This document shows, one piece after another, positions 1 through 64,000 of a stretch of DNA of 64,000 bases; within the stretch, counting starts at the first letter, position 1, and every line of letters starts with the position of its first letter. The stretch is from Bacteroidota bacterium (lineage in GTDB: Bacteria > Bacteroidota > Bacteroidia > Bacteroidales > JABHKC01): the NCBI GenBank assembly GCA_018692315.1, contig JABHKC010000028.1:1-64000 (forward strand). Reading direction: 5' to 3'. Under the pieces are notes generated by a model. It did no database searches. It saw nothing but the letters and a program-made list of their open reading frames with translations, and was not told the origin of the DNA. The translations under genes were made by a program, and so were the position numbers.

Positions 1-88
1 GATAGTAACTTATTGGAAAAAAATATACATGAACTCCATTTTTATTTAAAAAATTAATGTTTTTTATCAAAGCTTGCATTTGTCTGTA

Positions 89-1114
89 TTACAGAATATT
101 AACATCATTTTGCTTGTTTTTATGAATTATGCAGGTTAAATTTTCTGAAATACCTGTTGCTTTGTTTGGTTTGTAATAATCGTCATAATCAGGTTCAAAT
201 AAGCCACCATTCAAAAAAGGAATCATTTCACAGCCCTGTGGCAATCCACCAAGTCTATTTTCCATTTTAGTATTTAAGGTTTGGAAAAAAACCCGTTCTA
301 AGATGCTGTGATAATAGTTTGAATTGTTTTTAACAGCTTTTGAAGAAAGCAAATCCTCCGGTAAAAGTTCCTTGCCGGCATCAGATTTTTTCATTTTCAA
401 AAACCACGAAAAAATTGTTCTACCAATTAATCTTACTGCAAATTCCTGATAAACTAACTTATTTGTTTTGGGTACACTTGGCAAGTGCAAAATACCATCT
501 CCAAAATCAGTAGCTTTTTTGCCTTTCCCAATATTGACACCAATCAATTGATAGAAATAGTGAGCTATTATTTTATAGAATTCTTCGTTTAAGGCTTCAA
601 CACTAAAGGCTTCAAGAATATCGTTTAAAGTAAGTGTTTTGCCTACAAGTTTGCTAAGTCTATCCGATGGTGTTCTTACTTTTTCATCTTCGCCAAGCAA
701 ATAAGTATATCGTTTGGGTTCGGTAGCTTGTTTTATTACTTCGCCTTCATCATTTAAGATTTTGATTTCCGATACGAAAGATAAACGCCATTTTTTACTT
801 TGCTCAAATACGATAATTGCACCATCAACATCATAGTCATAAACCTTTCGGAGTAATTCACGCAAACCAACTTTATTACGCTCTAACCAAACATCTTCAT
901 TCAGTTCAATTTTGTATAAACCTATAATTCTATCATCAGAAGTAGTGAAGTTACCAAGTTCATAAGCTGCTTTTGCTCTATCATTACTTGGCAGCATAAT
1001 ATGATTTGGCTGTACCAGTAATTGACTTGCTCCAAACACATCTTTTAAAACTTTTATCCATTCCAATTGATAAAAAGCTTTGGAGAAAATTTTATATAAA
1101 TATTTTTTGTCCAT
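89..1114 (-). pseudogene. Truncated type IIG (Eco57I-like) restriction-modification enzyme, N-terminal part
   Basis: The reading frame encodes about 341 residues from the ATG at 1114. An in-frame ATG at 1153 lies inside a repeat, so 1114 is preferred. The motif FLNGGLFEP near the C-terminus is typical of the region before the methylase core of Eco57I-like single-chain restriction-modification enzymes. Those enzymes are usually about 1000 residues or more. Here the frame stops about 25 residues after that motif, before any methylase motif (no NPPY seen), and the tail is low-complexity and AT-rich. None of the three frames read toward position 1 restores the family. I infer a broken remnant of a restriction enzyme. 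It could instead be a split gene whose catalytic half lies beyond position 1. It belongs with the two defence-like genes upstream. Confidence 0.65.
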
Positions 1115-1126
1115 AATTTTAATTTT

Positions 1127-1257
1127 CCGAATTCGAGTTAAATAAAAATGCATTGATACTCAGGACGATAAGATTGTTTTCGAAATTGTAATTAATTAAA
1201 CTCTTATATCTTTCCGAATCCGAGTTAAATAAAAACGTATTGATAATCAACCTGATA
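1127..1257. repeat. Two degenerate direct repeats, about 87 bp apart
   Basis: A roughly 43-bp unit containing CGAGTTAAATAAAAA and ATTGATA begins at 1127 and again at 1214, with only a few mismatches. A shorter relic (GAATTAAATAAAA) occurs near 1276. The copies fill the gap between the AlbA_2 gene and the truncated restriction gene. They produce a spurious minus-strand ORF with repeated LFNS-type peptides, which I did not annotate as a gene. Confidence 0.6.
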
Positions 1258-1290
1258 AACATTTTTTTCATTTTTGAATTAAATAAAACA

Positions 1291-2751
1291 TTAAGCCCAG
1301 TAAGGTATATATAAACTAAATTTTTTGGATTCACTTTCGGGATCTTTTACTTTAATTTTTCCGGCATCAATAGCTTCTTTAATAAGCTTCGAAATTTGAG
1401 GTGCTTGTTTATCGTGCATACCAAATCTTTTACGAAGTGAAGCATTGTTAAAGCCTTCATTGCCATAATACTGAATAATACTATGCTGGTAGCAAGCCTC
1501 TATTCTTTCGTTATTGGTCATTTTTGCAAAAGTCCTAAGTGCATACATAGTAACTTTAAAATAGTTCTCTCCTTGTTCGAATTTAAGTGGAGGAAGTCCA
1601 AACAATTCAATCGCAGTAACTGCTTTTTCAAAACCGGAGCCTCTTTCCTCACAAATATTATATCTGCGAAAAGCTGCTGCTAAAATTTCATTTCGAGATT
1701 CAGGTGTTGTTCTTATCAACCTATCAATTTTCTTAGTTGGTAGGAGTCTCCCCGGATTTGTAAATTCTATTCTATCTTCAAATATCTCTATCATCGGTCC
1801 TGTGCCTCGAATAGTAAAGTCTTGATGAATTAGAGCATTTGCAATTAATTCTCGTAAAGCAATTTCCGGATAAACAGAAGTTTCTTCTCTAAGTGCGTGT
1901 TTCACAACTTCGCTCCCTGGTAATAAGCCCTTTACAAATTTGATTAAAGCTTCAAATCCCACAGCATAACCTTTTGAACCTGGATATTCTTTACTCTCGA
2001 ATATTTTAGTTTTTCCTTCATATTTAATGAGACGAACTGATTTGCGGCTTAGGCCATCAAATTTATTAATATTCTTAGCTGCTGAAAGAGCACCAAAATT
2101 AGTAATATAGAATCCTTTACCGTCAACATTCTTAATCATTTTCTCATCTTCAAGCCAGAGTACAATTTCATTAATATCAGTAGGGATAGGCTTCTTAAGT
2201 AGTTCTAAAATAACATCATAGGCCAATAAGGTAATAACTTCTATTTCATTGATAAGCTTTGAAACATGAAGCTCTTCAAAAGTTGGATTTTTGCTATTTA
2301 ACATTAATGCACCAATTTCCTGGCGAGAAGCTATTCGGGTAGTTCCTCCACTTCTAATAAATGACTCTTCAATCGTTTTCCCAGAAATATGCACTGGTTT
2401 TTCTGCACTTTCTTTAATATAAACAAATAGTAATTGAACATTATTATAAGCTTCTACACTATGGTCAATACTTACAAGAGGTTCAACACCATTACGACAA
2501 AGAGATGCTAATTTTTCAACGATTGCTTTAGCATCTCTTTGTGTTACTCCAATAGGAGCAACTTTTTTATCATCAACTCCAAATATTAAAAAACCACCAC
2601 CCGGCAAGTTAGAAAATGCACAGATATGCTGTTTTAATTTTCTATTATTCGGCGATAACGATTCTTTCCAGTCTATCTCATTTAGCTCATGAGGTACTTT
2701 CCCCAAACTTTTATCTAAATAATTAACTGCTTTATCAATCCAATTTTTCAT
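1291..2751 (-). CDS. AlbA_2 (Schlafen-type) and GHKL ATP-binding protein, COG2865-like
   Basis: The 486-residue protein has an N-terminal AlbA_2 domain (about residues 10-150, with DWKESL and GGGFLIFGVDD), which in this family binds nucleic acid or acts as a Schlafen-like core. A middle segment follows, then a GHKL-type ATP-binding domain (about 300-400, with ELIANALIHQDF and NPGRL). A C-terminal winged-helix-like stretch (about 430-480) ends the protein. Such proteins are often annotated as putative transcriptional regulators and are frequent in restriction and defence islands. It starts 9 bp after the helicase gene stops, so the two are very likely co-transcribed. Its role is inferred from context: a sensor or effector partner of the helicase and the restriction enzyme. 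Confidence 0.75.
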   Translation of the reverse strand: MKNWIDKAVNYLDKSLGKVPHELNEIDWKESLSPNNRKLKQHICAFSNLPGGGFLIFGVDDKKVAPIGVTQRDAKAIVEKLASLCRNGVEPLVSIDHSVEAYNNVQLLFVYIKESAEKPVHISGKTIEESFIRSGGTTRIASRQEIGALMLNSKNPTFEELHVSKLINEIEVITLLAYDVILELLKKPIPTDINEIVLWLEDEKMIKNVDGKGFYITNFGALSAAKNINKFDGLSRKSVRLIKYEGKTKIFESKEYPGSKGYAVGFEALIKFVKGLLPGSEVVKHALREETSVYPEIALRELIANALIHQDFTIRGTGPMIEIFEDRIEFTNPGRLLPTKKIDRLIRTTPESRNEILAAAFRRYNICEERGSGFEKAVTAIELFGLPPLKFEQGENYFKVTMYALRTFAKMTNNERIEACYQHSIIQYYGNEGFNNASLRKRFGMHDKQAPQISKLIKEAIDAGKIKVKDPESESKKFSLYIPYWA

Positions 2752-2760
2752 TATTTATTG

Positions 2761-5700
2761 TTATTCAAGATTAATAAAAGTTTCTGTTATTACTATCTCA
2801 GGTGCAATATTTGTTTCAATTTCTATATTGAAAGTTTCTGTTTGCTCTTCGTCTTCAAATGCCTCATATTTTTGAGCTATTGCAATAATTAGGCTGTCCG
2901 CTTGTCCGTATGAAACCGTTTTTTTATCAAGTTTTCTTTTTAGCTTTCTAATTTCATTTGGAAGCGGTGTGAATGTTCCTTTATCAATCAGGTCCATCAA
3001 AGCGGTACTTGCATTTTTTGTTATCTCTTTACGGGTAATTGATTTAAAATCACGTAAAAACTTTTTAGCCTGTGCCGAAATGGCATCTGCCTTATCAGTA
3101 GTGGTAACCATTTCGTCTGATGAACCTAAAAAGTCTTGCTCAAATTCGTTTAAGGCAGCTTGAACGTGTTTATAATGAATCTTTGGAATATCTAATCCTT
3201 GTTCGCTTGCTTTTGCTTCAAAAAGATTTGCAGCTTCAAGAAATGTTAAAGATGAAACTTTGTCTTCTTCGTCCACTTTATAAAATTCCATTTTATATGG
3301 AGATTTTAAGAAAATCAAAGAAGCATTTTTTGTTTCATCATCTTTGGCGAATTTATTACTCCTAACAGTTCTTGCTTTTAAAGGAAACTCTTGAATTCTC
3401 TTAAATTCTTTTGGATTATTGTCTTTAAATTCTCTAATGAAACGTAAATATAGTAAGCGTTTGTCTTCTTCATCTGGTATTCCTTCTTTAAACAGTTCAA
3501 ACTGTTCAACTAACTCTTCATGAGTAAATACTTGTGCATCTTCTCCCAAAGCAGAATGAAATCCTTGTAGTTTTATTTCTTCATCACCTTGCTGAGATGG
3601 ATAAAAATTAAAATTATAAACAACTCCAGCAACACTACCAATTCTGTTAATTCTTCCTGTCCTTTGCATCAATCGTGTTGCATTCCAGGGAGTATCATAG
3701 TTTATAAGAACGTTGGCACGATGTAGGTTTACGCCCTCTGCCAGTACATCTGTAGTAATTAAAATTTGATACTTATCTTCTCTTTTACCGATATAATTAG
3801 CATCAAAATTCTTTTGAATTGTTTCAAATATTTTCTTTCTGTTTTTTGATGAGATTTTTAAGATTCCTTTTCCTTTATAATCTTCTAACTTTTCAGCAAG
3901 GTAATTTGCAGTGTCGTTACTTTCGGTAAATATGATTAATTGACCAGTTGGATTAATGTCTTTATTAAACAATTCATTATCAATTTCTGCAAACAATGTG
4001 TCTAATTTGGGATCTTCCTTAATTTGCTCCCATTCATTAAATAGCTCTTGCAGTAACTTTTTATCTTTAATTAAATTATCTAAAAATTCAGGCTCAAAGT
4101 CGTCTGATGCAAATATGTTGTTCTTTGGATTCTCTGTGTTCAATTCAATAATCATGTTTTCAATGTCCTCCATCGAAAATCCTTTTTCAATAAGTTCATT
4201 TATGTTTAAATCTGGGGCAATAAGAACTTTGTTATTATTAAACATTTCAATCATTCGTTCTGTTGAAGTCAAAAGATTTTTAAGGGTATTTCGGAATGCG
4301 AAAAAACTACTTTCCAACCTTTTAATCATAAGCGTTTTCATAATACCTGCCAATGATTTTGAAACCAAAACAGCTTGGTCGTAATATGTATCTCTTAAAT
4401 CTTCATTCAAATATCGTATTGCCTGATATCTGTAATAGTTTATTCTATCGGTTAAATAGAAAACTGTATGATAAAATAGCTTGCTTAATTTTGTATTTAA
4501 ATTGTAAATAACAGGTTTCAAAGGTGCTATCTCAGGAAAGATTATTCCTTGATCTTTTAAATCATCAATATATTTCGGGTAATTTTTTAAATCTCGTCTT
4601 GTTCTACGTACAGTAATTTGTGATATTATTTTTTCTCTAATTGTATTGTATAATTCTCTAATCTGTTTGATATTAGGTTCGTCTTCTCTAATAATATCTC
4701 TATATTCTCGAATAATAGGACCAAAAAATGACTGTAAGTTTGTAACTGGTAAAGTACTCTTACGAGCATCTTGAAATAAAAGTAATTGATAATATAAATC
4801 CTGCGGTCTATTATTTAGAGGTGTTGCAGAAATTAACATTACTTTTTTGTTTTTAGCTTTCACTAATCCATCTCCATTTCTTGGTGCTTTGCAGATTCTT
4901 TGTAAAAACCCAAAACTTTTTGAAGTATGATTTCTGTATTTGTGGGCTTCATCTACAAGGATTAAGTCATAGTCTTCTTTTGCCCAATAATTCAAGTCAT
5001 CACCTTTTAATATTTTTTCAAGACTTCCATTCGTAATATATTTAGTGTGCCTGTCAATTCCAAACAACCTAAAAGTACTCTTCCAATTCTTTTCAATTGC
5101 AGGTGGATATACAACTAATATTTTTGTGTTTAATGAACCATTTGCAATTAAGAATCTTTTAGCAATCATTGAGGCAACAACCGTTTTCCCCAATCCAACC
5201 ACGTCTGCAAGGAAAAATCCGTTATGTTCCATTAACATCTGAAAGCCCTGATTTACAGCATCAACCTGATAACTCAATTTTTTGTAGCTTTTTGGCAAAT
5301 CACCAACAGTATCAGGGTCATAATCAATATTTCCTCCAAAATATTCAATTAGTAATTTCATGTATATTTCAAATGGTGTAAATTCCTGTCCAATATGTGT
5401 TTTCTTTTTGAAGTCCTGTATGTCTGCTGGTAGTATTGGAGTAGATTCTTCCCAAAGTTTTTCAAATTCTCCATTTGAAAACTTTACGTCATCATAATCT
5501 TTCAGTGCAATGTTTAGTTCATAGTTTGGCGATTTCTTTATTCCTAATCCAGCTTCTGTAAGATTTGAAGAACCCATGATAACCCAACCATCTGAATGTT
5601 CAGTGTATTTCTCTGGTAGGAACAGATAAAATTTTGCATGAATTGCTTTTGAGTTATGAGCTCTGACTTCTATTTTGCCATCAATCAAGTCTTGTATGAA

Positions 5701-6036
5701 ATCTAAAACTCCATTTTCAACTTGTTCAGAATATTTTGCTTCTCTCAAATCCTGAATAAACCATTTTAGAAATTCCGTTTTAGTTTTTTCTTCATCTCCA
5801 AAATATAAAAGTCCTTTTCTTTGAGCTTCGGCAAACATTTGGTCAACATTAATGCCCACCAAAATTTTAACGTCCTCTATCTCTTTCAAATATTCTTGAA
5901 GTGCAAAATATCCAGATGACCTAAAATATCCAACAACCGCATGAAATGCATAAATGTCTTTCATGTTTACAAAAATTCCTTTGAATTTCTGAAAAATAGT
6001 ATTGTCCTTGTTATTTGTAAAAAATTTAGTGCTCAT
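2761..6036 (-). CDS. PLD-nuclease/SNF2-type helicase fusion, probable defence protein
   Basis: The 1091-residue protein joins an N-terminal phospholipase-D-like nuclease domain to a superfamily 2 helicase. The PLD signature is H133-A-K followed by GSSNLTEAGLG. Helicase motifs are GLGKT (Lys284), DEAH (362-365), SATPLNN, and a C-terminal lobe with TDVLAEGVNLH and QRTGRINRIG. The helicase is of the SNF2/RapA kind found in phage-defence systems, where it moves on DNA and the PLD domain may cut it. It is the first gene of a minus-strand set with the AlbA_2 protein and the type IIG remnant. It is not a classical type I HsdR, because no HsdM or HsdS is adjacent. The domain calls are firm; the defence role is inferred. 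Confidence 0.85.
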   Translation of the reverse strand: MSTKFFTNNKDNTIFQKFKGIFVNMKDIYAFHAVVGYFRSSGYFALQEYLKEIEDVKILVGINVDQMFAEAQRKGLLYFGDEEKTKTEFLKWFIQDLREAKYSEQVENGVLDFIQDLIDGKIEVRAHNSKAIHAKFYLFLPEKYTEHSDGWVIMGSSNLTEAGLGIKKSPNYELNIALKDYDDVKFSNGEFEKLWEESTPILPADIQDFKKKTHIGQEFTPFEIYMKLLIEYFGGNIDYDPDTVGDLPKSYKKLSYQVDAVNQGFQMLMEHNGFFLADVVGLGKTVVASMIAKRFLIANGSLNTKILVVYPPAIEKNWKSTFRLFGIDRHTKYITNGSLEKILKGDDLNYWAKEDYDLILVDEAHKYRNHTSKSFGFLQRICKAPRNGDGLVKAKNKKVMLISATPLNNRPQDLYYQLLLFQDARKSTLPVTNLQSFFGPIIREYRDIIREDEPNIKQIRELYNTIREKIISQITVRRTRRDLKNYPKYIDDLKDQGIIFPEIAPLKPVIYNLNTKLSKLFYHTVFYLTDRINYYRYQAIRYLNEDLRDTYYDQAVLVSKSLAGIMKTLMIKRLESSFFAFRNTLKNLLTSTERMIEMFNNNKVLIAPDLNINELIEKGFSMEDIENMIIELNTENPKNNIFASDDFEPEFLDNLIKDKKLLQELFNEWEQIKEDPKLDTLFAEIDNELFNKDINPTGQLIIFTESNDTANYLAEKLEDYKGKGILKISSKNRKKIFETIQKNFDANYIGKREDKYQILITTDVLAEGVNLHRANVLINYDTPWNATRLMQRTGRINRIGSVAGVVYNFNFYPSQQGDEEIKLQGFHSALGEDAQVFTHEELVEQFELFKEGIPDEEDKRLLYLRFIREFKDNNPKEFKRIQEFPLKARTVRSNKFAKDDETKNASLIFLKSPYKMEFYKVDEEDKVSSLTFLEAANLFEAKASEQGLDIPKIHYKHVQAALNEFEQDFLGSSDEMVTTTDKADAISAQAKKFLRDFKSITRKEITKNASTALMDLIDKGTFTPLPNEIRKLKRKLDKKTVSYGQADSLIIAIAQKYEAFEDEEQTETFNIEIETNIAPEIVITETFINLE

Positions 6037-6211
6037 AAAGTCTTTAATGTTTCATTTAGTCAGTCTTTTAAATAATTTAGGTTCTCCGAGTCCGTAATTA
6101 TTGCTGATTGGATAAATTGTAATTCAATCTCTTTTCTTCATTATATAATTGGAATAAACCTAATTTTTCTATGAAAATAAATATAATACAAAAATATCAA
6201 TTTTTCGTTAA

Positions 6212-6985
6212 TTACATATACTTCAAATGCTTAACAGATTTTTTGTTTTGGGAAATTTGGAGCAAAGAGTCAATTCCTATTTTCAAATGGTCTTGTATAA
6301 ATTTTCGTGAAACTTCATTGTCGCTTTCGGTAGTTTTTACTCCGGACGAAATCATTGGTTGGTCGGAAACAAGAAGAAGCGCCCCGCTCGGAATTTCGTT
6401 GTAAAAGCCAACACTAAAAATAGTGGCAGTTTCCATATCAACTGCCATTGATCGAGTTTTATGCAAATATTTTTTGAAACGTTCGTCGTATTCCCAAACT
6501 CGTTTGTTGGTAGTGAAAACCATTCCTGTCCAATAGTCTCGTTTGTAATTTCTAATGGTTGATGAAACTGCCCTTTGCAAACTAAATGCTGGTAGTGCCG
6601 GCACTTCAGGTGGCAAATAATCATTGGAAGTTCCATCGGCACGAATGGCTGCAATTGGCAAAATGAGATCGCCAAGTTTGTTTTTTTTCTTAATGCCTCC
6701 GCATTTGCCAAGAAATAGCGTGGCTTTGGGAGGTATGGCACTTAACAAATCCATTATTGTTGCAGCATTTGGGCTTCCCATTCCGAAATTGATAATGGTA
6801 ATATCTTCAAAAGTTGCATTTGGCATTGCCTTGTCTATACCGTCTATCGGGACATTCTTCCATAAAGCAAACAATTCGACATATCTTTGAAAATTTGTTA
6901 GTAAAATATATTTTCCAAATTTTGATATTGGAATTCCGGTATATCGTGGCAACCAGTTTTTTACAATTTCATTTTTTGTTTTCAT
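6212..6985 (-). CDS. amn: AMP nucleosidase
   Basis: The 257-residue protein belongs to the nucleoside phosphorylase/hydrolase fold. It has the glycine-rich stretch INFGMGSPNA, FLGKCGGI, and the substrate-loop signature AVDMETAT (Glu contacts the ribose in this family). It matches the short Bacteroidota form annotated as AMP nucleosidase, which cleaves AMP to adenine and ribose 5-phosphate. The E. coli enzyme is nearly twice as long because of an extra N-terminal domain that is absent here. The gene stands alone on the minus strand. A purine phosphorylase acting on another nucleotide is the main alternative. Confidence 0.85.
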   Translation of the reverse strand: MKTKNEIVKNWLPRYTGIPISKFGKYILLTNFQRYVELFALWKNVPIDGIDKAMPNATFEDITIINFGMGSPNAATIMDLLSAIPPKATLFLGKCGGIKKKNKLGDLILPIAAIRADGTSNDYLPPEVPALPAFSLQRAVSSTIRNYKRDYWTGMVFTTNKRVWEYDERFKKYLHKTRSMAVDMETATIFSVGFYNEIPSGALLLVSDQPMISSGVKTTESDNEVSRKFIQDHLKIGIDSLLQISQNKKSVKHLKYM

Positions 6986-7089
6986 CTTCAGCTATTTAAT
7001 TTTTTGCAAAATAATAAAAAGATATGAGGATTTGAGGATTGGGAGATTTGAAAATAGAAATGCATAATTAATTCATAATTACAATTAGT

Positions 7090-8136
7090 TTATTCAATAT
7101 TTTTAGGAATTTTATAACGTCTCCAAAATTTGTACTTTGTTAATGCTGTGTATTGAAAAATTTTATTGAAATATTTATATCTAAGCAAAAAATGCAAGAA
7201 ATAATAGCTCAACCAAATAATAATAATTCCAACAATACAATAAATTATCTCACTAATTAAATAATGGAATCTAAAATTAAGGACATTTTTAATAAATTTA
7301 AAAACATATAATGGAGCAACTGAAAATGCTATCCACCAAAGGAAAAATGTAAATATATGAGCAGTTTCAATAGCTCTTTTCGGACAACTATTCATGCATT
7401 TCATGCAACTTTCGCAATTGAATGTCCAATACGGACGATTATCAATAAGTTTTATGGCATTTGTCGAACAAAATTCAGCACAGATGCCACATTTGTTGCA
7501 GGCATCATTTGTAAAAAATGTTTTAGCAAGAGCGAACCGACCAATAATATAATATCCTAAAGAAATTGGTGAAATCAGAATATCTATAGGCAAATCGAAC
7601 CATGCACGATAAATCTTTTTGCCTGTAAAAATTTTATCAGCAAATTTGTCAATTATGTTATGGCATCTTGCAAAAATTGAACGAATAACATTTTCTTTTA
7701 GACCAGGATGAAAGGAAATCCAGTTTGAAGGCAAATCAAGTGGACGAGATGCAATTAATCTGTAGCCCTTCAATTTAAGTATTATTGCAGGTAAAATTAT
7801 AGCAAACCCACTAATTCCGGGAGTGAAAATTTTATGCAATTTCATGCCTGCCCGTGTGTTAATCAAAAAAATATCTGTATTGCTTTTTGGGAACTTTACT
7901 AAAAACTTCAAGACTATTGGAGGAGCATTGAATCCATGGGTTGGATAACAAAATCCAATAATTGTGTTTTCTGAAAAGCTTAATTTTTTAATTTCAGTGA
8001 AGTTTGCAATATTTATGAGCTTGCTTTCAATGCCAATTTTTTTTGCTTTTTCAACTATCCATTGCGATGTTCGTTTCGCATTTCCTGTTCCCGAAAAATA
8101 GAAAACAATAATCTTCCGATATTTGACTACATTCAT
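7090..8136 (-). CDS. EFR1-type flavodoxin/4Fe-4S ferredoxin membrane protein
   Basis: The 348-residue protein begins with a flavodoxin-like fold (YFSGTGNAKR binds FMN phosphate). Two 4Fe-4S ferredoxin motifs follow in the middle (CNKCGICAEFC and CESCMKCMNSC), then two hydrophobic segments near the C-terminus. This is the layout of the EFR1 family, which moves electrons between flavin and iron-sulfur centres at the membrane; the physiological partner is unknown. I place the start at the ATG at 8136, not the upstream ATG at 8184, because a good -7 box lies between them and would be inside the longer gene. It is divergent from speD. Confidence 0.8.
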   Translation of the reverse strand: MNVVKYRKIIVFYFSGTGNAKRTSQWIVEKAKKIGIESKLINIANFTEIKKLSFSENTIIGFCYPTHGFNAPPIVLKFLVKFPKSNTDIFLINTRAGMKLHKIFTPGISGFAIILPAIILKLKGYRLIASRPLDLPSNWISFHPGLKENVIRSIFARCHNIIDKFADKIFTGKKIYRAWFDLPIDILISPISLGYYIIGRFALAKTFFTNDACNKCGICAEFCSTNAIKLIDNRPYWTFNCESCMKCMNSCPKRAIETAHIFTFFLWWIAFSVAPLYVFKFIKNVLNFRFHYLISEIIYCIVGIIIIWLSYYFLHFLLRYKYFNKIFQYTALTKYKFWRRYKIPKNIE

Positions 8137-8147
8137 ATTCACAAAAG

Positions 8148-8155
8148 CAAAAATA
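8148..8155 (-). promoter_or_regulatory. Bacteroidota -7 box for the EFR1-type gene
   Basis: Read on the minus strand this is TATTTTTG, an exact match to TAnnTTTG, 11 bases upstream of the ATG at 8136. No clear -33 TTG element is seen. Confidence 0.5.
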
Positions 8156-8190
8156 CTAAGATTTAGGACATTTCTTATTCCCATTTTTAT

Positions 8191-8198
8191 TATTTTTG
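8191..8198 (+). promoter_or_regulatory. Bacteroidota -7 box for speD
   Basis: TATTTTTG matches TAnnTTTG and ends only 4 bases before the speD ATG at 8203. If it is used, the transcript would be leaderless or nearly so. Confidence 0.45.
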
Positions 8199-8202
8199 AA
8201 AC

Positions 8203-8505
8203 ATGAATAAATTGATATTTAATTATACAAAATGGATTGAAGTAATTGAACCTGAGCTATTAAACACAAAACTTAATTCTATTCTTAACGCTTCAGGATA
8301 TAATATTTTAGCACAGGTCGATCATCATTTCAAACCACAAGGATATACTGGTTTGTGGCTATTAGCTGAAAGTCATCTTGCAATTCATACTTTTCCGGAG
8401 AAAAACAAAACCTACATAGAATTGTCGGGCTGTAATAAAAAAATGAATGATATTTTTATTTCTAAACTAAATTTATGGATTGATGAACTTAAAGCAAAAT
8501 CTTAA
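8203..8505 (+). CDS. speD: S-adenosylmethionine decarboxylase proenzyme
   Basis: The 100-residue protein carries the family hallmark ESHLAIHTFPE. In this family the Ser (Ser57) is converted to the pyruvoyl cofactor when the chain cleaves itself between Glu and Ser. Decarboxylated SAM feeds aminopropyl transfer in spermidine synthesis. HFKPQG precedes the cleavage site as in relatives. The length is at the short end for the class 1B bacterial enzyme (usually about 110-130), but both sides of the active site are present. No spermidine synthase gene is adjacent. The 3' end overlaps the rhomboid gene by 23 bp. Confidence 0.9.
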   Translation: MNKLIFNYTKWIEVIEPELLNTKLNSILNASGYNILAQVDHHFKPQGYTGLWLLAESHLAIHTFPEKNKTYIELSGCNKKMNDIFISKLNLWIDELKAKS

Positions 8506-9046
8506 ATTTTCGTTCTTATTTATTGTAGTTTTATGGGCAATTTGGCTAATTGATTTCATTTTGCCATTTGAATTAACCAGATTTGGCATTTCCCCCCGAA
8601 CAGCGAAAGGAATAATTGGAATATTTTTTTCGCCATTTCTTCATGCCAATATTTTTCATTTAGTGTCTAACACTTTGCCGGTGTTTTTCCTTTTGCTAAC
8701 TATGCTTATTTTCTATAAAAACGTAGCTCCAAAAATTGTGATTCTATCAATTTTGGGAGGTGGAATTTTAGTATGGATTTTTGCCCGCTCGTCTTATCAT
8801 GTAGGAGCCAGTGGACTGATTTACAGTCTTGCAGCTTTTTTAATTGCAAATGGATTTTTCCGCAAGAATTTCAAATCTATAGTAATTGCTGTGGCAATTG
8901 TAATTTTTTATGGCGGATTGTTTTGGGGTATTTTTCCCACAAAAGTTCGTATTTCCTGGGAAGGACATCTTTTTGGAGCAATTGCTGGGATTATTTTGGC
9001 TTATATATTTAAGAATGAAGAGCTTGATGCAGACAGTAATGAATGA
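8483..9046 (+). CDS. Rhomboid family intramembrane serine protease
   Basis: The 187-residue protein, almost all hydrophobic, has the rhomboid signatures in order: HANIFHLVSN in the second membrane segment, GASGLIYSL with the catalytic Ser, and SWEGHLFGAIAG with the catalytic His. It should cleave membrane proteins within the bilayer; the substrate is unknown. I use the ATG at 8483 rather than the TTG just before it. The gene starts inside the end of speD, which implies co-transcription. Confidence 0.87.
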   Translation: MNLKQNLKFSFLFIVVLWAIWLIDFILPFELTRFGISPRTAKGIIGIFFSPFLHANIFHLVSNTLPVFFLLLTMLIFYKNVAPKIVILSILGGGILVWIFARSSYHVGASGLIYSLAAFLIANGFFRKNFKSIVIAVAIVIFYGGLFWGIFPTKVRISWEGHLFGAIAGIILAYIFKNEELDADSNE

Positions 9047-9058
9047 GCCTATTTATCA

Positions 9059-10765
9059 CTATCCTAAACTCTCAAGTTCACTTTTTACAAATTCCATAAG
9101 CTCTCTCACATATTCGGCCGAAAAATCGAATCTTATTCCAGCAGTTTCATATATTTCAGGGATAGTTTTTGTATATCCTAATTTTAAGGCTTCTTGATAT
9201 TTGTCTAATGCAAGCTTCGGATTTTTTTTGAAATTTCGCCAAATGGCAATCGCGCCAAGCTGTGAAATTGCATATTCGATATAGTAAAATGGCACCTCGA
9301 AAATGTGCAATTGTTTCTGCCAAAGATTCGACTGGAAGTTTTCATACCCATCGTATGAAATTTCAGTTCCGGCAAATTCTTTGAAAATTCTAGTCCAATT
9401 TTCTTCTCTTTCTTCGAAGCTATGATTTGGATTTTGATAAAGCCAAGATTGAAATTTATCGACAGTAGCTACCCATGGCAAGACTGAGATAATTCCTTCC
9501 AATTGGGTACGTTTAGCTCTTTTCAAATCTTCGTGAGAGTCGAAAAAATGATGCCAAAATTCCATAGAAATCAGCTCCATCGACATTGAAGCCAATTCGG
9601 CAACTTCTGATGGCAAAGATTTATAATCGACAAGTTCCAGATTTTTTGTTAAAAATGAATGAATTGCATGTCCTCCTTCGTGAACCATAGTTTCAAGGTC
9701 GCGAATGTTTCCGGTAGCATTCATAAAAATGAAAGGGATATTGCTTTCATATAAAGGATAATTGAAACCGCCTGGAGCTTTTCCTTTTCGTGCCTCCAAA
9801 TCTAAAAACCGATTTTCTTTCATTATTCGGATGTATTCACCAAATTTTTGGTTTATTTCGGAAAAACAATTAATGGTTTTGTCTATTAGTTCATTGCTAT
9901 TTTCGAAAGGCTTTAAAGCTGGTTGAAGATTGACATCAACATCCAAGTCATACGGACGAAGTTTATCAAGTTGTAAAGTTTCTTTACGTTTTTTGTGCAA
10001 AGAATTTATTATTGGAACCACCTCTTTTGCAATAGATTTATGAAAATTCAGACAATCGTCAATCGAATAATCAAATCTTCCTAATTCAGCAAATTTATAA
10101 TTTACATAATCAGAGAAATCTGAATTTTTTGCAATTGTTTGCCTTTTATTTATCAAACGAGACAGTAATTTATTAAGGTTTTCAGAGTCTTGCAATCTTC
10201 TATTGTTTATCAATTCGTACACCTTACTACGAATTTTTCTATCGACATTTTTCAAAAAGTTAGCAGCTTTGTGCAAAGTCATTTCTTCGTCATCGTATTC
10301 AATTGTCATTTTCGAAGCAATTACCCCGTATTCTTGCTCCTCTTCTTGCATTTTTGCTATTACCGGAATATTTTCTTTTCTGAAAATTTCCTGTTTCTTC
10401 TGAATTGCTCTTATCAGAATTTTATGTTTTTTTTCTTTTAAAGAATTTTCTGGAGACGATTCTAAAAATTTAATGTCGAGCACATTAGACCATTCCGAAA
10501 CTTTTGGTTCAATTTCTGAAATAAAAAACTTGAACGAATCGGAAAGCTCTTCTTTTGTGGTATCGCAATTCATTTTTATATATCTCCAGGCAAGGTCTTC
10601 TTCGAGAACAGCATCTAATTCGCTACGATTTGCTAACCATTTTTCGATACTATTTTTACTATCAATTTTTCTTTCTTTTAAATCTAAAAAGTATGGTTCT
10701 AATTTATCCCATGAATCAATAATTAGATTTTTTGAAATGAAGATTCGATTCTTTTTGTTTGTCAT
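9059..10765 (-). CDS. M3 family oligoendopeptidase (PepF-like)
   Basis: The 568-residue protein has the zinc-binding HEGGH motif (first His at 362) within VHEGGHAIHSF, and downstream glutamates in LPSEVAELASMSMELI. These match the M3B oligoendopeptidase F group, and the length fits (about 560-600). The enzyme degrades short peptides in the cytoplasm; no signal peptide is seen. It converges with the rhomboid gene (12 bp between stops). No evident partner gene is nearby. Confidence 0.88.
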   Translation of the reverse strand: MTNKKNRIFISKNLIIDSWDKLEPYFLDLKERKIDSKNSIEKWLANRSELDAVLEEDLAWRYIKMNCDTTKEELSDSFKFFISEIEPKVSEWSNVLDIKFLESSPENSLKEKKHKILIRAIQKKQEIFRKENIPVIAKMQEEEQEYGVIASKMTIEYDDEEMTLHKAANFLKNVDRKIRSKVYELINNRRLQDSENLNKLLSRLINKRQTIAKNSDFSDYVNYKFAELGRFDYSIDDCLNFHKSIAKEVVPIINSLHKKRKETLQLDKLRPYDLDVDVNLQPALKPFENSNELIDKTINCFSEINQKFGEYIRIMKENRFLDLEARKGKAPGGFNYPLYESNIPFIFMNATGNIRDLETMVHEGGHAIHSFLTKNLELVDYKSLPSEVAELASMSMELISMEFWHHFFDSHEDLKRAKRTQLEGIISVLPWVATVDKFQSWLYQNPNHSFEEREENWTRIFKEFAGTEISYDGYENFQSNLWQKQLHIFEVPFYYIEYAISQLGAIAIWRNFKKNPKLALDKYQEALKLGYTKTIPEIYETAGIRFDFSAEYVRELMEFVKSELESLG

Positions 10766-10880
10766 GTTTTTGTTTATTTTATAAACCTACTTGAAGCAAA
10801 AGTTTCAGGATTTTTGCAATTATTGATATTTTCGTATCAGAAAATACTTATAAGATATTGAAAAAAAAGATAAAAAACTG

Positions 10881-11543
10881 CTATTCGAAATTTGCAATCA
10901 CAGTTTTATTCCCACTAACTTTTTGTCCTATTTCGACTTTTATTTTTGCATCTTCCGGAAGAAAAATATCTACTCTGGAACCAAATTTTATTAGCCCGAA
11001 CAGATCGCCTTGAATTGCTTTCTGATTTTCTTTAGTAAAGCAAACAATACGGCGTGCAACTGTGCCAGCTATTTGGCGGAACAAAACTTCTTTACCTGAA
11101 TTATTCTCAACAACAACGGTGTTTCTTTCGTTCAGTATTGAAGATTTAGGATGCCATGCCAGTAAATATTTTCCTTTGTGATATTTGCAATATTTCACAA
11201 TTCCACTTATCGGAAACCAATTTATATGAACATTCAAGGGAGACATAAAAATAGAAACTTGTACTCTTTTTTCTTTGAAATATTCAGGCTCGTCGGTTTT
11301 TTCTATTACAACAATTTTACCATCGGCGGGTGCTGTTACTAGATTGTCGTTGGCTTCGATTTTTCTATCAGGAACTCTGAAAAAATAGATACAGAAAAAA
11401 TAGAAAATTGCTGAAATAACAGTAATGATAATGGGTACAACAATTATCTCGTTAGGCACAAAATAAAATAACAGCAAATCAATTATAGAAATTATTATGA
11501 AAAAAATTAGCAAAATATTGTAGCCTTCTTTATGTATTTTCAT
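10881..11543 (-). CDS. psd: Phosphatidylserine decarboxylase family protein
   Basis: The 220-residue protein has two N-terminal membrane segments and the self-cleavage site FGSR (Gly188-Ser189), where the Ser becomes the pyruvoyl group. VHINWFPISG is also typical. It is the short form of the enzyme, which makes phosphatidylethanolamine from phosphatidylserine at the inner membrane. It lies 40 bp downstream of cdsA, whose product CDP-diacylglycerol feeds the same pathway. It is the last gene of the rsfS-ftsH-LUD-DUF2007-cdsA-psd run. Confidence 0.9.
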   Translation of the reverse strand: MKIHKEGYNILLIFFIIISIIDLLLFYFVPNEIIVVPIIITVISAIFYFFCIYFFRVPDRKIEANDNLVTAPADGKIVVIEKTDEPEYFKEKRVQVSIFMSPLNVHINWFPISGIVKYCKYHKGKYLLAWHPKSSILNERNTVVVENNSGKEVLFRQIAGTVARRIVCFTKENQKAIQGDLFGLIKFGSRVDIFLPEDAKIKVEIGQKVSGNKTVIANFE

Positions 11544-11583
11544 TTATCTATTTTTTAGAAACTCGCAGATAAAATAAGTTATT

Positions 11584-12429
11584 TCAAATATCAATTCTAA
11601 CAATCTGCAAATAAGCAAAAATTATTGGAACTGAAAGAAAAATACCATCGAATCTGTCCAATATTCCTCCATGACCAGGTAAAATATTGCCAGAATCTTT
11701 AATGTTTAGTTCCCTTTTTAGCAGGGATTCTACCAAATCTCCAAATGTGCCAAAAACTATAATTATTGCAGAAATTATTAACCAATCGAATAATCTTAAT
11801 TCAGTAAAAAAAACCGAAATCACGTTAGCTGCAGAAATGGCAACTATGCTACCTCCAATAAATCCTTCCCACGATTTTTTTGGCGATATTCGCTCAAACA
11901 ACCTGTGTTTTCCAAAACTTACGCCAAAAACATAAGCTCCAGAATCATATATCCATAAAATAATGAAGAATCCTACAAGAATATTTGGTGTATGCACTAT
12001 TTCTTGGCCATTGAAATTTGCAACTAAATAATTGAGAATAGCAAATGGTATTCCTATGAAAACAGGTGCAAGAAAAGTGTAGGCAATATTTAGAAAGGGC
12101 TGCTTCTGTTTGCGATACAGTTCAAAAATAAATATGCTTGTTATTATTGGAAAAAGGAGAAGAAATATAGTGGAATTTTCAAAAAAGCGAAAAGCAAACA
12201 AAAAGTTTATTGTAAAAATCGAGATACTAAGAATTGTTCCAATTGTTGTTTGGGGATAAATCTTTTGTTTTTTTAACAATTGATAAAATTCTACAGTTCC
12301 TAAAATAGTGAATAGTAAGAAAAGAAAACCAAAGCTAAACCCGTTGGTATGGCTGCTAAACAAAATACTGCCAATAACGAGAGAAATGAAAATCAATCCC
12401 GTAATTGATCGTAGGACAATATCTTTCAA
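11584..12429 (-). CDS. cdsA: Phosphatidate cytidylyltransferase
   Basis: This 281-residue polytopic membrane protein carries the CDP-diacylglycerol synthase signature near its C-terminus: SPKKSWEGFIGG, GDLVESLLKR, and KDSGNILPGHGGILDRFD. It makes CDP-diacylglycerol from phosphatidic acid and CTP, the branch point of phospholipid synthesis. It begins 2 bp after the DUF2007 gene ends and is followed by psd, so the lipid genes are in one transcript. Confidence 0.95.
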   Translation of the reverse strand: MKDIVLRSITGLIFISLVIGSILFSSHTNGFSFGFLFLLFTILGTVEFYQLLKKQKIYPQTTIGTILSISIFTINFLFAFRFFENSTIFLLLFPIITSIFIFELYRKQKQPFLNIAYTFLAPVFIGIPFAILNYLVANFNGQEIVHTPNILVGFFIILWIYDSGAYVFGVSFGKHRLFERISPKKSWEGFIGGSIVAISAANVISVFFTELRLFDWLIISAIIIVFGTFGDLVESLLKRELNIKDSGNILPGHGGILDRFDGIFLSVPIIFAYLQIVRIDI

Positions 12430-12431
12430 AG

Positions 12432-12632
12432 CTAAAATTCTTTTATTATAGATTTCGCTTTTTTCTCGTCCTTTTTGTCCACATATACTTCAAGTTCGCC
12501 TATAGTTGGTATCAATGAGTCTTTTTTGTTGAGTAATTTCGAATCTATATTATTGTCAATCAGCAAATTTCGAATTATTATTGCTTGATAATTTTTGTTA
12601 GTTGAATAAACCAGTTTTAAATCTTTTTCCAT
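12432..12632 (-). CDS. DUF2007 small protein
   Basis: This 66-residue protein has the DUF2007 pattern: an N-terminal strand, a helix around YQAIIIRNLLIDNNIDS, then a central IGELEVYV and a final charged helix. The family is described only as putative signal-transducing and has no firm function. It lies between the LUD gene (11 bp) and cdsA (2 bp), clearly within the operon. Confidence 0.8.
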   Translation of the reverse strand: MEKDLKLVYSTNKNYQAIIIRNLLIDNNIDSKLLNKKDSLIPTIGELEVYVDKKDEKKAKSIIKEF

Positions 12633-12643
12633 TCTATGTTTTT

Positions 12644-13270
12644 TTAATTTAGCAGAAAAACAATAAATTCTTTTGGACCATGTGCCCCTAATATCAATGT
12701 TTTTTCAATGTCTGCGGTTCTACTTGGTCCTGTGATAATTGAAATCATCGAAGGTACGACATTTTTATATTTATTCATAATATTTTCGTAGGCTTCTGAA
12801 ATTTCAAAAACTAATTGCGATTTTCGTGCAATTACAATATGAATTGGAGGAAAAACATTAAGTTTTCTTCCAGCAGTTTGCTTTGAAGAAACCATCACAC
12901 TTCCGGTACGGGCAATGAGATATTCGCAGGAAGTAATTGCAGAATCTATGTGCAGAAAAGAGTCCTTGTCTGAAGAGTAATTAATATTCGACTTGTCTAT
13001 GCAGTACTGTATTTCAGGGTCAATGCAAAATATATTATTGAGAGATTTAGATTTTATAAAATCCTCAATTTCTTTTACTAGATGGTTTTCGTTTTCGCAC
13101 AAAAAAAATTGTCCATCAACATTCTTTAGCTCATTCTCGAAAATCGTCAATGCTGAAACTTCACTTTCGTGATAAATCGGGCTTTCGAAATCTGTTGTAG
13201 GAATTATGCCTTTTTCTCTTTTTTCAAGAGTGTTACTTATTTTAGATAATATTTGTTGTTTTGAGTTCAA
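12644..13270 (-). CDS. LUD domain protein (LutC/YkgG-like)
   Basis: The 208-residue protein has the LUD-domain features ARTGSVMV and GPSRTADIEKTLILGAHGP. In LutC-type proteins this domain takes part in lactate oxidation. Here no LutA or LutB lies nearby and the gene sits between ftsH and cdsA, as in many Bacteroidota, so a lactate role should not be assumed. It starts 30 bp after the ftsH stop. Confidence 0.85.
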   Translation of the reverse strand: MNSKQQILSKISNTLEKREKGIIPTTDFESPIYHESEVSALTIFENELKNVDGQFFLCENENHLVKEIEDFIKSKSLNNIFCIDPEIQYCIDKSNINYSSDKDSFLHIDSAITSCEYLIARTGSVMVSSKQTAGRKLNVFPPIHIVIARKSQLVFEISEAYENIMNKYKNVVPSMISIITGPSRTADIEKTLILGAHGPKEFIVFLLN

Positions 13271-13300
13271 ATTGAAAGAATTTTAAAATATCAGCAAGGG

Positions 13301-15589
13301 TTATTTCTTTTTATTTTTTTCCATATCTTCCATCATTTTCTTCATTTTTTTCTCAATTCGCTGTTTTAGTTTATCGAGGGCTGTCAAATTTTCGGGATTA
13401 GGAATATCTTCTTTCGCTTCTTCAATTTCCTTTTTTTCTTCAATTTCTTTTTCTTCGGATTTTTTTTCTTCGGATTTTTTGCTTTCTGTTAATTTTTCTT
13501 CTTCTAATTTTTTCGAAAGTTTTTCTTTTCGTATTTTATTGAGTTCTTCAATTTCCTCTAATCGTGTTTGCCCGAACTCTCGTTTTCCGAATATTTTTTC
13601 AAGATCATCGCTATAAATAACTTCCTGGTCTATCAAAAGTTTTGCAAGTTGTTCAAGGCCATCTCTATTTTTAGATAATAGGTCTAATGCTCGCTGATAG
13701 CTTGTTTCAATCAAATCATTTACTTCTGTATCAATAATTTCTGCTGTTTTTTCGCTATACGGCTTGTTAAAGGAATACTCGTTTTGTCCACTTGAATCGT
13801 AGAAGCATATATTTCCAACTTTTTTACTCATCCCAAAATATGAAACCATGGCATAGGCTTGTTTCGTAACTTTTTCGAGGTCGTTAAGAGCACCGGTAGA
13901 GATTTTTCCAAAAATTATTTGCTCTGCTGCTCGTCCGCCAAGGGTAGAACATATTTCATCCAATATTTGTTCGGTAGTAGTAATTTGTCTCTCTTCTGGT
14001 AAATACCATGCAGCACCGAGGGCTTTTCCTCTTGGAACAATTGTGATTTTAACCAGCGGATTTGAGTACTCTAACAGCCAACTAATTGTTGCGTGTCCTG
14101 CTTCGTGATATGCTATGGTTTTTTTCTCGCTCTGTGTAATTACTTTATTTTTCTTTTCCAAGCCACCAATAATTCTATCTATTGCATCAAGGAAATCTTG
14201 TTTGCCAACTTCTTTTCTATTTTTACGGGCAGCTATCAATGCAGATTCGTTACAAACATTTGCAATATCAGCACCTGAAAATCCAGGGGTTTGTTTTGCA
14301 AAAAAGTCTAAATTCAATTCTTTAGAAATCTTAATTGGTTTCAGATGAACTTCAAATATTTCTCTACGCTCTTGCAAATCTGGAAGTTCAACATGAATTT
14401 GCCTGTCGAATCTACCTGCTCTGATTAAAGCAGTGTCAAGAATATCAGCACGATTTGTTGCAGCCAAAATAATAACTCCGGTGTTGGAGGCAAAACCATC
14501 CATCTCGGTAAGAAGTTGGTTTAGCGTATTTTCTCTTTCGTCGTTCGAGCCAAAATTTACATTTTTACCGCGAGCTCTACCAATAGCATCAATTTCGTCA
14601 ATAAAAATAATACATGGTGCTTTTTCTTTAGCTTGCCTGAAAAGGTCTCTTACCCGAGAGGCACCAACTCCTACAAACATTTCAACAAAATCTGACCCCG
14701 ACATTGAAAAAAATGGAACATGTGCTTCTCCGGCTACAGCTTTTGCCAAAAGTGTTTTTCCTGTTCCGGGGGGTCCTACAAGTAATGCTCCTTTCGGAAT
14801 TTTCCCACCTAAATCAGTATATTTCTTTGGATTTTTTAAGAAATCTACTATTTCCTTTATTTCAATTTTTGCCTCTTCTAATCCGGCTACATCTTTAAAA
14901 TCAACTTTAACTGTAGAATTCTTATCGAATAGTTGAGCTTTAGATTTTCCTACATTGAAAATACCTCCACCGGGACCAGCTCCACCACTCATTCGGCGAA
15001 TAGCAAAAAGCCAAATCCCAACAAAAATTAAAACAGGGAAAAGCCAGCCAATTATTTCTCCAAAAAAATCGGTTCGGTTTTCGTATTTTAATGATACTTT
15101 ATATTGTGCAGGAGTATTTTTTTGTATTTCGTTAAACTGATTTTCGAAAACTTCTACGGAGCCAATTGTAAAGTAAAAATGTGGACCATTTGCCATATTT
15201 GTTTGCATTTCATTTCCGGTTAATTCTATATATTTCCCGGAATTGGCTATTTCAGGATGCAAGAAAATTTCTACTTTTTCGCGATTTACAACTATGATTT
15301 CTTTTACATCATTATCTTTAAGAAGTTCGTTCTCAAACCTATGTCGAGTAATTTCAACAGCTTTACTTCCTAAATTTACAAACTGAAGAATTAGAAAAGC
15401 AAGGGCTATTATTCCATAAATCCAATAGGTATTGAATTTTTTTTGTCCATTATTTTTACCACTATTTTGCAGAAAACCAGTGGGTTTATTTCTATTTTTG
15501 CCACTCTGATTTTGTGTGTTTTTATCTCTACTCTCCTCTTTTTTATCGTTCTCGTTTTTTTCGGCTATATTTTTATTCTCGTCTGTCAT
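13301..15589 (-). CDS. ftsH: ATP-dependent zinc metalloprotease FtsH
   Basis: The protein is about 762 residues from the ATG at 15589. An AGGAAAT-like ribosome site lies just upstream and favours it over an in-frame ATG at 15628. A charged N-terminal tail precedes two membrane segments with a periplasmic domain between them. The AAA module has GPPGTGKT, an IDEIDAIG Walker B and the second region of homology ([21 protein letters not shown]). The zinc site is HEAGH (first His at 495). A long Glu/Lys-rich tail (about the last 80 residues) looks coiled-coil and is longer than in E. coli. The hexamer degrades membrane and short-lived proteins. It follows rsfS. Confidence 0.97.
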
Positions 15590-15666
15590 TTTTATTTCCT
15601 GTACAATGATTTTGGGTTTATTATTCAAAATATATCTTACTGGTAGTATGTTAGATTTATTACTTT

Positions 15667-16020
15667 TTAGCTTTCAATTTTAATAACTTCTGCATCTGCC
15701 CATAAATCTTCCAATTTGTAATAGTCGCGATATTCTTTTTGAAATATATGAACTACAACATTAGCATAATCAATCAAAATCCATTGGGCGTTTTCGAGTC
15801 CTTCTTTGTGCCAGGCTTTTTCACCTATAGTTTCTTTCACTGTTTTTTCTACTGAATTGGCAATAGCATAAACTTGCGTGTTCGATTCTCCATGACAAAT
15901 AATAAAACTTTCGCATACTGGATCGGTCAGTTTCGACAAATTTAAATTGACAATATTGATTCCTTTAATTTTTCTAACACCATCTATTATGGCTTCTACA
16001 AGCGGTTTCGTATTATTCAC
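15667..16020 (-). CDS. rsfS: Ribosome silencing factor RsfS
   Basis: This 117-residue protein has the RsfS pattern: CESFIICHGESNTQVYAIA and a C-terminal WILIDYANVVVHIF. RsfS binds ribosomal protein L14 and blocks subunit joining when nutrients fall. It is the first gene of the operon leading into ftsH and has an excellent -7 box upstream. Confidence 0.93.
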   Translation of the reverse strand: MNNTKPLVEAIIDGVRKIKGINIVNLNLSKLTDPVCESFIICHGESNTQVYAIANSVEKTVKETIGEKAWHKEGLENAQWILIDYANVVVHIFQKEYRDYYKLEDLWADAEVIKIES

Positions 16021-16044
16021 AATTTTTATTTTCTATTTAAAGTG

Positions 16045-16052
16045 CAAAGGTA
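16045..16052 (-). promoter_or_regulatory. Bacteroidota -7 box for the rsfS-ftsH operon
   Basis: On the minus strand this reads TACCTTTG followed by C, a full match to TAnnTTTGC, 24 bases upstream of the rsfS start. Confidence 0.55.
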
Positions 16053-16108
16053 AAGGTTTTGATTGATTATTTTTGGTTGAATGTTTTTGATTGGATGTTT
16101 TTGATTGA
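16053..16108. repeat. Four tandem copies of a 14-bp unit
   Basis: Four adjacent 14-mers of the type ATGTTTTTGATTGA (16053, 16067, 16081, 16095) fill the gap between the murI stop and the rsfS -7 box. The last two differ at one base and the first two at several. Confidence 0.6.
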
Positions 16109-16110
16109 AT

Positions 16111-16923
16111 TTATTTCCAGAAATTAAGTTTTGATAGGATTACTTCGCCATCGAAAAACATTTCTGCAATTTTTTTAAAATATAATGTATAATCTGAGAC
16201 ATAGAATTTATGTTGCGGATTTTGTAAGCTATTCAGTAAGTTTTTTGCTATCAATAAATCTTGCAAATATCTTGCAACTACATTTGCCGAATCGATAACT
16301 TCTACATTAAAATTAAAGAATTTCCTAATTTGATTTCTGATAATTGGGTAATGTGTACAGCCCAATATTAATGAGTCAATATTATTAAATTTCTCGAATG
16401 ATAAATACGAACGGATTATTGCATTTGAAATATCATCGAAAATAAATCCTTCTTCTATCATTGGGGCAAACAAAGGGGTTGATAGTGGAACTAATTCTAT
16501 ATCACTGTTTTGCGATTTAATATTTCGTTGATATGTCCCACTGTCGATGGTACTTTTGGTTCCGATAACACCAATTTTTGAAAGTTGCTTGTTTTGCAAA
16601 ACAAAATCAATTACAGGATCAATTACATTAATTACAATTGCTCTGTCTCCAACCAATTCTTTTACTGTCAAATAGGCATTTGAGGAAGCAGAATTACAAG
16701 CAATTACAATAATTTTACAATTTTGTTCGAGTAAAAATTCCGTGATTTTTTTTGAATAATATTTTATTGAATCGGAAGATTTGTCGCCGTAAGGAAGATG
16801 GGCTGTATCGCCAAAATAGATCATCTTTTCGCTTGGCAACAAATTTTTGATAGCAGAAGCAACTGTAAGTCCGCCAACTCCAGAATCGAAAATTCCTATT
16901 GCTTGCTTTGCTTTTGAGTTCAT
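16111..16923 (-). CDS. murI: Glutamate racemase
   Basis: The 270-residue protein has both catalytic cysteine motifs (IACNSASSNAY and LILGCTHYP) and the N-terminal FDSGVGGLTVA. It makes D-glutamate for peptidoglycan. It follows the ompH genes as in many Bacteroidota, but a terminator-like hairpin separates it from the upstream ompH, so it may be expressed partly on its own. Confidence 0.95.
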   Translation of the reverse strand: MNSKAKQAIGIFDSGVGGLTVASAIKNLLPSEKMIYFGDTAHLPYGDKSSDSIKYYSKKITEFLLEQNCKIIVIACNSASSNAYLTVKELVGDRAIVINVIDPVIDFVLQNKQLSKIGVIGTKSTIDSGTYQRNIKSQNSDIELVPLSTPLFAPMIEEGFIFDDISNAIIRSYLSFEKFNNIDSLILGCTHYPIIRNQIRKFFNFNVEVIDSANVVARYLQDLLIAKNLLNSLQNPQHKFYVSDYTLYFKKIAEMFFDGEVILSKLNFWK

Positions 16924-16936
16924 TTTATTAAATTAA

Positions 16937-16968
16937 AAAGACCATCCTGAAAACTCAAGATGGTCTTT
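16937..16968 (-). terminator. Hairpin terminator between ompH and murI
   Basis: A perfect 10-bp stem (GATGGTCTTT with its complement) closes a 12-nt loop. On the minus strand it is followed by a T-rich run. It lies 19 bp after the second ompH and just before the murI start. Confidence 0.65.
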
Positions 16969-16986
16969 CTGATTGATCAAATATAT

Positions 16987-17517
16987 TTATTCTGTTGTTG
17001 TTGTAATACCTAATTTTGTTTTTACAAGTGGCAGGACATCAATACTTTCTGGCGAAAAGTAAAGTACTACTCCGGCACTTACATCAAAAATGTATGTAAA
17101 TCCATTTTCTTTACCAACTTCTTGGATTGCATTGTTTGCTTTATCAATTACCGGTTGCCAAAGTTCGGCTTCCTTTTGTTGAATATCTTGTTGAGCTGTT
17201 TGTTGAAAATTTTGTAATCTTTCTTGTAAATCTACTATCTCTTTTTCTTTTGTTTGTCTTATCAAATCGGAATATGTATCTCTTTGTTGCATAAATAAAG
17301 CATATTTATCTTCAATTTCTTTATTCATTTCTATAAGTTGATTTTCCAATTGTGCTGTATGTTCTTGCAAAGCAGTAGTGGCTGTTTGTTTTTCGGGCAT
17401 TAGAAGTACTAGTTCCTGCGAATTGATGTGTCCGAATTTTGCATTTTTCTGTGCAAAGCTAGTAGTAATGGAACAAACAAATGCTACTACAAAAAATAAT
17501 TTTATTAGATTCTTCAT
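16987..17517 (-). CDS. OmpH/Skp-type periplasmic chaperone, second copy
   Basis: The 176-residue protein has a signal peptide ending about TSFAQ, a central long helical region rich in Gln, Glu and Lys (about 45-130), and the C-terminal YIFDVSAGVVLYFSP typical of OmpH family proteins. Skp-like trimers hold unfolded outer-membrane proteins before they reach BamA. It lies downstream of a first ompH and bamA. It has its own -7 box. Confidence 0.88.
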   Translation of the reverse strand: MKNLIKLFFVVAFVCSITTSFAQKNAKFGHINSQELVLLMPEKQTATTALQEHTAQLENQLIEMNKEIEDKYALFMQQRDTYSDLIRQTKEKEIVDLQERLQNFQQTAQQDIQQKEAELWQPVIDKANNAIQEVGKENGFTYIFDVSAGVVLYFSPESIDVLPLVKTKLGITTTTE

Positions 17518-17543
17518 AATTGTTATTAATATTAATTTGGTGG

Positions 17544-17551
17544 CAAAGATA
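17544..17551 (-). promoter_or_regulatory. Bacteroidota -7 box for the second ompH
   Basis: On the minus strand this reads TATCTTTG followed by C, an exact TAnnTTTGC, 26 bases upstream of the start at 17517. Confidence 0.5.
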
Positions 17552-17560
17552 TATTATTTA

Positions 17561-18079
17561 TTAGTTTTTATACCCCATTTTTTCTAAAACATCGTCGCTT
17601 TTGTCATATTTTGGATTCGTATAAAGCATGCTTAGTCCTTTGCCTGCGGTGTCGAAAATTACGGCATAGTTTCCTTCTTCGGCAATTTCTTTAACTGCAT
17701 TGAAAATGTCGTCCTGAATTGGTTTGATTAATTCTTGACGTTTTTTGTATAATTCTCCACTTTTCCCAAAATATTTTTTTTGTAATTCTTTTGCTGCTTT
17801 TTCTTTTTTTATAATATCATCCTCACGTTTTATTTTCATTTCTTCGGTAAGAAGAACTTTTTCTGCTTGAAAATCTTTATACATTTTGTCAATTTCGGCA
17901 AAAACTTCTTCAATTTCTTTTTGCCATTCGATAGATAATTGGTTCAATTGGTCTTGAGCCGACTCATATGTTGGTACATTATTTAATATATATTCTGTAT
18001 CGACATATGCATATTTTTGAGAAAACCCAATGCTTGTGCTGAAAATTACAGTTAATAATAACAATCCTATTTTTTTCAT
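17561..18079 (-). CDS. OmpH/Skp-type periplasmic chaperone, first copy
   Basis: The 172-residue protein has a signal peptide (cleavage about IGFSQ), the start motif KYAYVDTEYIL, a long charged helical arm (about 40-125), and YAVIFDTAGKGLSMLY near the end. It is a paralogue of the downstream chaperone and directly follows bamA, the machine it would deliver clients to. Tandem ompH genes after bamA are usual in Bacteroidota. Confidence 0.9.
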   Translation of the reverse strand: MKKIGLLLLTVIFSTSIGFSQKYAYVDTEYILNNVPTYESAQDQLNQLSIEWQKEIEEVFAEIDKMYKDFQAEKVLLTEEMKIKREDDIIKKEKAAKELQKKYFGKSGELYKKRQELIKPIQDDIFNAVKEIAEEGNYAVIFDTAGKGLSMLYTNPKYDKSDDVLEKMGYKN

Positions 18080-18145
18080 TGTTCTATATTTTAAATTAAT
18101 AATTTCGCTTCATCATCAATTATTATTCCAAAAATTGATAAGTCA

Positions 18146-20614
18146 TTAAAATCTTTGGCCTATAATAAAATGTGGCTGCCATTTGTTCACTCCCGATTTT
18201 CCTTCAATTTCGTCGAAGCCATATCCGAAGTCAACACCAAGCATTCCGAACATTGGCAGAAAAATACGAACACCGATACCTGCCGCACGTTTCACATCGA
18301 AAGGATTAAAATTACGGGATTCGTACCAGCAATTTCCTGCTTCGAGAAATGCCAGACCGTAAAGTGTTGCTTGCGGATTCAACGAGAGCGGATATCTTAA
18401 TTCCATTGTGAGTTTATTATAGATGTTTCCTCCACTTGAAGGTGTAAGTGCTCCATTGTCGTATCCTCGTAAGGCTATTGTTTCTCTTCCATACAAATTG
18501 TATCCGGAAAGTCCGTCTCCTCCTACATTGAATCCTTCGAAAGGCGAGGGCCCAATATCTGAATTGAAGTATCCCAAAAATCCAAATTCTGCTTTCGTAT
18601 TCAAAACTAAATCGCCAGCAATTCTCGAAAACCAGGAAGCTTTGAAATTCCATTTATGATACTCAATCCATTCATATTTGTCAAGATCTGTCATTTGTGA
18701 ATAATCTTTATTGTTCAATAATGAATATGGAGGTGTAACCTGTAGTTTTAATGAAAACAGTGATCCTCGACGAGGATAAATTGGTTGATCGATAGAGTTT
18801 CTGGCAAAAGTTGAAGAAATGCTTAAATTTTTTGATGTTCCGGTTTGAAAAATGAAATAGCTCCATTTGTTCAAATCATAGTGCTGGAAGCTAAGTTCGT
18901 TGTAGAGTGTGAAAAAATCGTCAGGAGCTTTCAATCGTTTTCCTAATCCGAGAGCAAGTCCTGTAATTGTCATTGATGTTCTGTCGGGGTCGTCTTTGTC
19001 TCTACCGTTCGATTGTATAGTATAATATGACGAAACTGTAAAACTATTAGGTTTTTTCCCGCCAAGCCATGGTTCAACAAACGAAAGATTATATGCTTGA
19101 TAATATATTCCATTTGATTGTGCTCTTACGCTAAGTCTTTGTCCGTCGCCAGCAGGCAATGGTCTCCATGCACCTTTTTTGAAAACATTTTTGGCAGAGA
19201 AATTATTAAATGATAGCCCTAAGGTTCCTACTATCATTCCGGCTCCCCAACCTCCGGAAAGTTCTATTTGGTCTGAAGGTTTTTCTTCTACAACATATTC
19301 GATATCTACTGTACCGTCAACTTGATTTGGAGTTGGATTTACACCTAATTTTTCTGGGTCGAAATAGCCAAGTTGTGCTAATTCTCGCTGTGTTCTGATT
19401 ATATCTGAACGGCTGAAAAGTTCGCCTGGTTTAGTTCTAATTTCACGCCGAATGACATGGTCGTTTGTTTTTGTATTTCCTGTTACAGTAATCTTGTTTA
19501 TTCGGGCTTGTTTGCCTTCATATATTCTAATTTCAATATCGATAGAATCGTTTTCAACTTTAACTTCTACCGGATTTGCATTAAAGAAAAGATAACCATC
19601 GTCCATGTATATTGAGGTAATTCCTCGCTCGTCCATATATAATTTTTCGTCGAGTACCGATTGGTCAAACAAATCTCCTTTTTTGATATCCAAAATTGCA
19701 TCTAATTGCTCGTTAGAGTATTTAGAATTTCCTATCCAAGAAACATTTCGGAAATAAAATTTATTCCCTTCTTCGATTTTAATATTGATTTTTATGGTTT
19801 TTTCATCATTTACATATATCGAATCGCTGACAATTTTTGCATCTCTGTAACCTTCAGAGTTATATTTATCGATTATTTTAAGTTTGTCTTCTTTATAAGT
19901 TTCTGAAATATATTTCGATGATTTAAAAATATTGTACCAGGTTTTCTGCTTTGTTTCTTTTAGTGTTTTTCTTAGTTTTTTATCAGAAAAAACTGTATTG
20001 CCTTCAATATTTATGTTTTGAATTTTTATTCTTTCCTTTTTGTCGATATGTATTTTCAGAATGACATGATTGATAAGATTTGTGTCGTTTTTTTGAGTGA
20101 TTGTTACTTCGGTATTTAGAAATCCTTTGTCAATGAAATAATCTTTAATCTTATTTATTGAATTATTTAAAACGTTGGCAGTTAGTTGGCTTCCCTTGAG
20201 TAAATTTAATTTTTCGTTTAGATCTTCGGTTTGCGATTTTTTAATTCCTTCGTAAGACCATTTCGACAATCGAGCTCGCTCTTGCAAATGAATGTTGAGG
20301 AATATTTTGTCGCCAACAATTTTGATAGCACTAATTTTCACATCGGAAAAAAGCCCTTGTTTCCAAAGTTTTTCAATGGCTTTTGAAATTTCTTCGCCCG
20401 GCACTTTCAATCTTTGACCAACAGCAAGCCCTGAAATTTGCACAAGCACGTCACCATCTAAATATTTTATTCCAGAAACTGTTACACCACCCAACTCATA
20501 TTCTTTGGGGCTTGCATAGCTTATTCCTTCTACTCCCGAATTGAGCGAAATTTGCGAAAAAGATAGTAGTTGAATTAAGATGAGTATGGTTAATAGAAAT
20601 ATTTTTTTGAGCAT
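18146..20614 (-). CDS. bamA: Outer membrane protein assembly factor BamA
   Basis: The 822-residue protein has a signal peptide (ending about LSFSQ), several POTRA repeats (about residues 35-440) and a C-terminal 16-strand barrel with the loop-6-type GGDGLSGYNLYGRE and RGYDNG. The last residue is Phe, as expected for a barrel recognition signal. It inserts outer-membrane proteins. Its neighbours are the two OmpH chaperones downstream and uppS upstream. Confidence 0.96.
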   Translation of the reverse strand: MLKKIFLLTILILIQLLSFSQISLNSGVEGISYASPKEYELGGVTVSGIKYLDGDVLVQISGLAVGQRLKVPGEEISKAIEKLWKQGLFSDVKISAIKIVGDKIFLNIHLQERARLSKWSYEGIKKSQTEDLNEKLNLLKGSQLTANVLNNSINKIKDYFIDKGFLNTEVTITQKNDTNLINHVILKIHIDKKERIKIQNINIEGNTVFSDKKLRKTLKETKQKTWYNIFKSSKYISETYKEDKLKIIDKYNSEGYRDAKIVSDSIYVNDEKTIKINIKIEEGNKFYFRNVSWIGNSKYSNEQLDAILDIKKGDLFDQSVLDEKLYMDERGITSIYMDDGYLFFNANPVEVKVENDSIDIEIRIYEGKQARINKITVTGNTKTNDHVIRREIRTKPGELFSRSDIIRTQRELAQLGYFDPEKLGVNPTPNQVDGTVDIEYVVEEKPSDQIELSGGWGAGMIVGTLGLSFNNFSAKNVFKKGAWRPLPAGDGQRLSVRAQSNGIYYQAYNLSFVEPWLGGKKPNSFTVSSYYTIQSNGRDKDDPDRTSMTITGLALGLGKRLKAPDDFFTLYNELSFQHYDLNKWSYFIFQTGTSKNLSISSTFARNSIDQPIYPRRGSLFSLKLQVTPPYSLLNNKDYSQMTDLDKYEWIEYHKWNFKASWFSRIAGDLVLNTKAEFGFLGYFNSDIGPSPFEGFNVGGDGLSGYNLYGRETIALRGYDNGALTPSSGGNIYNKLTMELRYPLSLNPQATLYGLAFLEAGNCWYESRNFNPFDVKRAAGIGVRIFLPMFGMLGVDFGYGFDEIEGKSGVNKWQPHFIIGQRF

Positions 20615-20648
20615 TATTTATTTTGTTTTATTAATTCAAATTCTAAAA

Positions 20649-21068
20649 TTATTCTTTTGCTACTTTCATTTTCATTAGCAAAGGTTCCACAACAAATTCT
20701 AAAAGCAAAGTAGTATCTGTATGATGTATCACAATATATTCCTCTTTTTTATTATTGGCTTTTAGAACTAATGAATTGTCGTTTTTATTATATTCAAATG
20801 TGCCATTTACAGTTTTGTGATCTTTTATTATGGCTTGATATTTATTGTCTTTATCAAATTCATAGGTTTTTAAAGCAAATATCTGATTTAAATAAGCCAT
20901 TCTGAATTGTTTTTTCTTATCGTTTTTATCTTCTTTTTCGAGGCTTTCTATCCCTGTTATTTGCCATTTTTTTAGCAAAAATGTACTATCATTATTTTGG
21001 CAAGAAATGAAAATGAATAAAAGTAATATTAAAACATATTTTGCGATTCTCAACTGAAAACATTTCAT
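20649..21068 (-). CDS. Small lipoprotein of unknown function
   Basis: The 139-residue protein has a hydrophobic N-terminus ending in a lipobox-like FISC (Cys about residue 23), so it should be a lipoprotein. The rest (KWQITGIESLEKED, then strands with NGTFEYNKNDNSLVL) resembles a small lipocalin-like beta fold, but I do not recognise a named family. It lies between uppS (24 bp) and bamA (34 bp), so a role in the envelope is likely. Confidence 0.7.
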   Translation of the reverse strand: MKCFQLRIAKYVLILLLFIFISCQNNDSTFLLKKWQITGIESLEKEDKNDKKKQFRMAYLNQIFALKTYEFDKDNKYQAIIKDHKTVNGTFEYNKNDNSLVLKANNKKEEYIVIHHTDTTLLLEFVVEPLLMKMKVAKE

Positions 21069-21092
21069 AGCGTCATTGGATTTTAGAATATA

Positions 21093-21830
21093 TTATATCT
21101 GTTCGCTGGTTTTACCAAATCTGCGTTCTCTTGATTGGTATTCGAAAATGGCTTCATAGAATTCTTCTTTTCCAAATTCGGGCCAATATTTTTTTGTAAA
21201 ATATAGTTCTGAATATGCTATTTGCCAAAGCAAGAAATTGCTAATTCTATATTCTCCACCGGTGCGAATCAAAAGTTCAGGATCTGGATACTTTTTTGTT
21301 GAAAGATTTTCTGTTAGTAAGTTTTCATCAATATTCTCAATTGAAATATTTTCATTAATAGCTTGTTTCGCGATGTTTTTAACGGCTTCGACAATTTCCC
21401 ATTTCGAGCTATAGCTCAAGGCTAAAATTAGCGACAAGCCGGTACATTTTGATGTGTTGGCAATGGCTTTATTTAATTTGCTACTCACATTTTTTGGAAG
21501 ACGATTTAAATTGCCGATTGCAAGCAGACGAACATTATTTTCGATTAAATTTTTTACCTCACGGTTTATCATTGTGATTAATAGAGACATAAGTGCATTA
21601 ACTTCTGCCTCAGACCTGTTCCAATTTTCTGTCGAAAAAGTATATAAAGTAAGATATTCAATTCCGATTTCGCCCGATGCTTCAACAATATTCCGTACAG
21701 AGTCGGCTCCTTTTCTATGACCGAAAACTCTTTGTTTGCCTCTTTCTTTGGCCCAGCGACCATTGCCGTCCATTATTATGGCAACATGTTTGGGTAGTTT
21801 TGTAGTATCTATTTTTTCTTTATAAAGCAT
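21093..21830 (-). CDS. uppS: Isoprenyl transferase (undecaprenyl diphosphate synthase)
   Basis: The 245-residue cis-prenyltransferase has HVAIIMDGNGRWAKERG (the catalytic Asp and diphosphate-binding residues), TLYTFSTENWNR and the C-terminal PDPELLIRTGGEYRISNFLLWQ. It makes the C55 lipid carrier for peptidoglycan and other glycans. It sits upstream of bamA in the outer-membrane biogenesis block. Confidence 0.96.
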   Translation of the reverse strand: MLYKEKIDTTKLPKHVAIIMDGNGRWAKERGKQRVFGHRKGADSVRNIVEASGEIGIEYLTLYTFSTENWNRSEAEVNALMSLLITMINREVKNLIENNVRLLAIGNLNRLPKNVSSKLNKAIANTSKCTGLSLILALSYSSKWEIVEAVKNIAKQAINENISIENIDENLLTENLSTKKYPDPELLIRTGGEYRISNFLLWQIAYSELYFTKKYWPEFGKEEFYEAIFEYQSRERRFGKTSEQI

Positions 21831-21849
21831 TTGGATTAAAATAAATTAT

Positions 21850-21878
21850 AAATATTCCTTACATTGTTAGGAATATTT
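21850..21878 (-). terminator. Hairpin between the HsdR-like gene and uppS
   Basis: AAATATTCCT pairs perfectly with AGGAATATTT around a 9-nt loop. The following run is T-rich on the plus strand and AT-rich on the minus. It would end transcription of the nuclease gene, though its closeness to the uppS start leaves other roles open. Confidence 0.45.
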
Positions 21879-21932
21879 TTTCTGCAAATTATGTACATCT
21901 TAATGTTATTTTAAATTTTGTTATAAGAAAAA

Positions 21933-23030
21933 TTACATATTTTCAGAATAGCGCATAGCTGAGTTTATTATTTCATTTGAATATTTGTAGATATGTTCTA
22001 TTTTGTCTATCGGATATTTTTTTTCATTTTTTTCTTCATCAATTATGCTGAGATATTTTTGTTTAGTATCAAATCGAAGCCTACAAATTGGCTGTCTATT
22101 ATTATTGTCAAGCAATATGCCAAAATATGATTTGGTATCTCTGTATGCGATTCTTTCTTTTTCAAAATGGGGGTTTAAAATATCTAAAACCACTTCATAC
22201 CCATTCATTTCTTCTTGGGTTGTAATTATTCCTCGTTCCTCGTCTTTGAAAAGAATTATTTCACGAGGATCTAGGCTTGTATTATCTGTTTCTGCAATTG
22301 TTTCTATTTGTTTTTTTTCTTCTTTTGTAAGAGCAGATTTTAATCGGTCGTTTATTGTTTCATTAATTTTATGATTAAGTGCTTTTTTAACTATTTTATG
22401 AAATTGAAGAATGACTTTTTCTGTAAATCTTCCTGAATATACTTTACTTGCAAAATATTTAACAAGTTCGTCTGATGGATTATCTAATTCTTTGTAAAAA
22501 GCAGATTTTATTGCACTGTAGTACTTCATCTCACCTGCTACATCAAACAGTTCTTCTACATCAAACGAATTTTTATGAAATTTACTAAGTTCACCAACGA
22601 TATTTTCTTTAATGTTTTCTAAATCAAATTCTAAAAATGGTTTTTTATCCATTTTATTTTCTTCATCTATGTCTGTGTAAAATCTATATATTATTCCATT
22701 TGTTAATATGCCAAATTTTGCTTTTGTAAAACTAAAATATCTTTCTAACTGAGTATTATGTAAATCCAAATTTTCTTTCCAATGTTTGCATTCAATAATA
22801 ATTATTGGCTCATCATCCTTTTTTATGCAATAATCCACTTTTTCACCTTTTTTATTGCTTATATCTGCAACAAACTCAGGTATTACTTCAAGTGGATTAA
22901 AAATATCATATCCTAGAAGTTGCATAAATGGCATTACAAAAGCATTCTTTGTTGCTTCCTCTGTAAGAATTTTTTCTTTTAAATCCAAAACTCTAGTACT
23001 AAGGTTTTCTAAACTTTTATGAATTTCCAT
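21933..23030 (-). CDS. Stand-alone HsdR-N-type restriction endonuclease-like protein
   Basis: The 365-residue protein has the type I restriction enzyme R-protein N-terminal (PD-(D/E)XK) nuclease pattern: EKVDYCIKK, then IIIIECKHW, then QLERYFSFTKAKFGILTNG (about residues 40-120). The C-terminal half is not recognised. There is no helicase part and no HsdM or HsdS nearby. Such lone genes occur across bacteria and are thought to be nucleases or defence proteins, without a set function. It lies between the DUF6089 gene and uppS, which suggests a later insertion. Confidence 0.8.
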   Translation of the reverse strand: MEIHKSLENLSTRVLDLKEKILTEEATKNAFVMPFMQLLGYDIFNPLEVIPEFVADISNKKGEKVDYCIKKDDEPIIIIECKHWKENLDLHNTQLERYFSFTKAKFGILTNGIIYRFYTDIDEENKMDKKPFLEFDLENIKENIVGELSKFHKNSFDVEELFDVAGEMKYYSAIKSAFYKELDNPSDELVKYFASKVYSGRFTEKVILQFHKIVKKALNHKINETINDRLKSALTKEEKKQIETIAETDNTSLDPREIILFKDEERGIITTQEEMNGYEVVLDILNPHFEKERIAYRDTKSYFGILLDNNNRQPICRLRFDTKQKYLSIIDEEKNEKKYPIDKIEHIYKYSNEIINSAMRYSENM

Positions 23031-23076
23031 AATTAATATGTTTTACTGTTAATAAATATCATTGTACACTTACCTT

Positions 23077-23784
23077 TTATTCATACATATCTAATTCGCC
23101 ATAAGCAGGACATTTTATTCTTTTATAAAAGAATTTATATGTTATGAAAATTCCGGCATATGAAAACCAATCGTTATGATTTTTTATTGAAAGTTGCCTA
23201 TATTCATCTTTCTCATTGTCAAAAATATCATCAATTAGCGGATTTCCATCGTATTCTCCAAGTCCGTCTATTTCGTCAGTGAATGTTTTTCTTAAGCCCC
23301 ATTCACAGCCCATACTTAGCTTTTCGGTAATATAAAATTTAAAACCTAAACCAAAAGGAATTCCCATTTGCAGTTTAACATCGGGTGTATAAAACCAATT
23401 TAAGCCGGCAGTTACATACGGAGCCAACCTGTGTTTGTCGCTCGTGGTTATATATGGCAAAAAGTTGAATTCTAACTGAAACGCAAAATTTAAAAATGGT
23501 GTAGAAAAACTTGCAGCACGCAACTCCTGATAATTGTTATTATATAAAAGATCGTCGCCCGAAAGTTGGCCATAAACCAAACTCCCTCTTAACGAATATC
23601 GAAAATCGAAGGAATGACGATACATCAAGCCGAAAGCAGGATGAATAGATTGAAAATGATATGTTGGATTTATATCGCCAAGATAATAGCTGGTTCCTGC
23701 CATAAGACCAATATCGCCATTTTTTTGCCCTTTCAGAAAAAAAGGTGCAAACACAACAAGAACTATTATCAAGCTTTTCTTCAT
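23077..23784 (-). CDS. DUF6089 family outer-membrane beta-barrel protein
   Basis: The protein is about 235 residues from the ATG at 23784; an upstream ATG at 23808 would add 8 residues before the signal peptide. After the signal (cleaved about FFLKGQ) comes GDIGLMAGTSYYLGDINP, then alternating strands, PYVTAGLNWFYTPDV and a C-terminal WFSYAGIFITYKF. This is the Bacteroidota DUF6089 family, which occurs next to uppS and bamA and is of unknown function. Confidence 0.8.
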   Translation of the reverse strand: MKKSLIIVLVVFAPFFLKGQKNGDIGLMAGTSYYLGDINPTYHFQSIHPAFGLMYRHSFDFRYSLRGSLVYGQLSGDDLLYNNNYQELRAASFSTPFLNFAFQLEFNFLPYITTSDKHRLAPYVTAGLNWFYTPDVKLQMGIPFGLGFKFYITEKLSMGCEWGLRKTFTDEIDGLGEYDGNPLIDDIFDNEKDEYRQLSIKNHNDWFSYAGIFITYKFFYKRIKCPAYGELDMYE

Positions 23785-23905
23785 ATAAAATCCTAAACGT
23801 TTTTGCAAAAAAACATAATTAGTACAAAAAAATTGTAATTCATTAACAATTTTTAACCACTAATTATTTAGTAAATAACTATTTATATTTAGCTTCAAAA
23901 AGCTG

Positions 23906-23913
23906 CAAAAGTA
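23906..23913 (-). promoter_or_regulatory. Candidate -7 box for the DUF6089 gene
   Basis: On the minus strand this reads TACTTTTG followed by C, matching TAnnTTTGC. It lies about 120 bases upstream of the DUF6089 start, which would leave a longish leader. Confidence 0.35.
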
Positions 23914-23959
23914 ATATTTATTTATTTGAAAAAAAGTTATTCTGATTTGGATTTTTTCA

Positions 23960-25345
23960 TTAGAAATTCAAAGGAAAATGCAAGCCAACATAAGGCATAA
24001 TTGTATGGTCGGCTTCAAATGAACCATCTTCTGTAGTTAAGAATGTCCATTTGTAATCGACTCCTGCAAGCAAAAATGGGAGAATTTTGTAAGCAACCCT
24101 AACTGTTGCTATTGAGTTTTCGTCGATAACAAGTGCATCGCTTAAATCTGCAATATTGCCTTTCAAGTAGTGTGCGCTAAGCATAAATTTTGGAATTAAA
24201 TTGGGAGCTTCGGCGCTAAGTTGGAGCAGTGCCGGCGATGTTTCGCTTACATTGTCGGGCAATAATATGCTACCACCAACATGTATTTTGTCGATTAAAG
24301 TTGCAAACAAAGATCCATAAATTCCCTGAAGTTTTTCGGAAGAAGCAAGACTATACAATTTTGCATCTTTATTGATTTCATACACTGCATCGAAAAATTG
24401 AGGTATGAAACAGTCGGAATACCAAAGACGTTCTATTCTGGCATTTAATACAAAAACATTTCCAATAATATTCATTCGCGAAGCTAAACCTACGCTAATT
24501 CCATCGCCTTTATCGTATTTTTGAAATAATGGAGAATAAATTTTTGCCAGCTCATTTTCTAATAATTTGTTTTTCGTTAACAATCCATACTGGCAATATC
24601 CTGTCAAATCAATAAACGATGTGTTTAGAAAGAAAAGACCTATATCTGCAGAATAAGCATCAAAACCATCTTCCAAAAATCTATTGGTTGGATAATCATA
24701 ACCGGAGGCTGTTTGGTCGTGGTCAGTTACATAAGTAGCACCTATTTCAATGGTTTTTACAATAGGTATGGAGGTATGACCAAACGGTTTGAAATATGGG
24801 CGAACAGCAAGCAAATTCAGCGAACTTGCATCGAAATCGCTGTATAGGCCTTCAATTCCGAATCTGTCTTTTATTAGAATATCGTAGCTAATTCCTGTTT
24901 TACGTTTTTCGTAGCTAATTGAGTTTGAATAGTTATTTACCAATATCCCGAAACCTATATATGAGCCGGTAAGGTCGCCAACTTTCACATGAATAGGATC
25001 TTGTTTTTTCCGCCCGTAGCGAACATATCTTATTAAACGTAAAGCTCCGGTACCGCCTTTAAATTCTTCGGTTCTTATTGATCCATCTTCAATATTGAAC
25101 ATAAGTGGGACATCTAATCCGAAGCCAACTTTTCCGATAGCAAGTTCCGGTTGGAACCTGAATCCAAAATAGGTTTGGTCTCCTATTTTCGATAATCCGA
25201 AATTTGCGTCAATATAACTTTGGCTATCGAAACCGGCAGAACTACAATTGGCTATTCCGGCAGGAGATTGAGCAAAAGATGAATTAGAAAAAGAGATAAA
25301 TGCTCCTACAAATATTAAAATGCTTAAAACTTTTATAGACTTCAT
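23960..25345 (-). CDS. Outer-membrane beta-barrel protein of unknown function
   Basis: The 461-residue protein has a signal peptide (cleaved about SSFAQ). The rest has alternating hydrophobic and polar strands throughout and ends in Phe (GLHFPLNF), as expected for an outer-membrane barrel. I do not recognise the family. It is divergent from a large histidine kinase, with a -7 box for each gene in the shared 86-bp gap. Confidence 0.65.
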   Translation of the reverse strand: MKSIKVLSILIFVGAFISFSNSSFAQSPAGIANCSSAGFDSQSYIDANFGLSKIGDQTYFGFRFQPELAIGKVGFGLDVPLMFNIEDGSIRTEEFKGGTGALRLIRYVRYGRKKQDPIHVKVGDLTGSYIGFGILVNNYSNSISYEKRKTGISYDILIKDRFGIEGLYSDFDASSLNLLAVRPYFKPFGHTSIPIVKTIEIGATYVTDHDQTASGYDYPTNRFLEDGFDAYSADIGLFFLNTSFIDLTGYCQYGLLTKNKLLENELAKIYSPLFQKYDKGDGISVGLASRMNIIGNVFVLNARIERLWYSDCFIPQFFDAVYEINKDAKLYSLASSEKLQGIYGSLFATLIDKIHVGGSILLPDNVSETSPALLQLSAEAPNLIPKFMLSAHYLKGNIADLSDALVIDENSIATVRVAYKILPFLLAGVDYKWTFLTTEDGSFEADHTIMPYVGLHFPLNF

Positions 25346-25381
25346 ATTTTTATAATTATATTATGAAATTATTTTCAGAGA

Positions 25382-25389
25382 CAAAAATA
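25382..25389 (-). promoter_or_regulatory. Bacteroidota -7 box for the outer-membrane protein gene
   Basis: On the minus strand this reads TATTTTTG, an exact TAnnTTTG, 36 bases upstream of the start at 25345. Confidence 0.45.
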
Positions 25390-25400
25390 TCAAAATAATT

Positions 25401-25408
25401 TATCTTTG
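25401..25408 (+). promoter_or_regulatory. Bacteroidota -7 box for the histidine kinase
   Basis: TATCTTTG matches TAnnTTTG and lies 23 bases upstream of the ATG at 25432. Confidence 0.5.
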
Positions 25409-25431
25409 AACAGATTTAATTCTATATAATT

Positions 25432-28400
25432 ATGAAGTATCTGCCGCTAATAAGGTATTTTTTATTGACAATCGTTTTCGTTATTTTATCGTATTTGTCA
25501 GATTTTTTGACAAACGAAAAAAATAATCCATCGGTCGAACCAGAAAAATTTCGAACAACTTTACTCAAAAAGGAAAAGCAGTTGGAACAAATTGTAGATG
25601 AAGTTTCATTGAACTTGAGTGGAAGATCCCTTAAAGAATTTGTGATAAGCAATTCACAGAATTTGATTGAAGATTTGATTGAAGACAATTGTGCAATTCT
25701 GATATTTCGAACAGATAGTTTGGTTTTTTGGTCGGACAATTCCATTCCTATTGATGAAAATATTCAGAAATTATTGAATGCCTCGCAAGTTTTGTTTTTG
25801 TCAAATGCATGGTATTATTCGCTTTCGGAGCAATTTGACGATTATACGATCGTTGGATTAATTCTTTTGAAACACAAATATTCTTACGAAAATAAATTTC
25901 TTGAAAATAAATTTCAGAATGATTTTGAGCTAAGTTCAGCTTATGATATTTCATTGTCGGAATCGGGAAATAATATAAATATATATGACGAATCTGGCAA
26001 ATATTTGCTTTCTCTTTATCGATCAAGAAATTTTAGCAACGAAAATTCATTAAATCTGACATCAATAATATTCTTTTTTCTTGCAATCATCTTTTTTCTT
26101 CTTTTTGTGAAGGAAATGGTTTTCAGAAATTGCAAATCGCAAATTCTTTGTTTTGCTTCGATAATAGTTTTTCTGCTGTTTCTTAGGTTTTTAATGATAA
26201 AATATTGTTTTCCTGCAATTTGTTACTCACACCAACTTTTCGACCCACAGCTTTTTGGCAAATCGTTTTGGTTCAAATCGTTGGGTGATTTTTTCATAAA
26301 CTCAATATTCCTGCTTTATGGTGTTTTTCTATTATTTAATTTTAAAAACAAACTCGAAATCCAAAATAGCGACAATCGGAAGAGTGTAATAATAATTTTT
26401 GTTTTGTTAGTTTTTATCGAATTGGTTTTTCTATCAATAAATTATTTGATGGAAAGCATCATTTTAAATTCAACTGTTAATTTATACGTTTTCCAAATAT
26501 TCGAAATCAATGTATTCACTTTTTTCGCATATCTGATTTTCGCATCACTAATTTTAACTTTATTTCTCGTTGTTGATTTTGCTCTAAAAATTATTTCAAA
26601 TCTGTCTAAATATAGTGGTTTTCTAATTATTTTCGTGGCAACGAGCATTCCGGTTTTTGTAATTTCATTTTTTGCCGGATATGAAATTCGGCATTTTTCC
26701 ATCTTGTTTTTTTATGTTTTTGTTGTAACAATTTCTGTTTTTCATTACAAAAAAGTTCAATTTCAGTATTCAACAATTGTATTAATTCTTTTGATAGTAT
26801 CTTCATTCACAGTTCTTTTAATAATAAATACGAGTTCTGAAAAAGAAAAAGAAATTCAGAAAGTTTTGGCTGTGAACATTTCTAACCAGCACGATGTGGT
26901 TGCAGAACTTCTGTTGGTCGATTTCGAAGGAAAAATTAAATCAGATACTCAAATGACAAAATTTTTGGAAAGTCCTTATGAGTTGGAAGAGGAAATTTAT
27001 AATCATTTGAAACGCAACTATTTTCATGGATTTTGGGGCAAATACAATTTTCAGATTTATCTTTGCGGCGAAACTGACAGCTTGATTGTTGAACCTGAAA
27101 ACGAAAACAGGCACTGCATAAATTTTTTTAGCGAACTAATTGATAATCACGGAATAATAGTTGAGAACACAAATTTCTATTATCTGAATAATGTGAGCGA
27201 GCGAATTAGTTATCTTGGATATTCAAAATTTCCGAATCTATCGGATTCTGCTTATTTTACTGTTTATTTTGAACTAAACTCAAAATTGGTAAGTCAGGAA
27301 CTGGGCTACCCCGAATTGTTGCTGAACGAAAAATTGAGCAAACTTTCAAGCATAGATGAATATTCTTACGCAAAATACAAAAACAACGAACTGGTAACAC
27401 AAGCCGGAAATTTCCCATATAGCCTGAATAGCGAAACTTATGTTTTGCCCGATGAGGAGTATTTTTTCACAAAGTTCGACGATTTCGACCATTTGGTTTA
27501 TAAGATTGATAATGAGAATACTATAATTTTGAGCAAGCCCGCATTCAAAATTTTAGATATCCTAATTTCTCTATCGTATATTTTTGTATTCTATCATCTG
27601 CTCGTTACACTTTTGTCTTTCATAAAAGTTTCATCAAACAGATTTTCGAAAGTTGGAATTTCGAGTTATAGTTTCGATTTGAAAAATAAAATTAAGCTTA
27701 CTATGATTTCGATATTGATTTTTTCCCTGCTATTGATTGGTGGAGGGACTATCTATTACAATATCAAGCAGTTTGAAGAAAAACATCACGAAATTATTAG
27801 CGAAAAAATACAATCTGTTTTAATTGAGGTTGAGCACAAATTGGCAAACGAGACAGAATTTTCCGATGAAATTTATGAATATTTGACCTATTATCTAATA
27901 AAATTTTCTAATGTATTTTATTCTGATATAAACGTTTACGATTTGGAAGGGAATTTATTTTCATCCTCTCGCTCCGAGATTTTCAATAAATTTTTGGTTG
28001 GCAGAAAAATAAATCCTGATGCCTACAGAGAATTAATTATCAACAAAAAAGCGAAATTCATTCATAGCGAAAACATCGGGAAATTGAATTTTTTGTCGGC
28101 ATATGTTCCTTTCAGAAACAACAACAATAAAATAATTGCCTATCTGAATTTGCCATATTTTACAAAACAGTCGGTGCTGAAAAAGGAAATTTCGGTTTTG
28201 GTGGTTGCAGTAGTAAATATGTACGTAATACTTATTTTATTGACTATTGCAATTACGGTTTTCGTGTCGAACAAACTTACTAAACCACTCCAATTGATTC
28301 AAGACAAAATTAGAAACACAAGTTTAGACAAACCCAACGAACCTATTGATTATGAAAGTAATGACGAAATTGGGAATTTAATAAAAGATTATAATCGAAT

Positions 28401-29127
28401 GGTTGAGGAGCTTGCAAAAAGTGCCAGCCTGCTGGCAAAATCGGAACGGGAAACAGCTTGGCGCGAAATGGCAAAACAAATTGCTCACGAGATTAAAAAT
28501 CCACTTACGCCAATGAAACTGAATGTCCAGTTTTTGCAAAAAGCCTGGATTGATAAAGTTCCTAATTTCGACGAACGATTGAACAAAATCTGTAATACAA
28601 TTATTGAACAAATAGAGAATCTTTCTTCTATAGCAACTTCTTTTTCGAATTTTGCAAAAATGCCTAAGGCGAAAAATGCAGAATTAAACATAATTGAAAA
28701 TTTGGAAAAAGTAATACAGCTTTATAAAAACCTTGAAAACATTAGCATAAAAACCAGCTTCCCGGAGAACTCCGATTTGCAGGTTTTTGCCGATCCCGAA
28801 CAATTGTCTCGTGTTTTTATAAACATCATTCAAAATGCTGTTCAGTCGATTCCTGAAGGCAGAACCGGATTTATTTCTGTAGGAGTTTATGTTGAAACCA
28901 ACAAAGTTGTTGTAAAAATTGCCGACAATGGAGAAGGAATCGAAAGCCACCTTATAGACAAATTGTTTGTTCCGAATTTTACGACAAAAACCAGCGGAAT
29001 GGGTTTGGGGCTTGCTATTGCAAACAAAATTGTTGAAAATGCCAATGGAGAAATCCGCTTCGAAACCGTGGAAAATATGGGAAGCTCGTTTTATGTGGAA
29101 TTGCCTTTATTGAATTATGAGTTTTGA
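25432..29127 (+). CDS. Large NtrY-like sensor histidine kinase
   Basis: The 1231-residue membrane kinase has one N-terminal membrane segment, an extracytoplasmic region, a block of membrane segments (about 205-460), a second extracytoplasmic region, then two further segments around a sensor stretch. HAMP is about 940-990 (SNKLTKPLQLIQDKI). The dimerisation domain carries His1019 in AHEIKNPLTPMKLN, and the ATP domain has NIIQNAVQSI, DNGEGI and GMGLGLAIANKI. The HEIKNPLTP box and the layout fit the NtrY group, but the long multi-segment sensor is much larger than classical NtrY. No response regulator lies beside it. The ligand is unknown. Confidence 0.88.
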   Translation: MKYLPLIRYFLLTIVFVILSYLSDFLTNEKNNPSVEPEKFRTTLLKKEKQLEQIVDEVSLNLSGRSLKEFVISNSQNLIEDLIEDNCAILIFRTDSLVFWSDNSIPIDENIQKLLNASQVLFLSNAWYYSLSEQFDDYTIVGLILLKHKYSYENKFLENKFQNDFELSSAYDISLSESGNNINIYDESGKYLLSLYRSRNFSNENSLNLTSIIFFFLAIIFFLLFVKEMVFRNCKSQILCFASIIVFLLFLRFLMIKYCFPAICYSHQLFDPQLFGKSFWFKSLGDFFINSIFLLYGVFLLFNFKNKLEIQNSDNRKSVIIIFVLLVFIELVFLSINYLMESIILNSTVNLYVFQIFEINVFTFFAYLIFASLILTLFLVVDFALKIISNLSKYSGFLIIFVATSIPVFVISFFAGYEIRHFSILFFYVFVVTISVFHYKKVQFQYSTIVLILLIVSSFTVLLIINTSSEKEKEIQKVLAVNISNQHDVVAELLLVDFEGKIKSDTQMTKFLESPYELEEEIYNHLKRNYFHGFWGKYNFQIYLCGETDSLIVEPENENRHCINFFSELIDNHGIIVENTNFYYLNNVSERISYLGYSKFPNLSDSAYFTVYFELNSKLVSQELGYPELLLNEKLSKLSSIDEYSYAKYKNNELVTQAGNFPYSLNSETYVLPDEEYFFTKFDDFDHLVYKIDNENTIILSKPAFKILDILISLSYIFVFYHLLVTLLSFIKVSSNRFSKVGISSYSFDLKNKIKLTMISILIFSLLLIGGGTIYYNIKQFEEKHHEIISEKIQSVLIEVEHKLANETEFSDEIYEYLTYYLIKFSNVFYSDINVYDLEGNLFSSSRSEIFNKFLVGRKINPDAYRELIINKKAKFIHSENIGKLNFLSAYVPFRNNNNKIIAYLNLPYFTKQSVLKKEISVLVVAVVNMYVILILLTIAITVFVSNKLTKPLQLIQDKIRNTSLDKPNEPIDYESNDEIGNLIKDYNRMVEELAKSASLLAKSERETAWREMAKQIAHEIKNPLTPMKLNVQFLQKAWIDKVPNFDERLNKICNTIIEQIENLSSIATSFSNFAKMPKAKNAELNIIENLEKVIQLYKNLENISIKTSFPENSDLQVFADPEQLSRVFINIIQNAVQSIPEGRTGFISVGVYVETNKVVVKIADNGEGIESHLIDKLFVPNFTTKTSGMGLGLAIANKIVENANGEIRFETVENMGSSFYVELPLLNYEF

Positions 29128-29165
29128 GAAACAATAGGCAAAACTATAAATCGTTATTTTGTAAG

Positions 29166-29603
29166 ATGATTGCCAAACCATATATGGATCTGTTTTTGAG
29201 GATGTTTATTCTTCTTCTGGTTTTTTCTTTAATAAGTGCTTGTGATAAGGAAGAAAGAGATAAAAGAGCAACAATAATTACGATTAACTCTACGGGTTAT
29301 ACAATAGATACTTTGTGTATTCAATTTTCATTTGGTCAGATTGATAAATTGGTTTATTACAATATTGGAGATAGTGATACAACTTCGAAAGAATCAGTAA
29401 TAAACACCTCGGCTGAAATTTATTTTCAAATCTCATCTGGTTCAAATCAATATTCTGAAATGGTATATTGCGGCTGTGGCGCTCCTCCTACTAGTTATGA
29501 ATATTTAGGGGGTTGTTATACAATGTATATTTTAGAATTTGATTCAATTAATAATTATTTTCCAATTGCATATATTAGAGAAGATGCATGCATAATACAA
29601 TAG
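29166..29603 (+). CDS. Small lipoprotein of unknown function
   Basis: From the ATG at 29166 the protein is 145 residues; the frame is open further upstream but only with a TTG overlapping the kinase stop. The N-terminal hydrophobic stretch ends in LISAC, a lipobox. The mature part is rich in Ser, Thr and Tyr, with a cysteine cluster (YCGCGAPP). It is not a recognised family. It follows the kinase by 38 bp on the same strand. Confidence 0.6.
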   Translation: MIAKPYMDLFLRMFILLLVFSLISACDKEERDKRATIITINSTGYTIDTLCIQFSFGQIDKLVYYNIGDSDTTSKESVINTSAEIYFQISSGSNQYSEMVYCGCGAPPTSYEYLGGCYTMYILEFDSINNYFPIAYIREDACIIQ

Positions 29604-29645
29604 CCAATAAACTATGATTCAGGAAAATTGCCATGTTCAGAAATC

Positions 29646-30260
29646 CTATTTTCCGAAATCAAATTCAAGCTGAGTTTCAAGTAATTTGAAAGATTTGCGG
29701 TGATATTTTGTGATGCCGTTTTCTTGAATTGCCAGCCGATGTTGTTTTGTTGGGTATCCTTTGTTTTTGCTCCAAAAGTATTGCGGAAATTCTAAATCAA
29801 TTTTTTTCATAAAACTATCCCTGTAGGTTTTTGCAAGCACCGATGCGGCAGCTATCGATAAATATTTGCCATCACCTTTTATTATACATTTGTGAGGAAT
29901 ATCCTTGTATTTCAAAAATCTGTTTCCGTCAATTATCAGAAATTCTGGAATTTGAGAAAGTCCGTCAATTGCTCTGTGCATTGCCAGAAATGAAGACTGG
30001 AGAATATTTATTTTGTCGATAGTTTCATTTTCTACAATTCCAACTGAAAACGAAATTGCTTCTTTTTCAATCTCAAATCTTAATTTTTCCCTGATTTTTT
30101 CCGAAAGTTTTTTAGAGTCGTTTAGCAAAGGATTGATATAATCTTTTGGAAGAATTACCGCTGCTGCGAAAACATGTCCTGCCAGACAGCCACGTCCGGC
30201 TTCGTCGCATCCTGCTTCGATTAGGTCTTTTTTGTAGTATGGTTTTAGGGGATTTCCCAA
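29646..30260 (-). CDS. rnhB: Ribonuclease HII
   Basis: The 204-residue protein has the RNase HII signature CDEAGRGCLAG, then LLNDSKKLSEKIRE, IDGNRF and ASVLAKTYRD. It removes RNA from RNA-DNA hybrids. The only in-frame start near the conserved N-terminus is a TTG at 30260, after an in-frame stop. That TTG overlaps a TAnnTTTG match (30258-30265), so the start is uncertain; an ATT at 30272 is the nearest other option. Confidence 0.92.
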   Translation of the reverse strand: MGNPLKPYYKKDLIEAGCDEAGRGCLAGHVFAAAVILPKDYINPLLNDSKKLSEKIREKLRFEIEKEAISFSVGIVENETIDKINILQSSFLAMHRAIDGLSQIPEFLIIDGNRFLKYKDIPHKCIIKGDGKYLSIAAASVLAKTYRDSFMKKIDLEFPQYFWSKNKGYPTKQHRLAIQENGITKYHRKSFKLLETQLEFDFGK

Positions 30261-30406
30261 ATTTAAAGTAATTTAGCCATTGCCTGATTGTGAATGCAAA
30301 ACACAATCCAACAAAATGAGTTCTTTTGTTCAATATAAATAAATTGTGATTTGTAAAGCAAACTCAGTCATTTATCGCTACAATTAATGCTAATGAAATT
30401 AATTCG

Positions 30407-30634
30407 CTATTTCTTCATTAGTAGAGCATGAATTGATATATCTTCATCAATTCTTGGCCAATGAATTCCATATCCGGAAGGAGAAACGATGAATTCTGAT
30501 TTTTCATCGATAGTTGCATTTGAAAGTGGTTCAGATATTTCTTTCAATTTAAATCTATACTCTTTTGAGTCAATCATTAAGATTAGTAAATCATTTGTTA
30601 CTTCTACATTATTTATAGCATAAGTTTTATACAT
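30407..30634 (-). CDS. DUF2442 domain protein
   Basis: The 75-residue protein ends in the DUF2442 pattern GYGIHWPRIDEDISIHALL. The family is small, often beside DUF4160 genes, and widely suspected to be the partner of a toxin-antitoxin-like pair, though this is not established. It starts 2 bp after the DUF4160 gene stops. Confidence 0.8.
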   Translation of the reverse strand: MYKTYAINNVEVTNDLLILMIDSKEYRFKLKEISEPLSNATIDEKSEFIVSPSGYGIHWPRIDEDISIHALLMKK

Positions 30635-30636
30635 GT

Positions 30637-30885
30637 CTATTTATTAAAATATTTATTCCATTCGGCAACAATATAATCAAAGTGCTGAAATATAATCTTC
30701 CTTATTTCTTTTCGAAGTTGCGGGCTTAGGTTGTATGAATAAGCTTCCACAATGTCGAATTCTGTTTCTTTTATCCAAAATTTACATTCAGAATCAGCTT
30801 TTTGTGCATGAATATGGATGGGTTCATTATTCTCATTGGAATAAAAGAATAATCTCCAACCTAATATTGATAGTATTGTGGGCAT
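30637..30885 (-). CDS. DUF4160 domain protein
   Basis: The 82-residue protein has the DUF4160 pattern MPTILSILGWRLFFYSNENN, PIHIHA, and the C-terminal helix with IIFQHFDYIVAEWNKY. It forms a two-gene unit with the DUF2442 gene that follows. Possible toxin-antitoxin function is a guess from the pairing. Confidence 0.82.
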   Translation of the reverse strand: MPTILSILGWRLFFYSNENNEPIHIHAQKADSECKFWIKETEFDIVEAYSYNLSPQLRKEIRKIIFQHFDYIVAEWNKYFNK

Positions 30886-31009
30886 GGTTTAACTTTTACA
30901 AAAACTACATAAATCGTTAATATTTTGTTTAAATATTTTCATAATTCAAACATAACATTTTTTTTACTTTGTCCCATCTATTTCTTTCTTTTGCAAAAAA
31001 AAATGCTGA

Positions 31010-32704
31010 ATGCTTTTAAAACTAAAAAACATAAACATAGCTTTCAAAACAGAAAACGGCACAAAACCCGTTGCCGAATCTTTAAATTTTTCAATGGACC
31101 GTGGTGAAGTTGTTGGGATTGTTGGAGAATCAGGCTCTGGAAAATCTATCACTGCTTTATCAATAATTGGATTGTTGCCAAAAAAGGCCGGAGTTTCGTC
31201 AGGCGAAATATTATTCTATGAAAATAATAATCCTGTTGATTTACTAAAACTTAGCGAAATAGAAAAACAACATTATCGGGGAAAAAGAATCTCTATGATT
31301 TTTCAGGAACCTATGACTTCTCTAAATCCTGTGATGAAATGTGGTGAGCAAATTGTTGAAGCCATTGTTCAGCATCAAAATTTGAGCTCGAAAAAAGCCA
31401 AACAAATTGCTTTGAAGCTTTTGGAGGATGTTCAAATTCCACGACCTAAAGAAATTATGAAATCGTATCCGCACCAATTGTCGGGCGGACAACGTCAAAG
31501 AATAATGATTGCCATAGCATTGTCTTGCAATCCTGAAATCATTATTGCCGACGAGCCAACAACTGCACTCGATGTGAGCGTTCAAAAAAATATTATTGAG
31601 TTGCTAAAATCCCTACAAAAAAAATACAAATTGGGAATTTTATTCATTTCTCACGATTTGAGCGTGGTTTCAAATATTGCTCAAAAACTGCTTGTAATGT
31701 ATAAAGGCAAAATTGTTGAGCAGGGCGATTGTTCAGAGATTCTAAAAAATCCGCAACACGAATATACCAAAGCCTTGCTCGCTTGCCGTCCTCCCTTAAA
31801 TGAACGTCCAAAAAGGCTGTTTTCAATTTCCAATTTTATCGATTCAAGTGAAAAAAAGACAATTGATTTTATTACCGAAAATGAAAGAAAAACTGTTCAT
31901 AAAAACATTTATCAAAATGAGCCAATTCTCGAAATCAAAAATCTTAAAACATATTTCGAAATAAGAGGAAATATTTTTGGCAAAAATAAAAGTCAGGTTC
32001 GGGCGGTCGATAATGTAAGTTTCGACTTATTCAAAGGAGAAACACTTGGTTTGGTTGGTGAATCGGGCTGTGGTAAAACAACTCTTGGACGAACTATTTT
32101 GAAATTGATAGAGGCAAGTGATGGTGAAATTATTTATAAAGGGCAGAATCTGAGAACTATTTCGACGAAAGAAATGCGAAAGCTGAGGCGAAAAATTCAG
32201 ATAATATTTCAAGATCCTTATTCATCTTTAAATCCGAGAAAAACTATTGGAGAAATAATTTCTGAACCAATGAAAGTTCATAGGATTGGCAAAAACAAAA
32301 AGGAAAGGATTGAGCTAACTTATGAATTATTGGAAAGTGTAAAACTTGATGAGGCACATTTCTATAAATATCCTCACGAGTTTTCCGGTGGTCAGAGGCA
32401 ACGAATTGGAATTGCCCGAGCTTTGGCTCTAAAGCCCGAATTGATAATTTGCGACGAATCGGTCTCAGCCCTTGATGTGTCAGTTCAGGCGACAGTTTTG
32501 AATATGCTGAACGAACTGAAAAAAAAGTTCAATCTCACCTATATTTTTATTTCACATGATTTGTCTGTCGTAAAATACATGTCGGATAGAATTATTGTAC
32601 TGAACAAAGGAGAGCTTGAAGAAATCGGAGAAGCAGATTCTGTTTATAAAAGCCCAATCAAAGCATATACTAAAAAGTTGATTGAATCTATACCAAAACT
32701 GTAA
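31010..32704 (+). CDS. Dipeptide/oligopeptide ABC transporter ATPase, two fused domains
   Basis: The 564-residue protein has two complete ABC ATPase halves. The first has Walker A GESGSGKS, signature LSGGQRQR and Walker [13 protein letters not shown]. The second has [16 protein letters not shown] and [12 protein letters not shown]. This is the DppD-DppF or GsiA/YejF-like fusion that powers oligopeptide import. No permease or binding protein gene is in the neighbourhood, so its membrane partners must lie elsewhere. I chose the ATG at 31010; a nearby ATG at 31003 is out of frame. Confidence 0.93.
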
Positions 32705-32941
32705 ATCACAATTTGCAAACTTAGGAGCAAACTTGACTTTTTACTCAAATTTGAAATTAATCAAAAAATCCCATTTAAGTTATTATTACAAAGATGTTCG
32801 CCTTTTCCAAAAAGCAATTACGACAAAATTAAAAAAGATAATTGAGACATTTCTTATATAATTGATTAATTTTGCTTTTTTTGTTAATTGACTAAAGTGA
32901 ATTTTGTTTTTGTATTGCACTGATATACAGCCGGATATAGG

Positions 32942-34663
32942 ATGGAGAAAAAATGGAGAATAAGAGATTATGCTGAAGCAGGAGAATTGAAATATCTATC
33001 TCAGGCATTGAACATACAAGAGGTTTTGGCAAACTTATTATTGCAAAGAGGAATAAAAACTTACGACGAAGCAAAACAATTTTTCAGACCAAATTTATAC
33101 AATCATCTGCACGATCCATTTTTAATGAAGGATATGGACTTGGCAGTAGAACGATTACAAAAATCAATTGAAAACAATGAGAGAATACTTGTTTATGGTG
33201 ATTACGATGTAGATGGCACAACTTCTGTTTCCTTAGTCTATCTCTTCATAAAAGATTTTCATAAGAATGTTGATTATTATATTCCTGACAGATATTCAGA
33301 AGGATATGGAATTTCAACAGAAGGAATAGATTTTGCAAAAAAGAATGATTATTCGTTGATAATTGCTCTTGACTGTGGAATAAAAGCGGTAGATAAAATT
33401 GAATATGCAAAATCGCAGGGAGTAGATTTTATAATTTGCGACCACCATAACCCGGGTGTTGATATTCCAAATGCAGTGGCAGTGCTCGACCCGAAAAGAG
33501 TCGATTGCGAATATCCTTTTAAAGAACTTTCGGGATGCGGAGTTGGCTTTAAATTTCTTCAAGCCTATTCTATTGCATATAAAGTTCCGTTTTATAAATT
33601 AGAGCCTTTTCTTGATTTAGTTGCAGTGAGTATTGCATCGGATATAGTTCCTATAATTGGTGAAAATAGAATTTTGGCATTTCATGGATTGAAACAACTT
33701 AATGAAAATCCCAGTACTGGCTTAAAATCAATAATAAAATTTGCCGGTTTAGAAAACAAAGACATCACAATCAGCGATATAGTTTTCAAAATTGGTCCAA
33801 GAATAAATGCTGCCGGAAGAATTTCTACAGGTACAAAATCGGTTGAACTTCTCGTTGCAGGAAACGATACATCGGCAAAACAATATGGCTTTAATATTAA
33901 TTCTATAAATAACGAACGTAGAGAATTAGACCAGCAAATTACTATAAATGCAATAAATACAATTGAAAACGATCAATTGTTAAAAAGTAAAAAATCAACA
34001 GTTTTATATAATTCTACTTGGCATAAAGGAGTAATAGGAATTGTTGCATCGCGACTTTCCGAACACTATTATCGTCCAACAGTTATTTTAACCGAATCGA
34101 ATGGATTTGCTACTGGCTCGGCTCGCTCAGTCGATGGATTCGATCTTTATCAGGCAATTGAAAATTGCAGCGATTTGTTAGAAAATTTTGGCGGGCATAT
34201 GTACGCAGCCGGGCTCACTATGAAAATTGAAAATATATCGGAATTTGAACGCCGTTTCAACCAGTATGTTAGCAAAAACATTACATTGGAACAACAAACC
34301 CCAATCATACATATTGATGTAGAATTAAGGTTAAACGAAATTACTCCAAAATTTTACAAAATATTAAAACAGTTTGCACCCTTTGGTCCCGGGAATATGT
34401 CGCCGGTATTTCTGTCCGAAAATGTTTCGGATTTCGGAACAGGAAAAAAAGTTGGGAAAGATGAAACTCATATGAAACTTGACCTGATGGAAAACGATAA
34501 TTCGACTTGCGTTATTCCTGCCATTGCTTTCCAACAAGCAGAACATTTCCATATTATAAAACAGAGAATCCCGTTTAGCATAGTTTATTCAATCGACGAA
34601 AACGAATTTAGAGGAAAAACAAACATTCAGTTGATGATAAAAGATATTAAATACGATTTTTAA
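32942..34663 (+). CDS. recJ: Single-stranded-DNA-specific exonuclease RecJ
   Basis: The 573-residue protein has the DHH phosphoesterase motifs: GDYDVDGTTSVSL, IALDCGI, CDHHNPG and a later GGHMYAAGLTM. RecJ digests single-stranded DNA 5' to 3' in recombination and repair. It lies near recQ on the other strand, and RecJ and RecQ cooperate in the RecF pathway. A 237-bp gap upstream shows no clear -7 box. Confidence 0.95.
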   Translation: MEKKWRIRDYAEAGELKYLSQALNIQEVLANLLLQRGIKTYDEAKQFFRPNLYNHLHDPFLMKDMDLAVERLQKSIENNERILVYGDYDVDGTTSVSLVYLFIKDFHKNVDYYIPDRYSEGYGISTEGIDFAKKNDYSLIIALDCGIKAVDKIEYAKSQGVDFIICDHHNPGVDIPNAVAVLDPKRVDCEYPFKELSGCGVGFKFLQAYSIAYKVPFYKLEPFLDLVAVSIASDIVPIIGENRILAFHGLKQLNENPSTGLKSIIKFAGLENKDITISDIVFKIGPRINAAGRISTGTKSVELLVAGNDTSAKQYGFNINSINNERRELDQQITINAINTIENDQLLKSKKSTVLYNSTWHKGVIGIVASRLSEHYYRPTVILTESNGFATGSARSVDGFDLYQAIENCSDLLENFGGHMYAAGLTMKIENISEFERRFNQYVSKNITLEQQTPIIHIDVELRLNEITPKFYKILKQFAPFGPGNMSPVFLSENVSDFGTGKKVGKDETHMKLDLMENDNSTCVIPAIAFQQAEHFHIIKQRIPFSIVYSIDENEFRGKTNIQLMIKDIKYDF

Positions 34664-34714
34664 TCTTTAAATAAAATCAGCTTAATCTGCGGAAGATAAA
34701 AACCCCGTATAAAT

Positions 34715-35089
34715 TCAAACCAAAGGATAAAAAGCATCCTCAATATGCTCAATTTTGTGTTTTCCATCCTTAAAGATAACCGAAATAATATCAAACCTGA
34801 CTTCCATGTCGATGTCGAATTTTTCAATATATGAATTTGTAGCATCGATAATAAATTTTTGCTTTTTCCTATTCACAGCATCTTGCGGCTGTTCAAAATA
34901 ATCATTAGAGCGTGATTTAACTTCAACAATAATTAGCAAATTGTCTTTTGTTGCAATTATATCAATTTCTTTATGCTTGAATCTCCAGTTTTTCTCGAGT
35001 ACCTTATAGTCGTTTTTTATTAGGTAAAAGAATGCAATTTCTTCTCCTTTTGCTCCAAGTTCGTTGTGTTTTAATAGTTCTGATGTCAT
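34715..35089 (-). CDS. YraN/UPF0102 family nuclease-like protein
   Basis: The 124-residue protein has the family pattern LGAKGEEIAFFYL, KHKEIDIIA and LIIVEVKSR, a PD-(D/E)XK nuclease core. The function of the family is not settled. It has its own -7 box between it and recQ. Confidence 0.9.
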   Translation of the reverse strand: MTSELLKHNELGAKGEEIAFFYLIKNDYKVLEKNWRFKHKEIDIIATKDNLLIIVEVKSRSNDYFEQPQDAVNRKKQKFIIDATNSYIEKFDIDMEVRFDIISVIFKDGKHKIEHIEDAFYPLV

Positions 35090-35106
35090 AACTTGTATTT
35101 ATTTTA

Positions 35107-35114
35107 CAAATATA
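35107..35114 (-). promoter_or_regulatory. Bacteroidota -7 box for the YraN gene
   Basis: On the minus strand this reads TATATTTG, an exact TAnnTTTG, 17 bases upstream of the start at 35089. Confidence 0.5.
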
Positions 35115-35123
35115 GCTTTTTGA

Positions 35124-37031
35124 CTAATTGACTAACCACGACAGATTTCCATCTTCGTAAATTTTAATTTTTTTATTATCTAATAACCAATCAATTACTT
35201 TAATGACTTTTTCATGAGAATACGAAACATTATCAATAAGTGTATCCATAGTTGTTTTTTCTTTTTTAAGAATATTTTTTACAACTTCCAGAATTTTGTC
35301 AAATTCGTATTTGCTCAACTCAAGTTCGTTGCGGCGATTGCAAACATCGCATTTGCCACAGCGGTCGGGATCTTTTTCTCCAAAATAATTCAGTAGTAAC
35401 TGACTTCGGCATTTGTTGTTGCTGGAAGAATAGTTTAGAATTGCATTTATTCTTTTCGAATATTTTTCTTTGCGGAAATGATAATTTTCTTGCGAGAGAA
35501 ATAGTTCATTTTCATTTACCCTTTCCATTAGATAAAAAACCTGCGGTGTCTTTTTTTGAGGAATAAATTCAATTATTTTTTGCTTTTGCAGATTTACTAA
35601 AAAATTATAAACCTCTTGCTGTTTAATACTGGCTCTTTTTGCAAGAAATTTTTCGTCAATTCTAACAAATGTACTAAAAACACCTGTGTATGACCTCAAA
35701 AGTAGTTTGATAAAACCATCGAAATTTATGTTTTGTACTTGAAATTTATATAAATCGTCTCGTTTGACTAAAAAATGAATTTTAGACGGATTGTTCAACT
35801 CTTCCGTAAATTCAAAATATCCTTCTCCCTGAAGAATTTTTAAACTATTGTAAACAGCAATCATATCAAGTTTGTAATTGCTCGAAAACTCAAACAAATT
35901 AAAATCGAATGCTAAATCTTTGCCTCCACCAATCGTTATTTGGAAATAATTTCCAAGAGCCTTATAAATACTTTTTATTTTTTCAAACGATGGAAAACTT
36001 TTAGCCAATCGGGTTTTTGCCTGAACGCTATCTGAATTGTTAAACAGTAAAACACCATATGCCCGTTGAGTGTCTCGTCCTGCTCTGCCAGCTTCCTGAA
36101 AATATTCTTCGAGCGAATTAGGCAAATCCATATGAACCACAACGCGAACATTGGCTTTGTCTATTCCCATTCCAAACGCATTGGTAGCTACCATCACTCT
36201 AATTTGGTCGTTTTTCCATTGATGTTGAATGTAGTTTCTTGTATCAATTCCAAGTCCTGCATGATAGTGTTCTGCAGAGATTTTATTCAATTTCAAAAAG
36301 TCGGCAATTTCTTTGGTTTTCTTTCTACTTCTAACATAAACAATACCGCTGCCTTTAGAGTTGTTCATGATTTTTAGAAGATATTTCAATTTATCTTCAA
36401 CTTCTCTTACTAAATATATCAGGTTTTTTCGTTCAAAACTTTTTTGAAGTACATTTTTTTTCTTGAATGAAAGTTTTTCTTGAATATCATCCACAACTTC
36501 TGGCGTGGCAGTTGCTGTTAAAGCAAGAATTGGAATATCTGGAATAGTTTTTCGAAGTTCGGCAATTCGCAGATATGAGGGTCGAAAGTCATATCCCCAT
36601 TGCGATATACAATGAGATTCGTCCACTGCAATCAAATTGACGTTCATTTCTTGCAGTTTTGTCAGAAAAAGTTCAGAAACTAGCCGCTCGGGCGAAACAT
36701 ATAAAAATTTATAATCCCCAAAAATACAATTATCTAAGGCAAAATTTATTTCGCGTTTGGTCATGCCTGAATTTATGTATAAAGCCTTGATTTTTTTTCT
36801 TTCTAATTCCTCAACCTGATCTTTCATTAAGGCAATCAAAGGTGTAACAACTACGCAGATACCGTCTTTTACAAGAGCAGGAACTTGAAAAGTTATTGAT
36901 TTTCCTCCACCGGTTGGCATCAAACCCAGAGTATCATTTCCGGCCATTACAGATTTTATAATTTCTTCCTGAAGCGGGCGAAAAACGGAATACCCCCAGT
37001 ATTTTGTCAGTATCTGTTGATAATAATCCAC
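35124..37031 (-). CDS. recQ: ATP-dependent DNA helicase RecQ
   Basis: The 635-residue protein has RecQ motifs: GYSVFRPLQEEII, MPTGGGKSITFQ, DESHCISQWGYDFRP, TATATPEV, FGMGIDKANVR and QEAGRAGRD. The zinc-binding cysteines (CRSQLLLNYFGE, RCGKCDVC) follow, and a short C-terminal winged-helix-like part ends it with no clear HRDC domain. The start is a GTG at 37031, with a -7 box 26 bases upstream. It unwinds DNA in recombination and repair. Confidence 0.95.
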   Translation of the reverse strand: MDYYQQILTKYWGYSVFRPLQEEIIKSVMAGNDTLGLMPTGGGKSITFQVPALVKDGICVVVTPLIALMKDQVEELERKKIKALYINSGMTKREINFALDNCIFGDYKFLYVSPERLVSELFLTKLQEMNVNLIAVDESHCISQWGYDFRPSYLRIAELRKTIPDIPILALTATATPEVVDDIQEKLSFKKKNVLQKSFERKNLIYLVREVEDKLKYLLKIMNNSKGSGIVYVRSRKKTKEIADFLKLNKISAEHYHAGLGIDTRNYIQHQWKNDQIRVMVATNAFGMGIDKANVRVVVHMDLPNSLEEYFQEAGRAGRDTQRAYGVLLFNNSDSVQAKTRLAKSFPSFEKIKSIYKALGNYFQITIGGGKDLAFDFNLFEFSSNYKLDMIAVYNSLKILQGEGYFEFTEELNNPSKIHFLVKRDDLYKFQVQNINFDGFIKLLLRSYTGVFSTFVRIDEKFLAKRASIKQQEVYNFLVNLQKQKIIEFIPQKKTPQVFYLMERVNENELFLSQENYHFRKEKYSKRINAILNYSSSNNKCRSQLLLNYFGEKDPDRCGKCDVCNRRNELELSKYEFDKILEVVKNILKKEKTTMDTLIDNVSYSHEKVIKVIDWLLDNKKIKIYEDGNLSWLVN

Positions 37032-37056
37032 AATATTTTCATTTTTTTCTCTAATA

Positions 37057-37064
37057 CAAATTTA
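37057..37064 (-). promoter_or_regulatory. Bacteroidota -7 box for recQ
   Basis: On the minus strand this reads TAAATTTG, an exact TAnnTTTG, 25 bases upstream of the GTG start. Confidence 0.5.
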
Positions 37065-37273
37065 TAAAAATAATGTTCAAATCTTGAATATTAGTTTAGA
37101 GCTGGTGAATGTAGTCTATTTCAAGAAAGAATTGTTGTTAATTGGGTGTTAAATAGCGCAAATCTAATTCTATTCCAAAATTTCAATACGAACTTGAATG
37201 AACTATTCTGTAATTTTGACTATTATTGGAAATATTATTGAATTTGAAAAATTTGAATTAATTATTAATTAAA

Positions 37274-40200
37274 ATGCAGATTATGAAACATATATCATTC
37301 TTCAACAGACAATTATTAAGTCCCATCGTTTTGATTTTGTTTATCCTACCGACATTTTTAAGCAGTTTTGCTCAGCAAGCTAAAGAAAGTTCTTTGGATT
37401 TAAGCCAAGAAAACTCACCGGCTAAAACATGGAAAATTTCAAAATTAGATTCTATAAAATTAGGCAGTATTCCAAAGTTGGAAATATCTGAAGCATACAG
37501 AAATCTGAAAACTACTCTTCCATATTCGGTTGATAATTCTCAGGAAATATTTTTCAGACCATTGTTCAATGATGTTGCTTTCGAATGTGGGCAGGGTAGC
37601 GGAGTAGGAGTTCTTTTTACTTACGAAATGAATTTTACGAGAAACGTACCAGGGAATATTACTCAAAATCAATATCCTACACATTTTGTTTACAATTTTC
37701 ATAATAATGGACAAACTTACGAAGGAGCAAGCTATTTTGATAGTTGGGAAATTCTACAACAACTCGGCACACCTACTGTAGATGAATATGGTGGAATGCA
37801 CATAGGCACCAGCAGTCAAACTAATAAAATTTGGGTATCAGGATATGAAATGTATTACAATGCAATGAGAAACCGAATTCTTGATATGTATGCAATAAAT
37901 GTTGATTCAGAATCAGGATTAGAAGATTTGAAATCGTGGCTCTATGACCATGCAAATGGATCCTCTGCAGGTGGTGTTGCTAACTTTTATTCAACTTATC
38001 AGGGAACTGGTTCTATGAGTACTTTGCCGGCAGGAACAGAAGAAGCTGGCAAGTGGGTAATTACAAATTGGAGCTCATCTAATCATGGAATGGTTATAGT
38101 CGGATATAATGATTCTATTCGACACGATTATAATAATGATGGAATTTATACCAACGATATTGACCAGAATGGTGATGGAAATGTTGATATGAAAGACTGG
38201 GAAATTGGAGGAGTAATAATTGCAAATACTTATTCTAATCCAGGCGGAAATTCTTGGGCAAATCAAGGCTTTGCATATGTAATGTACAGAACACTAGCTT
38301 TGCCATATTTAAGTGGCGGAATTTGGAGCAATGTTGTGCATGTTATTACCTGCAAAGAAACTTGCGAAGCACAATTAACCATGAAAGTTACAATAAAGCA
38401 CGATTCCAGAAATAAACTTAAAATATCTGCAGGAATTTCCTCAGATACAACTGCAAATGAGCCTGAACATATTCTTGATTTTACCTTCTTTAATTATTTT
38501 GGTGGCGATTATCATATGTTGGGAGGAAGCACCGAAGCGGACAAAACTATGGAATTTGGCTTAGATATTACGCCATTGTTAAATGAAATTGGAAGCGGCG
38601 AAAAAGCCAAATATTTCCTTCTAATTGATGAAGATGATCCTTCAAATAATGGCACAGGCCAGATTAACAATTTTTCTGTAATTGATTATACTAATGGAGT
38701 TGTTGAAACTGAATGCCCAAACACATTTTATCCTTTTAATGAGAATGATCTTACCAGCTTGTCTGTTGTAGCTTCAGTAAATTATAATGAAGTAGAAATT
38801 GCTGACAGCACAATTCCTGCAGCAGTTGTAAACGACCCATATTCTCACCAATTGACAGCTACAGGAGGCACTCCTCCATACAGATGGGATTTAGATTACC
38901 AATTTACTGAAATTGATTCTACTCAGAGTTTTCCTATGATAAGTTCTCAACAAATAAGCACAAGTAGCACCGATGATGGTTGGGCAATGAAAGTTCTTGA
39001 TTTTGAATTTCCTTATTATGGAGAAAAATATGATACAATTTTTGTTCACAATGATGGATTTATTATGTTTAGAGATGAATCTATAGAGTGGATTTATGAT
39101 AAAAGCCTGGAACTTATGTTTACATTTCATAAATGTATTGCTCCGTATTTTTGCGATCTGAAATATTCAGGCTCTAACGGAATATGGTACGAAGGAAATT
39201 CAAATAGTGCAACTTTCAGATGGAATGCCTATGTGAGCGGGCAATCTGGTTCAGAGGTGAATTTTGCTGCAAAACTTTTTCCATCCGGAGATATAGAATT
39301 TTATTATGGCGATATTTCGTTATCGAGCAATGAAATTTGGTATGCCGGACTTTCAAAAGGCGATAAAAGAATATATCAAACAATTGATGTCTCAAATACA
39401 TTTAGCCCAAGTCCGAATTATATGGTGAAGCTGATTTCTCCAAAATTTCCGATAGAGTTAAAACTTTCTCACGATGGAATTTATGAAGGAACAGTTTTGC
39501 AAGAGTATATGCCTACCGAAATTATGTTTAAAACAACTGATAATAATGGAATAGAGGCTACAAAAAGTATGTTTTTTATGACTTCTGGAATGAACAATGT
39601 CATAATTACAAATTATTCAATAGTTTCTGGAGATAATGAAATTATAGAATTTGGTGAAAATGCACAATTATCTATCGATCTTCTAAATATTGAAACAGTT
39701 GAATTTACCAATGCAGAAATGATTGTTACAACAAACGACCAGTTTGTTACTATGACTGATAGTTTTGAAACAATTGGAACAATTTCGCCTTTGGCAACAT
39801 TAAATTTAAATAATGCTTTTGCCTTTGATATAGACGATTTTATACCTGATAATCATGAAATTGAATTTAATACCCAAATAATTACCAGTCAGGATACTTT
39901 CGAAAGTACTTTGAATATGTTAGCTTATGCTCCTGAAATAAGCCCTACGGCAATCATAGTAGATGATTATGGAAATGGCATGTTAGATCCGGGTGAAACT
40001 TCTGATATAAAAGTAGTAATTAATAATTCTGGGGGAGCCAAATTAATATCTCCATTAGCACTAATCTCAACCTACGATCCATATATAAGTATTAACAACA
40101 ACACTGATAACTTGATTGAATTAGATGGATGGACAAACGATACTGTAACTTTTAATATTAGTGCTGATGCCTTAACTCCAATTTCGCATATAGTTGATTT

Positions 40201-41452
40201 TAATCTTTTGGTTACAGGCAATAATCAATATACAACCAACGAAGACTTGTCATTGATGGTTGGATCGGTAGGTGAAACTTATGAAACTGCCGATTTCTCG
40301 CAATTCGATTGGGTTTTTGGCGGAAACTCTTTCTGGTTCATAACTACAGATACTGTCTATGAAGGAACTTATGCAGTTCGTTCTGGCTATATTTCACATA
40401 ATCAAGATTCTTATTTTAGTTTAGAGATTGATGTTTTGACAGGTGGAGAAATTAGCTTTTACAAAAAAGTTTCCAGCGAATGGGATGCCAATACAAATTT
40501 CGATTATCTTTCATTTAGCATTGACGGATACGAAAAGGGACGTTGGGATGGCGAACTTGCATGGAGTTACGAAAGCTTTACAATTTCGGCAGGAATGCAT
40601 ACTTTAAAATGGAACTATCATAAAGATGGGTCAGTGAGCGAAGGTTCTGATTGTGCCTGGATCGATAACATTACTTTTCCTACTATAAATTATACTTTTG
40701 GAGCCTTGGCATTAAATACAAGTGCTAGCGACACACAAATTTGCTTAGGAGACGAAACTCAACTGCTTTCTTATGTTGATGGCGGAACAGGTAATTACAC
40801 CTATTTGTGGACACCTGCATATGGCTTAAGCGATCCTACCATTGCTAATCCTACAGCAAGTCCTTCTGTTGAAACAGACTATACTTTGTTGGTTGACGAT
40901 GGCACGAACATCATTAATTCAACAATTACAATCTCAGTTGTTGAAAAACCTGAAACACCTACAATTTATCAATCAGATGATATGTTATTTTCAAGTGCAC
41001 TTACGGGAAATCAGTGGTACAACGAATTTGGCGAAATTTTGGGAGCTAATGATATTTATTATTCGACCTTAGAAACCGGAAATTATTATGTAATTGTAAC
41101 AAGCACCGAAGGTTGTAATTCCGATACTTCTGACATTTATTTTCTAATTCATTCGGGAGTTTATTTAATTAAAAATGAAAATATAGTTTCTGTTTTCCCA
41201 AATCCATTTAAAGAAGAAACTAAAATTTGTTTTACTCTGAAAAAATCTGCAAATGTAAATCTCGAAATTTTCGATATAGAAGGACGATTAGTTAAAACAA
41301 TTCTTAATAATCGAACTTTAGAAAAGCAAGATCATTCATTTTCATGGAATTGCAAAAACAATTCGGGCAACAAAATTGATCCGGCAATCTATTATTACAG
41401 ACTTAGCATTAACAACAAAATTTATAATGGAAAACTTGTTTTGTTGAACTAA
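37274..41452 (+). CDS. Large secreted protein with a papain-like domain and T9SS sorting domain
   Basis: The 1392-residue protein has a signal peptide (cleaved about SSFAQ). Residues about 95-340 look papain-like (C1A): a Gln107-Gly-Ser start, HGMVIVGY with His271, and NSW with Asn326 followed by GFAYVMYR. The Cys expected six residues after the Gln is Val113, so the domain appears non-catalytic as a cysteine protease. Beta-rich modules and repeats follow. The last 80 or so residues (VFPNPFKEETKI through the final LVLLN) are a type IX secretion sorting domain, so it should be exported to the cell surface. It may be a binding or structural protein. Confidence 0.82.
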   Translation: MQIMKHISFFNRQLLSPIVLILFILPTFLSSFAQQAKESSLDLSQENSPAKTWKISKLDSIKLGSIPKLEISEAYRNLKTTLPYSVDNSQEIFFRPLFNDVAFECGQGSGVGVLFTYEMNFTRNVPGNITQNQYPTHFVYNFHNNGQTYEGASYFDSWEILQQLGTPTVDEYGGMHIGTSSQTNKIWVSGYEMYYNAMRNRILDMYAINVDSESGLEDLKSWLYDHANGSSAGGVANFYSTYQGTGSMSTLPAGTEEAGKWVITNWSSSNHGMVIVGYNDSIRHDYNNDGIYTNDIDQNGDGNVDMKDWEIGGVIIANTYSNPGGNSWANQGFAYVMYRTLALPYLSGGIWSNVVHVITCKETCEAQLTMKVTIKHDSRNKLKISAGISSDTTANEPEHILDFTFFNYFGGDYHMLGGSTEADKTMEFGLDITPLLNEIGSGEKAKYFLLIDEDDPSNNGTGQINNFSVIDYTNGVVETECPNTFYPFNENDLTSLSVVASVNYNEVEIADSTIPAAVVNDPYSHQLTATGGTPPYRWDLDYQFTEIDSTQSFPMISSQQISTSSTDDGWAMKVLDFEFPYYGEKYDTIFVHNDGFIMFRDESIEWIYDKSLELMFTFHKCIAPYFCDLKYSGSNGIWYEGNSNSATFRWNAYVSGQSGSEVNFAAKLFPSGDIEFYYGDISLSSNEIWYAGLSKGDKRIYQTIDVSNTFSPSPNYMVKLISPKFPIELKLSHDGIYEGTVLQEYMPTEIMFKTTDNNGIEATKSMFFMTSGMNNVIITNYSIVSGDNEIIEFGENAQLSIDLLNIETVEFTNAEMIVTTNDQFVTMTDSFETIGTISPLATLNLNNAFAFDIDDFIPDNHEIEFNTQIITSQDTFESTLNMLAYAPEISPTAIIVDDYGNGMLDPGETSDIKVVINNSGGAKLISPLALISTYDPYISINNNTDNLIELDGWTNDTVTFNISADALTPISHIVDFNLLVTGNNQYTTNEDLSLMVGSVGETYETADFSQFDWVFGGNSFWFITTDTVYEGTYAVRSGYISHNQDSYFSLEIDVLTGGEISFYKKVSSEWDANTNFDYLSFSIDGYEKGRWDGELAWSYESFTISAGMHTLKWNYHKDGSVSEGSDCAWIDNITFPTINYTFGALALNTSASDTQICLGDETQLLSYVDGGTGNYTYLWTPAYGLSDPTIANPTASPSVETDYTLLVDDGTNIINSTITISVVEKPETPTIYQSDDMLFSSALTGNQWYNEFGEILGANDIYYSTLETGNYYVIVTSTEGCNSDTSDIYFLIHSGVYLIKNENIVSVFPNPFKEETKICFTLKKSANVNLEIFDIEGRLVKTILNNRTLEKQDHSFSWNCKNNSGNKIDPAIYYYRLSINNKIYNGKLVLLN

Positions 41453-41480
41453 GTGTTTTTGAATCTAATTTCGTAAATGC

Positions 41481-41518
41481 TACAAACAACCCTATTTGCA
41501 AAAATAGGGTTGTTTGTA
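41481..41518 (+). terminator. Strong intrinsic terminator after the T9SS gene
   Basis: A perfect 17-bp stem (with CCCTATTT and AAATAGGG at its core) closes a 4-base loop 28 bases after the stop codon. The sequence is nearly symmetric, so it may work in both directions. It separates the T9SS gene from the pigment cluster. Confidence 0.85.
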
Positions 41519-41847
41519 TATATAGAAAGTCTATTACCAATCATTTCAATTATAAAATATTTGTTTAATATGAGCATCGAATACTAATGTAGAACAGGCA
41601 AGTTTTCCTATAACATTTTCAAAAAAATATGGATTTTAAAAATCCCATATTGATTATTTATTTATTTTTGCTGAAAATTTTTTTAAAGTTAGCAAAATGG
41701 GACTGACAGGGCGAAGCCATGTAATGCACAAAATATAGTTTTCAAATTTACTTCATTTATAAAATTCAGCTTATTTTTCCAAACTAATATAAAAATACTA
41801 TTCAGTGTGAATTATTGAATTTAATTTAGAAAATAAATAATTCATAT

Positions 41848-41855
41848 TATTTTTG
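41848..41855 (+). promoter_or_regulatory. Candidate -7 box of the pigment cluster
   Basis: TATTTTTG followed by C matches TAnnTTTGC. The earliest in-frame TTG (41853) of the ammonia-lyase gene is part of this box, which argues that the real start is downstream. Confidence 0.45.
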
Positions 41856-41888
41856 CAGATTACAATACTGTTTATAAAAATATCAATA

Positions 41889-43433
41889 TTGAAAATAATA
41901 AATTATATAAAAAATATTTCAATCTTAGATATAGAATCTATTTTAATCAATAATGAAAAAATTGAAATTGACTCTGAATCTATGGATTATGTAGGAAGCA
42001 GTTATAATTTTCTTGTTGAGTTTTCCAAAAATAAAATTATTTATGGGATAAACACTGGTTTTGGACCAATGGCTCAATACAAAATCGACACAAAAGATTT
42101 AAAAGAGCTTCAATATAACTTAATAAGAAGTCATGCAGCCGGTGCAGGAGAAAAAATTCCTGATTTATATGTTAAAGCAGTTATGTTAGTTCGTTTACGA
42201 GCAATTGTTCAGGGTAAATCAGGAATACATCCTTCCTGCGTAAAACTCCTTCAAGAACTTATCAATAAAAACATATATCCGCATATTCCCGAACATGGAG
42301 GGGTTGGAGCAAGTGGAGATTTGGTTCAATTGTCTCATCTTGCTTTAGTTTTGATAGGTGAAGGTGAGGTTACTTACAATGGGAAACTGTACCAATCTAA
42401 AGAAATATTCGAACAAAAAAAACTAAAACCCATTACTGTTAATTTGCGAGAAGGAATTTCTTTAATAAATGGAACTTCGGTTATGACCGGTATTGGTCTG
42501 ATTAATATAATTAAAGCCAAACAATTATTAAATTGGTCGTTAGTGGCATCTGCCATGTTGAACGAAATTGTAGAATCATTTGATGATCATTTTAGTTTTG
42601 AACTGAACAAAATAAAAAAACATACCGGTCAGCAATACATAGCTAAAGTTCTGAATAATATTTTAAAAGATAGCCGGCTTATTACTCGAAGAGTTGATCA
42701 TTTTTACAACAACAATATTGAAGACAGATTTTTTAAAAGAAAAGTCCAGGAGTATTATTCTTTGCGTTGTTTGCCACAAATATTAGGTGCTGTTCACGAT
42801 ACAATTATTCATGCTGAAAAAGTAGTTGTTGATGAAACAAATTCGGTAAGCGACAATCCTATTGTAGATTTAGAAACTGAAAATGTATATCATGGTGGCA
42901 ATTTTCATGGCGATTATGTTTCTTTAGAAATGGATAAATTGAAATTAGCTACTACAAGAATTTCTATGCTTGCCGAAAGACAGTTGGCATTTCTCATGAA
43001 TCCACGATTAAATGAAAAACTTCCACCCTTTGTAAATCTCGGAAAACTTGGATTAAATTTAGGAATGCAAGGAGTTCAATTTACTGCAACATCTACTGTT
43101 GCCGAAAATCAAACTTTATCAAATTCGATGTATGTCCATAGTATAACTACTAATAACGACAATCAAGATATTGTCAGTATGGGGACAAACTCTGCTTTGC
43201 TCTCAAAAAAAGTAATCGACAATGCTTTTCAAGTTCAAGCCATTCAAATAATTGCTATACTTCAAGCTATTGATTATCTTAAAATCAAAGATAAAATGTC
43301 ATCAATCACATCAAATATTTATAATTCTTTAAGAAAGATTGTTCCTGTATTTGTTGAGGATTCACCAAAATACAAAGAAATTGAAAGATTAAGTAATTAT
43401 TTGTTTGAAACAAAAATTGAATTGCCAAAATAA
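41889..43433 (+). CDS. Aromatic amino acid ammonia-lyase (HAL/TAL family)
   Basis: The protein is about 514 residues from the TTG at 41889. It has YGINTGFG (Tyr52, the catalytic base), SHAAGAGE, and the MIO triad Ala141-Ser142-Gly143 within GGVGASGDLVQLSHLAL, whose cyclisation makes the electrophilic prosthetic group. The family deaminates His, Tyr or Phe. At the head of a polyene cluster, tyrosine ammonia-lyase activity giving 4-coumarate is most likely, as in flexirubin clusters of other Bacteroidota. Histidine is the alternative. No urocanate-pathway genes are nearby. No ATG exists in the right place; TTG at 41889 fits the family length. Confidence 0.88.
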   Translation: MKIINYIKNISILDIESILINNEKIEIDSESMDYVGSSYNFLVEFSKNKIIYGINTGFGPMAQYKIDTKDLKELQYNLIRSHAAGAGEKIPDLYVKAVMLVRLRAIVQGKSGIHPSCVKLLQELINKNIYPHIPEHGGVGASGDLVQLSHLALVLIGEGEVTYNGKLYQSKEIFEQKKLKPITVNLREGISLINGTSVMTGIGLINIIKAKQLLNWSLVASAMLNEIVESFDDHFSFELNKIKKHTGQQYIAKVLNNILKDSRLITRRVDHFYNNNIEDRFFKRKVQEYYSLRCLPQILGAVHDTIIHAEKVVVDETNSVSDNPIVDLETENVYHGGNFHGDYVSLEMDKLKLATTRISMLAERQLAFLMNPRLNEKLPPFVNLGKLGLNLGMQGVQFTATSTVAENQTLSNSMYVHSITTNNDNQDIVSMGTNSALLSKKVIDNAFQVQAIQIIAILQAIDYLKIKDKMSSITSNIYNSLRKIVPVFVEDSPKYKEIERLSNYLFETKIELPK

Positions 43434-43439
43434 TTAATT

Positions 43440-44168
43440 ATGAAATACGCATTAGTAACAGGAGGTTCACGAGGTATTGGAAAAGCAATTTCAATAAAAT
43501 TAGCACAAGATGGTTTTTATGTTTTAATAAATTTCAAAGCTAATATTGAAGAAGCCACAGACACTTTGAACACAATAAAATTGAATGGCGGAAATGGAGA
43601 ATTATTGCAGTTTGATGTTTCAAATCCTCAAGACATTGAAAATGTTTTAGGCAGTTGGCTTGAAAATAATAGCGATAAATTAATAGAAGTTTTAGTAAAT
43701 AATGCCGGTATTACCAAAGACAATTTGATGGTATTTATGTCTGATGAAGAGTGGAAAAGTGTAATCTCCACAAATCAGGATAGTTTTTTCTTTGTAACTC
43801 GTTTGCTCTTGAAAAATATGCTTGTAAACAAATGTGGAAAAATTGTTAATGTTGTATCACTATCAGGACAGAAAGGACTACCGGGGCAAGTAAATTATTC
43901 TGCCGCAAAAGGAGCAGTAATTGCTGCAACAAAAACATTGGCAATGGAAGTTGGGAAGAAAAAAGTTACAGTAAATGCAGTTGCACCCGGTTTTATTAAA
44001 ACAGATATGACAAAAGATTTTGATGAAAAAGAATTAAAAAAACTCATTCCATTGAAAAGATTTGGTGAGGTAGAAGAGGTTGCCGAGGTTGTTAGTTTTT
44101 TGGCTTCCGTAAAGGCTTCGTATATCACCGGTGAAATAATTTCTGTTAATGGAGGAATGCATAGTTAA
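43440..44168 (+). CDS. 3-oxoacyl-ACP reductase (FabG-like)
   Basis: The 242-residue short-chain dehydrogenase has TGGSRGIGKAI for NADPH, NNAG, the catalytic Ser and Tyr-X3-Lys (YSAAKGA), and the C-terminal GEIISVNGG. It would reduce the beta-keto group after each condensation in polyene growth. It starts 6 bp after the lyase and is in the same operon. Confidence 0.9.
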   Translation: MKYALVTGGSRGIGKAISIKLAQDGFYVLINFKANIEEATDTLNTIKLNGGNGELLQFDVSNPQDIENVLGSWLENNSDKLIEVLVNNAGITKDNLMVFMSDEEWKSVISTNQDSFFFVTRLLLKNMLVNKCGKIVNVVSLSGQKGLPGQVNYSAAKGAVIAATKTLAMEVGKKKVTVNAVAPGFIKTDMTKDFDEKELKKLIPLKRFGEVEEVAEVVSFLASVKASYITGEIISVNGGMHS

Positions 44169-44178
44169 AAAAAATACG

Positions 44179-45396
44179 ATGAATAGAGTTGTTATTACAG
44201 GATCAGGAATTTATTCTACAATTGGTAAAAATTTGCAAGAAGTTAAAACCTCACTATATAATGGGAAATCAGGCATTGGAATAGACCCGAGAAGAAAAGA
44301 ATTTGGTTTTCGTTCTTCGCTTACAGGTATTATTGACGAGCCAAACTTAAAAGGAATTCTCCCAAGAAGAATGCGTATAGGACTTTCTGAGCAAGGAAAA
44401 TATGCATATGTTGCAACAATGGAAGCTTTAAAAAATGCAAATATTGATATGGATTTTTTAGAGAAAAATGAAGTTGGTATTTTGTATGGAAACGACAGTT
44501 CTTCTATCCCGGTAATAGATGCAATAGACATTGTAAGACAAAAAAAGGATACAACATTGATAGGTTCTGGTTCAATTTTTCAATCGATGAATTCTACAAT
44601 CACAATGAATTTATCGGTAATTCTTAAATTGAGAGGAATAAATTTCACAATTAGTGGTGCTTGTGCCAGCAGTTCTCACGCAATAGGTATTGCTTATTTA
44701 TTAATAAAACAAGGGCTTCAAGACATAATAATTTGTGGAGGTGGTCAAGAAGTAAATGCCGAATCAATGGGAAGTTTCGATGGTTTAAGTGCTTTTTCAA
44801 TTAGAGAAGATGCACCCACAAAAGCTTCAAGGCCCTTTGACAGAGATCGTGATGGACTTGTTCCAAGTGGTGGTGCTGCAACGGTAGTTGTAGAAAGTCT
44901 CGAATCGGCTTTACGAAGAGGTGCCAATATTATAGGAGAAATTAAAGGGTATGGTTTTTCCTCAAATGGCGATCATATATCTGTACCAAATGTAGAAGGA
45001 CCTATAAGGTCTTTGCAACGATGTATAAAAGATGCACATCTATCTTTGAAAGAAATTGATTATGTAAATGCTCATGCAACTTCCACACCTGTAGGTGATA
45101 TGAATGAAGCAAAAGCATTAGATACCGTTTTTGGAAAACACAAACCACCGATAAGTTCTACAAAATCATTGACCGGACATGAAATGTGGATGGGTGGTGC
45201 AAGCGAGGTAATATATTCTCTATTAATGATGCAAAACAACTTTATTGTACCTACTATAAACCTTGAGAATATTGATGAGTCTGCAAAAAATCTGAATTTA
45301 TTAAAAGAAACAAAAACTGCTAAAATTGACACTTTTCTTTCAAACTCATTTGGATTTGGAGGAACTAATTCAACATTAATAATTTCAAAATATTAA
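44179..45396 (+). CDS. Beta-ketoacyl-ACP synthase, FabB-like
   Basis: From the ATG at 44179 this is a 405-residue condensing enzyme with the catalytic triad Cys162 (GACASSSH), His299 (HATSTPVGD) and His334 (TGHEMWMGG). The similarity is closer to FabB than FabF. It is the first ketosynthase of the cluster and may carry out a starter condensation. An upstream ATG at 44149 overlaps the fabG-like gene and adds residues foreign to the family. It ends 12 bp before the ACP. Confidence 0.88.
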   Translation: MNRVVITGSGIYSTIGKNLQEVKTSLYNGKSGIGIDPRRKEFGFRSSLTGIIDEPNLKGILPRRMRIGLSEQGKYAYVATMEALKNANIDMDFLEKNEVGILYGNDSSSIPVIDAIDIVRQKKDTTLIGSGSIFQSMNSTITMNLSVILKLRGINFTISGACASSSHAIGIAYLLIKQGLQDIIICGGGQEVNAESMGSFDGLSAFSIREDAPTKASRPFDRDRDGLVPSGGAATVVVESLESALRRGANIIGEIKGYGFSSNGDHISVPNVEGPIRSLQRCIKDAHLSLKEIDYVNAHATSTPVGDMNEAKALDTVFGKHKPPISSTKSLTGHEMWMGGASEVIYSLLMMQNNFIVPTINLENIDESAKNLNLLKETKTAKIDTFLSNSFGFGGTNSTLIISKY

Positions 45397-45408
45397 ATAT
45401 AAATCAAA

Positions 45409-45651
45409 ATGAATAGAACTGATATAGAAAACATTGTTAATGAGTTTTTAATCGATGAATTCGAAATCGAAGAAGATGAAATAACTGGTGAAGCTCATCT
45501 AATGAAAGACTTGGGAATAGAAAGTCTCGATTTTGTTGATATTGTTGTGATTATAGAAAAAGAGTTTAATTTTAAAGTTAAACGTGAAGATCTAACTGAT
45601 GTAAAAACCCTTAATAATCTTTATGATTATATTGAAAAATATATGAATTAG
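45409..45651 (+). CDS. Acyl carrier protein, first of cluster
   Basis: The 80-residue acidic protein has the phosphopantetheine site GIESLDFVD (Ser39). It carries the growing acyl chain. It stands between the first ketosynthase and the LpxL-like acyltransferase. Confidence 0.9.
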   Translation: MNRTDIENIVNEFLIDEFEIEEDEITGEAHLMKDLGIESLDFVDIVVIIEKEFNFKVKREDLTDVKTLNNLYDYIEKYMN

Positions 45652-45664
45652 ATAATATTTTGAT

Positions 45665-46564
45665 ATGACATCTTGGTCTGGAAAATCGCGAGGCGGAAAA
45701 TTCGGCTATACATTTTTTATTGCTTTATTAAAATTTACAAACATTAGACTTACATATTTTTTTATAAAATTTGTAGCATTGTATTTTTTAATAGTATCAG
45801 ACAAAACATCTAGTAAGTATTATTTCCGAAAAATTTTAGCGTTTAATAACTTAAAAACCATAGTTAGTATCTATAAAAACTACTGCCTTCTTGGCGAAGT
45901 TCTTATTGATAAAATCTCCGTTTTAGCTGGTTTTAAAGACAAGTTTACATTTGATTTTGATGGAGAAGAGTTTCTGATACAAATAGTTAATGAAAAAAGA
46001 GGGTGTTTACTTATTGGTGCTCATATGGGCAATTGGGAAGTTGCCGGACAACTTTTAGAGAGATTAGATACAAAAATAAATATTGTATTGTATGAATCCG
46101 AACATCAAAAAATAGAAGAGTTGCTTGAGAAAAATATGGTAAAAAAAAATGCTAATATCATTCCTATTAAAGATGATTTTTCGCACTTATATAAAATCAA
46201 GGACGCTTTCCTTAATAACGAAATAGTAGTTATGCACGGAGACAGGTTTTTGCCCGGCACAAGCACAGTTATTATGGATTTTATGAATCGTTCGGCTCAA
46301 TTTCCGACGGGACCATTATATTTAGCAAGCAAAAATAATGTTCCGGTTTCGTATGTTTACGCATTAAAAAAATCGGCAACTCATTATCATTTTTACGCAA
46401 CAAAAGGAAAAATTTATCCTTATCCTGCAAAAATTAAAACGAGAAGACAGGAACTAAAAATTATGGTAAAAGATTATGTTTTATCTCTCGAATCAATAAT
46501 TGAAAAATATCCACTACAGTGGTTCAACTATTATCCTTTTTGGGAAGAAGAAAAAAATAATTAA
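45665..46564 (+). CDS. LpxL/HtrB-like acyltransferase
   Basis: The 299-residue protein has the lysophospholipid acyltransferase motif GAHMGNWEVAG (His-X4-Glu) and a membrane-associated N-terminus. Relatives add acyl chains to lipid A. In polyene clusters such enzymes are thought to attach the polyene acyl group to a lipid or other acceptor. The next gene overlaps its stop by one base. Confidence 0.82.
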   Translation: MTSWSGKSRGGKFGYTFFIALLKFTNIRLTYFFIKFVALYFLIVSDKTSSKYYFRKILAFNNLKTIVSIYKNYCLLGEVLIDKISVLAGFKDKFTFDFDGEEFLIQIVNEKRGCLLIGAHMGNWEVAGQLLERLDTKINIVLYESEHQKIEELLEKNMVKKNANIIPIKDDFSHLYKIKDAFLNNEIVVMHGDRFLPGTSTVIMDFMNRSAQFPTGPLYLASKNNVPVSYVYALKKSATHYHFYATKGKIYPYPAKIKTRRQELKIMVKDYVLSLESIIEKYPLQWFNYYPFWEEEKNN

Positions 46565-47631
46565 TGGCATTAAATTACGGATCAGATAAAAAATCGGCAC
46601 TACAAGCAAAATTCGATGCTCAGAAAATTGCTTTTGCCCCTATTATGTTTCAGGCTGCAAAATCGCTTAGAGATTTAGGAATACTAGAAATAATCAAAAA
46701 AAATAGAAAAGGAATAACTATTCAAGAAATTGCCGAAAACTTAGACATTTCTGTTTATGGAGTTAAAGTATTGTTAGAGGCAGGTTTAAGTCTTGAAATA
46801 GTGATAGTTAAAGATGATAAATTTTTCATTACAAAAACCGGTTGGTATATTTTAAAAGATAATCTTACTCGGGTGAATATGGATTTTTCTAATGATGTAA
46901 ATTATCAAGGAATGTTTTCTCTTTCAGAGTCAGTAAAAGCTGGAAAACCAACGGGTTTGCAAACTTTTGGAGACTGGGATACTGTTTATGAGGGTTTGTC
47001 GCATTTGCCGGAAAATGTACAAAAAAGTTGGTTTAATTTCGACCATTTTTATTCCGATTATGCCTTTCCTGAAATAATGCCCATTGTATTTAGAAATAGC
47101 CCAAAAAGTATTTTAGATATTGGAGGAAACACTGGAAAATTTTCGATAAAATGTTCGGAATACAATCCGAATGTAAAAATAACAATTTTAGATTTACCCG
47201 GGCAATTGAAAAAGGCAGAAGAAAATATCAAAAAACATGATTTGGAGAATCGAATTGCTTGTTTTCCAATAAATTTGCTCGACCATTCAAAACCATATCC
47301 GAAAAATAGTGAGGTATTATGGATGAGTCAATTTTTAGATTGTTTTTCGCAAAATGATATTTATAAACTATTACTAAGAGCAAAAGAAGCCATGAATAAT
47401 TCTGCCTCATTATTCATTTTAGAAACATACTGGGATAAACAAAAATTTGAAGCATCAACATATAGTTTACATGCTACATCATTATATTTTACGAATATTG
47501 CAAATGGTTGCAGCCAAATGTATCACTCCGAAGATATGCTTAAACTTATTGAAAAAGCCGGATTATTTATAGAAGAATCTTTTGAAGATATCGGGGTAAG
47601 TCATACATTATTTAAATGTAAAAAAAATTGA
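46564..47631 (+). CDS. SAM-dependent O-methyltransferase-like protein
   Basis: The 355-residue protein has an N-terminal winged-helix-like dimerisation part (about 20-100) and a Rossmann core with ILDIGGNTGKFS and ITILDLPG. This is the layout of plant-type and acetylserotonin/hydroxyneurosporene O-methyltransferases. It could methylate the aryl hydroxyl or a ring carbon of the pigment. Overlaps with its neighbours show tight co-transcription. Confidence 0.8.
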   Translation: MALNYGSDKKSALQAKFDAQKIAFAPIMFQAAKSLRDLGILEIIKKNRKGITIQEIAENLDISVYGVKVLLEAGLSLEIVIVKDDKFFITKTGWYILKDNLTRVNMDFSNDVNYQGMFSLSESVKAGKPTGLQTFGDWDTVYEGLSHLPENVQKSWFNFDHFYSDYAFPEIMPIVFRNSPKSILDIGGNTGKFSIKCSEYNPNVKITILDLPGQLKKAEENIKKHDLENRIACFPINLLDHSKPYPKNSEVLWMSQFLDCFSQNDIYKLLLRAKEAMNNSASLFILETYWDKQKFEASTYSLHATSLYFTNIANGCSQMYHSEDMLKLIEKAGLFIEESFEDIGVSHTLFKCKKN

Positions 47632-48044
47632 TAAACCATTCTAAAATAACAGATTATATTCCACAAAGAGAACCTTTTGTTATGGTTTCTGAAATTTGTA
47701 GTGCCAATGAAAAAATGGCTATAACAAAATTTTCTTTTACTGATGATAATATTTTTTGTGCTGACGGTAATCTTCAGGAATCAGGAATTATTGAAAATAT
47801 TGCACAAACTGCAGCTGCAATGGCAGGTTACAATGCAATTTCAAAAAATGAAAAAATTAAAAATGGATTTATCGGTGGTATTAGCAATCTAAAAATATAC
47901 AATTTACCAAAATCCAATTCAGAAATTGAAACGGAAGTTTCTATTGAAAATCAAGTTATGAATGTTAACTTCATTAACGGATTCGTATGGCAAAATAAAA
48001 ATATTATTGCCGAATGTCAAATGAAGATATTTTTGGAAGACTAA
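47628..48044 (+). CDS. Hot-dog fold dehydratase-like protein
   Basis: The 138-residue protein resembles the polyene-cluster 3-hydroxyacyl-ACP dehydratases: YIPQREPFVMV, then GIIENIAQTAAAMAG with the conserved Glu. The GHFP motif of FabZ is missing; in its place is FCADGNLQE. It starts at TTG, overlapping the methyltransferase stop by 4 bases. Either it dehydrates beta-hydroxyacyl-ACP with an altered site or it is a partner for the second dehydratase at 56327. Confidence 0.72.
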   Translation: MINHSKITDYIPQREPFVMVSEICSANEKMAITKFSFTDDNIFCADGNLQESGIIENIAQTAAAMAGYNAISKNEKIKNGFIGGISNLKIYNLPKSNSEIETEVSIENQVMNVNFINGFVWQNKNIIAECQMKIFLED

Positions 48045-48093
48045 TAAACAAAAATATGTTACAACATTGTGAAATTTGGAACAGACCGTAAAT

Positions 48094-48109
48094 AGTCTGA
48101 AAGACTTTT
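48094..48109 (+). terminator. Weak hairpin in the cluster
   Basis: AGTCT and AGACT form a 5-bp stem with a 3-base loop, followed by a short T run, in the 154-bp gap after the dehydratase gene. It could reduce read-through. Confidence 0.3.
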
Positions 48110-48207
48110 GAGTTTCATTAAAGTTCTAAAAAAAATTACCAAACATTGCATCAAAATATAAAATTCGTACATTTCACACTTGATTTATTTACTAAAATTT
48201 GAAAAAA

Positions 48208-48825
48208 ATGAAAGCATTAAAATTTGTAACTATCTTCTGCCTTAGCATTCTTTTTTCAGGAATGCTTAGTGCTCAAAAAATCAAAGTAGTATCAGGCAAT
48301 CTTGATCAACTGAAAGGTCAAAAAGAATTTTTTATCCTATATGATTACTCATCGATGGGAGTTGGAAAATTTGAAAAAGAAGAAGATTATTTGAAAAAGA
48401 AAGTAAGCGATTATAATAAAAAAGAAAGAGGCAAAGGAGATCGTTGGAAAAAAGCATGGATAAATGATAGAGAATATAGATTTCAGCCTAAATTTGAACA
48501 ATTAATAAATAAATATTTGAAATCATCAAAAGTTTATGTTTCAGAAGAAAACGCAGATGCAAAATATACTATGATTGTAAAAACGACCTTCACAGAGCCT
48601 GGATTTAATGTTTACGTAACAAGAAAACCTGCTGTTATTAATGTCATTATTGATATAGTTGAAACAAAAAATCCGGAAAATGTTGTTGTGTCAATTAGCT
48701 CTAAAAACAATAAAGGTACAGCCCTCGGAATGAACGATATGGATACGGGAGTGAGAATTACTGAAGCTTATGCAAAATGCGGAAAAGAAATTGGAAAATA
48801 TTTGTCTAAAAAAGCTTTCAAATGA
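48208..48825 (+). CDS. Secreted protein of unknown function
   Basis: From the ATG at 48208 the protein is 205 residues with a signal peptide ending about GMLSAQ. The mature chain is basic (KKKVSDYNKKERGKG) and has a C-terminal region with AYAKCGKEIGKYL. I do not recognise a family. The gene ends in an ATGA overlap with the barrel protein gene, so the two are paired. They sit inside the pigment cluster after a 154-bp gap. Confidence 0.65.
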   Translation: MKALKFVTIFCLSILFSGMLSAQKIKVVSGNLDQLKGQKEFFILYDYSSMGVGKFEKEEDYLKKKVSDYNKKERGKGDRWKKAWINDREYRFQPKFEQLINKYLKSSKVYVSEENADAKYTMIVKTTFTEPGFNVYVTRKPAVINVIIDIVETKNPENVVVSISSKNNKGTALGMNDMDTGVRITEAYAKCGKEIGKYLSKKAFK

Positions 48826-49466
48826 AAAGACTAATAACACTTTCGTTAATAATTATTAGTATGAGTCTGTCAATAAGTTCTCAGGCTCAAACTAATATTA
48901 TCACAGAAAATAGAATAAATAAGCATTTATATTTTGGAGTTGGATACAGTTTTGGATTTTTTTTCCCTGTTGATGTAAACGATTATATTTTTGAAAAAAC
49001 AGATTATTTTTACATGACAGAAGGAACTGCAGATTTGTTTTCAAATTATGCCGGGCGAATTTTACTGACTTATCGAATAAACAGAACATTTGATTTATCT
49101 GCAATAGCCGAATATGCTTTTGCACCAAAATATATAATAATGATTGGAGAGGAGGATATATATTTTCATTTTGACAGATTTTCTCCCGGAATTGTTGCGA
49201 AATTGCATATTCCAATAGGATCGGGCAAACATTCATTATTCGTGGCTCCGGGAGTTCATTATAGTTTCTTGAAATTTGAAGAATTTGAAGCAAATACTTT
49301 GGGAGGGAAATTTCAAACAGGGGTGAATTTAAATTTCAGAAAAAATATTTTACAACCATTTGTGAGTTTCGATTACATAAAAGCAAGAGATAAATCTAAT
49401 TTTTATTATCAGGAATTTGAATTGAGTTACACTGGTATCCAAATAGGAGTCGATTTTAGTTTTTAA
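48822..49466 (+). CDS. Outer-membrane beta-barrel-like protein
   Basis: The 214-residue protein has a signal peptide (cleaved about SSQAQ) and amphipathic strands such as HLYFGVGYSFGFF, FVAPGVHYSFL and a C-terminal YTGIQIGVDFSF ending in Phe. This fits a small eight-stranded barrel. Its function is unknown; pairing with the preceding secreted protein suggests a joint envelope role. Confidence 0.7.
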   Translation: MKRLITLSLIIISMSLSISSQAQTNIITENRINKHLYFGVGYSFGFFFPVDVNDYIFEKTDYFYMTEGTADLFSNYAGRILLTYRINRTFDLSAIAEYAFAPKYIIMIGEEDIYFHFDRFSPGIVAKLHIPIGSGKHSLFVAPGVHYSFLKFEEFEANTLGGKFQTGVNLNFRKNILQPFVSFDYIKARDKSNFYYQEFELSYTGIQIGVDFSF

Positions 49467-49504
49467 AAGGCATATTTGCCTGCCAAAATATTTGATATAA
49501 ATAA

Positions 49505-49936
49505 ATGACTGAAAGGGTAAAACTTATAAGTAGAGTTGAAACTAAAACACGTTTTAGCGAGGTTGATTCAATGGGGGTTGTTTGGCATGGAAATTATGTA
49601 AAATATCTTGAAGATGGTAGAGAATCTTTTGGAGATGAGTTTCAATTTGGTTATTTCGATGTTTATAAATTTGGACTTACAACTCCAATTGTAAAGCTGA
49701 ATATGAATTACAAGCATATGATAAAATATGGAGAAAAAGTAATTATTGAAACGGAATATGTTCCTACCGAGGCTGCGAAAATAATTTTCAATTACAGAAT
49801 TATTAACGCAGCTACAAATATATTGGCACTTGCCGCAAACAGCACTCAGGTCTTTTTAAATACACAAGGAGAACTTCAACTTACAAACCCCGAATTTTAT
49901 TTAGAATGGAAAAAAAAATGGAACTTGATCAAATAA
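49505..49936 (+). CDS. Acyl-CoA/ACP thioesterase, 4HBT family
   Basis: The 143-residue hot-dog thioesterase has the 4-hydroxybenzoyl-CoA type motif VDSMGVVWHGNYVKYLEDGRE, with the active-site Asp. It could release a finished or stalled acyl chain. Similar thioesterases are part of aryl-polyene clusters. Confidence 0.85.
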   Translation: MTERVKLISRVETKTRFSEVDSMGVVWHGNYVKYLEDGRESFGDEFQFGYFDVYKFGLTTPIVKLNMNYKHMIKYGEKVIIETEYVPTEAAKIIFNYRIINAATNILALAANSTQVFLNTQGELQLTNPEFYLEWKKKWNLIK

Positions 49937-50031
49937 AGAAAAAATATATGGATGCAAAATAGTGATTTTTTGAAAAAAGTCATACTGACAGACGAATTTG
50001 CTAGCACAATTTTCCAAAACAACATCAAGAG

Positions 50032-51156
50032 ATGAAGGTATTTATTGAAGCAAATAATATAATTTCCTCTTTGGGATTTTCTACAAATGAAAATTTCAAT
50101 AATATTCTTAATGGTGAAATTGGTATAAAAACTTGCACAAATAAACATTTGTCCTCCAAAGCTTTTCCTGCTTCGTTTATTGATAATTATAAAATAAATG
50201 AAAATTTTCAAAGCATCGAAAATAAAACCAAATATACACGTTTTGAAAAACTTTCAATTCTTTCGGTAAATGAAGCTCTTAACAATTCTTCTGCAATAGT
50301 TTCCGATTCTCGAACCCTTTTTATTTTATCAACAACAAAAGGAAATATTGAATTGTTAGACAATAATTTACCAGAGGATTTTCCTGAAGAGCGACTAAAT
50401 TTATTCACTACAGCAAAAACAATTTCCGATTTTTTTAAGATAAAAATTCCTCCAATGATTGTTTCAAATGCTTGTATTTCAGGCGTTGCAGCAATTGTTT
50501 TAGGTCAAAGATTAATCAATCAAGGACATTATGATAATGTAATAGTTAACGGTACAGATGTGCTTTCAAAATTTGTTGTTTCGGGTTTTCAATCATTTTT
50601 GTCATTAAGTACAAATCCTTGCAAACCCTTCGATATCAATAGAGATGGTTTAAGTTTGGGTGAAGGTTCAGCAACAATTATTCTCACAAAAAACAAAACC
50701 AATATTGAAATTGCAGATGGGGCCACCAGTAACGATGCTAATCATATTTCAGGTCCTTCGCGAACAGGCGAGGGCTTGCTAATTGCAATAAATAAGGCAA
50801 CAAAAAACTATAAAAATATTGATTGTATTTCAGCACACGGCACTGCCACTCCTTATAACGATGATATGGAATCAAACGCAATTTCGCGTGCTGGTTTTCA
50901 ATCGGTTCCAACCAATAGTCTCAAAGGTTATTTTGGACATACATTAGGTGCAGCCGGGCTTATTGAATCTATAATCAGCCTCGAATCAATTAAAAATAAT
51001 ACTCTAATCAAAACCGCAAATTGTACTACTCCAGGCACCGTTGAAAAAATTAATATTATCCTGAAAACAGAAAATCAAAAACTTAATTCCTTATTAAAAC
51101 TTGCCTCAGGATTTGGTGGTTGCAATGCAGCTGCCTTATTTTTAAAACATGAATAA
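50032..51156 (+). CDS. Beta-ketoacyl-ACP synthase, FabF-like, second of cluster
   Basis: The 374-residue condensing enzyme has the triad Cys148 (SNACISGVAA), His269 (SAHGTATPYND) and His303 (FGHTLGAAG). It is shorter than FabF by about 35 residues but has the full active site. It overlaps the next gene, a half-length ketosynthase-like protein, by 8 bases, suggesting the two products form a pair. Confidence 0.85.
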   Translation: MKVFIEANNIISSLGFSTNENFNNILNGEIGIKTCTNKHLSSKAFPASFIDNYKINENFQSIENKTKYTRFEKLSILSVNEALNNSSAIVSDSRTLFILSTTKGNIELLDNNLPEDFPEERLNLFTTAKTISDFFKIKIPPMIVSNACISGVAAIVLGQRLINQGHYDNVIVNGTDVLSKFVVSGFQSFLSLSTNPCKPFDINRDGLSLGEGSATIILTKNKTNIEIADGATSNDANHISGPSRTGEGLLIAINKATKNYKNIDCISAHGTATPYNDDMESNAISRAGFQSVPTNSLKGYFGHTLGAAGLIESIISLESIKNNTLIKTANCTTPGTVEKINIILKTENQKLNSLLKLASGFGGCNAAALFLKHE

Positions 51157-51760
51157 ACGATATATACAAAAACATATAAAGCTTGTAAACAATACGGTTT
51201 TTATAAATTTAGAAAAAATATTCTTAGTGAATAAAAATGAATTATTTTCAAATTTTGCAAAATCAGTATATAAAAATTATGAGATTAAATATCGCAAATT
51301 CTACAAGATGGATGCATTAAGCAAACTTGGTTTTCTATCTGCCGAAATTCTTTTACAAGATATAAACCTTGATGAATTTAGTCCTGAAGACATAGCAATA
51401 ATTTGTGCTAATTCGTCATCTTCTTTACACACAGATAAAAATTATCAAAAAACCATTTCGGAAATTCCAAGTCCATCTGTTTTTGTATATACTTTACCCA
51501 ATATTGTTACCGGCGAAATTTGTATAAAAAATAACATAAAAGGAGAATCGTTATTTTTTATTCAAGAAAAATTTGATATTCAATTCATTTACAAATATGT
51601 AGATTCCCTTTTTGAAAATACAAGCACAAAACTTTGCATTACGGGATGGATAGAATTAAATGCAAATGAAGAATATCAAGCAGATTTGTATTTAATTTCT
51701 ACCAGTAAAACTGATTTAGAATTTAATGAAACCAATTTAAATAAAACACATAACTCATGA
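51149..51760 (+). CDS. Half-length ketosynthase-like protein without active-site residues
   Basis: The 203-residue protein resembles the N-terminal half of a ketosynthase (IICANSSSSLHTD, FVYTLPNIVTGEICI) but has neither the catalytic Cys nor the His pair. The order in the operon (ketosynthase, half ketosynthase, ACP) and overlaps at both ends suggest a structural partner of the preceding enzyme. An inactive relic is possible, but the frame is intact. Confidence 0.65.
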   Translation: MNKRYIQKHIKLVNNTVFINLEKIFLVNKNELFSNFAKSVYKNYEIKYRKFYKMDALSKLGFLSAEILLQDINLDEFSPEDIAIICANSSSSLHTDKNYQKTISEIPSPSVFVYTLPNIVTGEICIKNNIKGESLFFIQEKFDIQFIYKYVDSLFENTSTKLCITGWIELNANEEYQADLYLISTSKTDLEFNETNLNKTHNS

Positions 51761-52017
51761 ATGAATTATTCGAAAACTTAAAAATACAGTTAATCGAACT
51801 GCTAAATTTAGAAGATATTGAATCCGATGAAATCGGTACAGTTGAACCTCTTTTTGGCGATGGTTTAGGCTTAGATTCTATCGACGCATTAGAAATTATT
51901 GTTCTTTTGGAAAAAGAATACGGTTTAAAAATCGAAAATCCGAAAGATGGGAAAGAAATAATGTATTCAATAGAAACTTTAGGCAAGTTCATTACTAAAA
52001 ATCAGGAGAGAAAATAA
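51757..52017 (+). CDS. Acyl carrier protein, second of cluster
   Basis: The 86-residue acidic protein has the site GLGLDSIDALE (Ser41). The GDGLGLDSID pattern is like the carriers in aryl-polyene clusters. Its start overlaps the end of the half-ketosynthase gene and it is followed by the third ketosynthase. Confidence 0.9.
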   Translation: MNELFENLKIQLIELLNLEDIESDEIGTVEPLFGDGLGLDSIDALEIIVLLEKEYGLKIENPKDGKEIMYSIETLGKFITKNQERK

Positions 52018-52037
52018 CAAATTTGAAGCTTCACTTT

Positions 52038-53231
52038 ATGCAAAAAGATATTTTTGTAACAGGAGTTGGAATAATTTCTGCGATAGGAAACAATACTGAA
52101 CAATGTTTTGAATCTCTTAGAAACAAAAAGTCTGGCTTGGGTTCAATAGAAATTCTGCAAACCAAACACAAAGATAAAATCAAAGTAGGAGAAGTCAAAT
52201 TAACTAATTATCAGCTATTAGATATATTAGGTTTGTCGCATTCTCAAATAAAAAAATATTCCAGAACTTCTTTGTTGGGAATAATTGCTTCAAACGAAGC
52301 TGTTAATAATTCCGGAATCGACGTAAAAGATGAGGAATTAAAAACCGGATTAATTTCAGCCACTACAGTCGGAGGAATGGATAAAACAGAAATCGAAATT
52401 GCTGACCAAAAAGCAACCCCTGATTTTTTATTGACGCATCCCTGTGGCGATTCTACAAATAAAATTTGTGATTATATTGGAATTGATGCTTACAGAACAA
52501 CCATAAGCACCGCTTGTTCTTCCGGAAATAATGCCATTATTCATGGAATAAAACTTATCAGGCATGGAATTATTGATAGAGCTATAGTTGGAGGGGTGGA
52601 TGCATTATCAAAATTTACTCTTAATGGATTTAATTCATTAATGATTTTAGATAAAGAATTTTGTAAACCCTTTGATAAAAATAGAATGGGGCTTAATCTT
52701 GGCGAGGGTGCAGGTTTTCTTGTAATTGAATCCGAAAAATCTCTTAAAAAGAGGAGGAAACAAGCTATATGCAAGATTTTAGGATATGCAAATGCAAACG
52801 ATGCATATCATCAAACAGCCTCATCGCCGGAAGGAGAAGGAGCATTTATAGCAATGAGTGCAGCCTTGAAAATGAGTAATTTGCAATATAATGAAATAGA
52901 TTATATTAATGCTCATGGCACAGCAACTCCAAATAATGATTTGTCGGAAGGGCTTGCAATAAAGCGAGTTTTTGAAGAAAAATTACCAAAATTTAGTTCT
53001 ACAAAAGCATATACCGGACATGGTTTGGGGGCAGCAGCAGGAATTGAAGCCGTATTTTCTGTTTTGTCGATACAGAAAGGAATGATTTTCCCAAATCTGA
53101 ATTTTGAATCTGTCATTCCTGAACTTAATATTAGACCACAAACAGAGCTAAAAGAAGCAAATGTTAGGAATGTATTATCAAATTCGTTTGGTTTTGGAGG
53201 AAATAATTCATCAATTATCTTTTCAAAATAA
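52038..53231 (+). CDS. Beta-ketoacyl-ACP synthase, FabF-like, third of cluster
   Basis: From the ATG at 52038 the protein is 397 residues with an intact triad: Cys160 (STACSSGNN), His293 (NAHGTATPNND) and His328 (YTGHGLGAAAG). It is the best candidate for the chain-extending ketosynthase. The next gene encodes a relative with Gln in place of the Cys, so together they resemble a ketosynthase/chain-length-factor pair. Confidence 0.9.
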   Translation: MQKDIFVTGVGIISAIGNNTEQCFESLRNKKSGLGSIEILQTKHKDKIKVGEVKLTNYQLLDILGLSHSQIKKYSRTSLLGIIASNEAVNNSGIDVKDEELKTGLISATTVGGMDKTEIEIADQKATPDFLLTHPCGDSTNKICDYIGIDAYRTTISTACSSGNNAIIHGIKLIRHGIIDRAIVGGVDALSKFTLNGFNSLMILDKEFCKPFDKNRMGLNLGEGAGFLVIESEKSLKKRRKQAICKILGYANANDAYHQTASSPEGEGAFIAMSAALKMSNLQYNEIDYINAHGTATPNNDLSEGLAIKRVFEEKLPKFSSTKAYTGHGLGAAAGIEAVFSVLSIQKGMIFPNLNFESVIPELNIRPQTELKEANVRNVLSNSFGFGGNNSSIIFSK

Positions 53232-53236
53232 GTAAC

Positions 53237-54286
53237 ATGAATGTATTTATAAACTCTACAGAAGCTATCACAGCTCAAAATACATTTGATTCAAATGAAT
53301 TTCTGAGAAATTTAAAGAAACCTGAGAAAAATTATTTTACCTGTTTAAACCCAAACTATAAAAATTACATTAATCCAAAATTGCTGCGGCGAATGAGCAA
53401 AATTGTTAGAATGGGAGTCGCTTGTTCCATTCAAGTTTTGCAAAAAGCTAATATTGAACAACCCGATGCTATAATTATTGGAACAGGTTTGGGTTGCATT
53501 GACGATACTATAAAATTCTTGAATCAGATTATCGAAAATGATGAATCTTTACTAAATCCAACCCCTTTTATACAATCGACACATAATACTGTTTCGGGGC
53601 AAATTGCTTTATTGTTGACTTGTAAAAACTACAATTTTACTTTTTCGCAACAAGCAGCTTCTTTCGAGACAGCTCTTATTGATGCATTTTTGATGCTTCA
53701 GGAAAAAAATGAGAGCAATATTCTTTTAGGTGGATTAGACGAAATTACAGAGACAAGTTATTCTTTGATGGAAAAAGTCGGTTGTACGAAAGTTCCAGTT
53801 GATGATATTTTTACTACAAAAACCAAGGGATATATTCCGGGAGAAGGAGCTGGTTTTTTCACTTTATCAAATATAGTTTCTGAAAAAAATATTGCATGTT
53901 TGAAAGGAGTTTCTGTTTTTAATAATGACAATAATGGGAATTTACTTGAAGACCTCCAAGCTTTATTTTCAAAAAATAATGTTTCAATTGCAGATATTGA
54001 TGTTTTAATTTCCGGAATGAATGGAGATTTTTATGAAGATAGAAATTATTCTTCTATTCAAAAAGTATTTCAAACTAGTATTCATCTGGCATACAAACAT
54101 TTGATTGGAGAATTTGATACTGCTTCATGTTTTGCAATGTACATAGGAACGAAAATATTTCAAAGCCAAATAATTCCAGAAGCATTAAAAATTAATGGTA
54201 CTAAAAGAAATTTTATTAAAAATATTTTAATCCATAATTACAATAATGAACACAAACATTCTTTTATAATTTTATCTAAATGTTGA
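53237..54286 (+). CDS. Ketosynthase-like chain-length-factor homologue (Gln for Cys)
   Basis: The 349-residue protein has a ketosynthase fold (GTGLGCIDDT, ILLGGLDEIT, YIPGEGAGFF). At the nucleophile position it has Gln139 (SQQAASFETAL), as the chain-length factors of type II polyketide synthases do. The two catalytic His motifs are also absent. It follows the third ketosynthase by 5 bp. It probably forms a heterodimer that sets polyene length, like the CLF partner in aryl-polyene systems. Confidence 0.78.
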   Translation: MNVFINSTEAITAQNTFDSNEFLRNLKKPEKNYFTCLNPNYKNYINPKLLRRMSKIVRMGVACSIQVLQKANIEQPDAIIIGTGLGCIDDTIKFLNQIIENDESLLNPTPFIQSTHNTVSGQIALLLTCKNYNFTFSQQAASFETALIDAFLMLQEKNESNILLGGLDEITETSYSLMEKVGCTKVPVDDIFTTKTKGYIPGEGAGFFTLSNIVSEKNIACLKGVSVFNNDNNGNLLEDLQALFSKNNVSIADIDVLISGMNGDFYEDRNYSSIQKVFQTSIHLAYKHLIGEFDTASCFAMYIGTKIFQSQIIPEALKINGTKRNFIKNILIHNYNNEHKHSFIILSKC

Positions 54287-55038
54287 AATTCAGGATTTTA
54301 GTAATTGCCTATTGCATTTTTTTGATTTTATCTTTAGTTTTTGTATTTGAGTTTTTTCAATTACTTATTCTATTATCTGTTTCTACTATTGTATTTATTT
54401 GTACAATTATTTGGGGAGTGTATAATATTCAATCTCAGATGTTTCTGAAAACTTACAACTCAAATCATGATATTGAAGATAAAATTGCAATTACTTTTGA
54501 TGATGGTCCGCACAAAAAAAACACTCCAAAACTTTTAGATTTACTGAAAAAACACAAAGCAAAAGCATCATTTTTTTTAATAGGTTCAAATATTTCAGAA
54601 AATAAAAAAATCGCAGAAAAAATATTTGCCGATGGTCATTTAATTGGAAACCATTCATATTTTCACAGTAAATTGTTCCCGCTAAAATTACCAAACAGAA
54701 TCAGGAAAGAGCTTGAAAAGGCTCAAGAAGAAATAAGAAAAACTACCTTTCAAGAAAACCAATATTTTCGACCACCCTATGGAGTTACTAATCCTTTTGT
54801 TGCCAAAGGAATTTTAAGATTCAATTTTAAAGTTATTGGATGGAGTATAAGGTCTTTTGATACAACAAATAAAAGTAAAGAATCTATTTTAAAACGTATT
54901 ACGAAAAATCTTAAAGGAGGTGATATAATTCTGTTGCACGATAGAACTGTACATGTTTGTTGGCTTACAGAAGGAATACTCAAATATTTAAAAAAAAACA
55001 AACTAAAAGCTGTTACAGTTGATGAACTTTTTAGTTAA
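54280..55038 (+). CDS. Polysaccharide deacetylase family protein (NodB-like)
   Basis: The 252-residue protein has two N-terminal membrane segments and the NodB motifs TFDDGPH, HSYFH (metal-binding His pair), FRPPYG and ILLHD. It should deacetylate an acetylated sugar or related substrate outside the inner membrane. Its place in the cluster suggests a role in modifying the pigment's anchor or a glycan. Its start overlaps the preceding stop by 7 bases. Confidence 0.87.
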   Translation: MLKFRILVIAYCIFLILSLVFVFEFFQLLILLSVSTIVFICTIIWGVYNIQSQMFLKTYNSNHDIEDKIAITFDDGPHKKNTPKLLDLLKKHKAKASFFLIGSNISENKKIAEKIFADGHLIGNHSYFHSKLFPLKLPNRIRKELEKAQEEIRKTTFQENQYFRPPYGVTNPFVAKGILRFNFKVIGWSIRSFDTTNKSKESILKRITKNLKGGDIILLHDRTVHVCWLTEGILKYLKKNKLKAVTVDELFS

Positions 55039-55096
55039 CGTTTATATGAAAATCTAAAACGAAAATCGAAAAAACACATTTCAAATTCTTAAATAC

Positions 55097-55732
55097 ATGA
55101 AACACAACATTTTAGTTTTATTTCTTCTAATTAGTTTAAATTTATTTTCACAGAAAAAAAACAATTTTATTCCAATAGAAAATATCAAAGAATTGGAGCA
55201 AAAACTTAATGCTAAATCTGCTGAAATTAATACGATTAAAAGCGATTTTATTCAAGAAAAACATTTGGCTTTTTTGAATGATACAATTATTACGAAAGGG
55301 AAATTTTGGTTCAAAAAAGAAAATCAATTAAGATGGGAATATACAAGTCCGTTTGAATATATTATTGTTATCAACAGTGGTAAATTTATTATTAAAGATG
55401 AAGAGAAAATTAGCGAATTCGATATTAATTCAAACCAAGCGTTTCAAGAAGTTAATAGTTTAATAATCAGTTCCGTAAAAGGTTCGCTTTTAGAGGAAGA
55501 CAAATTTGAAATAGATGCTTTTGAAAACTCTACAACATATTTTGTATCGCTTATTCCTTTAGATGAGGAAATGAAAAATATTTTGAATAAAATTGAATTG
55601 TATTTCGATATTTCAAGCTTGAATATTTCAAAAGTAAAAATGATTGAAAATGAAGATGATTACACCATAATTTCTTTTACAAACAGAAAATTAAATGAGA
55701 GTGTTCCGGCAAATATTTTTATTCTCAATTAG
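55097..55732 (+). CDS. LolA-like outer-membrane lipoprotein carrier
   Basis: The 211-residue protein has a signal peptide (cleaved about LNLFSQ) and the LolA-fold start TIKSDFIQEKHLAFLNDTIITKGKFWF followed by NQLRWEYTSPF. LolA proteins shuttle acylated molecules across the periplasm. LolA-like genes are part of aryl-polyene and flexirubin clusters, where they would carry the hydrophobic pigment. Confidence 0.85.
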   Translation: MKHNILVLFLLISLNLFSQKKNNFIPIENIKELEQKLNAKSAEINTIKSDFIQEKHLAFLNDTIITKGKFWFKKENQLRWEYTSPFEYIIVINSGKFIIKDEEKISEFDINSNQAFQEVNSLIISSVKGSLLEEDKFEIDAFENSTTYFVSLIPLDEEMKNILNKIELYFDISSLNISKVKMIENEDDYTIISFTNRKLNESVPANIFILN

Positions 55733-56327
55733 CCTATTTTTTCTAAGTGGATGTGTTTCTACAAAGAATTTCTACAAAGAAAAAGACACATCATTTTTTC
55801 CAATTTCGACTGTATTAGAAAATGGATATAATACAGCACTGTATAAAGCTAAAATTGATGTTGAAAATAATCATATATCCGGGCTAATTTATTTCAAAAT
55901 TGTATCAGAATCATCATATAGAATTATTTTTATGTCTGAATTTGGCTTGAATCTTCTTGATTATGAGTATAAAAACAATTCATTTGAACTAATCAGTTGT
56001 AAGGATTTTTTGAATAAAAAAATTATTCTAAATGCTATTAAAAATGATATTAAACTGTTAATTGATTTACCTAAAAATAATGATAAAAAATCTATTTATA
56101 AAAACCCAAAGAGCCAAATATCTTTAGTCAAAATAAAAGAAAAACTTAATAGATATTATTATTTCTTTAATCAAGAAAAAGAAGCAATTAGAATTATACA
56201 AACCAAAGGCTTGAAACATATTGAAATAACATTTGATGAGTATGATAATGAAATCCCAAAGAAAATAGAAATCTATCATAAAAGAATAAAACTTGGCATA
56301 AATCTTAACTTAATAAAATTGAAATAG
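55695..56327 (+). CDS. Lipoprotein, possible LolB-like acceptor
   Basis: The 210-residue protein has a signal ending in the lipobox LSGC. The mature part (YRIIFMSEFGLNLLDYEY, then charged strands) resembles LolB/DUF3261-type lipoproteins that occur with a LolA-like gene in aryl-polyene clusters, but the match is weak. It overlaps the LolA-like gene by 38 bp, which fits a donor-acceptor pair. Confidence 0.6.
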   Translation: MRVFRQIFLFSISLFFLSGCVSTKNFYKEKDTSFFPISTVLENGYNTALYKAKIDVENNHISGLIYFKIVSESSYRIIFMSEFGLNLLDYEYKNNSFELISCKDFLNKKIILNAIKNDIKLLIDLPKNNDKKSIYKNPKSQISLVKIKEKLNRYYYFFNQEKEAIRIIQTKGLKHIEITFDEYDNEIPKKIEIYHKRIKLGINLNLIKLK

Positions 56328-56695
56328 TGTTATTGAAGGAATTTTACAAGTATTCTATTGATATACAAGAAGAAGGAAAAATAAATGCACAAATAGAGAT
56401 AAATCAAAAACACTCTATTTTTGCTGGACATTTTCCTGAATTTCCAGTAGTACCCGGTGTTTGTCAAGTGTTAATGATTAAAGAAATTTTGAATGAATTT
56501 TTAGATGTGAATTTGCAATTAAAAACGGCAAAAAGCATAAAATTTCTATCCGTTCTTAATCCTTTTGAAACAAATAAAATACGAGCATCAATATCATACA
56601 ATCATATTGAAAATGAAACTTTTAAAGTAAACGCTATTTTATTTTTTGAAAGGCAAAATTTCTTAAAACTAAAGGCTGAATTTAGTGAACAATAA
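56327..56695 (+). CDS. FabZ-like 3-hydroxyacyl-ACP dehydratase
   Basis: The 122-residue hot-dog protein has the catalytic pattern AGHFPEFPVVPGVCQVLMIKEI, with the active-site His of GHFP. It would dehydrate the 3-hydroxyacyl chain to form the polyene double bonds. It starts with GTG overlapping the previous stop by one base. Confidence 0.82.
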   Translation: MLLKEFYKYSIDIQEEGKINAQIEINQKHSIFAGHFPEFPVVPGVCQVLMIKEILNEFLDVNLQLKTAKSIKFLSVLNPFETNKIRASISYNHIENETFKVNAILFFERQNFLKLKAEFSEQ

Positions 56696-56696
56696 A

Positions 56697-57869
56697 ATGC
56701 TTCAATTTAAACAAAGCTTCAAGGAGAATAAATGTTGTGTTATAATTCCAACATACAACAATGCTACAACAATAGTTCAAGTTGTCACTGATGTTTTAGA
56801 CTATTGCGAAGATGTATATGTAATTAATGACGGAAGCACAGATGAAACTCTTTCTGTGTTAGAAAAATACAAAGAATCTATTAAATGTATTAGCTACAAA
56901 AATAATCAAGGCAAAGGAAACGCACTACTTCTCGGATTTAGAAATGCATTTGAAGATGGTTTTAAACATGCAATTACTATTGATTCTGATGGACAACATT
57001 TTGCAAGCGATTTGCCCGTTTTTCTCGAAAAACTAAAAGAAGAAAAAGAAGCCATTTTAATTGGAGCAAGGAAGTTGAATCAAAAAAATCTGTCAAAAGG
57101 AAGCAATTTTGCAAACAAATTTTCAAACTTTTGGTTCAAGATAGAAACCGGTATTTCTTTGCCCGATACACAATCAGGTTATAGATTGTATCCATTATCT
57201 CCAATCTATAAAAGGAAGTTTTTTAGCAAAAAATACGAATTCGAAATTGAAATTATTGTACGACTTTCGTGGAAAGGATATAAAGTTCGTTCAGTGCCAA
57301 TAGACGTTTTTTATCCTACTAGAGACAAACGGGTTTCTCATTTCAGACCATTTAAAGATTTTTTTAGAATAAGTGTACTTAATACAGTTCTTGTTTTTTT
57401 GGGATTACTTTACTTTTTGCCAAAAAACATGGTACGTAAATACAAAAACAAAAAACTGAAACAAATAATCAAAGAGGATATTTTGGGTGGAAACTCTCCT
57501 ATTCACAAAATAGCAATTTCAATAGGATTCGGCGTTTTTATGGGAATTGTACCAATCTGGGGTTATCAATTGGCAGTTGGATTTTCATTAGCACATGTTT
57601 TCAAATTGAATAAAAGCATATTTTTTGTTTTTGCAAATATCAGCCTTCCTCCAATGATTCCTTTTATTTTGTATTTAAGTTTTGTATTGGGAGGATATAT
57701 TTTGGGAGATATTTCGTGGACAATAGAAATTGAAGATGTATCTTTTGAAACAGTAAAAGAAAATTTGAAGCAATATTTGGTAGGAAGTATGGCTCTTGCA
57801 ATATTGGCAGGTTCCATATTTGGAATAGCCTCATATATATTATTGGAAATTGCAGGTCGAAAGAAGTAA
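56697..57869 (+). CDS. Glycosyltransferase family 2 fused to DUF2062
   Basis: The 390-residue protein has a GT-A domain (about 10-220) with VIIPTYNNA, INDGSTDETL and TIDSDGQH, and a C-terminal DUF2062 membrane domain (about 270-385). This GT2-DUF2062 pairing is known from aryl-polyene clusters. It may add a sugar to the lipid anchor or pigment. I use the ATG at 56697; an upstream GTG overlaps the previous gene. Confidence 0.85.
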   Translation: MLQFKQSFKENKCCVIIPTYNNATTIVQVVTDVLDYCEDVYVINDGSTDETLSVLEKYKESIKCISYKNNQGKGNALLLGFRNAFEDGFKHAITIDSDGQHFASDLPVFLEKLKEEKEAILIGARKLNQKNLSKGSNFANKFSNFWFKIETGISLPDTQSGYRLYPLSPIYKRKFFSKKYEFEIEIIVRLSWKGYKVRSVPIDVFYPTRDKRVSHFRPFKDFFRISVLNTVLVFLGLLYFLPKNMVRKYKNKKLKQIIKEDILGGNSPIHKIAISIGFGVFMGIVPIWGYQLAVGFSLAHVFKLNKSIFFVFANISLPPMIPFILYLSFVLGGYILGDISWTIEIEDVSFETVKENLKQYLVGSMALAILAGSIFGIASYILLEIAGRKK

Positions 57870-57875
57870 CAATAA

Positions 57876-60800
57876 ATGCAAAATATTTTTATCAACACAT
57901 ATAATTTATTCAATAGAAAGAAATTTCTGCTAATAGCAACTATCGTTGCTATTTTTGCTTTTATAGCTTTCTTTTTATCTTCCATTAAATTAGAAGAAGA
58001 CATCAAAGCTATTATTCCTCAAGATGATAGAATTGATAAAATTAGTTTAGTTTTGAATAATTCTAAATTTTCGGACCAGATAATTTTAAATTTCTCATGC
58101 AATGACATTTCTCAAACAAATGCTGAATTTTTAGTAAAAAAAGCAGAAAAACTTGTTGAGTTTTTAGCAAAAAACAAAAAACTTATCAATAAAATTAGTT
58201 TTAAAGTAGAAGATAATTCTTTTCAAGAGGTTTACGATTTCTTTTATGAGCATCTTCCATTTTATTTGTCTAATGAAGACTATAGATATATAAAAAGTTT
58301 ATTCACAGAAGATGAAATAGAACGAGCATTAAGAAAAGATTTTAAATCGTTAATTTCTCCAGCAGGAATGGCTACTAAAAATTATATTCTGAAAGACCCA
58401 TTCAGCATTACACCTTTAGCTTTAAAGAAATTACAAGATTTTCAATTAGATGACAATTTTAATATATACAAATCCTGTATATTTACTAAAGACAAAAAGA
58501 ATTTGTTGGTTTTTATTGAACCTGCTTACCCTTCAAATAATATTGAACAAAATAGCATATTAATTGATTCGATAGAATGTGCAATAACAAAATTGCTTAG
58601 TTCGGATTCCGAAATAAATATTGAATATTATGGAGGAACTGCTGTTGCTGTGGCAAATGCAAAAAGAATTAAAGCCGATATAATGCTAACTGTTTCGTTT
58701 GCATTTTTATTCATCTTTATTATTTTTTTCTTTTTTTTCAGGAAAATAAAAATCTTAATACTACTTTTTTTTCCTGTAATTATAGGGACAGGTATTTCAA
58801 TAAGTTTAATTTCTATCTTTTATGGAAGTGTTTCAGCCATAGCTTTAGGTGTAGGGGCTATTTTGGTGGGCATTTCTATAGATTATTCGCTACATTTTTT
58901 TACACATTTTAGAAATAGTGGCTCTATTAAACAAACTTTAGAAGAGATTTCTTTTCCTGTAATGATAAGTAGTTTTACTACTGCCACAGCCTTTTTGTGC
59001 CTTTTTGTTATAAAATCTGAAGCTCTTAATCAATTAGGTTTGTTCGGAGCTTTAAGTATCATTTTTGCAGCATTAGCGGTTTTAATAATTATTCCTGCTT
59101 TTTTGTCAGATAAGAGCTTCGGATTATCAAAATCAAAATTTGGGTTTTTAGATAAAATAGCTGTTTACGAAATTCATAAAAATAAGATTGTTGTTGTAAT
59201 AATTGTGTTATTTTCTTTAGTTTTTAGTTTCACATTTAGCGATATTCACTTTAATAGCGATATAGCTACACTCAACTATCTCCCCGATTATTTGCGGAAT
59301 GCCGAAAAAAACTTAGAGAAAATTAGTTCTGAAACTTTTAGTGCCGTATATTTTGTAACTATGGGTGAAAGTTTGAACGAAGCACTACATAAAACCGAAA
59401 ATAAAAAGGAATTATTAAAGTTTGCCGAAAATAAAAAGCTGTTTTCTTCAATGTCTTCAGGTGTAGATTTGCTTCTTACAGAAAAAAGACAAATTGAGAA
59501 AATCAAACAATGGGATTTATTTTGGAGTTCTGTTGATAGGTCGAGATTAGAATCTATTATAATTGAAAAAGGAAAAAAAATTAAATTTAACAAAAGTGCT
59601 TTCAGTCAATTCTTTACTTTAATCAATAAAAAATTTGTTCCTATTCCATTAGATGAGTTTTCTACTTTACAAAATACTTTTCTAAGAAATTATATCAATT
59701 CAGCGGATAGTATGTTTTCGGTAATTTCTATTTTGAAGGTTGAACAAAAAAACAAACAAGAATTGTTTAATTTGTTCGAGATGGAAAATGATATTATTAT
59801 TTTCGATAAACAATATTTTTCTAACTATTTTTTCGATATTCTAAGAAATGATTTTAATAAGCTTGTTATACTCTCAATAATAATTGTTTTTAGCATTTTA
59901 TTATTGTCGTTCGGAAGAATTGAGCTTGCTTTAATCACATTTACTCCAATCATGCTTAGTTGGCTCTGGACTTTAGGATTAATGGGATTGTTCAATATTG
60001 AGTTCAATATTTTTAATATTATTATCTCCACATTTATTTTTGGATTAGGGATTGACTACAGTATATTTATAATGAGAGGATTGCTGAGTAATTATAAATA
60101 TGGAAATCGTCCTATTACTCCTTATAAGCTTTCTGTTTTATTGTCAGTAATAACAACAATATTGGGAATTGGAGTTTTAATTTTCGCACATCATCCCGCA
60201 TTAAAATCAATTGCATTTGTTTCTATTTTTGGAATTGCATCAGTTGTAATAATTTCTTATACAATTCTCCCATTATTATTTGGTGTGCTTACTAGTCAAA
60301 ATGGATGCCTCAGAAATGAACCTATTACAATGACAAATAGTTTAATTTCAATATTTACTTTCACAATTTTTCTAATCAATTCGGTTTTTCTTACCATTTG
60401 CATTCCATTTTTATATATACTTCCCTTGCCGCGAAAATATGGAAAATATATTTTTCATTGGCTAATTTATTCAACAAGTCGCTTTGTGGTTTGGATTAAT
60501 TTTATAATTAAAAAAGAGATAATAGATAAAGAAAAAATTGATTTTTCAAATCCTTCTGTATTTGTATCTAATCACCAATCTCATTTAGACCTTGTGCTTA
60601 TTCTAATGTTAAATCCAAAAATAATAGTAATAACAAATAGGCGGGTTTGGAATAATCCTTTTTATGGTTTTATAGTAAGATTTGCCGATTATTTTCCAAT
60701 TTATAAAGGCATTGATAAAGGCTTTGAAAAAATACGCAAAAAAGTAAAAGAAGGATATTCTATTTTAGTATTTCCGGAAGGAACCAGAACTATTGATGGT

Positions 60801-61712
60801 ACAATAAAACGGTACCATCAAGGAGCTTTTAAGTTAGCCGATGACTTGAATTTAGAAATACAGCCAATTTTAATTCACGGAGCTTATCAATGTTTGCCAA
60901 AAACAGATTTTTTCCTACGCTCGGGTTTTATATCAATAAAATATTTCGATAGGATAAAAGTAAAATCTGTCAACACAGAAAAGAATGAGACATACAGACA
61001 GCAAGCAAAAGACCTGACAAAATTCAAAAGAAAAGAATACGATGCTCTATGTATTGAAAAAGAAACTACGGACTTTTATCGGCAAAAAATTATTAACCGA
61101 TATATTTACAAAGGTCCAGTTTTGGAATGGTATGTTAGAGTAAAATTAAAACTTGAAAAGAATTACTATTTTCTTAATGAAATAATCCCCAAGAATGCAA
61201 ATATTGTAGATATCGGCTGCGGATATGGATATTTAGCTTATATGTTAAAATCAGTTTCAAAAGAAAGAAATATTTTAGGAATTGATTATGATGAAGAAAA
61301 AATTGCCGTAGCAAATAGAATTGAAACAAATAATGCGGGTTTAAATTTTATTTTAAAAGATATTTCAGAGGGGAGCATTCCATCGGCAGATGTTTATATT
61401 TTAAAAGATGTATTACATTATATGCCTGAAAATCTACAAATAGCAATACTAAATAAATGTATGAACCAAGTTTCAGACAATGGAATTATTATTGTAAGGG
61501 ATGCCGATGCCGATTTAGAAAAGAGAACAAAAGTTACAAAAAAAACGGAAATACAATCGACTAAAATTTTCAAGTTTAATAAAACAAAATACAATTTGAC
61601 CTATATTTCAGGAAAGAAGATAAGCAATATTGCAAAAAACAATGGGTTCAATTGTACTAGATTTGATAATTCTAAGAAAACTTCCAACATTACATTTATC
61701 ATTAAAAAATGA
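57876..61712 (+). CDS. MMPL exporter-PlsC acyltransferase-methyltransferase fusion
   Basis: The 1278-residue protein has three parts. Residues about 1-830 are an RND/MMPL-type exporter with an N-terminal membrane segment, a periplasmic loop and two sets of membrane segments (GVGAILVGISIDYSLHF and FIFGLGIDYSIFIM). Residues about 880-1050 are a PlsC acyltransferase (NHQSHLD with His900, FPEGTR). Residues about 1090-1278 are a SAM-dependent methyltransferase (VDIGCGYGYLA, LKDVLHYMP). In other clusters these are separate genes. I see no frameshift in the reading frame. The product is likely an export and anchoring machine. Confidence 0.85.
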   Translation: MQNIFINTYNLFNRKKFLLIATIVAIFAFIAFFLSSIKLEEDIKAIIPQDDRIDKISLVLNNSKFSDQIILNFSCNDISQTNAEFLVKKAEKLVEFLAKNKKLINKISFKVEDNSFQEVYDFFYEHLPFYLSNEDYRYIKSLFTEDEIERALRKDFKSLISPAGMATKNYILKDPFSITPLALKKLQDFQLDDNFNIYKSCIFTKDKKNLLVFIEPAYPSNNIEQNSILIDSIECAITKLLSSDSEINIEYYGGTAVAVANAKRIKADIMLTVSFAFLFIFIIFFFFFRKIKILILLFFPVIIGTGISISLISIFYGSVSAIALGVGAILVGISIDYSLHFFTHFRNSGSIKQTLEEISFPVMISSFTTATAFLCLFVIKSEALNQLGLFGALSIIFAALAVLIIIPAFLSDKSFGLSKSKFGFLDKIAVYEIHKNKIVVVIIVLFSLVFSFTFSDIHFNSDIATLNYLPDYLRNAEKNLEKISSETFSAVYFVTMGESLNEALHKTENKKELLKFAENKKLFSSMSSGVDLLLTEKRQIEKIKQWDLFWSSVDRSRLESIIIEKGKKIKFNKSAFSQFFTLINKKFVPIPLDEFSTLQNTFLRNYINSADSMFSVISILKVEQKNKQELFNLFEMENDIIIFDKQYFSNYFFDILRNDFNKLVILSIIIVFSILLLSFGRIELALITFTPIMLSWLWTLGLMGLFNIEFNIFNIIISTFIFGLGIDYSIFIMRGLLSNYKYGNRPITPYKLSVLLSVITTILGIGVLIFAHHPALKSIAFVSIFGIASVVIISYTILPLLFGVLTSQNGCLRNEPITMTNSLISIFTFTIFLINSVFLTICIPFLYILPLPRKYGKYIFHWLIYSTSRFVVWINFIIKKEIIDKEKIDFSNPSVFVSNHQSHLDLVLILMLNPKIIVITNRRVWNNPFYGFIVRFADYFPIYKGIDKGFEKIRKKVKEGYSILVFPEGTRTIDGTIKRYHQGAFKLADDLNLEIQPILIHGAYQCLPKTDFFLRSGFISIKYFDRIKVKSVNTEKNETYRQQAKDLTKFKRKEYDALCIEKETTDFYRQKIINRYIYKGPVLEWYVRVKLKLEKNYYFLNEIIPKNANIVDIGCGYGYLAYMLKSVSKERNILGIDYDEEKIAVANRIETNNAGLNFILKDISEGSIPSADVYILKDVLHYMPENLQIAILNKCMNQVSDNGIIIVRDADADLEKRTKVTKKTEIQSTKIFKFNKTKYNLTYISGKKISNIAKNNGFNCTRFDNSKKTSNITFIIKK

Positions 61713-63199
61713 AAAATAAGTACGATGTAATAATTATTGGAGGAGGATTGGGTGGTTTGCTTTGTGGAAATATCCTTAGCAGAGAAGGACTGAGCGTTTG
61801 CATATTAGAACAAAACAAAAAGTTAGGTGGTAGTATTCAATCTTTTGCAAAAAACAAAACCATATTTAATACAGGATTAAACTATACTGAAAGTTTGGGA
61901 GAAGGAGAAGTTCTTAATAGATATTTCAAGTACTTCAAAATAATGGATAAACTAAAGATTAAACGCTTAGATATTGATTGTTTTAATAAAATCAGTTTTG
62001 TTGATAATGTAGAGTATCCATTTGCACAAGGGCACAACAATTTTATTGAAAAATTAGCAGCATATTTTCCAAGAAGCCAAAAAAACTTGAAAGCTTATAT
62101 AAAAACTTTAAAAGATATTTGTCATTCATTTCCATTATATACAATTGATTCGTCTTCCGGAACAACCACAAGTGAAATTGTTTTAAAACAAAGTGCCTTT
62201 AAATATTTACAGTCTGTTCATCCAGATAATCGTTTGCAGCAAATTTTAGCAGGAATGAATTCATTATACGGTGGTGTTGCAGAAAAAACACCTTTGTATG
62301 TTCATGCTTTAATAAATTATTCATTTATCAATAGTGCCTGGCGTTTGGTAGATGGAAGCTCTCAGTTGGCAACAAAAATTGCTGAAGTGATAAAAATCAA
62401 TGGGGGAGAAATTCTGACTTCTTCTAAGGTTTTGTCAATTAGCGGAAAAGACAAACATGTGCAGTATATTGAGCTTGAAAATGGAGAAAGAATATTTGCC
62501 GATAAAATAATTTCGAATTTGCATCCTGCCGTTACACTAAAAATGATTCCTTCGGAATTATCCAAAAAGGTGTACAAAAGAAGAATTACCTCTCTCGAAA
62601 ATACTATTGGTATGTTTACTTTATATGTAGTTTTGAAAAAAAATAGTTTCTCGTATCTCAATTTCAATCATCATTATTTTTCTACTGTAAACGCATGGAC
62701 TTCTAATTATTCTGAAAAATCGTGGCCCGAACATTATTTTTTATATACACCAGCAATTTCAAAATCTGACCAATATGCAGATGGACTGATTGCCATGACT
62801 TACATGAATTTTGAAGAAGTAAAAAAATGGGGAAATACTTTCGTTGAAAATAGAGGTTCGGAATATCTTGAATTTAAACTGAAAAAAGCAGAAAAACTAA
62901 TAGATTGTATTGAGAAGAAATTTCCGAACTTTCGCCAATCAATTGACTGTTACTATACATCAACTCCTCTCACTTATAGAGATTATACTGCTACGCCAGA
63001 AGGTACCTCCTATGGAATATTAAAAGATTACAATGATCCGCTTTCTACTATAATCACACCCAAATCGAGAATAAAAAATCTTTACTTTACCGGTCAGAAT
63101 TTAAATATGCATGGAATTTTAGGAGTAACTATAGGAGCAGTTCTAACATGTTCTGAGATAATAGGTATTAACTATTTATTAAAAAAAATTAATAAGTAA
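61709..63199 (+). CDS. FAD-dependent oxidoreductase, CrtI/phytoene-desaturase-like
   Basis: The 496-residue protein has the N-terminal FAD-binding motif IIGGGLGGLLCG and the C-terminal IKNLYFTGQNLNMHGILGVTIGA, as in CrtI-like and retinol-saturase-like enzymes. In polyene clusters such enzymes may desaturate, saturate or hydroxylate the chain or ring. It overlaps the exporter fusion gene by 4 bases. Confidence 0.85.
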   Translation: MKNKYDVIIIGGGLGGLLCGNILSREGLSVCILEQNKKLGGSIQSFAKNKTIFNTGLNYTESLGEGEVLNRYFKYFKIMDKLKIKRLDIDCFNKISFVDNVEYPFAQGHNNFIEKLAAYFPRSQKNLKAYIKTLKDICHSFPLYTIDSSSGTTTSEIVLKQSAFKYLQSVHPDNRLQQILAGMNSLYGGVAEKTPLYVHALINYSFINSAWRLVDGSSQLATKIAEVIKINGGEILTSSKVLSISGKDKHVQYIELENGERIFADKIISNLHPAVTLKMIPSELSKKVYKRRITSLENTIGMFTLYVVLKKNSFSYLNFNHHYFSTVNAWTSNYSEKSWPEHYFLYTPAISKSDQYADGLIAMTYMNFEEVKKWGNTFVENRGSEYLEFKLKKAEKLIDCIEKKFPNFRQSIDCYYTSTPLTYRDYTATPEGTSYGILKDYNDPLSTIITPKSRIKNLYFTGQNLNMHGILGVTIGAVLTCSEIIGINYLLKKINK

Positions 63200-64000
63200 A
63201 TGAAAAATAAATACGATGTAGTAATTATTGGAAGTGGATTAGGCGGTTTGTTTAGTGGTGCTTTATTAGCCAAAGAAGGAAAAAAAGTTTGTATTCTTGA
63301 AAAGCATCACCAAATAGGTGGAAACTTGCAGGTGTTTAAGCGTAAAGACTGTCATTTTAGTGCCGGAATGCATTATGCCGGCTCGCTGGAAAAGAATCAA
63401 ATTTTAGGTAAGATATTTAGTTATTTAGACATTTACAAAGATTTAAAAATTACCAGATTAGATGATAATTGTTTCGAAAAAATCATTATTGGAAACAATG
63501 AATATTGCTATGCAACGGGAATGGAAAATTTCAAAAATAATCTTCTAAATTATTTTCCTAATGAGAAAAAAGCGATTGAAGCTTATACTTTAAAATTAGA
63601 GCAAATATGGGAATCTTCCGATATATTAAATTTAAGGGAGCTAAATTTCAATGAAATTCCTCATTTTGAAGAATATAGTGAATGTGCTTTTAAGTTCATA
63701 GATTCAATTACTGATAATAAAGAGCTAAAAGCTTTATTGGCTGCTACAAATGGTCTTTATGCCGGCATCAAAGAAAAAACTCCTCTTTTTATCCATGCAA
63801 ATATCAATAGTTTTTTTATTAATAGTGCCTGGCGAATTGCTGAAAGCGGCGAAAATATTGCAAATTTATTACAAAAAAAAATTGAAGATAATGGAGGAAA
63901 TGTTTTCCCCAAAAAAGAAGTAAAACAGTTTGAGTTTGAGGGTTCAATTATATCTTCTGCCATTGTAAACGATGGAGAAAAATTCACTGCAAATATTTAT
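63200..64000 (+). CDS. FAD-dependent oxidoreductase, second copy (partial, runs off the window)
   Basis: The frame begins at the ATG at 63200, directly after the previous stop, and stays open to the end of the window (267 codons). It has VIIGSGLGGLFSG and the segment FFINSAWRIAESGE, which parallels FINSAWRLVDGSS in the upstream gene, so the two are paralogues. The C-terminal part is outside the window. Confidence 0.82.
   Translation, partial: MKNKYDVVIIGSGLGGLFSGALLAKEGKKVCILEKHHQIGGNLQVFKRKDCHFSAGMHYAGSLEKNQILGKIFSYLDIYKDLKITRLDDNCFEKIIIGNNEYCYATGMENFKNNLLNYFPNEKKAIEAYTLKLEQIWESSDILNLRELNFNEIPHFEEYSECAFKFIDSITDNKELKALLAATNGLYAGIKEKTPLFIHANINSFFINSAWRIAESGENIANLLQKKIEDNGGNVFPKKEVKQFEFEGSIISSAIVNDGEKFTANIY

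Follow-up and report, generated by a model that had tools for sequence, protein, structure and literature searches.

The 64-kb window (the whole stretch of DNA analysed, 64,000 nucleotides long) holds a flexirubin-type aryl-polyene cluster starting at position 41853, whose type II PKS likely comprises two distinct heterodimers of the ketosynthase:chain-length factor (KS:CLF) type. One would consist of the ketosynthase KS2 and a dead half-length partner (HALF) and the other of KS3 and a dead full-length partner (CLF), both using ACP2, beside an ApeR-like ketosynthase, KS1. The window belongs to a Bacteroidota genome, the phylum being assigned by way of named relatives. The genes concerned were annotated as follows:

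41853..43433, + strand: FlxA-type tyrosine ammonia-lyase (NCBIfam NF053541, 820.6 bits for a cut-off of 700; cluster context)
43440..44168, + strand: ketoreductase, FabG-like, in the FlxB position (SDR by sequence; same place in relatives)
44149..45396, + strand: KS1, ApeR-like ketosynthase in the FlxC position (groups with ApeR, SH-aLRT 95)
45409..45651, + strand: ACP1 (NCBIfam ACP models)
46564..47631, + strand: FlxJ-like methyltransferase (NF053543, 524.9 bits, under the cut-off of 560)
50032..51156, + strand: KS2, active ketosynthase of the ApeO superclade in the FlxI position, pair 1 (C148, H269, K298 and H303; tree)
51149..51760, + strand: HALF, 203 aa, half-length chain-length-factor-type partner of KS2 in the FlxL position, pair 1 (AlphaFold pLDDT 90.0; chain-length factors best in Foldseek; fusions with KS2 in 10 genomes)
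51757..52017, + strand: ACP2, between both pairs, in the FlxM position (PF00550; NF006617, 68.2 bits for a cut-off of 70)
52023..53231, + strand: KS3, active ketosynthase of the ApeO superclade in the FlxN position, pair 2 (C165, H298, K328 and H333; tree)
53237..54286, + strand: CLF, 349 aa, full-length chain-length-factor-type partner of KS3 in the FlxO position, pair 2, without the Cys and with both catalytic His replaced (PF13723, 49.1 bits for a cut-off of 25; AlphaFold pLDDT 91.4; hhalign to ApeC, E 1.4e-7; fusions with KS3 in 3 genomes)
55097..55732, + strand: flexirubin LolA2 (NF053544, 216.6 bits for a cut-off of 125; cluster context)

The tyrosine ammonia-lyase and LolA2 exceeded their curated cut-offs and the FlxJ-like methyltransferase fell below its own; the cluster is therefore called flexirubin-type. 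The sequence-only reading had described a third ketosynthase followed by a relative, and a second ketosynthase with a half-length partner, and all five open reading frames of this set lie where it placed them, in one coupled operon (KS2-HALF-ACP2-KS3-CLF) with overlaps of 8 nt between KS2 and HALF and 4 nt between HALF and ACP2, and gaps of 5 nt between ACP2 and KS3 and between KS3 and CLF. ACP2, with Ser41 within the motif GLDSID, sits between the two pairs. The window cluster has the same gene order as flxA-flxY of Chitinophaga pinensis (PMC3992019), and FlxC, FlxI, FlxL, FlxN and FlxO were mapped to KS1, KS2, HALF, KS3 and CLF, respectively, by gene order alone. That 2014 paper lists all five as 'putative beta-ketoacyl synthases', and its accessible text notes neither KS:CLF pairing nor active-site loss for the flexirubin ketosynthases.

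CLF is a ketosynthase-fold partner devoid of active-site residues and homologous to the chain-length factor ApeC. Its profile matched Pseudoalteromonas ApeC over 165 columns (hhalign), its sequence matched ApeC 6qsp_B (phmmer, E 2.9e-4), and PF13723 matched it well above the cut-off. The AlphaFold model displayed a full double thiolase fold that aligned with the actinorhodin chain-length factor 1tqy_B over 345 residues (Z 38.1, rmsd 2.7), a score that ordinary FabF structures also reached. PDB entry 9s5h was the closest solved match to both KS3 and the CLF profile, and was absent among the structural matches listed; a search for a publication on it found none.

The identification as a chain-length-factor homologue, which the sequence-only reading had based on a Gln (Gln139) in place of the active Cys, is upheld by the ApeC profile match, the structure and the ketosynthase alignment; the reason given for it is not. 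The Cys column corresponded to Ala140 in all 12 joint MAFFT alignments (four methods with three samples each), Gln139 lying one position earlier, and HMMER alignments of CLF to PDB ketosynthases likewise led from the Cys column to Ala140. Among 59 aligned homologues, the column of Gln139 held Arg (27), Lys (10), Ser (6), Gly (5), Ala (5), Asp (4), Leu (1) and a sole Gln, that of the window's own CLF, while the column of Ala140 held Gly (34), Ser (11), Ala (7), Thr (3), Cys (2), Asn (1) and Asp (1). Since Gln139 occurs in one of 59 sequences and off the Cys column, it is peculiar to the window sequence and is not a chain-length-factor signature. Lys287 was present in 59/59 sequences, the first catalytic His column was an invariant Gly (Gly260), and the second held Glu (57/59) or Asp (2/59). 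With its Cys column and both His columns thus substituted, CLF is regarded as an inactive KS homologue without a Gln signature.

Gln-bearing KSQ domains decarboxylate malonyl-ACP and retain the His pair, and in the actinorhodin chain-length factor a Gln sits at the Cys position. The Gln-bearing CLF could accordingly be taken for a synthase-priming malonyl-ACP decarboxylase of the KSQ kind, the more so as the half-length chain-length factor ORF16 of Lysobacter needs its Gln for pigment (Q166A; PMC3691225). Such a role is hardly credible for a protein with Ala140 in the Cys column, both His columns replaced and a Gln that is offset by one position and otherwise missing from the homologues, and the KSQ-type domain was rejected as a candidate. 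The actinorhodin KS:CLF (PDB 1TQY), whose chain-length factor is described as carrying a conserved Gln in the Cys region (PMC3691225), differs in this from the window CLF with its Ala140. As for a KSalpha/KSbeta arrangement, KS2 and KS3 have an intact Cys-His-His (Lys) set and adjacent KS-fold partners without Cys; the Gln that would replace the Cys of a chain-length factor was not found in CLF.

The old catalytic loops of CLF are themselves conserved, with Gly260, Gly263, Lys287 and Gly291 invariant and Asn262 (53/59), Asp264 (52/59) and Glu292 (57/59) nearly so, and PDB chain 9s5h_C has GIYGD and K...GE at matching places. These residues could belong to a remodelled second site at which CLF itself still catalyses a reaction or binds a ligand, a very improbable explanation given that some CLFs of the same order, two of them within fusions, measure 198–270 aa and lack that half of the protein, which is therefore dispensable there.

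No Pfam or NCBIfam match to HALF was obtained at E 0.001. Its AlphaFold model has a KS/thiolase fold, for which Foldseek ranked the AntDE:AntF chains, the actinorhodin chain-length factor and the ishigamide chain-length factor first, with ApeC at rank 14 (7f28_C) and rank 27 (6qsp_B); in the VIA-align comparison, chain-length factors tied with FabFs (Z 14–15). Among PDB sequences, its only profile match was the ishigamide chain-length factor (E 0.0084). HALF also matched the CLF profile (E 2.3e-5), and its comparison with one ApeC was not significant (hhalign E 0.091). In the joint alignments its Cys column was occupied by Lys141.

The four catalytic residues were conserved in all KS2 (67/67) and all KS3 (79/79) sequences. 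In the ketosynthase tree (74 rows, with a Kosakonia KS and a Streptomyces KS as outgroup), KS1 grouped with ApeR (SH-aLRT 95) in 13 of the 14 KS1 rows, the L072 copy standing apart. KS2, KS3, ApeO and xanthomonadin-type KS formed one clade (SH-aLRT 99), within which KS2 and KS3 each made up a single clade (100 for both) separate from ApeO; the adjoining of KS2 to ApeO received an SH-aLRT of only 83. Judged by residues and tree, KS2 and KS3 are separate paralogues of ApeO, both predicted to be catalytically intact. As they form separate clades within the ApeO superclade, the pair is duplicated relative to one-pair aryl-polyene systems. Matches in Kosakonia, Variovorax and Streptomyces were discarded, as they were not aryl-polyene clusters.

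The arrangement in two ketosynthase/partner pairs with an ACP between them, as read from the sequence at the outset, was backed by conserved order, identical genome distribution and pair-exact gene fusions. Gene order was inspected in 80 loci chosen by CLF similarity, 69 of which extended 6 kb or more upstream of CLF. The order KS2-(MT)-HALF-ACP2-KS3-CLF was conserved, with KS2, HALF and KS3 together in 63 of the 69 loci; the other six lacked both KS2 and HALF (four with KS3, two without), and neither KS2 alone nor HALF alone occurred in any of the 69. KS3 directly preceded 83 of 88 CLF copies, and extra KS3-CLF copies, both genes together every time, were present in 8 of the 80 loci. The gene 5' of HALF was KS2 in 38 cases and MT in 20, with none in 13. 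HALF and CLF were detected in the identical 34 of 395 genomes of the phylum (E <= 6e-50 and <= 3.5e-60, respectively) and in the identical 29 of 119 genomes of the order (E <= 1.3e-41 and <= 1.8e-39, respectively); as the window's own genome is in both counts, these amount to 62 distinct genomes. The doubled KS:CLF set is common across Bacteroidota and not peculiar to the window.

Domain-checked fusions joined KS2 to HALF in 10 of the 62 genomes (L151, L152, L154, L157, L174–L179) and KS3 to CLF in three (L153, L154, L155), with both fusions and ACP2 between them in L154; no crossed fusion was found among the 62 genomes. Across 99 loci, the other neighbours HALF-ACP2 (0/80), ACP2-KS3 (0/85) and CLF-PDA (0/83) were unfused, and GT-MMPL was the sole other fused pair (three cases). 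Several loci were picked for their long frames, and the fair fusion rates are therefore 10/62 and 3/62; the 80 loci chosen by CLF similarity contained no fusion. Fusions join neighbours only and so partly mirror gene order. The fusion state changed at least twice for each pair on the starred branches of the tree. In addition, genome G055 carries the two pairs on different contigs (L155, L180), KS2 and HALF lying together and away from KS3-CLF.

Pairwise distances between the proteins of 39 loci, with the cluster average removed, did not single out these pairs and count against specific pairing: the correlations were 0.077 for KS2-HALF, 0.336 for KS3-CLF, 0.373 for HALF-CLF, 0.289 for KS2-KS3, 0.002 for KS2-CLF and, the highest, 0.505 for HALF-KS3. 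This last value, together with the MT gene that intervenes between KS2 and HALF in some loci, would suit a pairing unlike the gene order, in which HALF binds KS3 or all four proteins join in one higher-order complex. That arrangement is unlikely in view of the 13 uncrossed fusion cases and of the separate contigs in G055. Overall, pairing of KS2 with HALF and of KS3 with CLF, as predicted from gene order and fusions, is well supported, the fusions being indirect evidence for binding.

A further explanation would have KS3:CLF alone elongate the polyene and KS2:HALF serve another step, such as loading of the coumaroyl starter or formation of the dialkylresorcinol half. The six loci with CLF and no KS2 or HALF nearby fit it, as do the fact that no HALF-bearing genome is without CLF and the stem branch of KS2, which is longer than that of KS3 (1.18 vs 0.48). 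It is nonetheless rather doubtful, as all 62 CLF genomes have HALF somewhere and KS2, within the ApeO superclade, keeps its four catalytic residues throughout. Participation in making the dialkylresorcinol half is rendered less likely by heterologous expression, in which DarA and DarB alone gave the resorcinol (PMC3992019) and hence suffice for that half; for the same reason the earlier suggestion that the two heterodimers act on two chains loses ground. A KAS III search of the window's own genome, made for the darA/darB question, returned four KAS III-like matches, none identified as DarB.

In the preferred model with two elongating pairs, each ketosynthase and its partner would bind as a heterodimer, with chain length set by the partner, which would shut the KS pocket at its far end. 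By analogy with ApeO-ApeC, each partner would cap its own KS, and KS1 may carry out early rounds, like ApeR. Both pairs would elongate the same aryl-polyene chain, which would probably be passed from the shorter-range to the longer-range pair. The two phases of elongation offered as the other option in the sequence-only reading are possible by comparison with youssoufene, the source of our proposal that the heterodimers split the labour or act in turn: its biosynthesis uses three KS-CLF pairs in sequence (PMC9381841).

The ApeO-ApeC heterodimer, whose half-size chain-length factor lines the KS pocket, is established (PMC8358021). As here, the ApeO-ApeC plus ApeR systems of Xenorhabdus and Acinetobacter (PDB 6QSP, 7F28, 7F27) combine an ApeO-superclade KS beside a chain-length factor without active site and an ApeR-clade KS. 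They differ in having one KS:CLF pair instead of two and 4-hydroxybenzoate as the starter instead of tyrosine-derived coumarate (FlxA); their chain-length factor is half size with one thiolase fold, which HALF (203 aa) fits and the window CLF (349 aa) does not. In Lysobacter, ORF17 and ORF16 resemble the present pairs in that a KS always adjoins a half-length CLF-like protein, and their deletion abolishes pigment; that system has one pair, and nothing in the window proteins corresponds to its conserved Gln (PMC3691225). The youssoufene and gla cinnamoyl-lipid type II PKSs have two or three KS:CLF pairs per cluster acting successively on one polyene; they are actinobacterial and described as phylogenetically distinct from canonical type II PKS (PMC9381841). 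Flexirubin clusters thus appear to use two KS:CLF-type heterodimers and an ApeR-like ketosynthase, whereas the studied aryl-polyene systems use one heterodimer.

In the CLF tree, the short forms (198–270 aa, 6 rows) made up one group nested within the long ones (SH-aLRT 90), which makes the window CLF a full-length relative of the half-size ApeC. This tree omits L036 and L158, as well as L027 and L032-L035, whose genes recur as L153-L157. Independent shortening of CLF is likely, though not proven, given that the tree includes some long branches and that the software flagged long-branch joins; the shortening appears to have taken place anew in the lineage of the window CLF. More tentatively, Bacteroidota flexirubin synthases could be linear-chain type II PKSs in which two obligate KS:CLF heterodimers work in relay round one shared ACP. 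In the FlxO lineage the chain-length factor would then be losing its second thiolase half stepwise (from 349 down to some 200 aa), in a process independent of that in ApeC and involving KS-CLF fusion at an intermediate stage.

Flexirubin clusters occur widely, with 268 BGCs recorded in 252 strains (PMC9248904), and the KS-CLF catalogue of PMC10132072, in its accessible text, covers 14 phyla with Bacteroidota absent. The searchable literature, in which subscription journals are thinly covered, yielded no mention of KS:CLF pairs for flexirubin clusters. Within that literature, a double KS:CLF set in which one partner is full-length and the other half-length appears undescribed for flexirubin, its parts being of known kinds. 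With two of the five 'ketosynthases' re-read as inactive partners, this classic chemotaxonomic pigment gains a concrete enzyme model and it becomes testable why one chain needs two KS:CLF pairs, while the full-length, shortened and fused chain-length factors offer a natural series for structural work. The NCBI pipeline already labels the CLF homologue of Aureispira and Persicobacter 'beta-ketoacyl synthase chain length factor'; for the homologue of HALF, its label is 'N-terminal-like domain-containing' or 'hypothetical'.

The closest solved matches of the active ketosynthase KS3 and of the profile of its chain-length-factor partner (CLF) were two chains of one structure, PDB 9s5h, namely chain B for KS3 and chain C for the CLF profile. 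Chain C lacks the Cys and carries a Glu at the place of the second His, and chains B and C form a ketosynthase pair that is apparently unpublished. Among relatives, the CLFs of L154, L155, L156, L157, L028 and L031 are only 198-270 aa long and lack the second thiolase half.

Among 80 homologous loci picked by CLF similarity, a second KS3-CLF pair adjoined the main cluster on the same strand in L063, L066, L072 and L085, and on the opposite strand in L086, L097, L098 and L111, where it was accompanied by an additional ACP2-like gene. No second copy of HALF, the half-length partner of KS2, was seen in any of these 80 loci. The cluster of the relative G135 (L158, L159) is scattered, with ~280 kb between HALF and a CLF-like gene adjoined by KS1-like and ACP genes.

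Further genes were located in the window and on another contig (C106) of its own genome (G000):

window 57876-61712, MMPL-type exporter, 1278 aa
G000:C106:46577-48019 and C106:958-2527, another gene resembling aromatic ammonia-lyases (318.5 bits with the FlxA model), two adjacent KAS III genes and a short-chain reductase gene

By eye, the exporter is continued by an acyltransferase (FPEGTR) and by a part resembling a SAM-methyltransferase; three relatives instead show a fusion between the glycosyltransferase and the later part.
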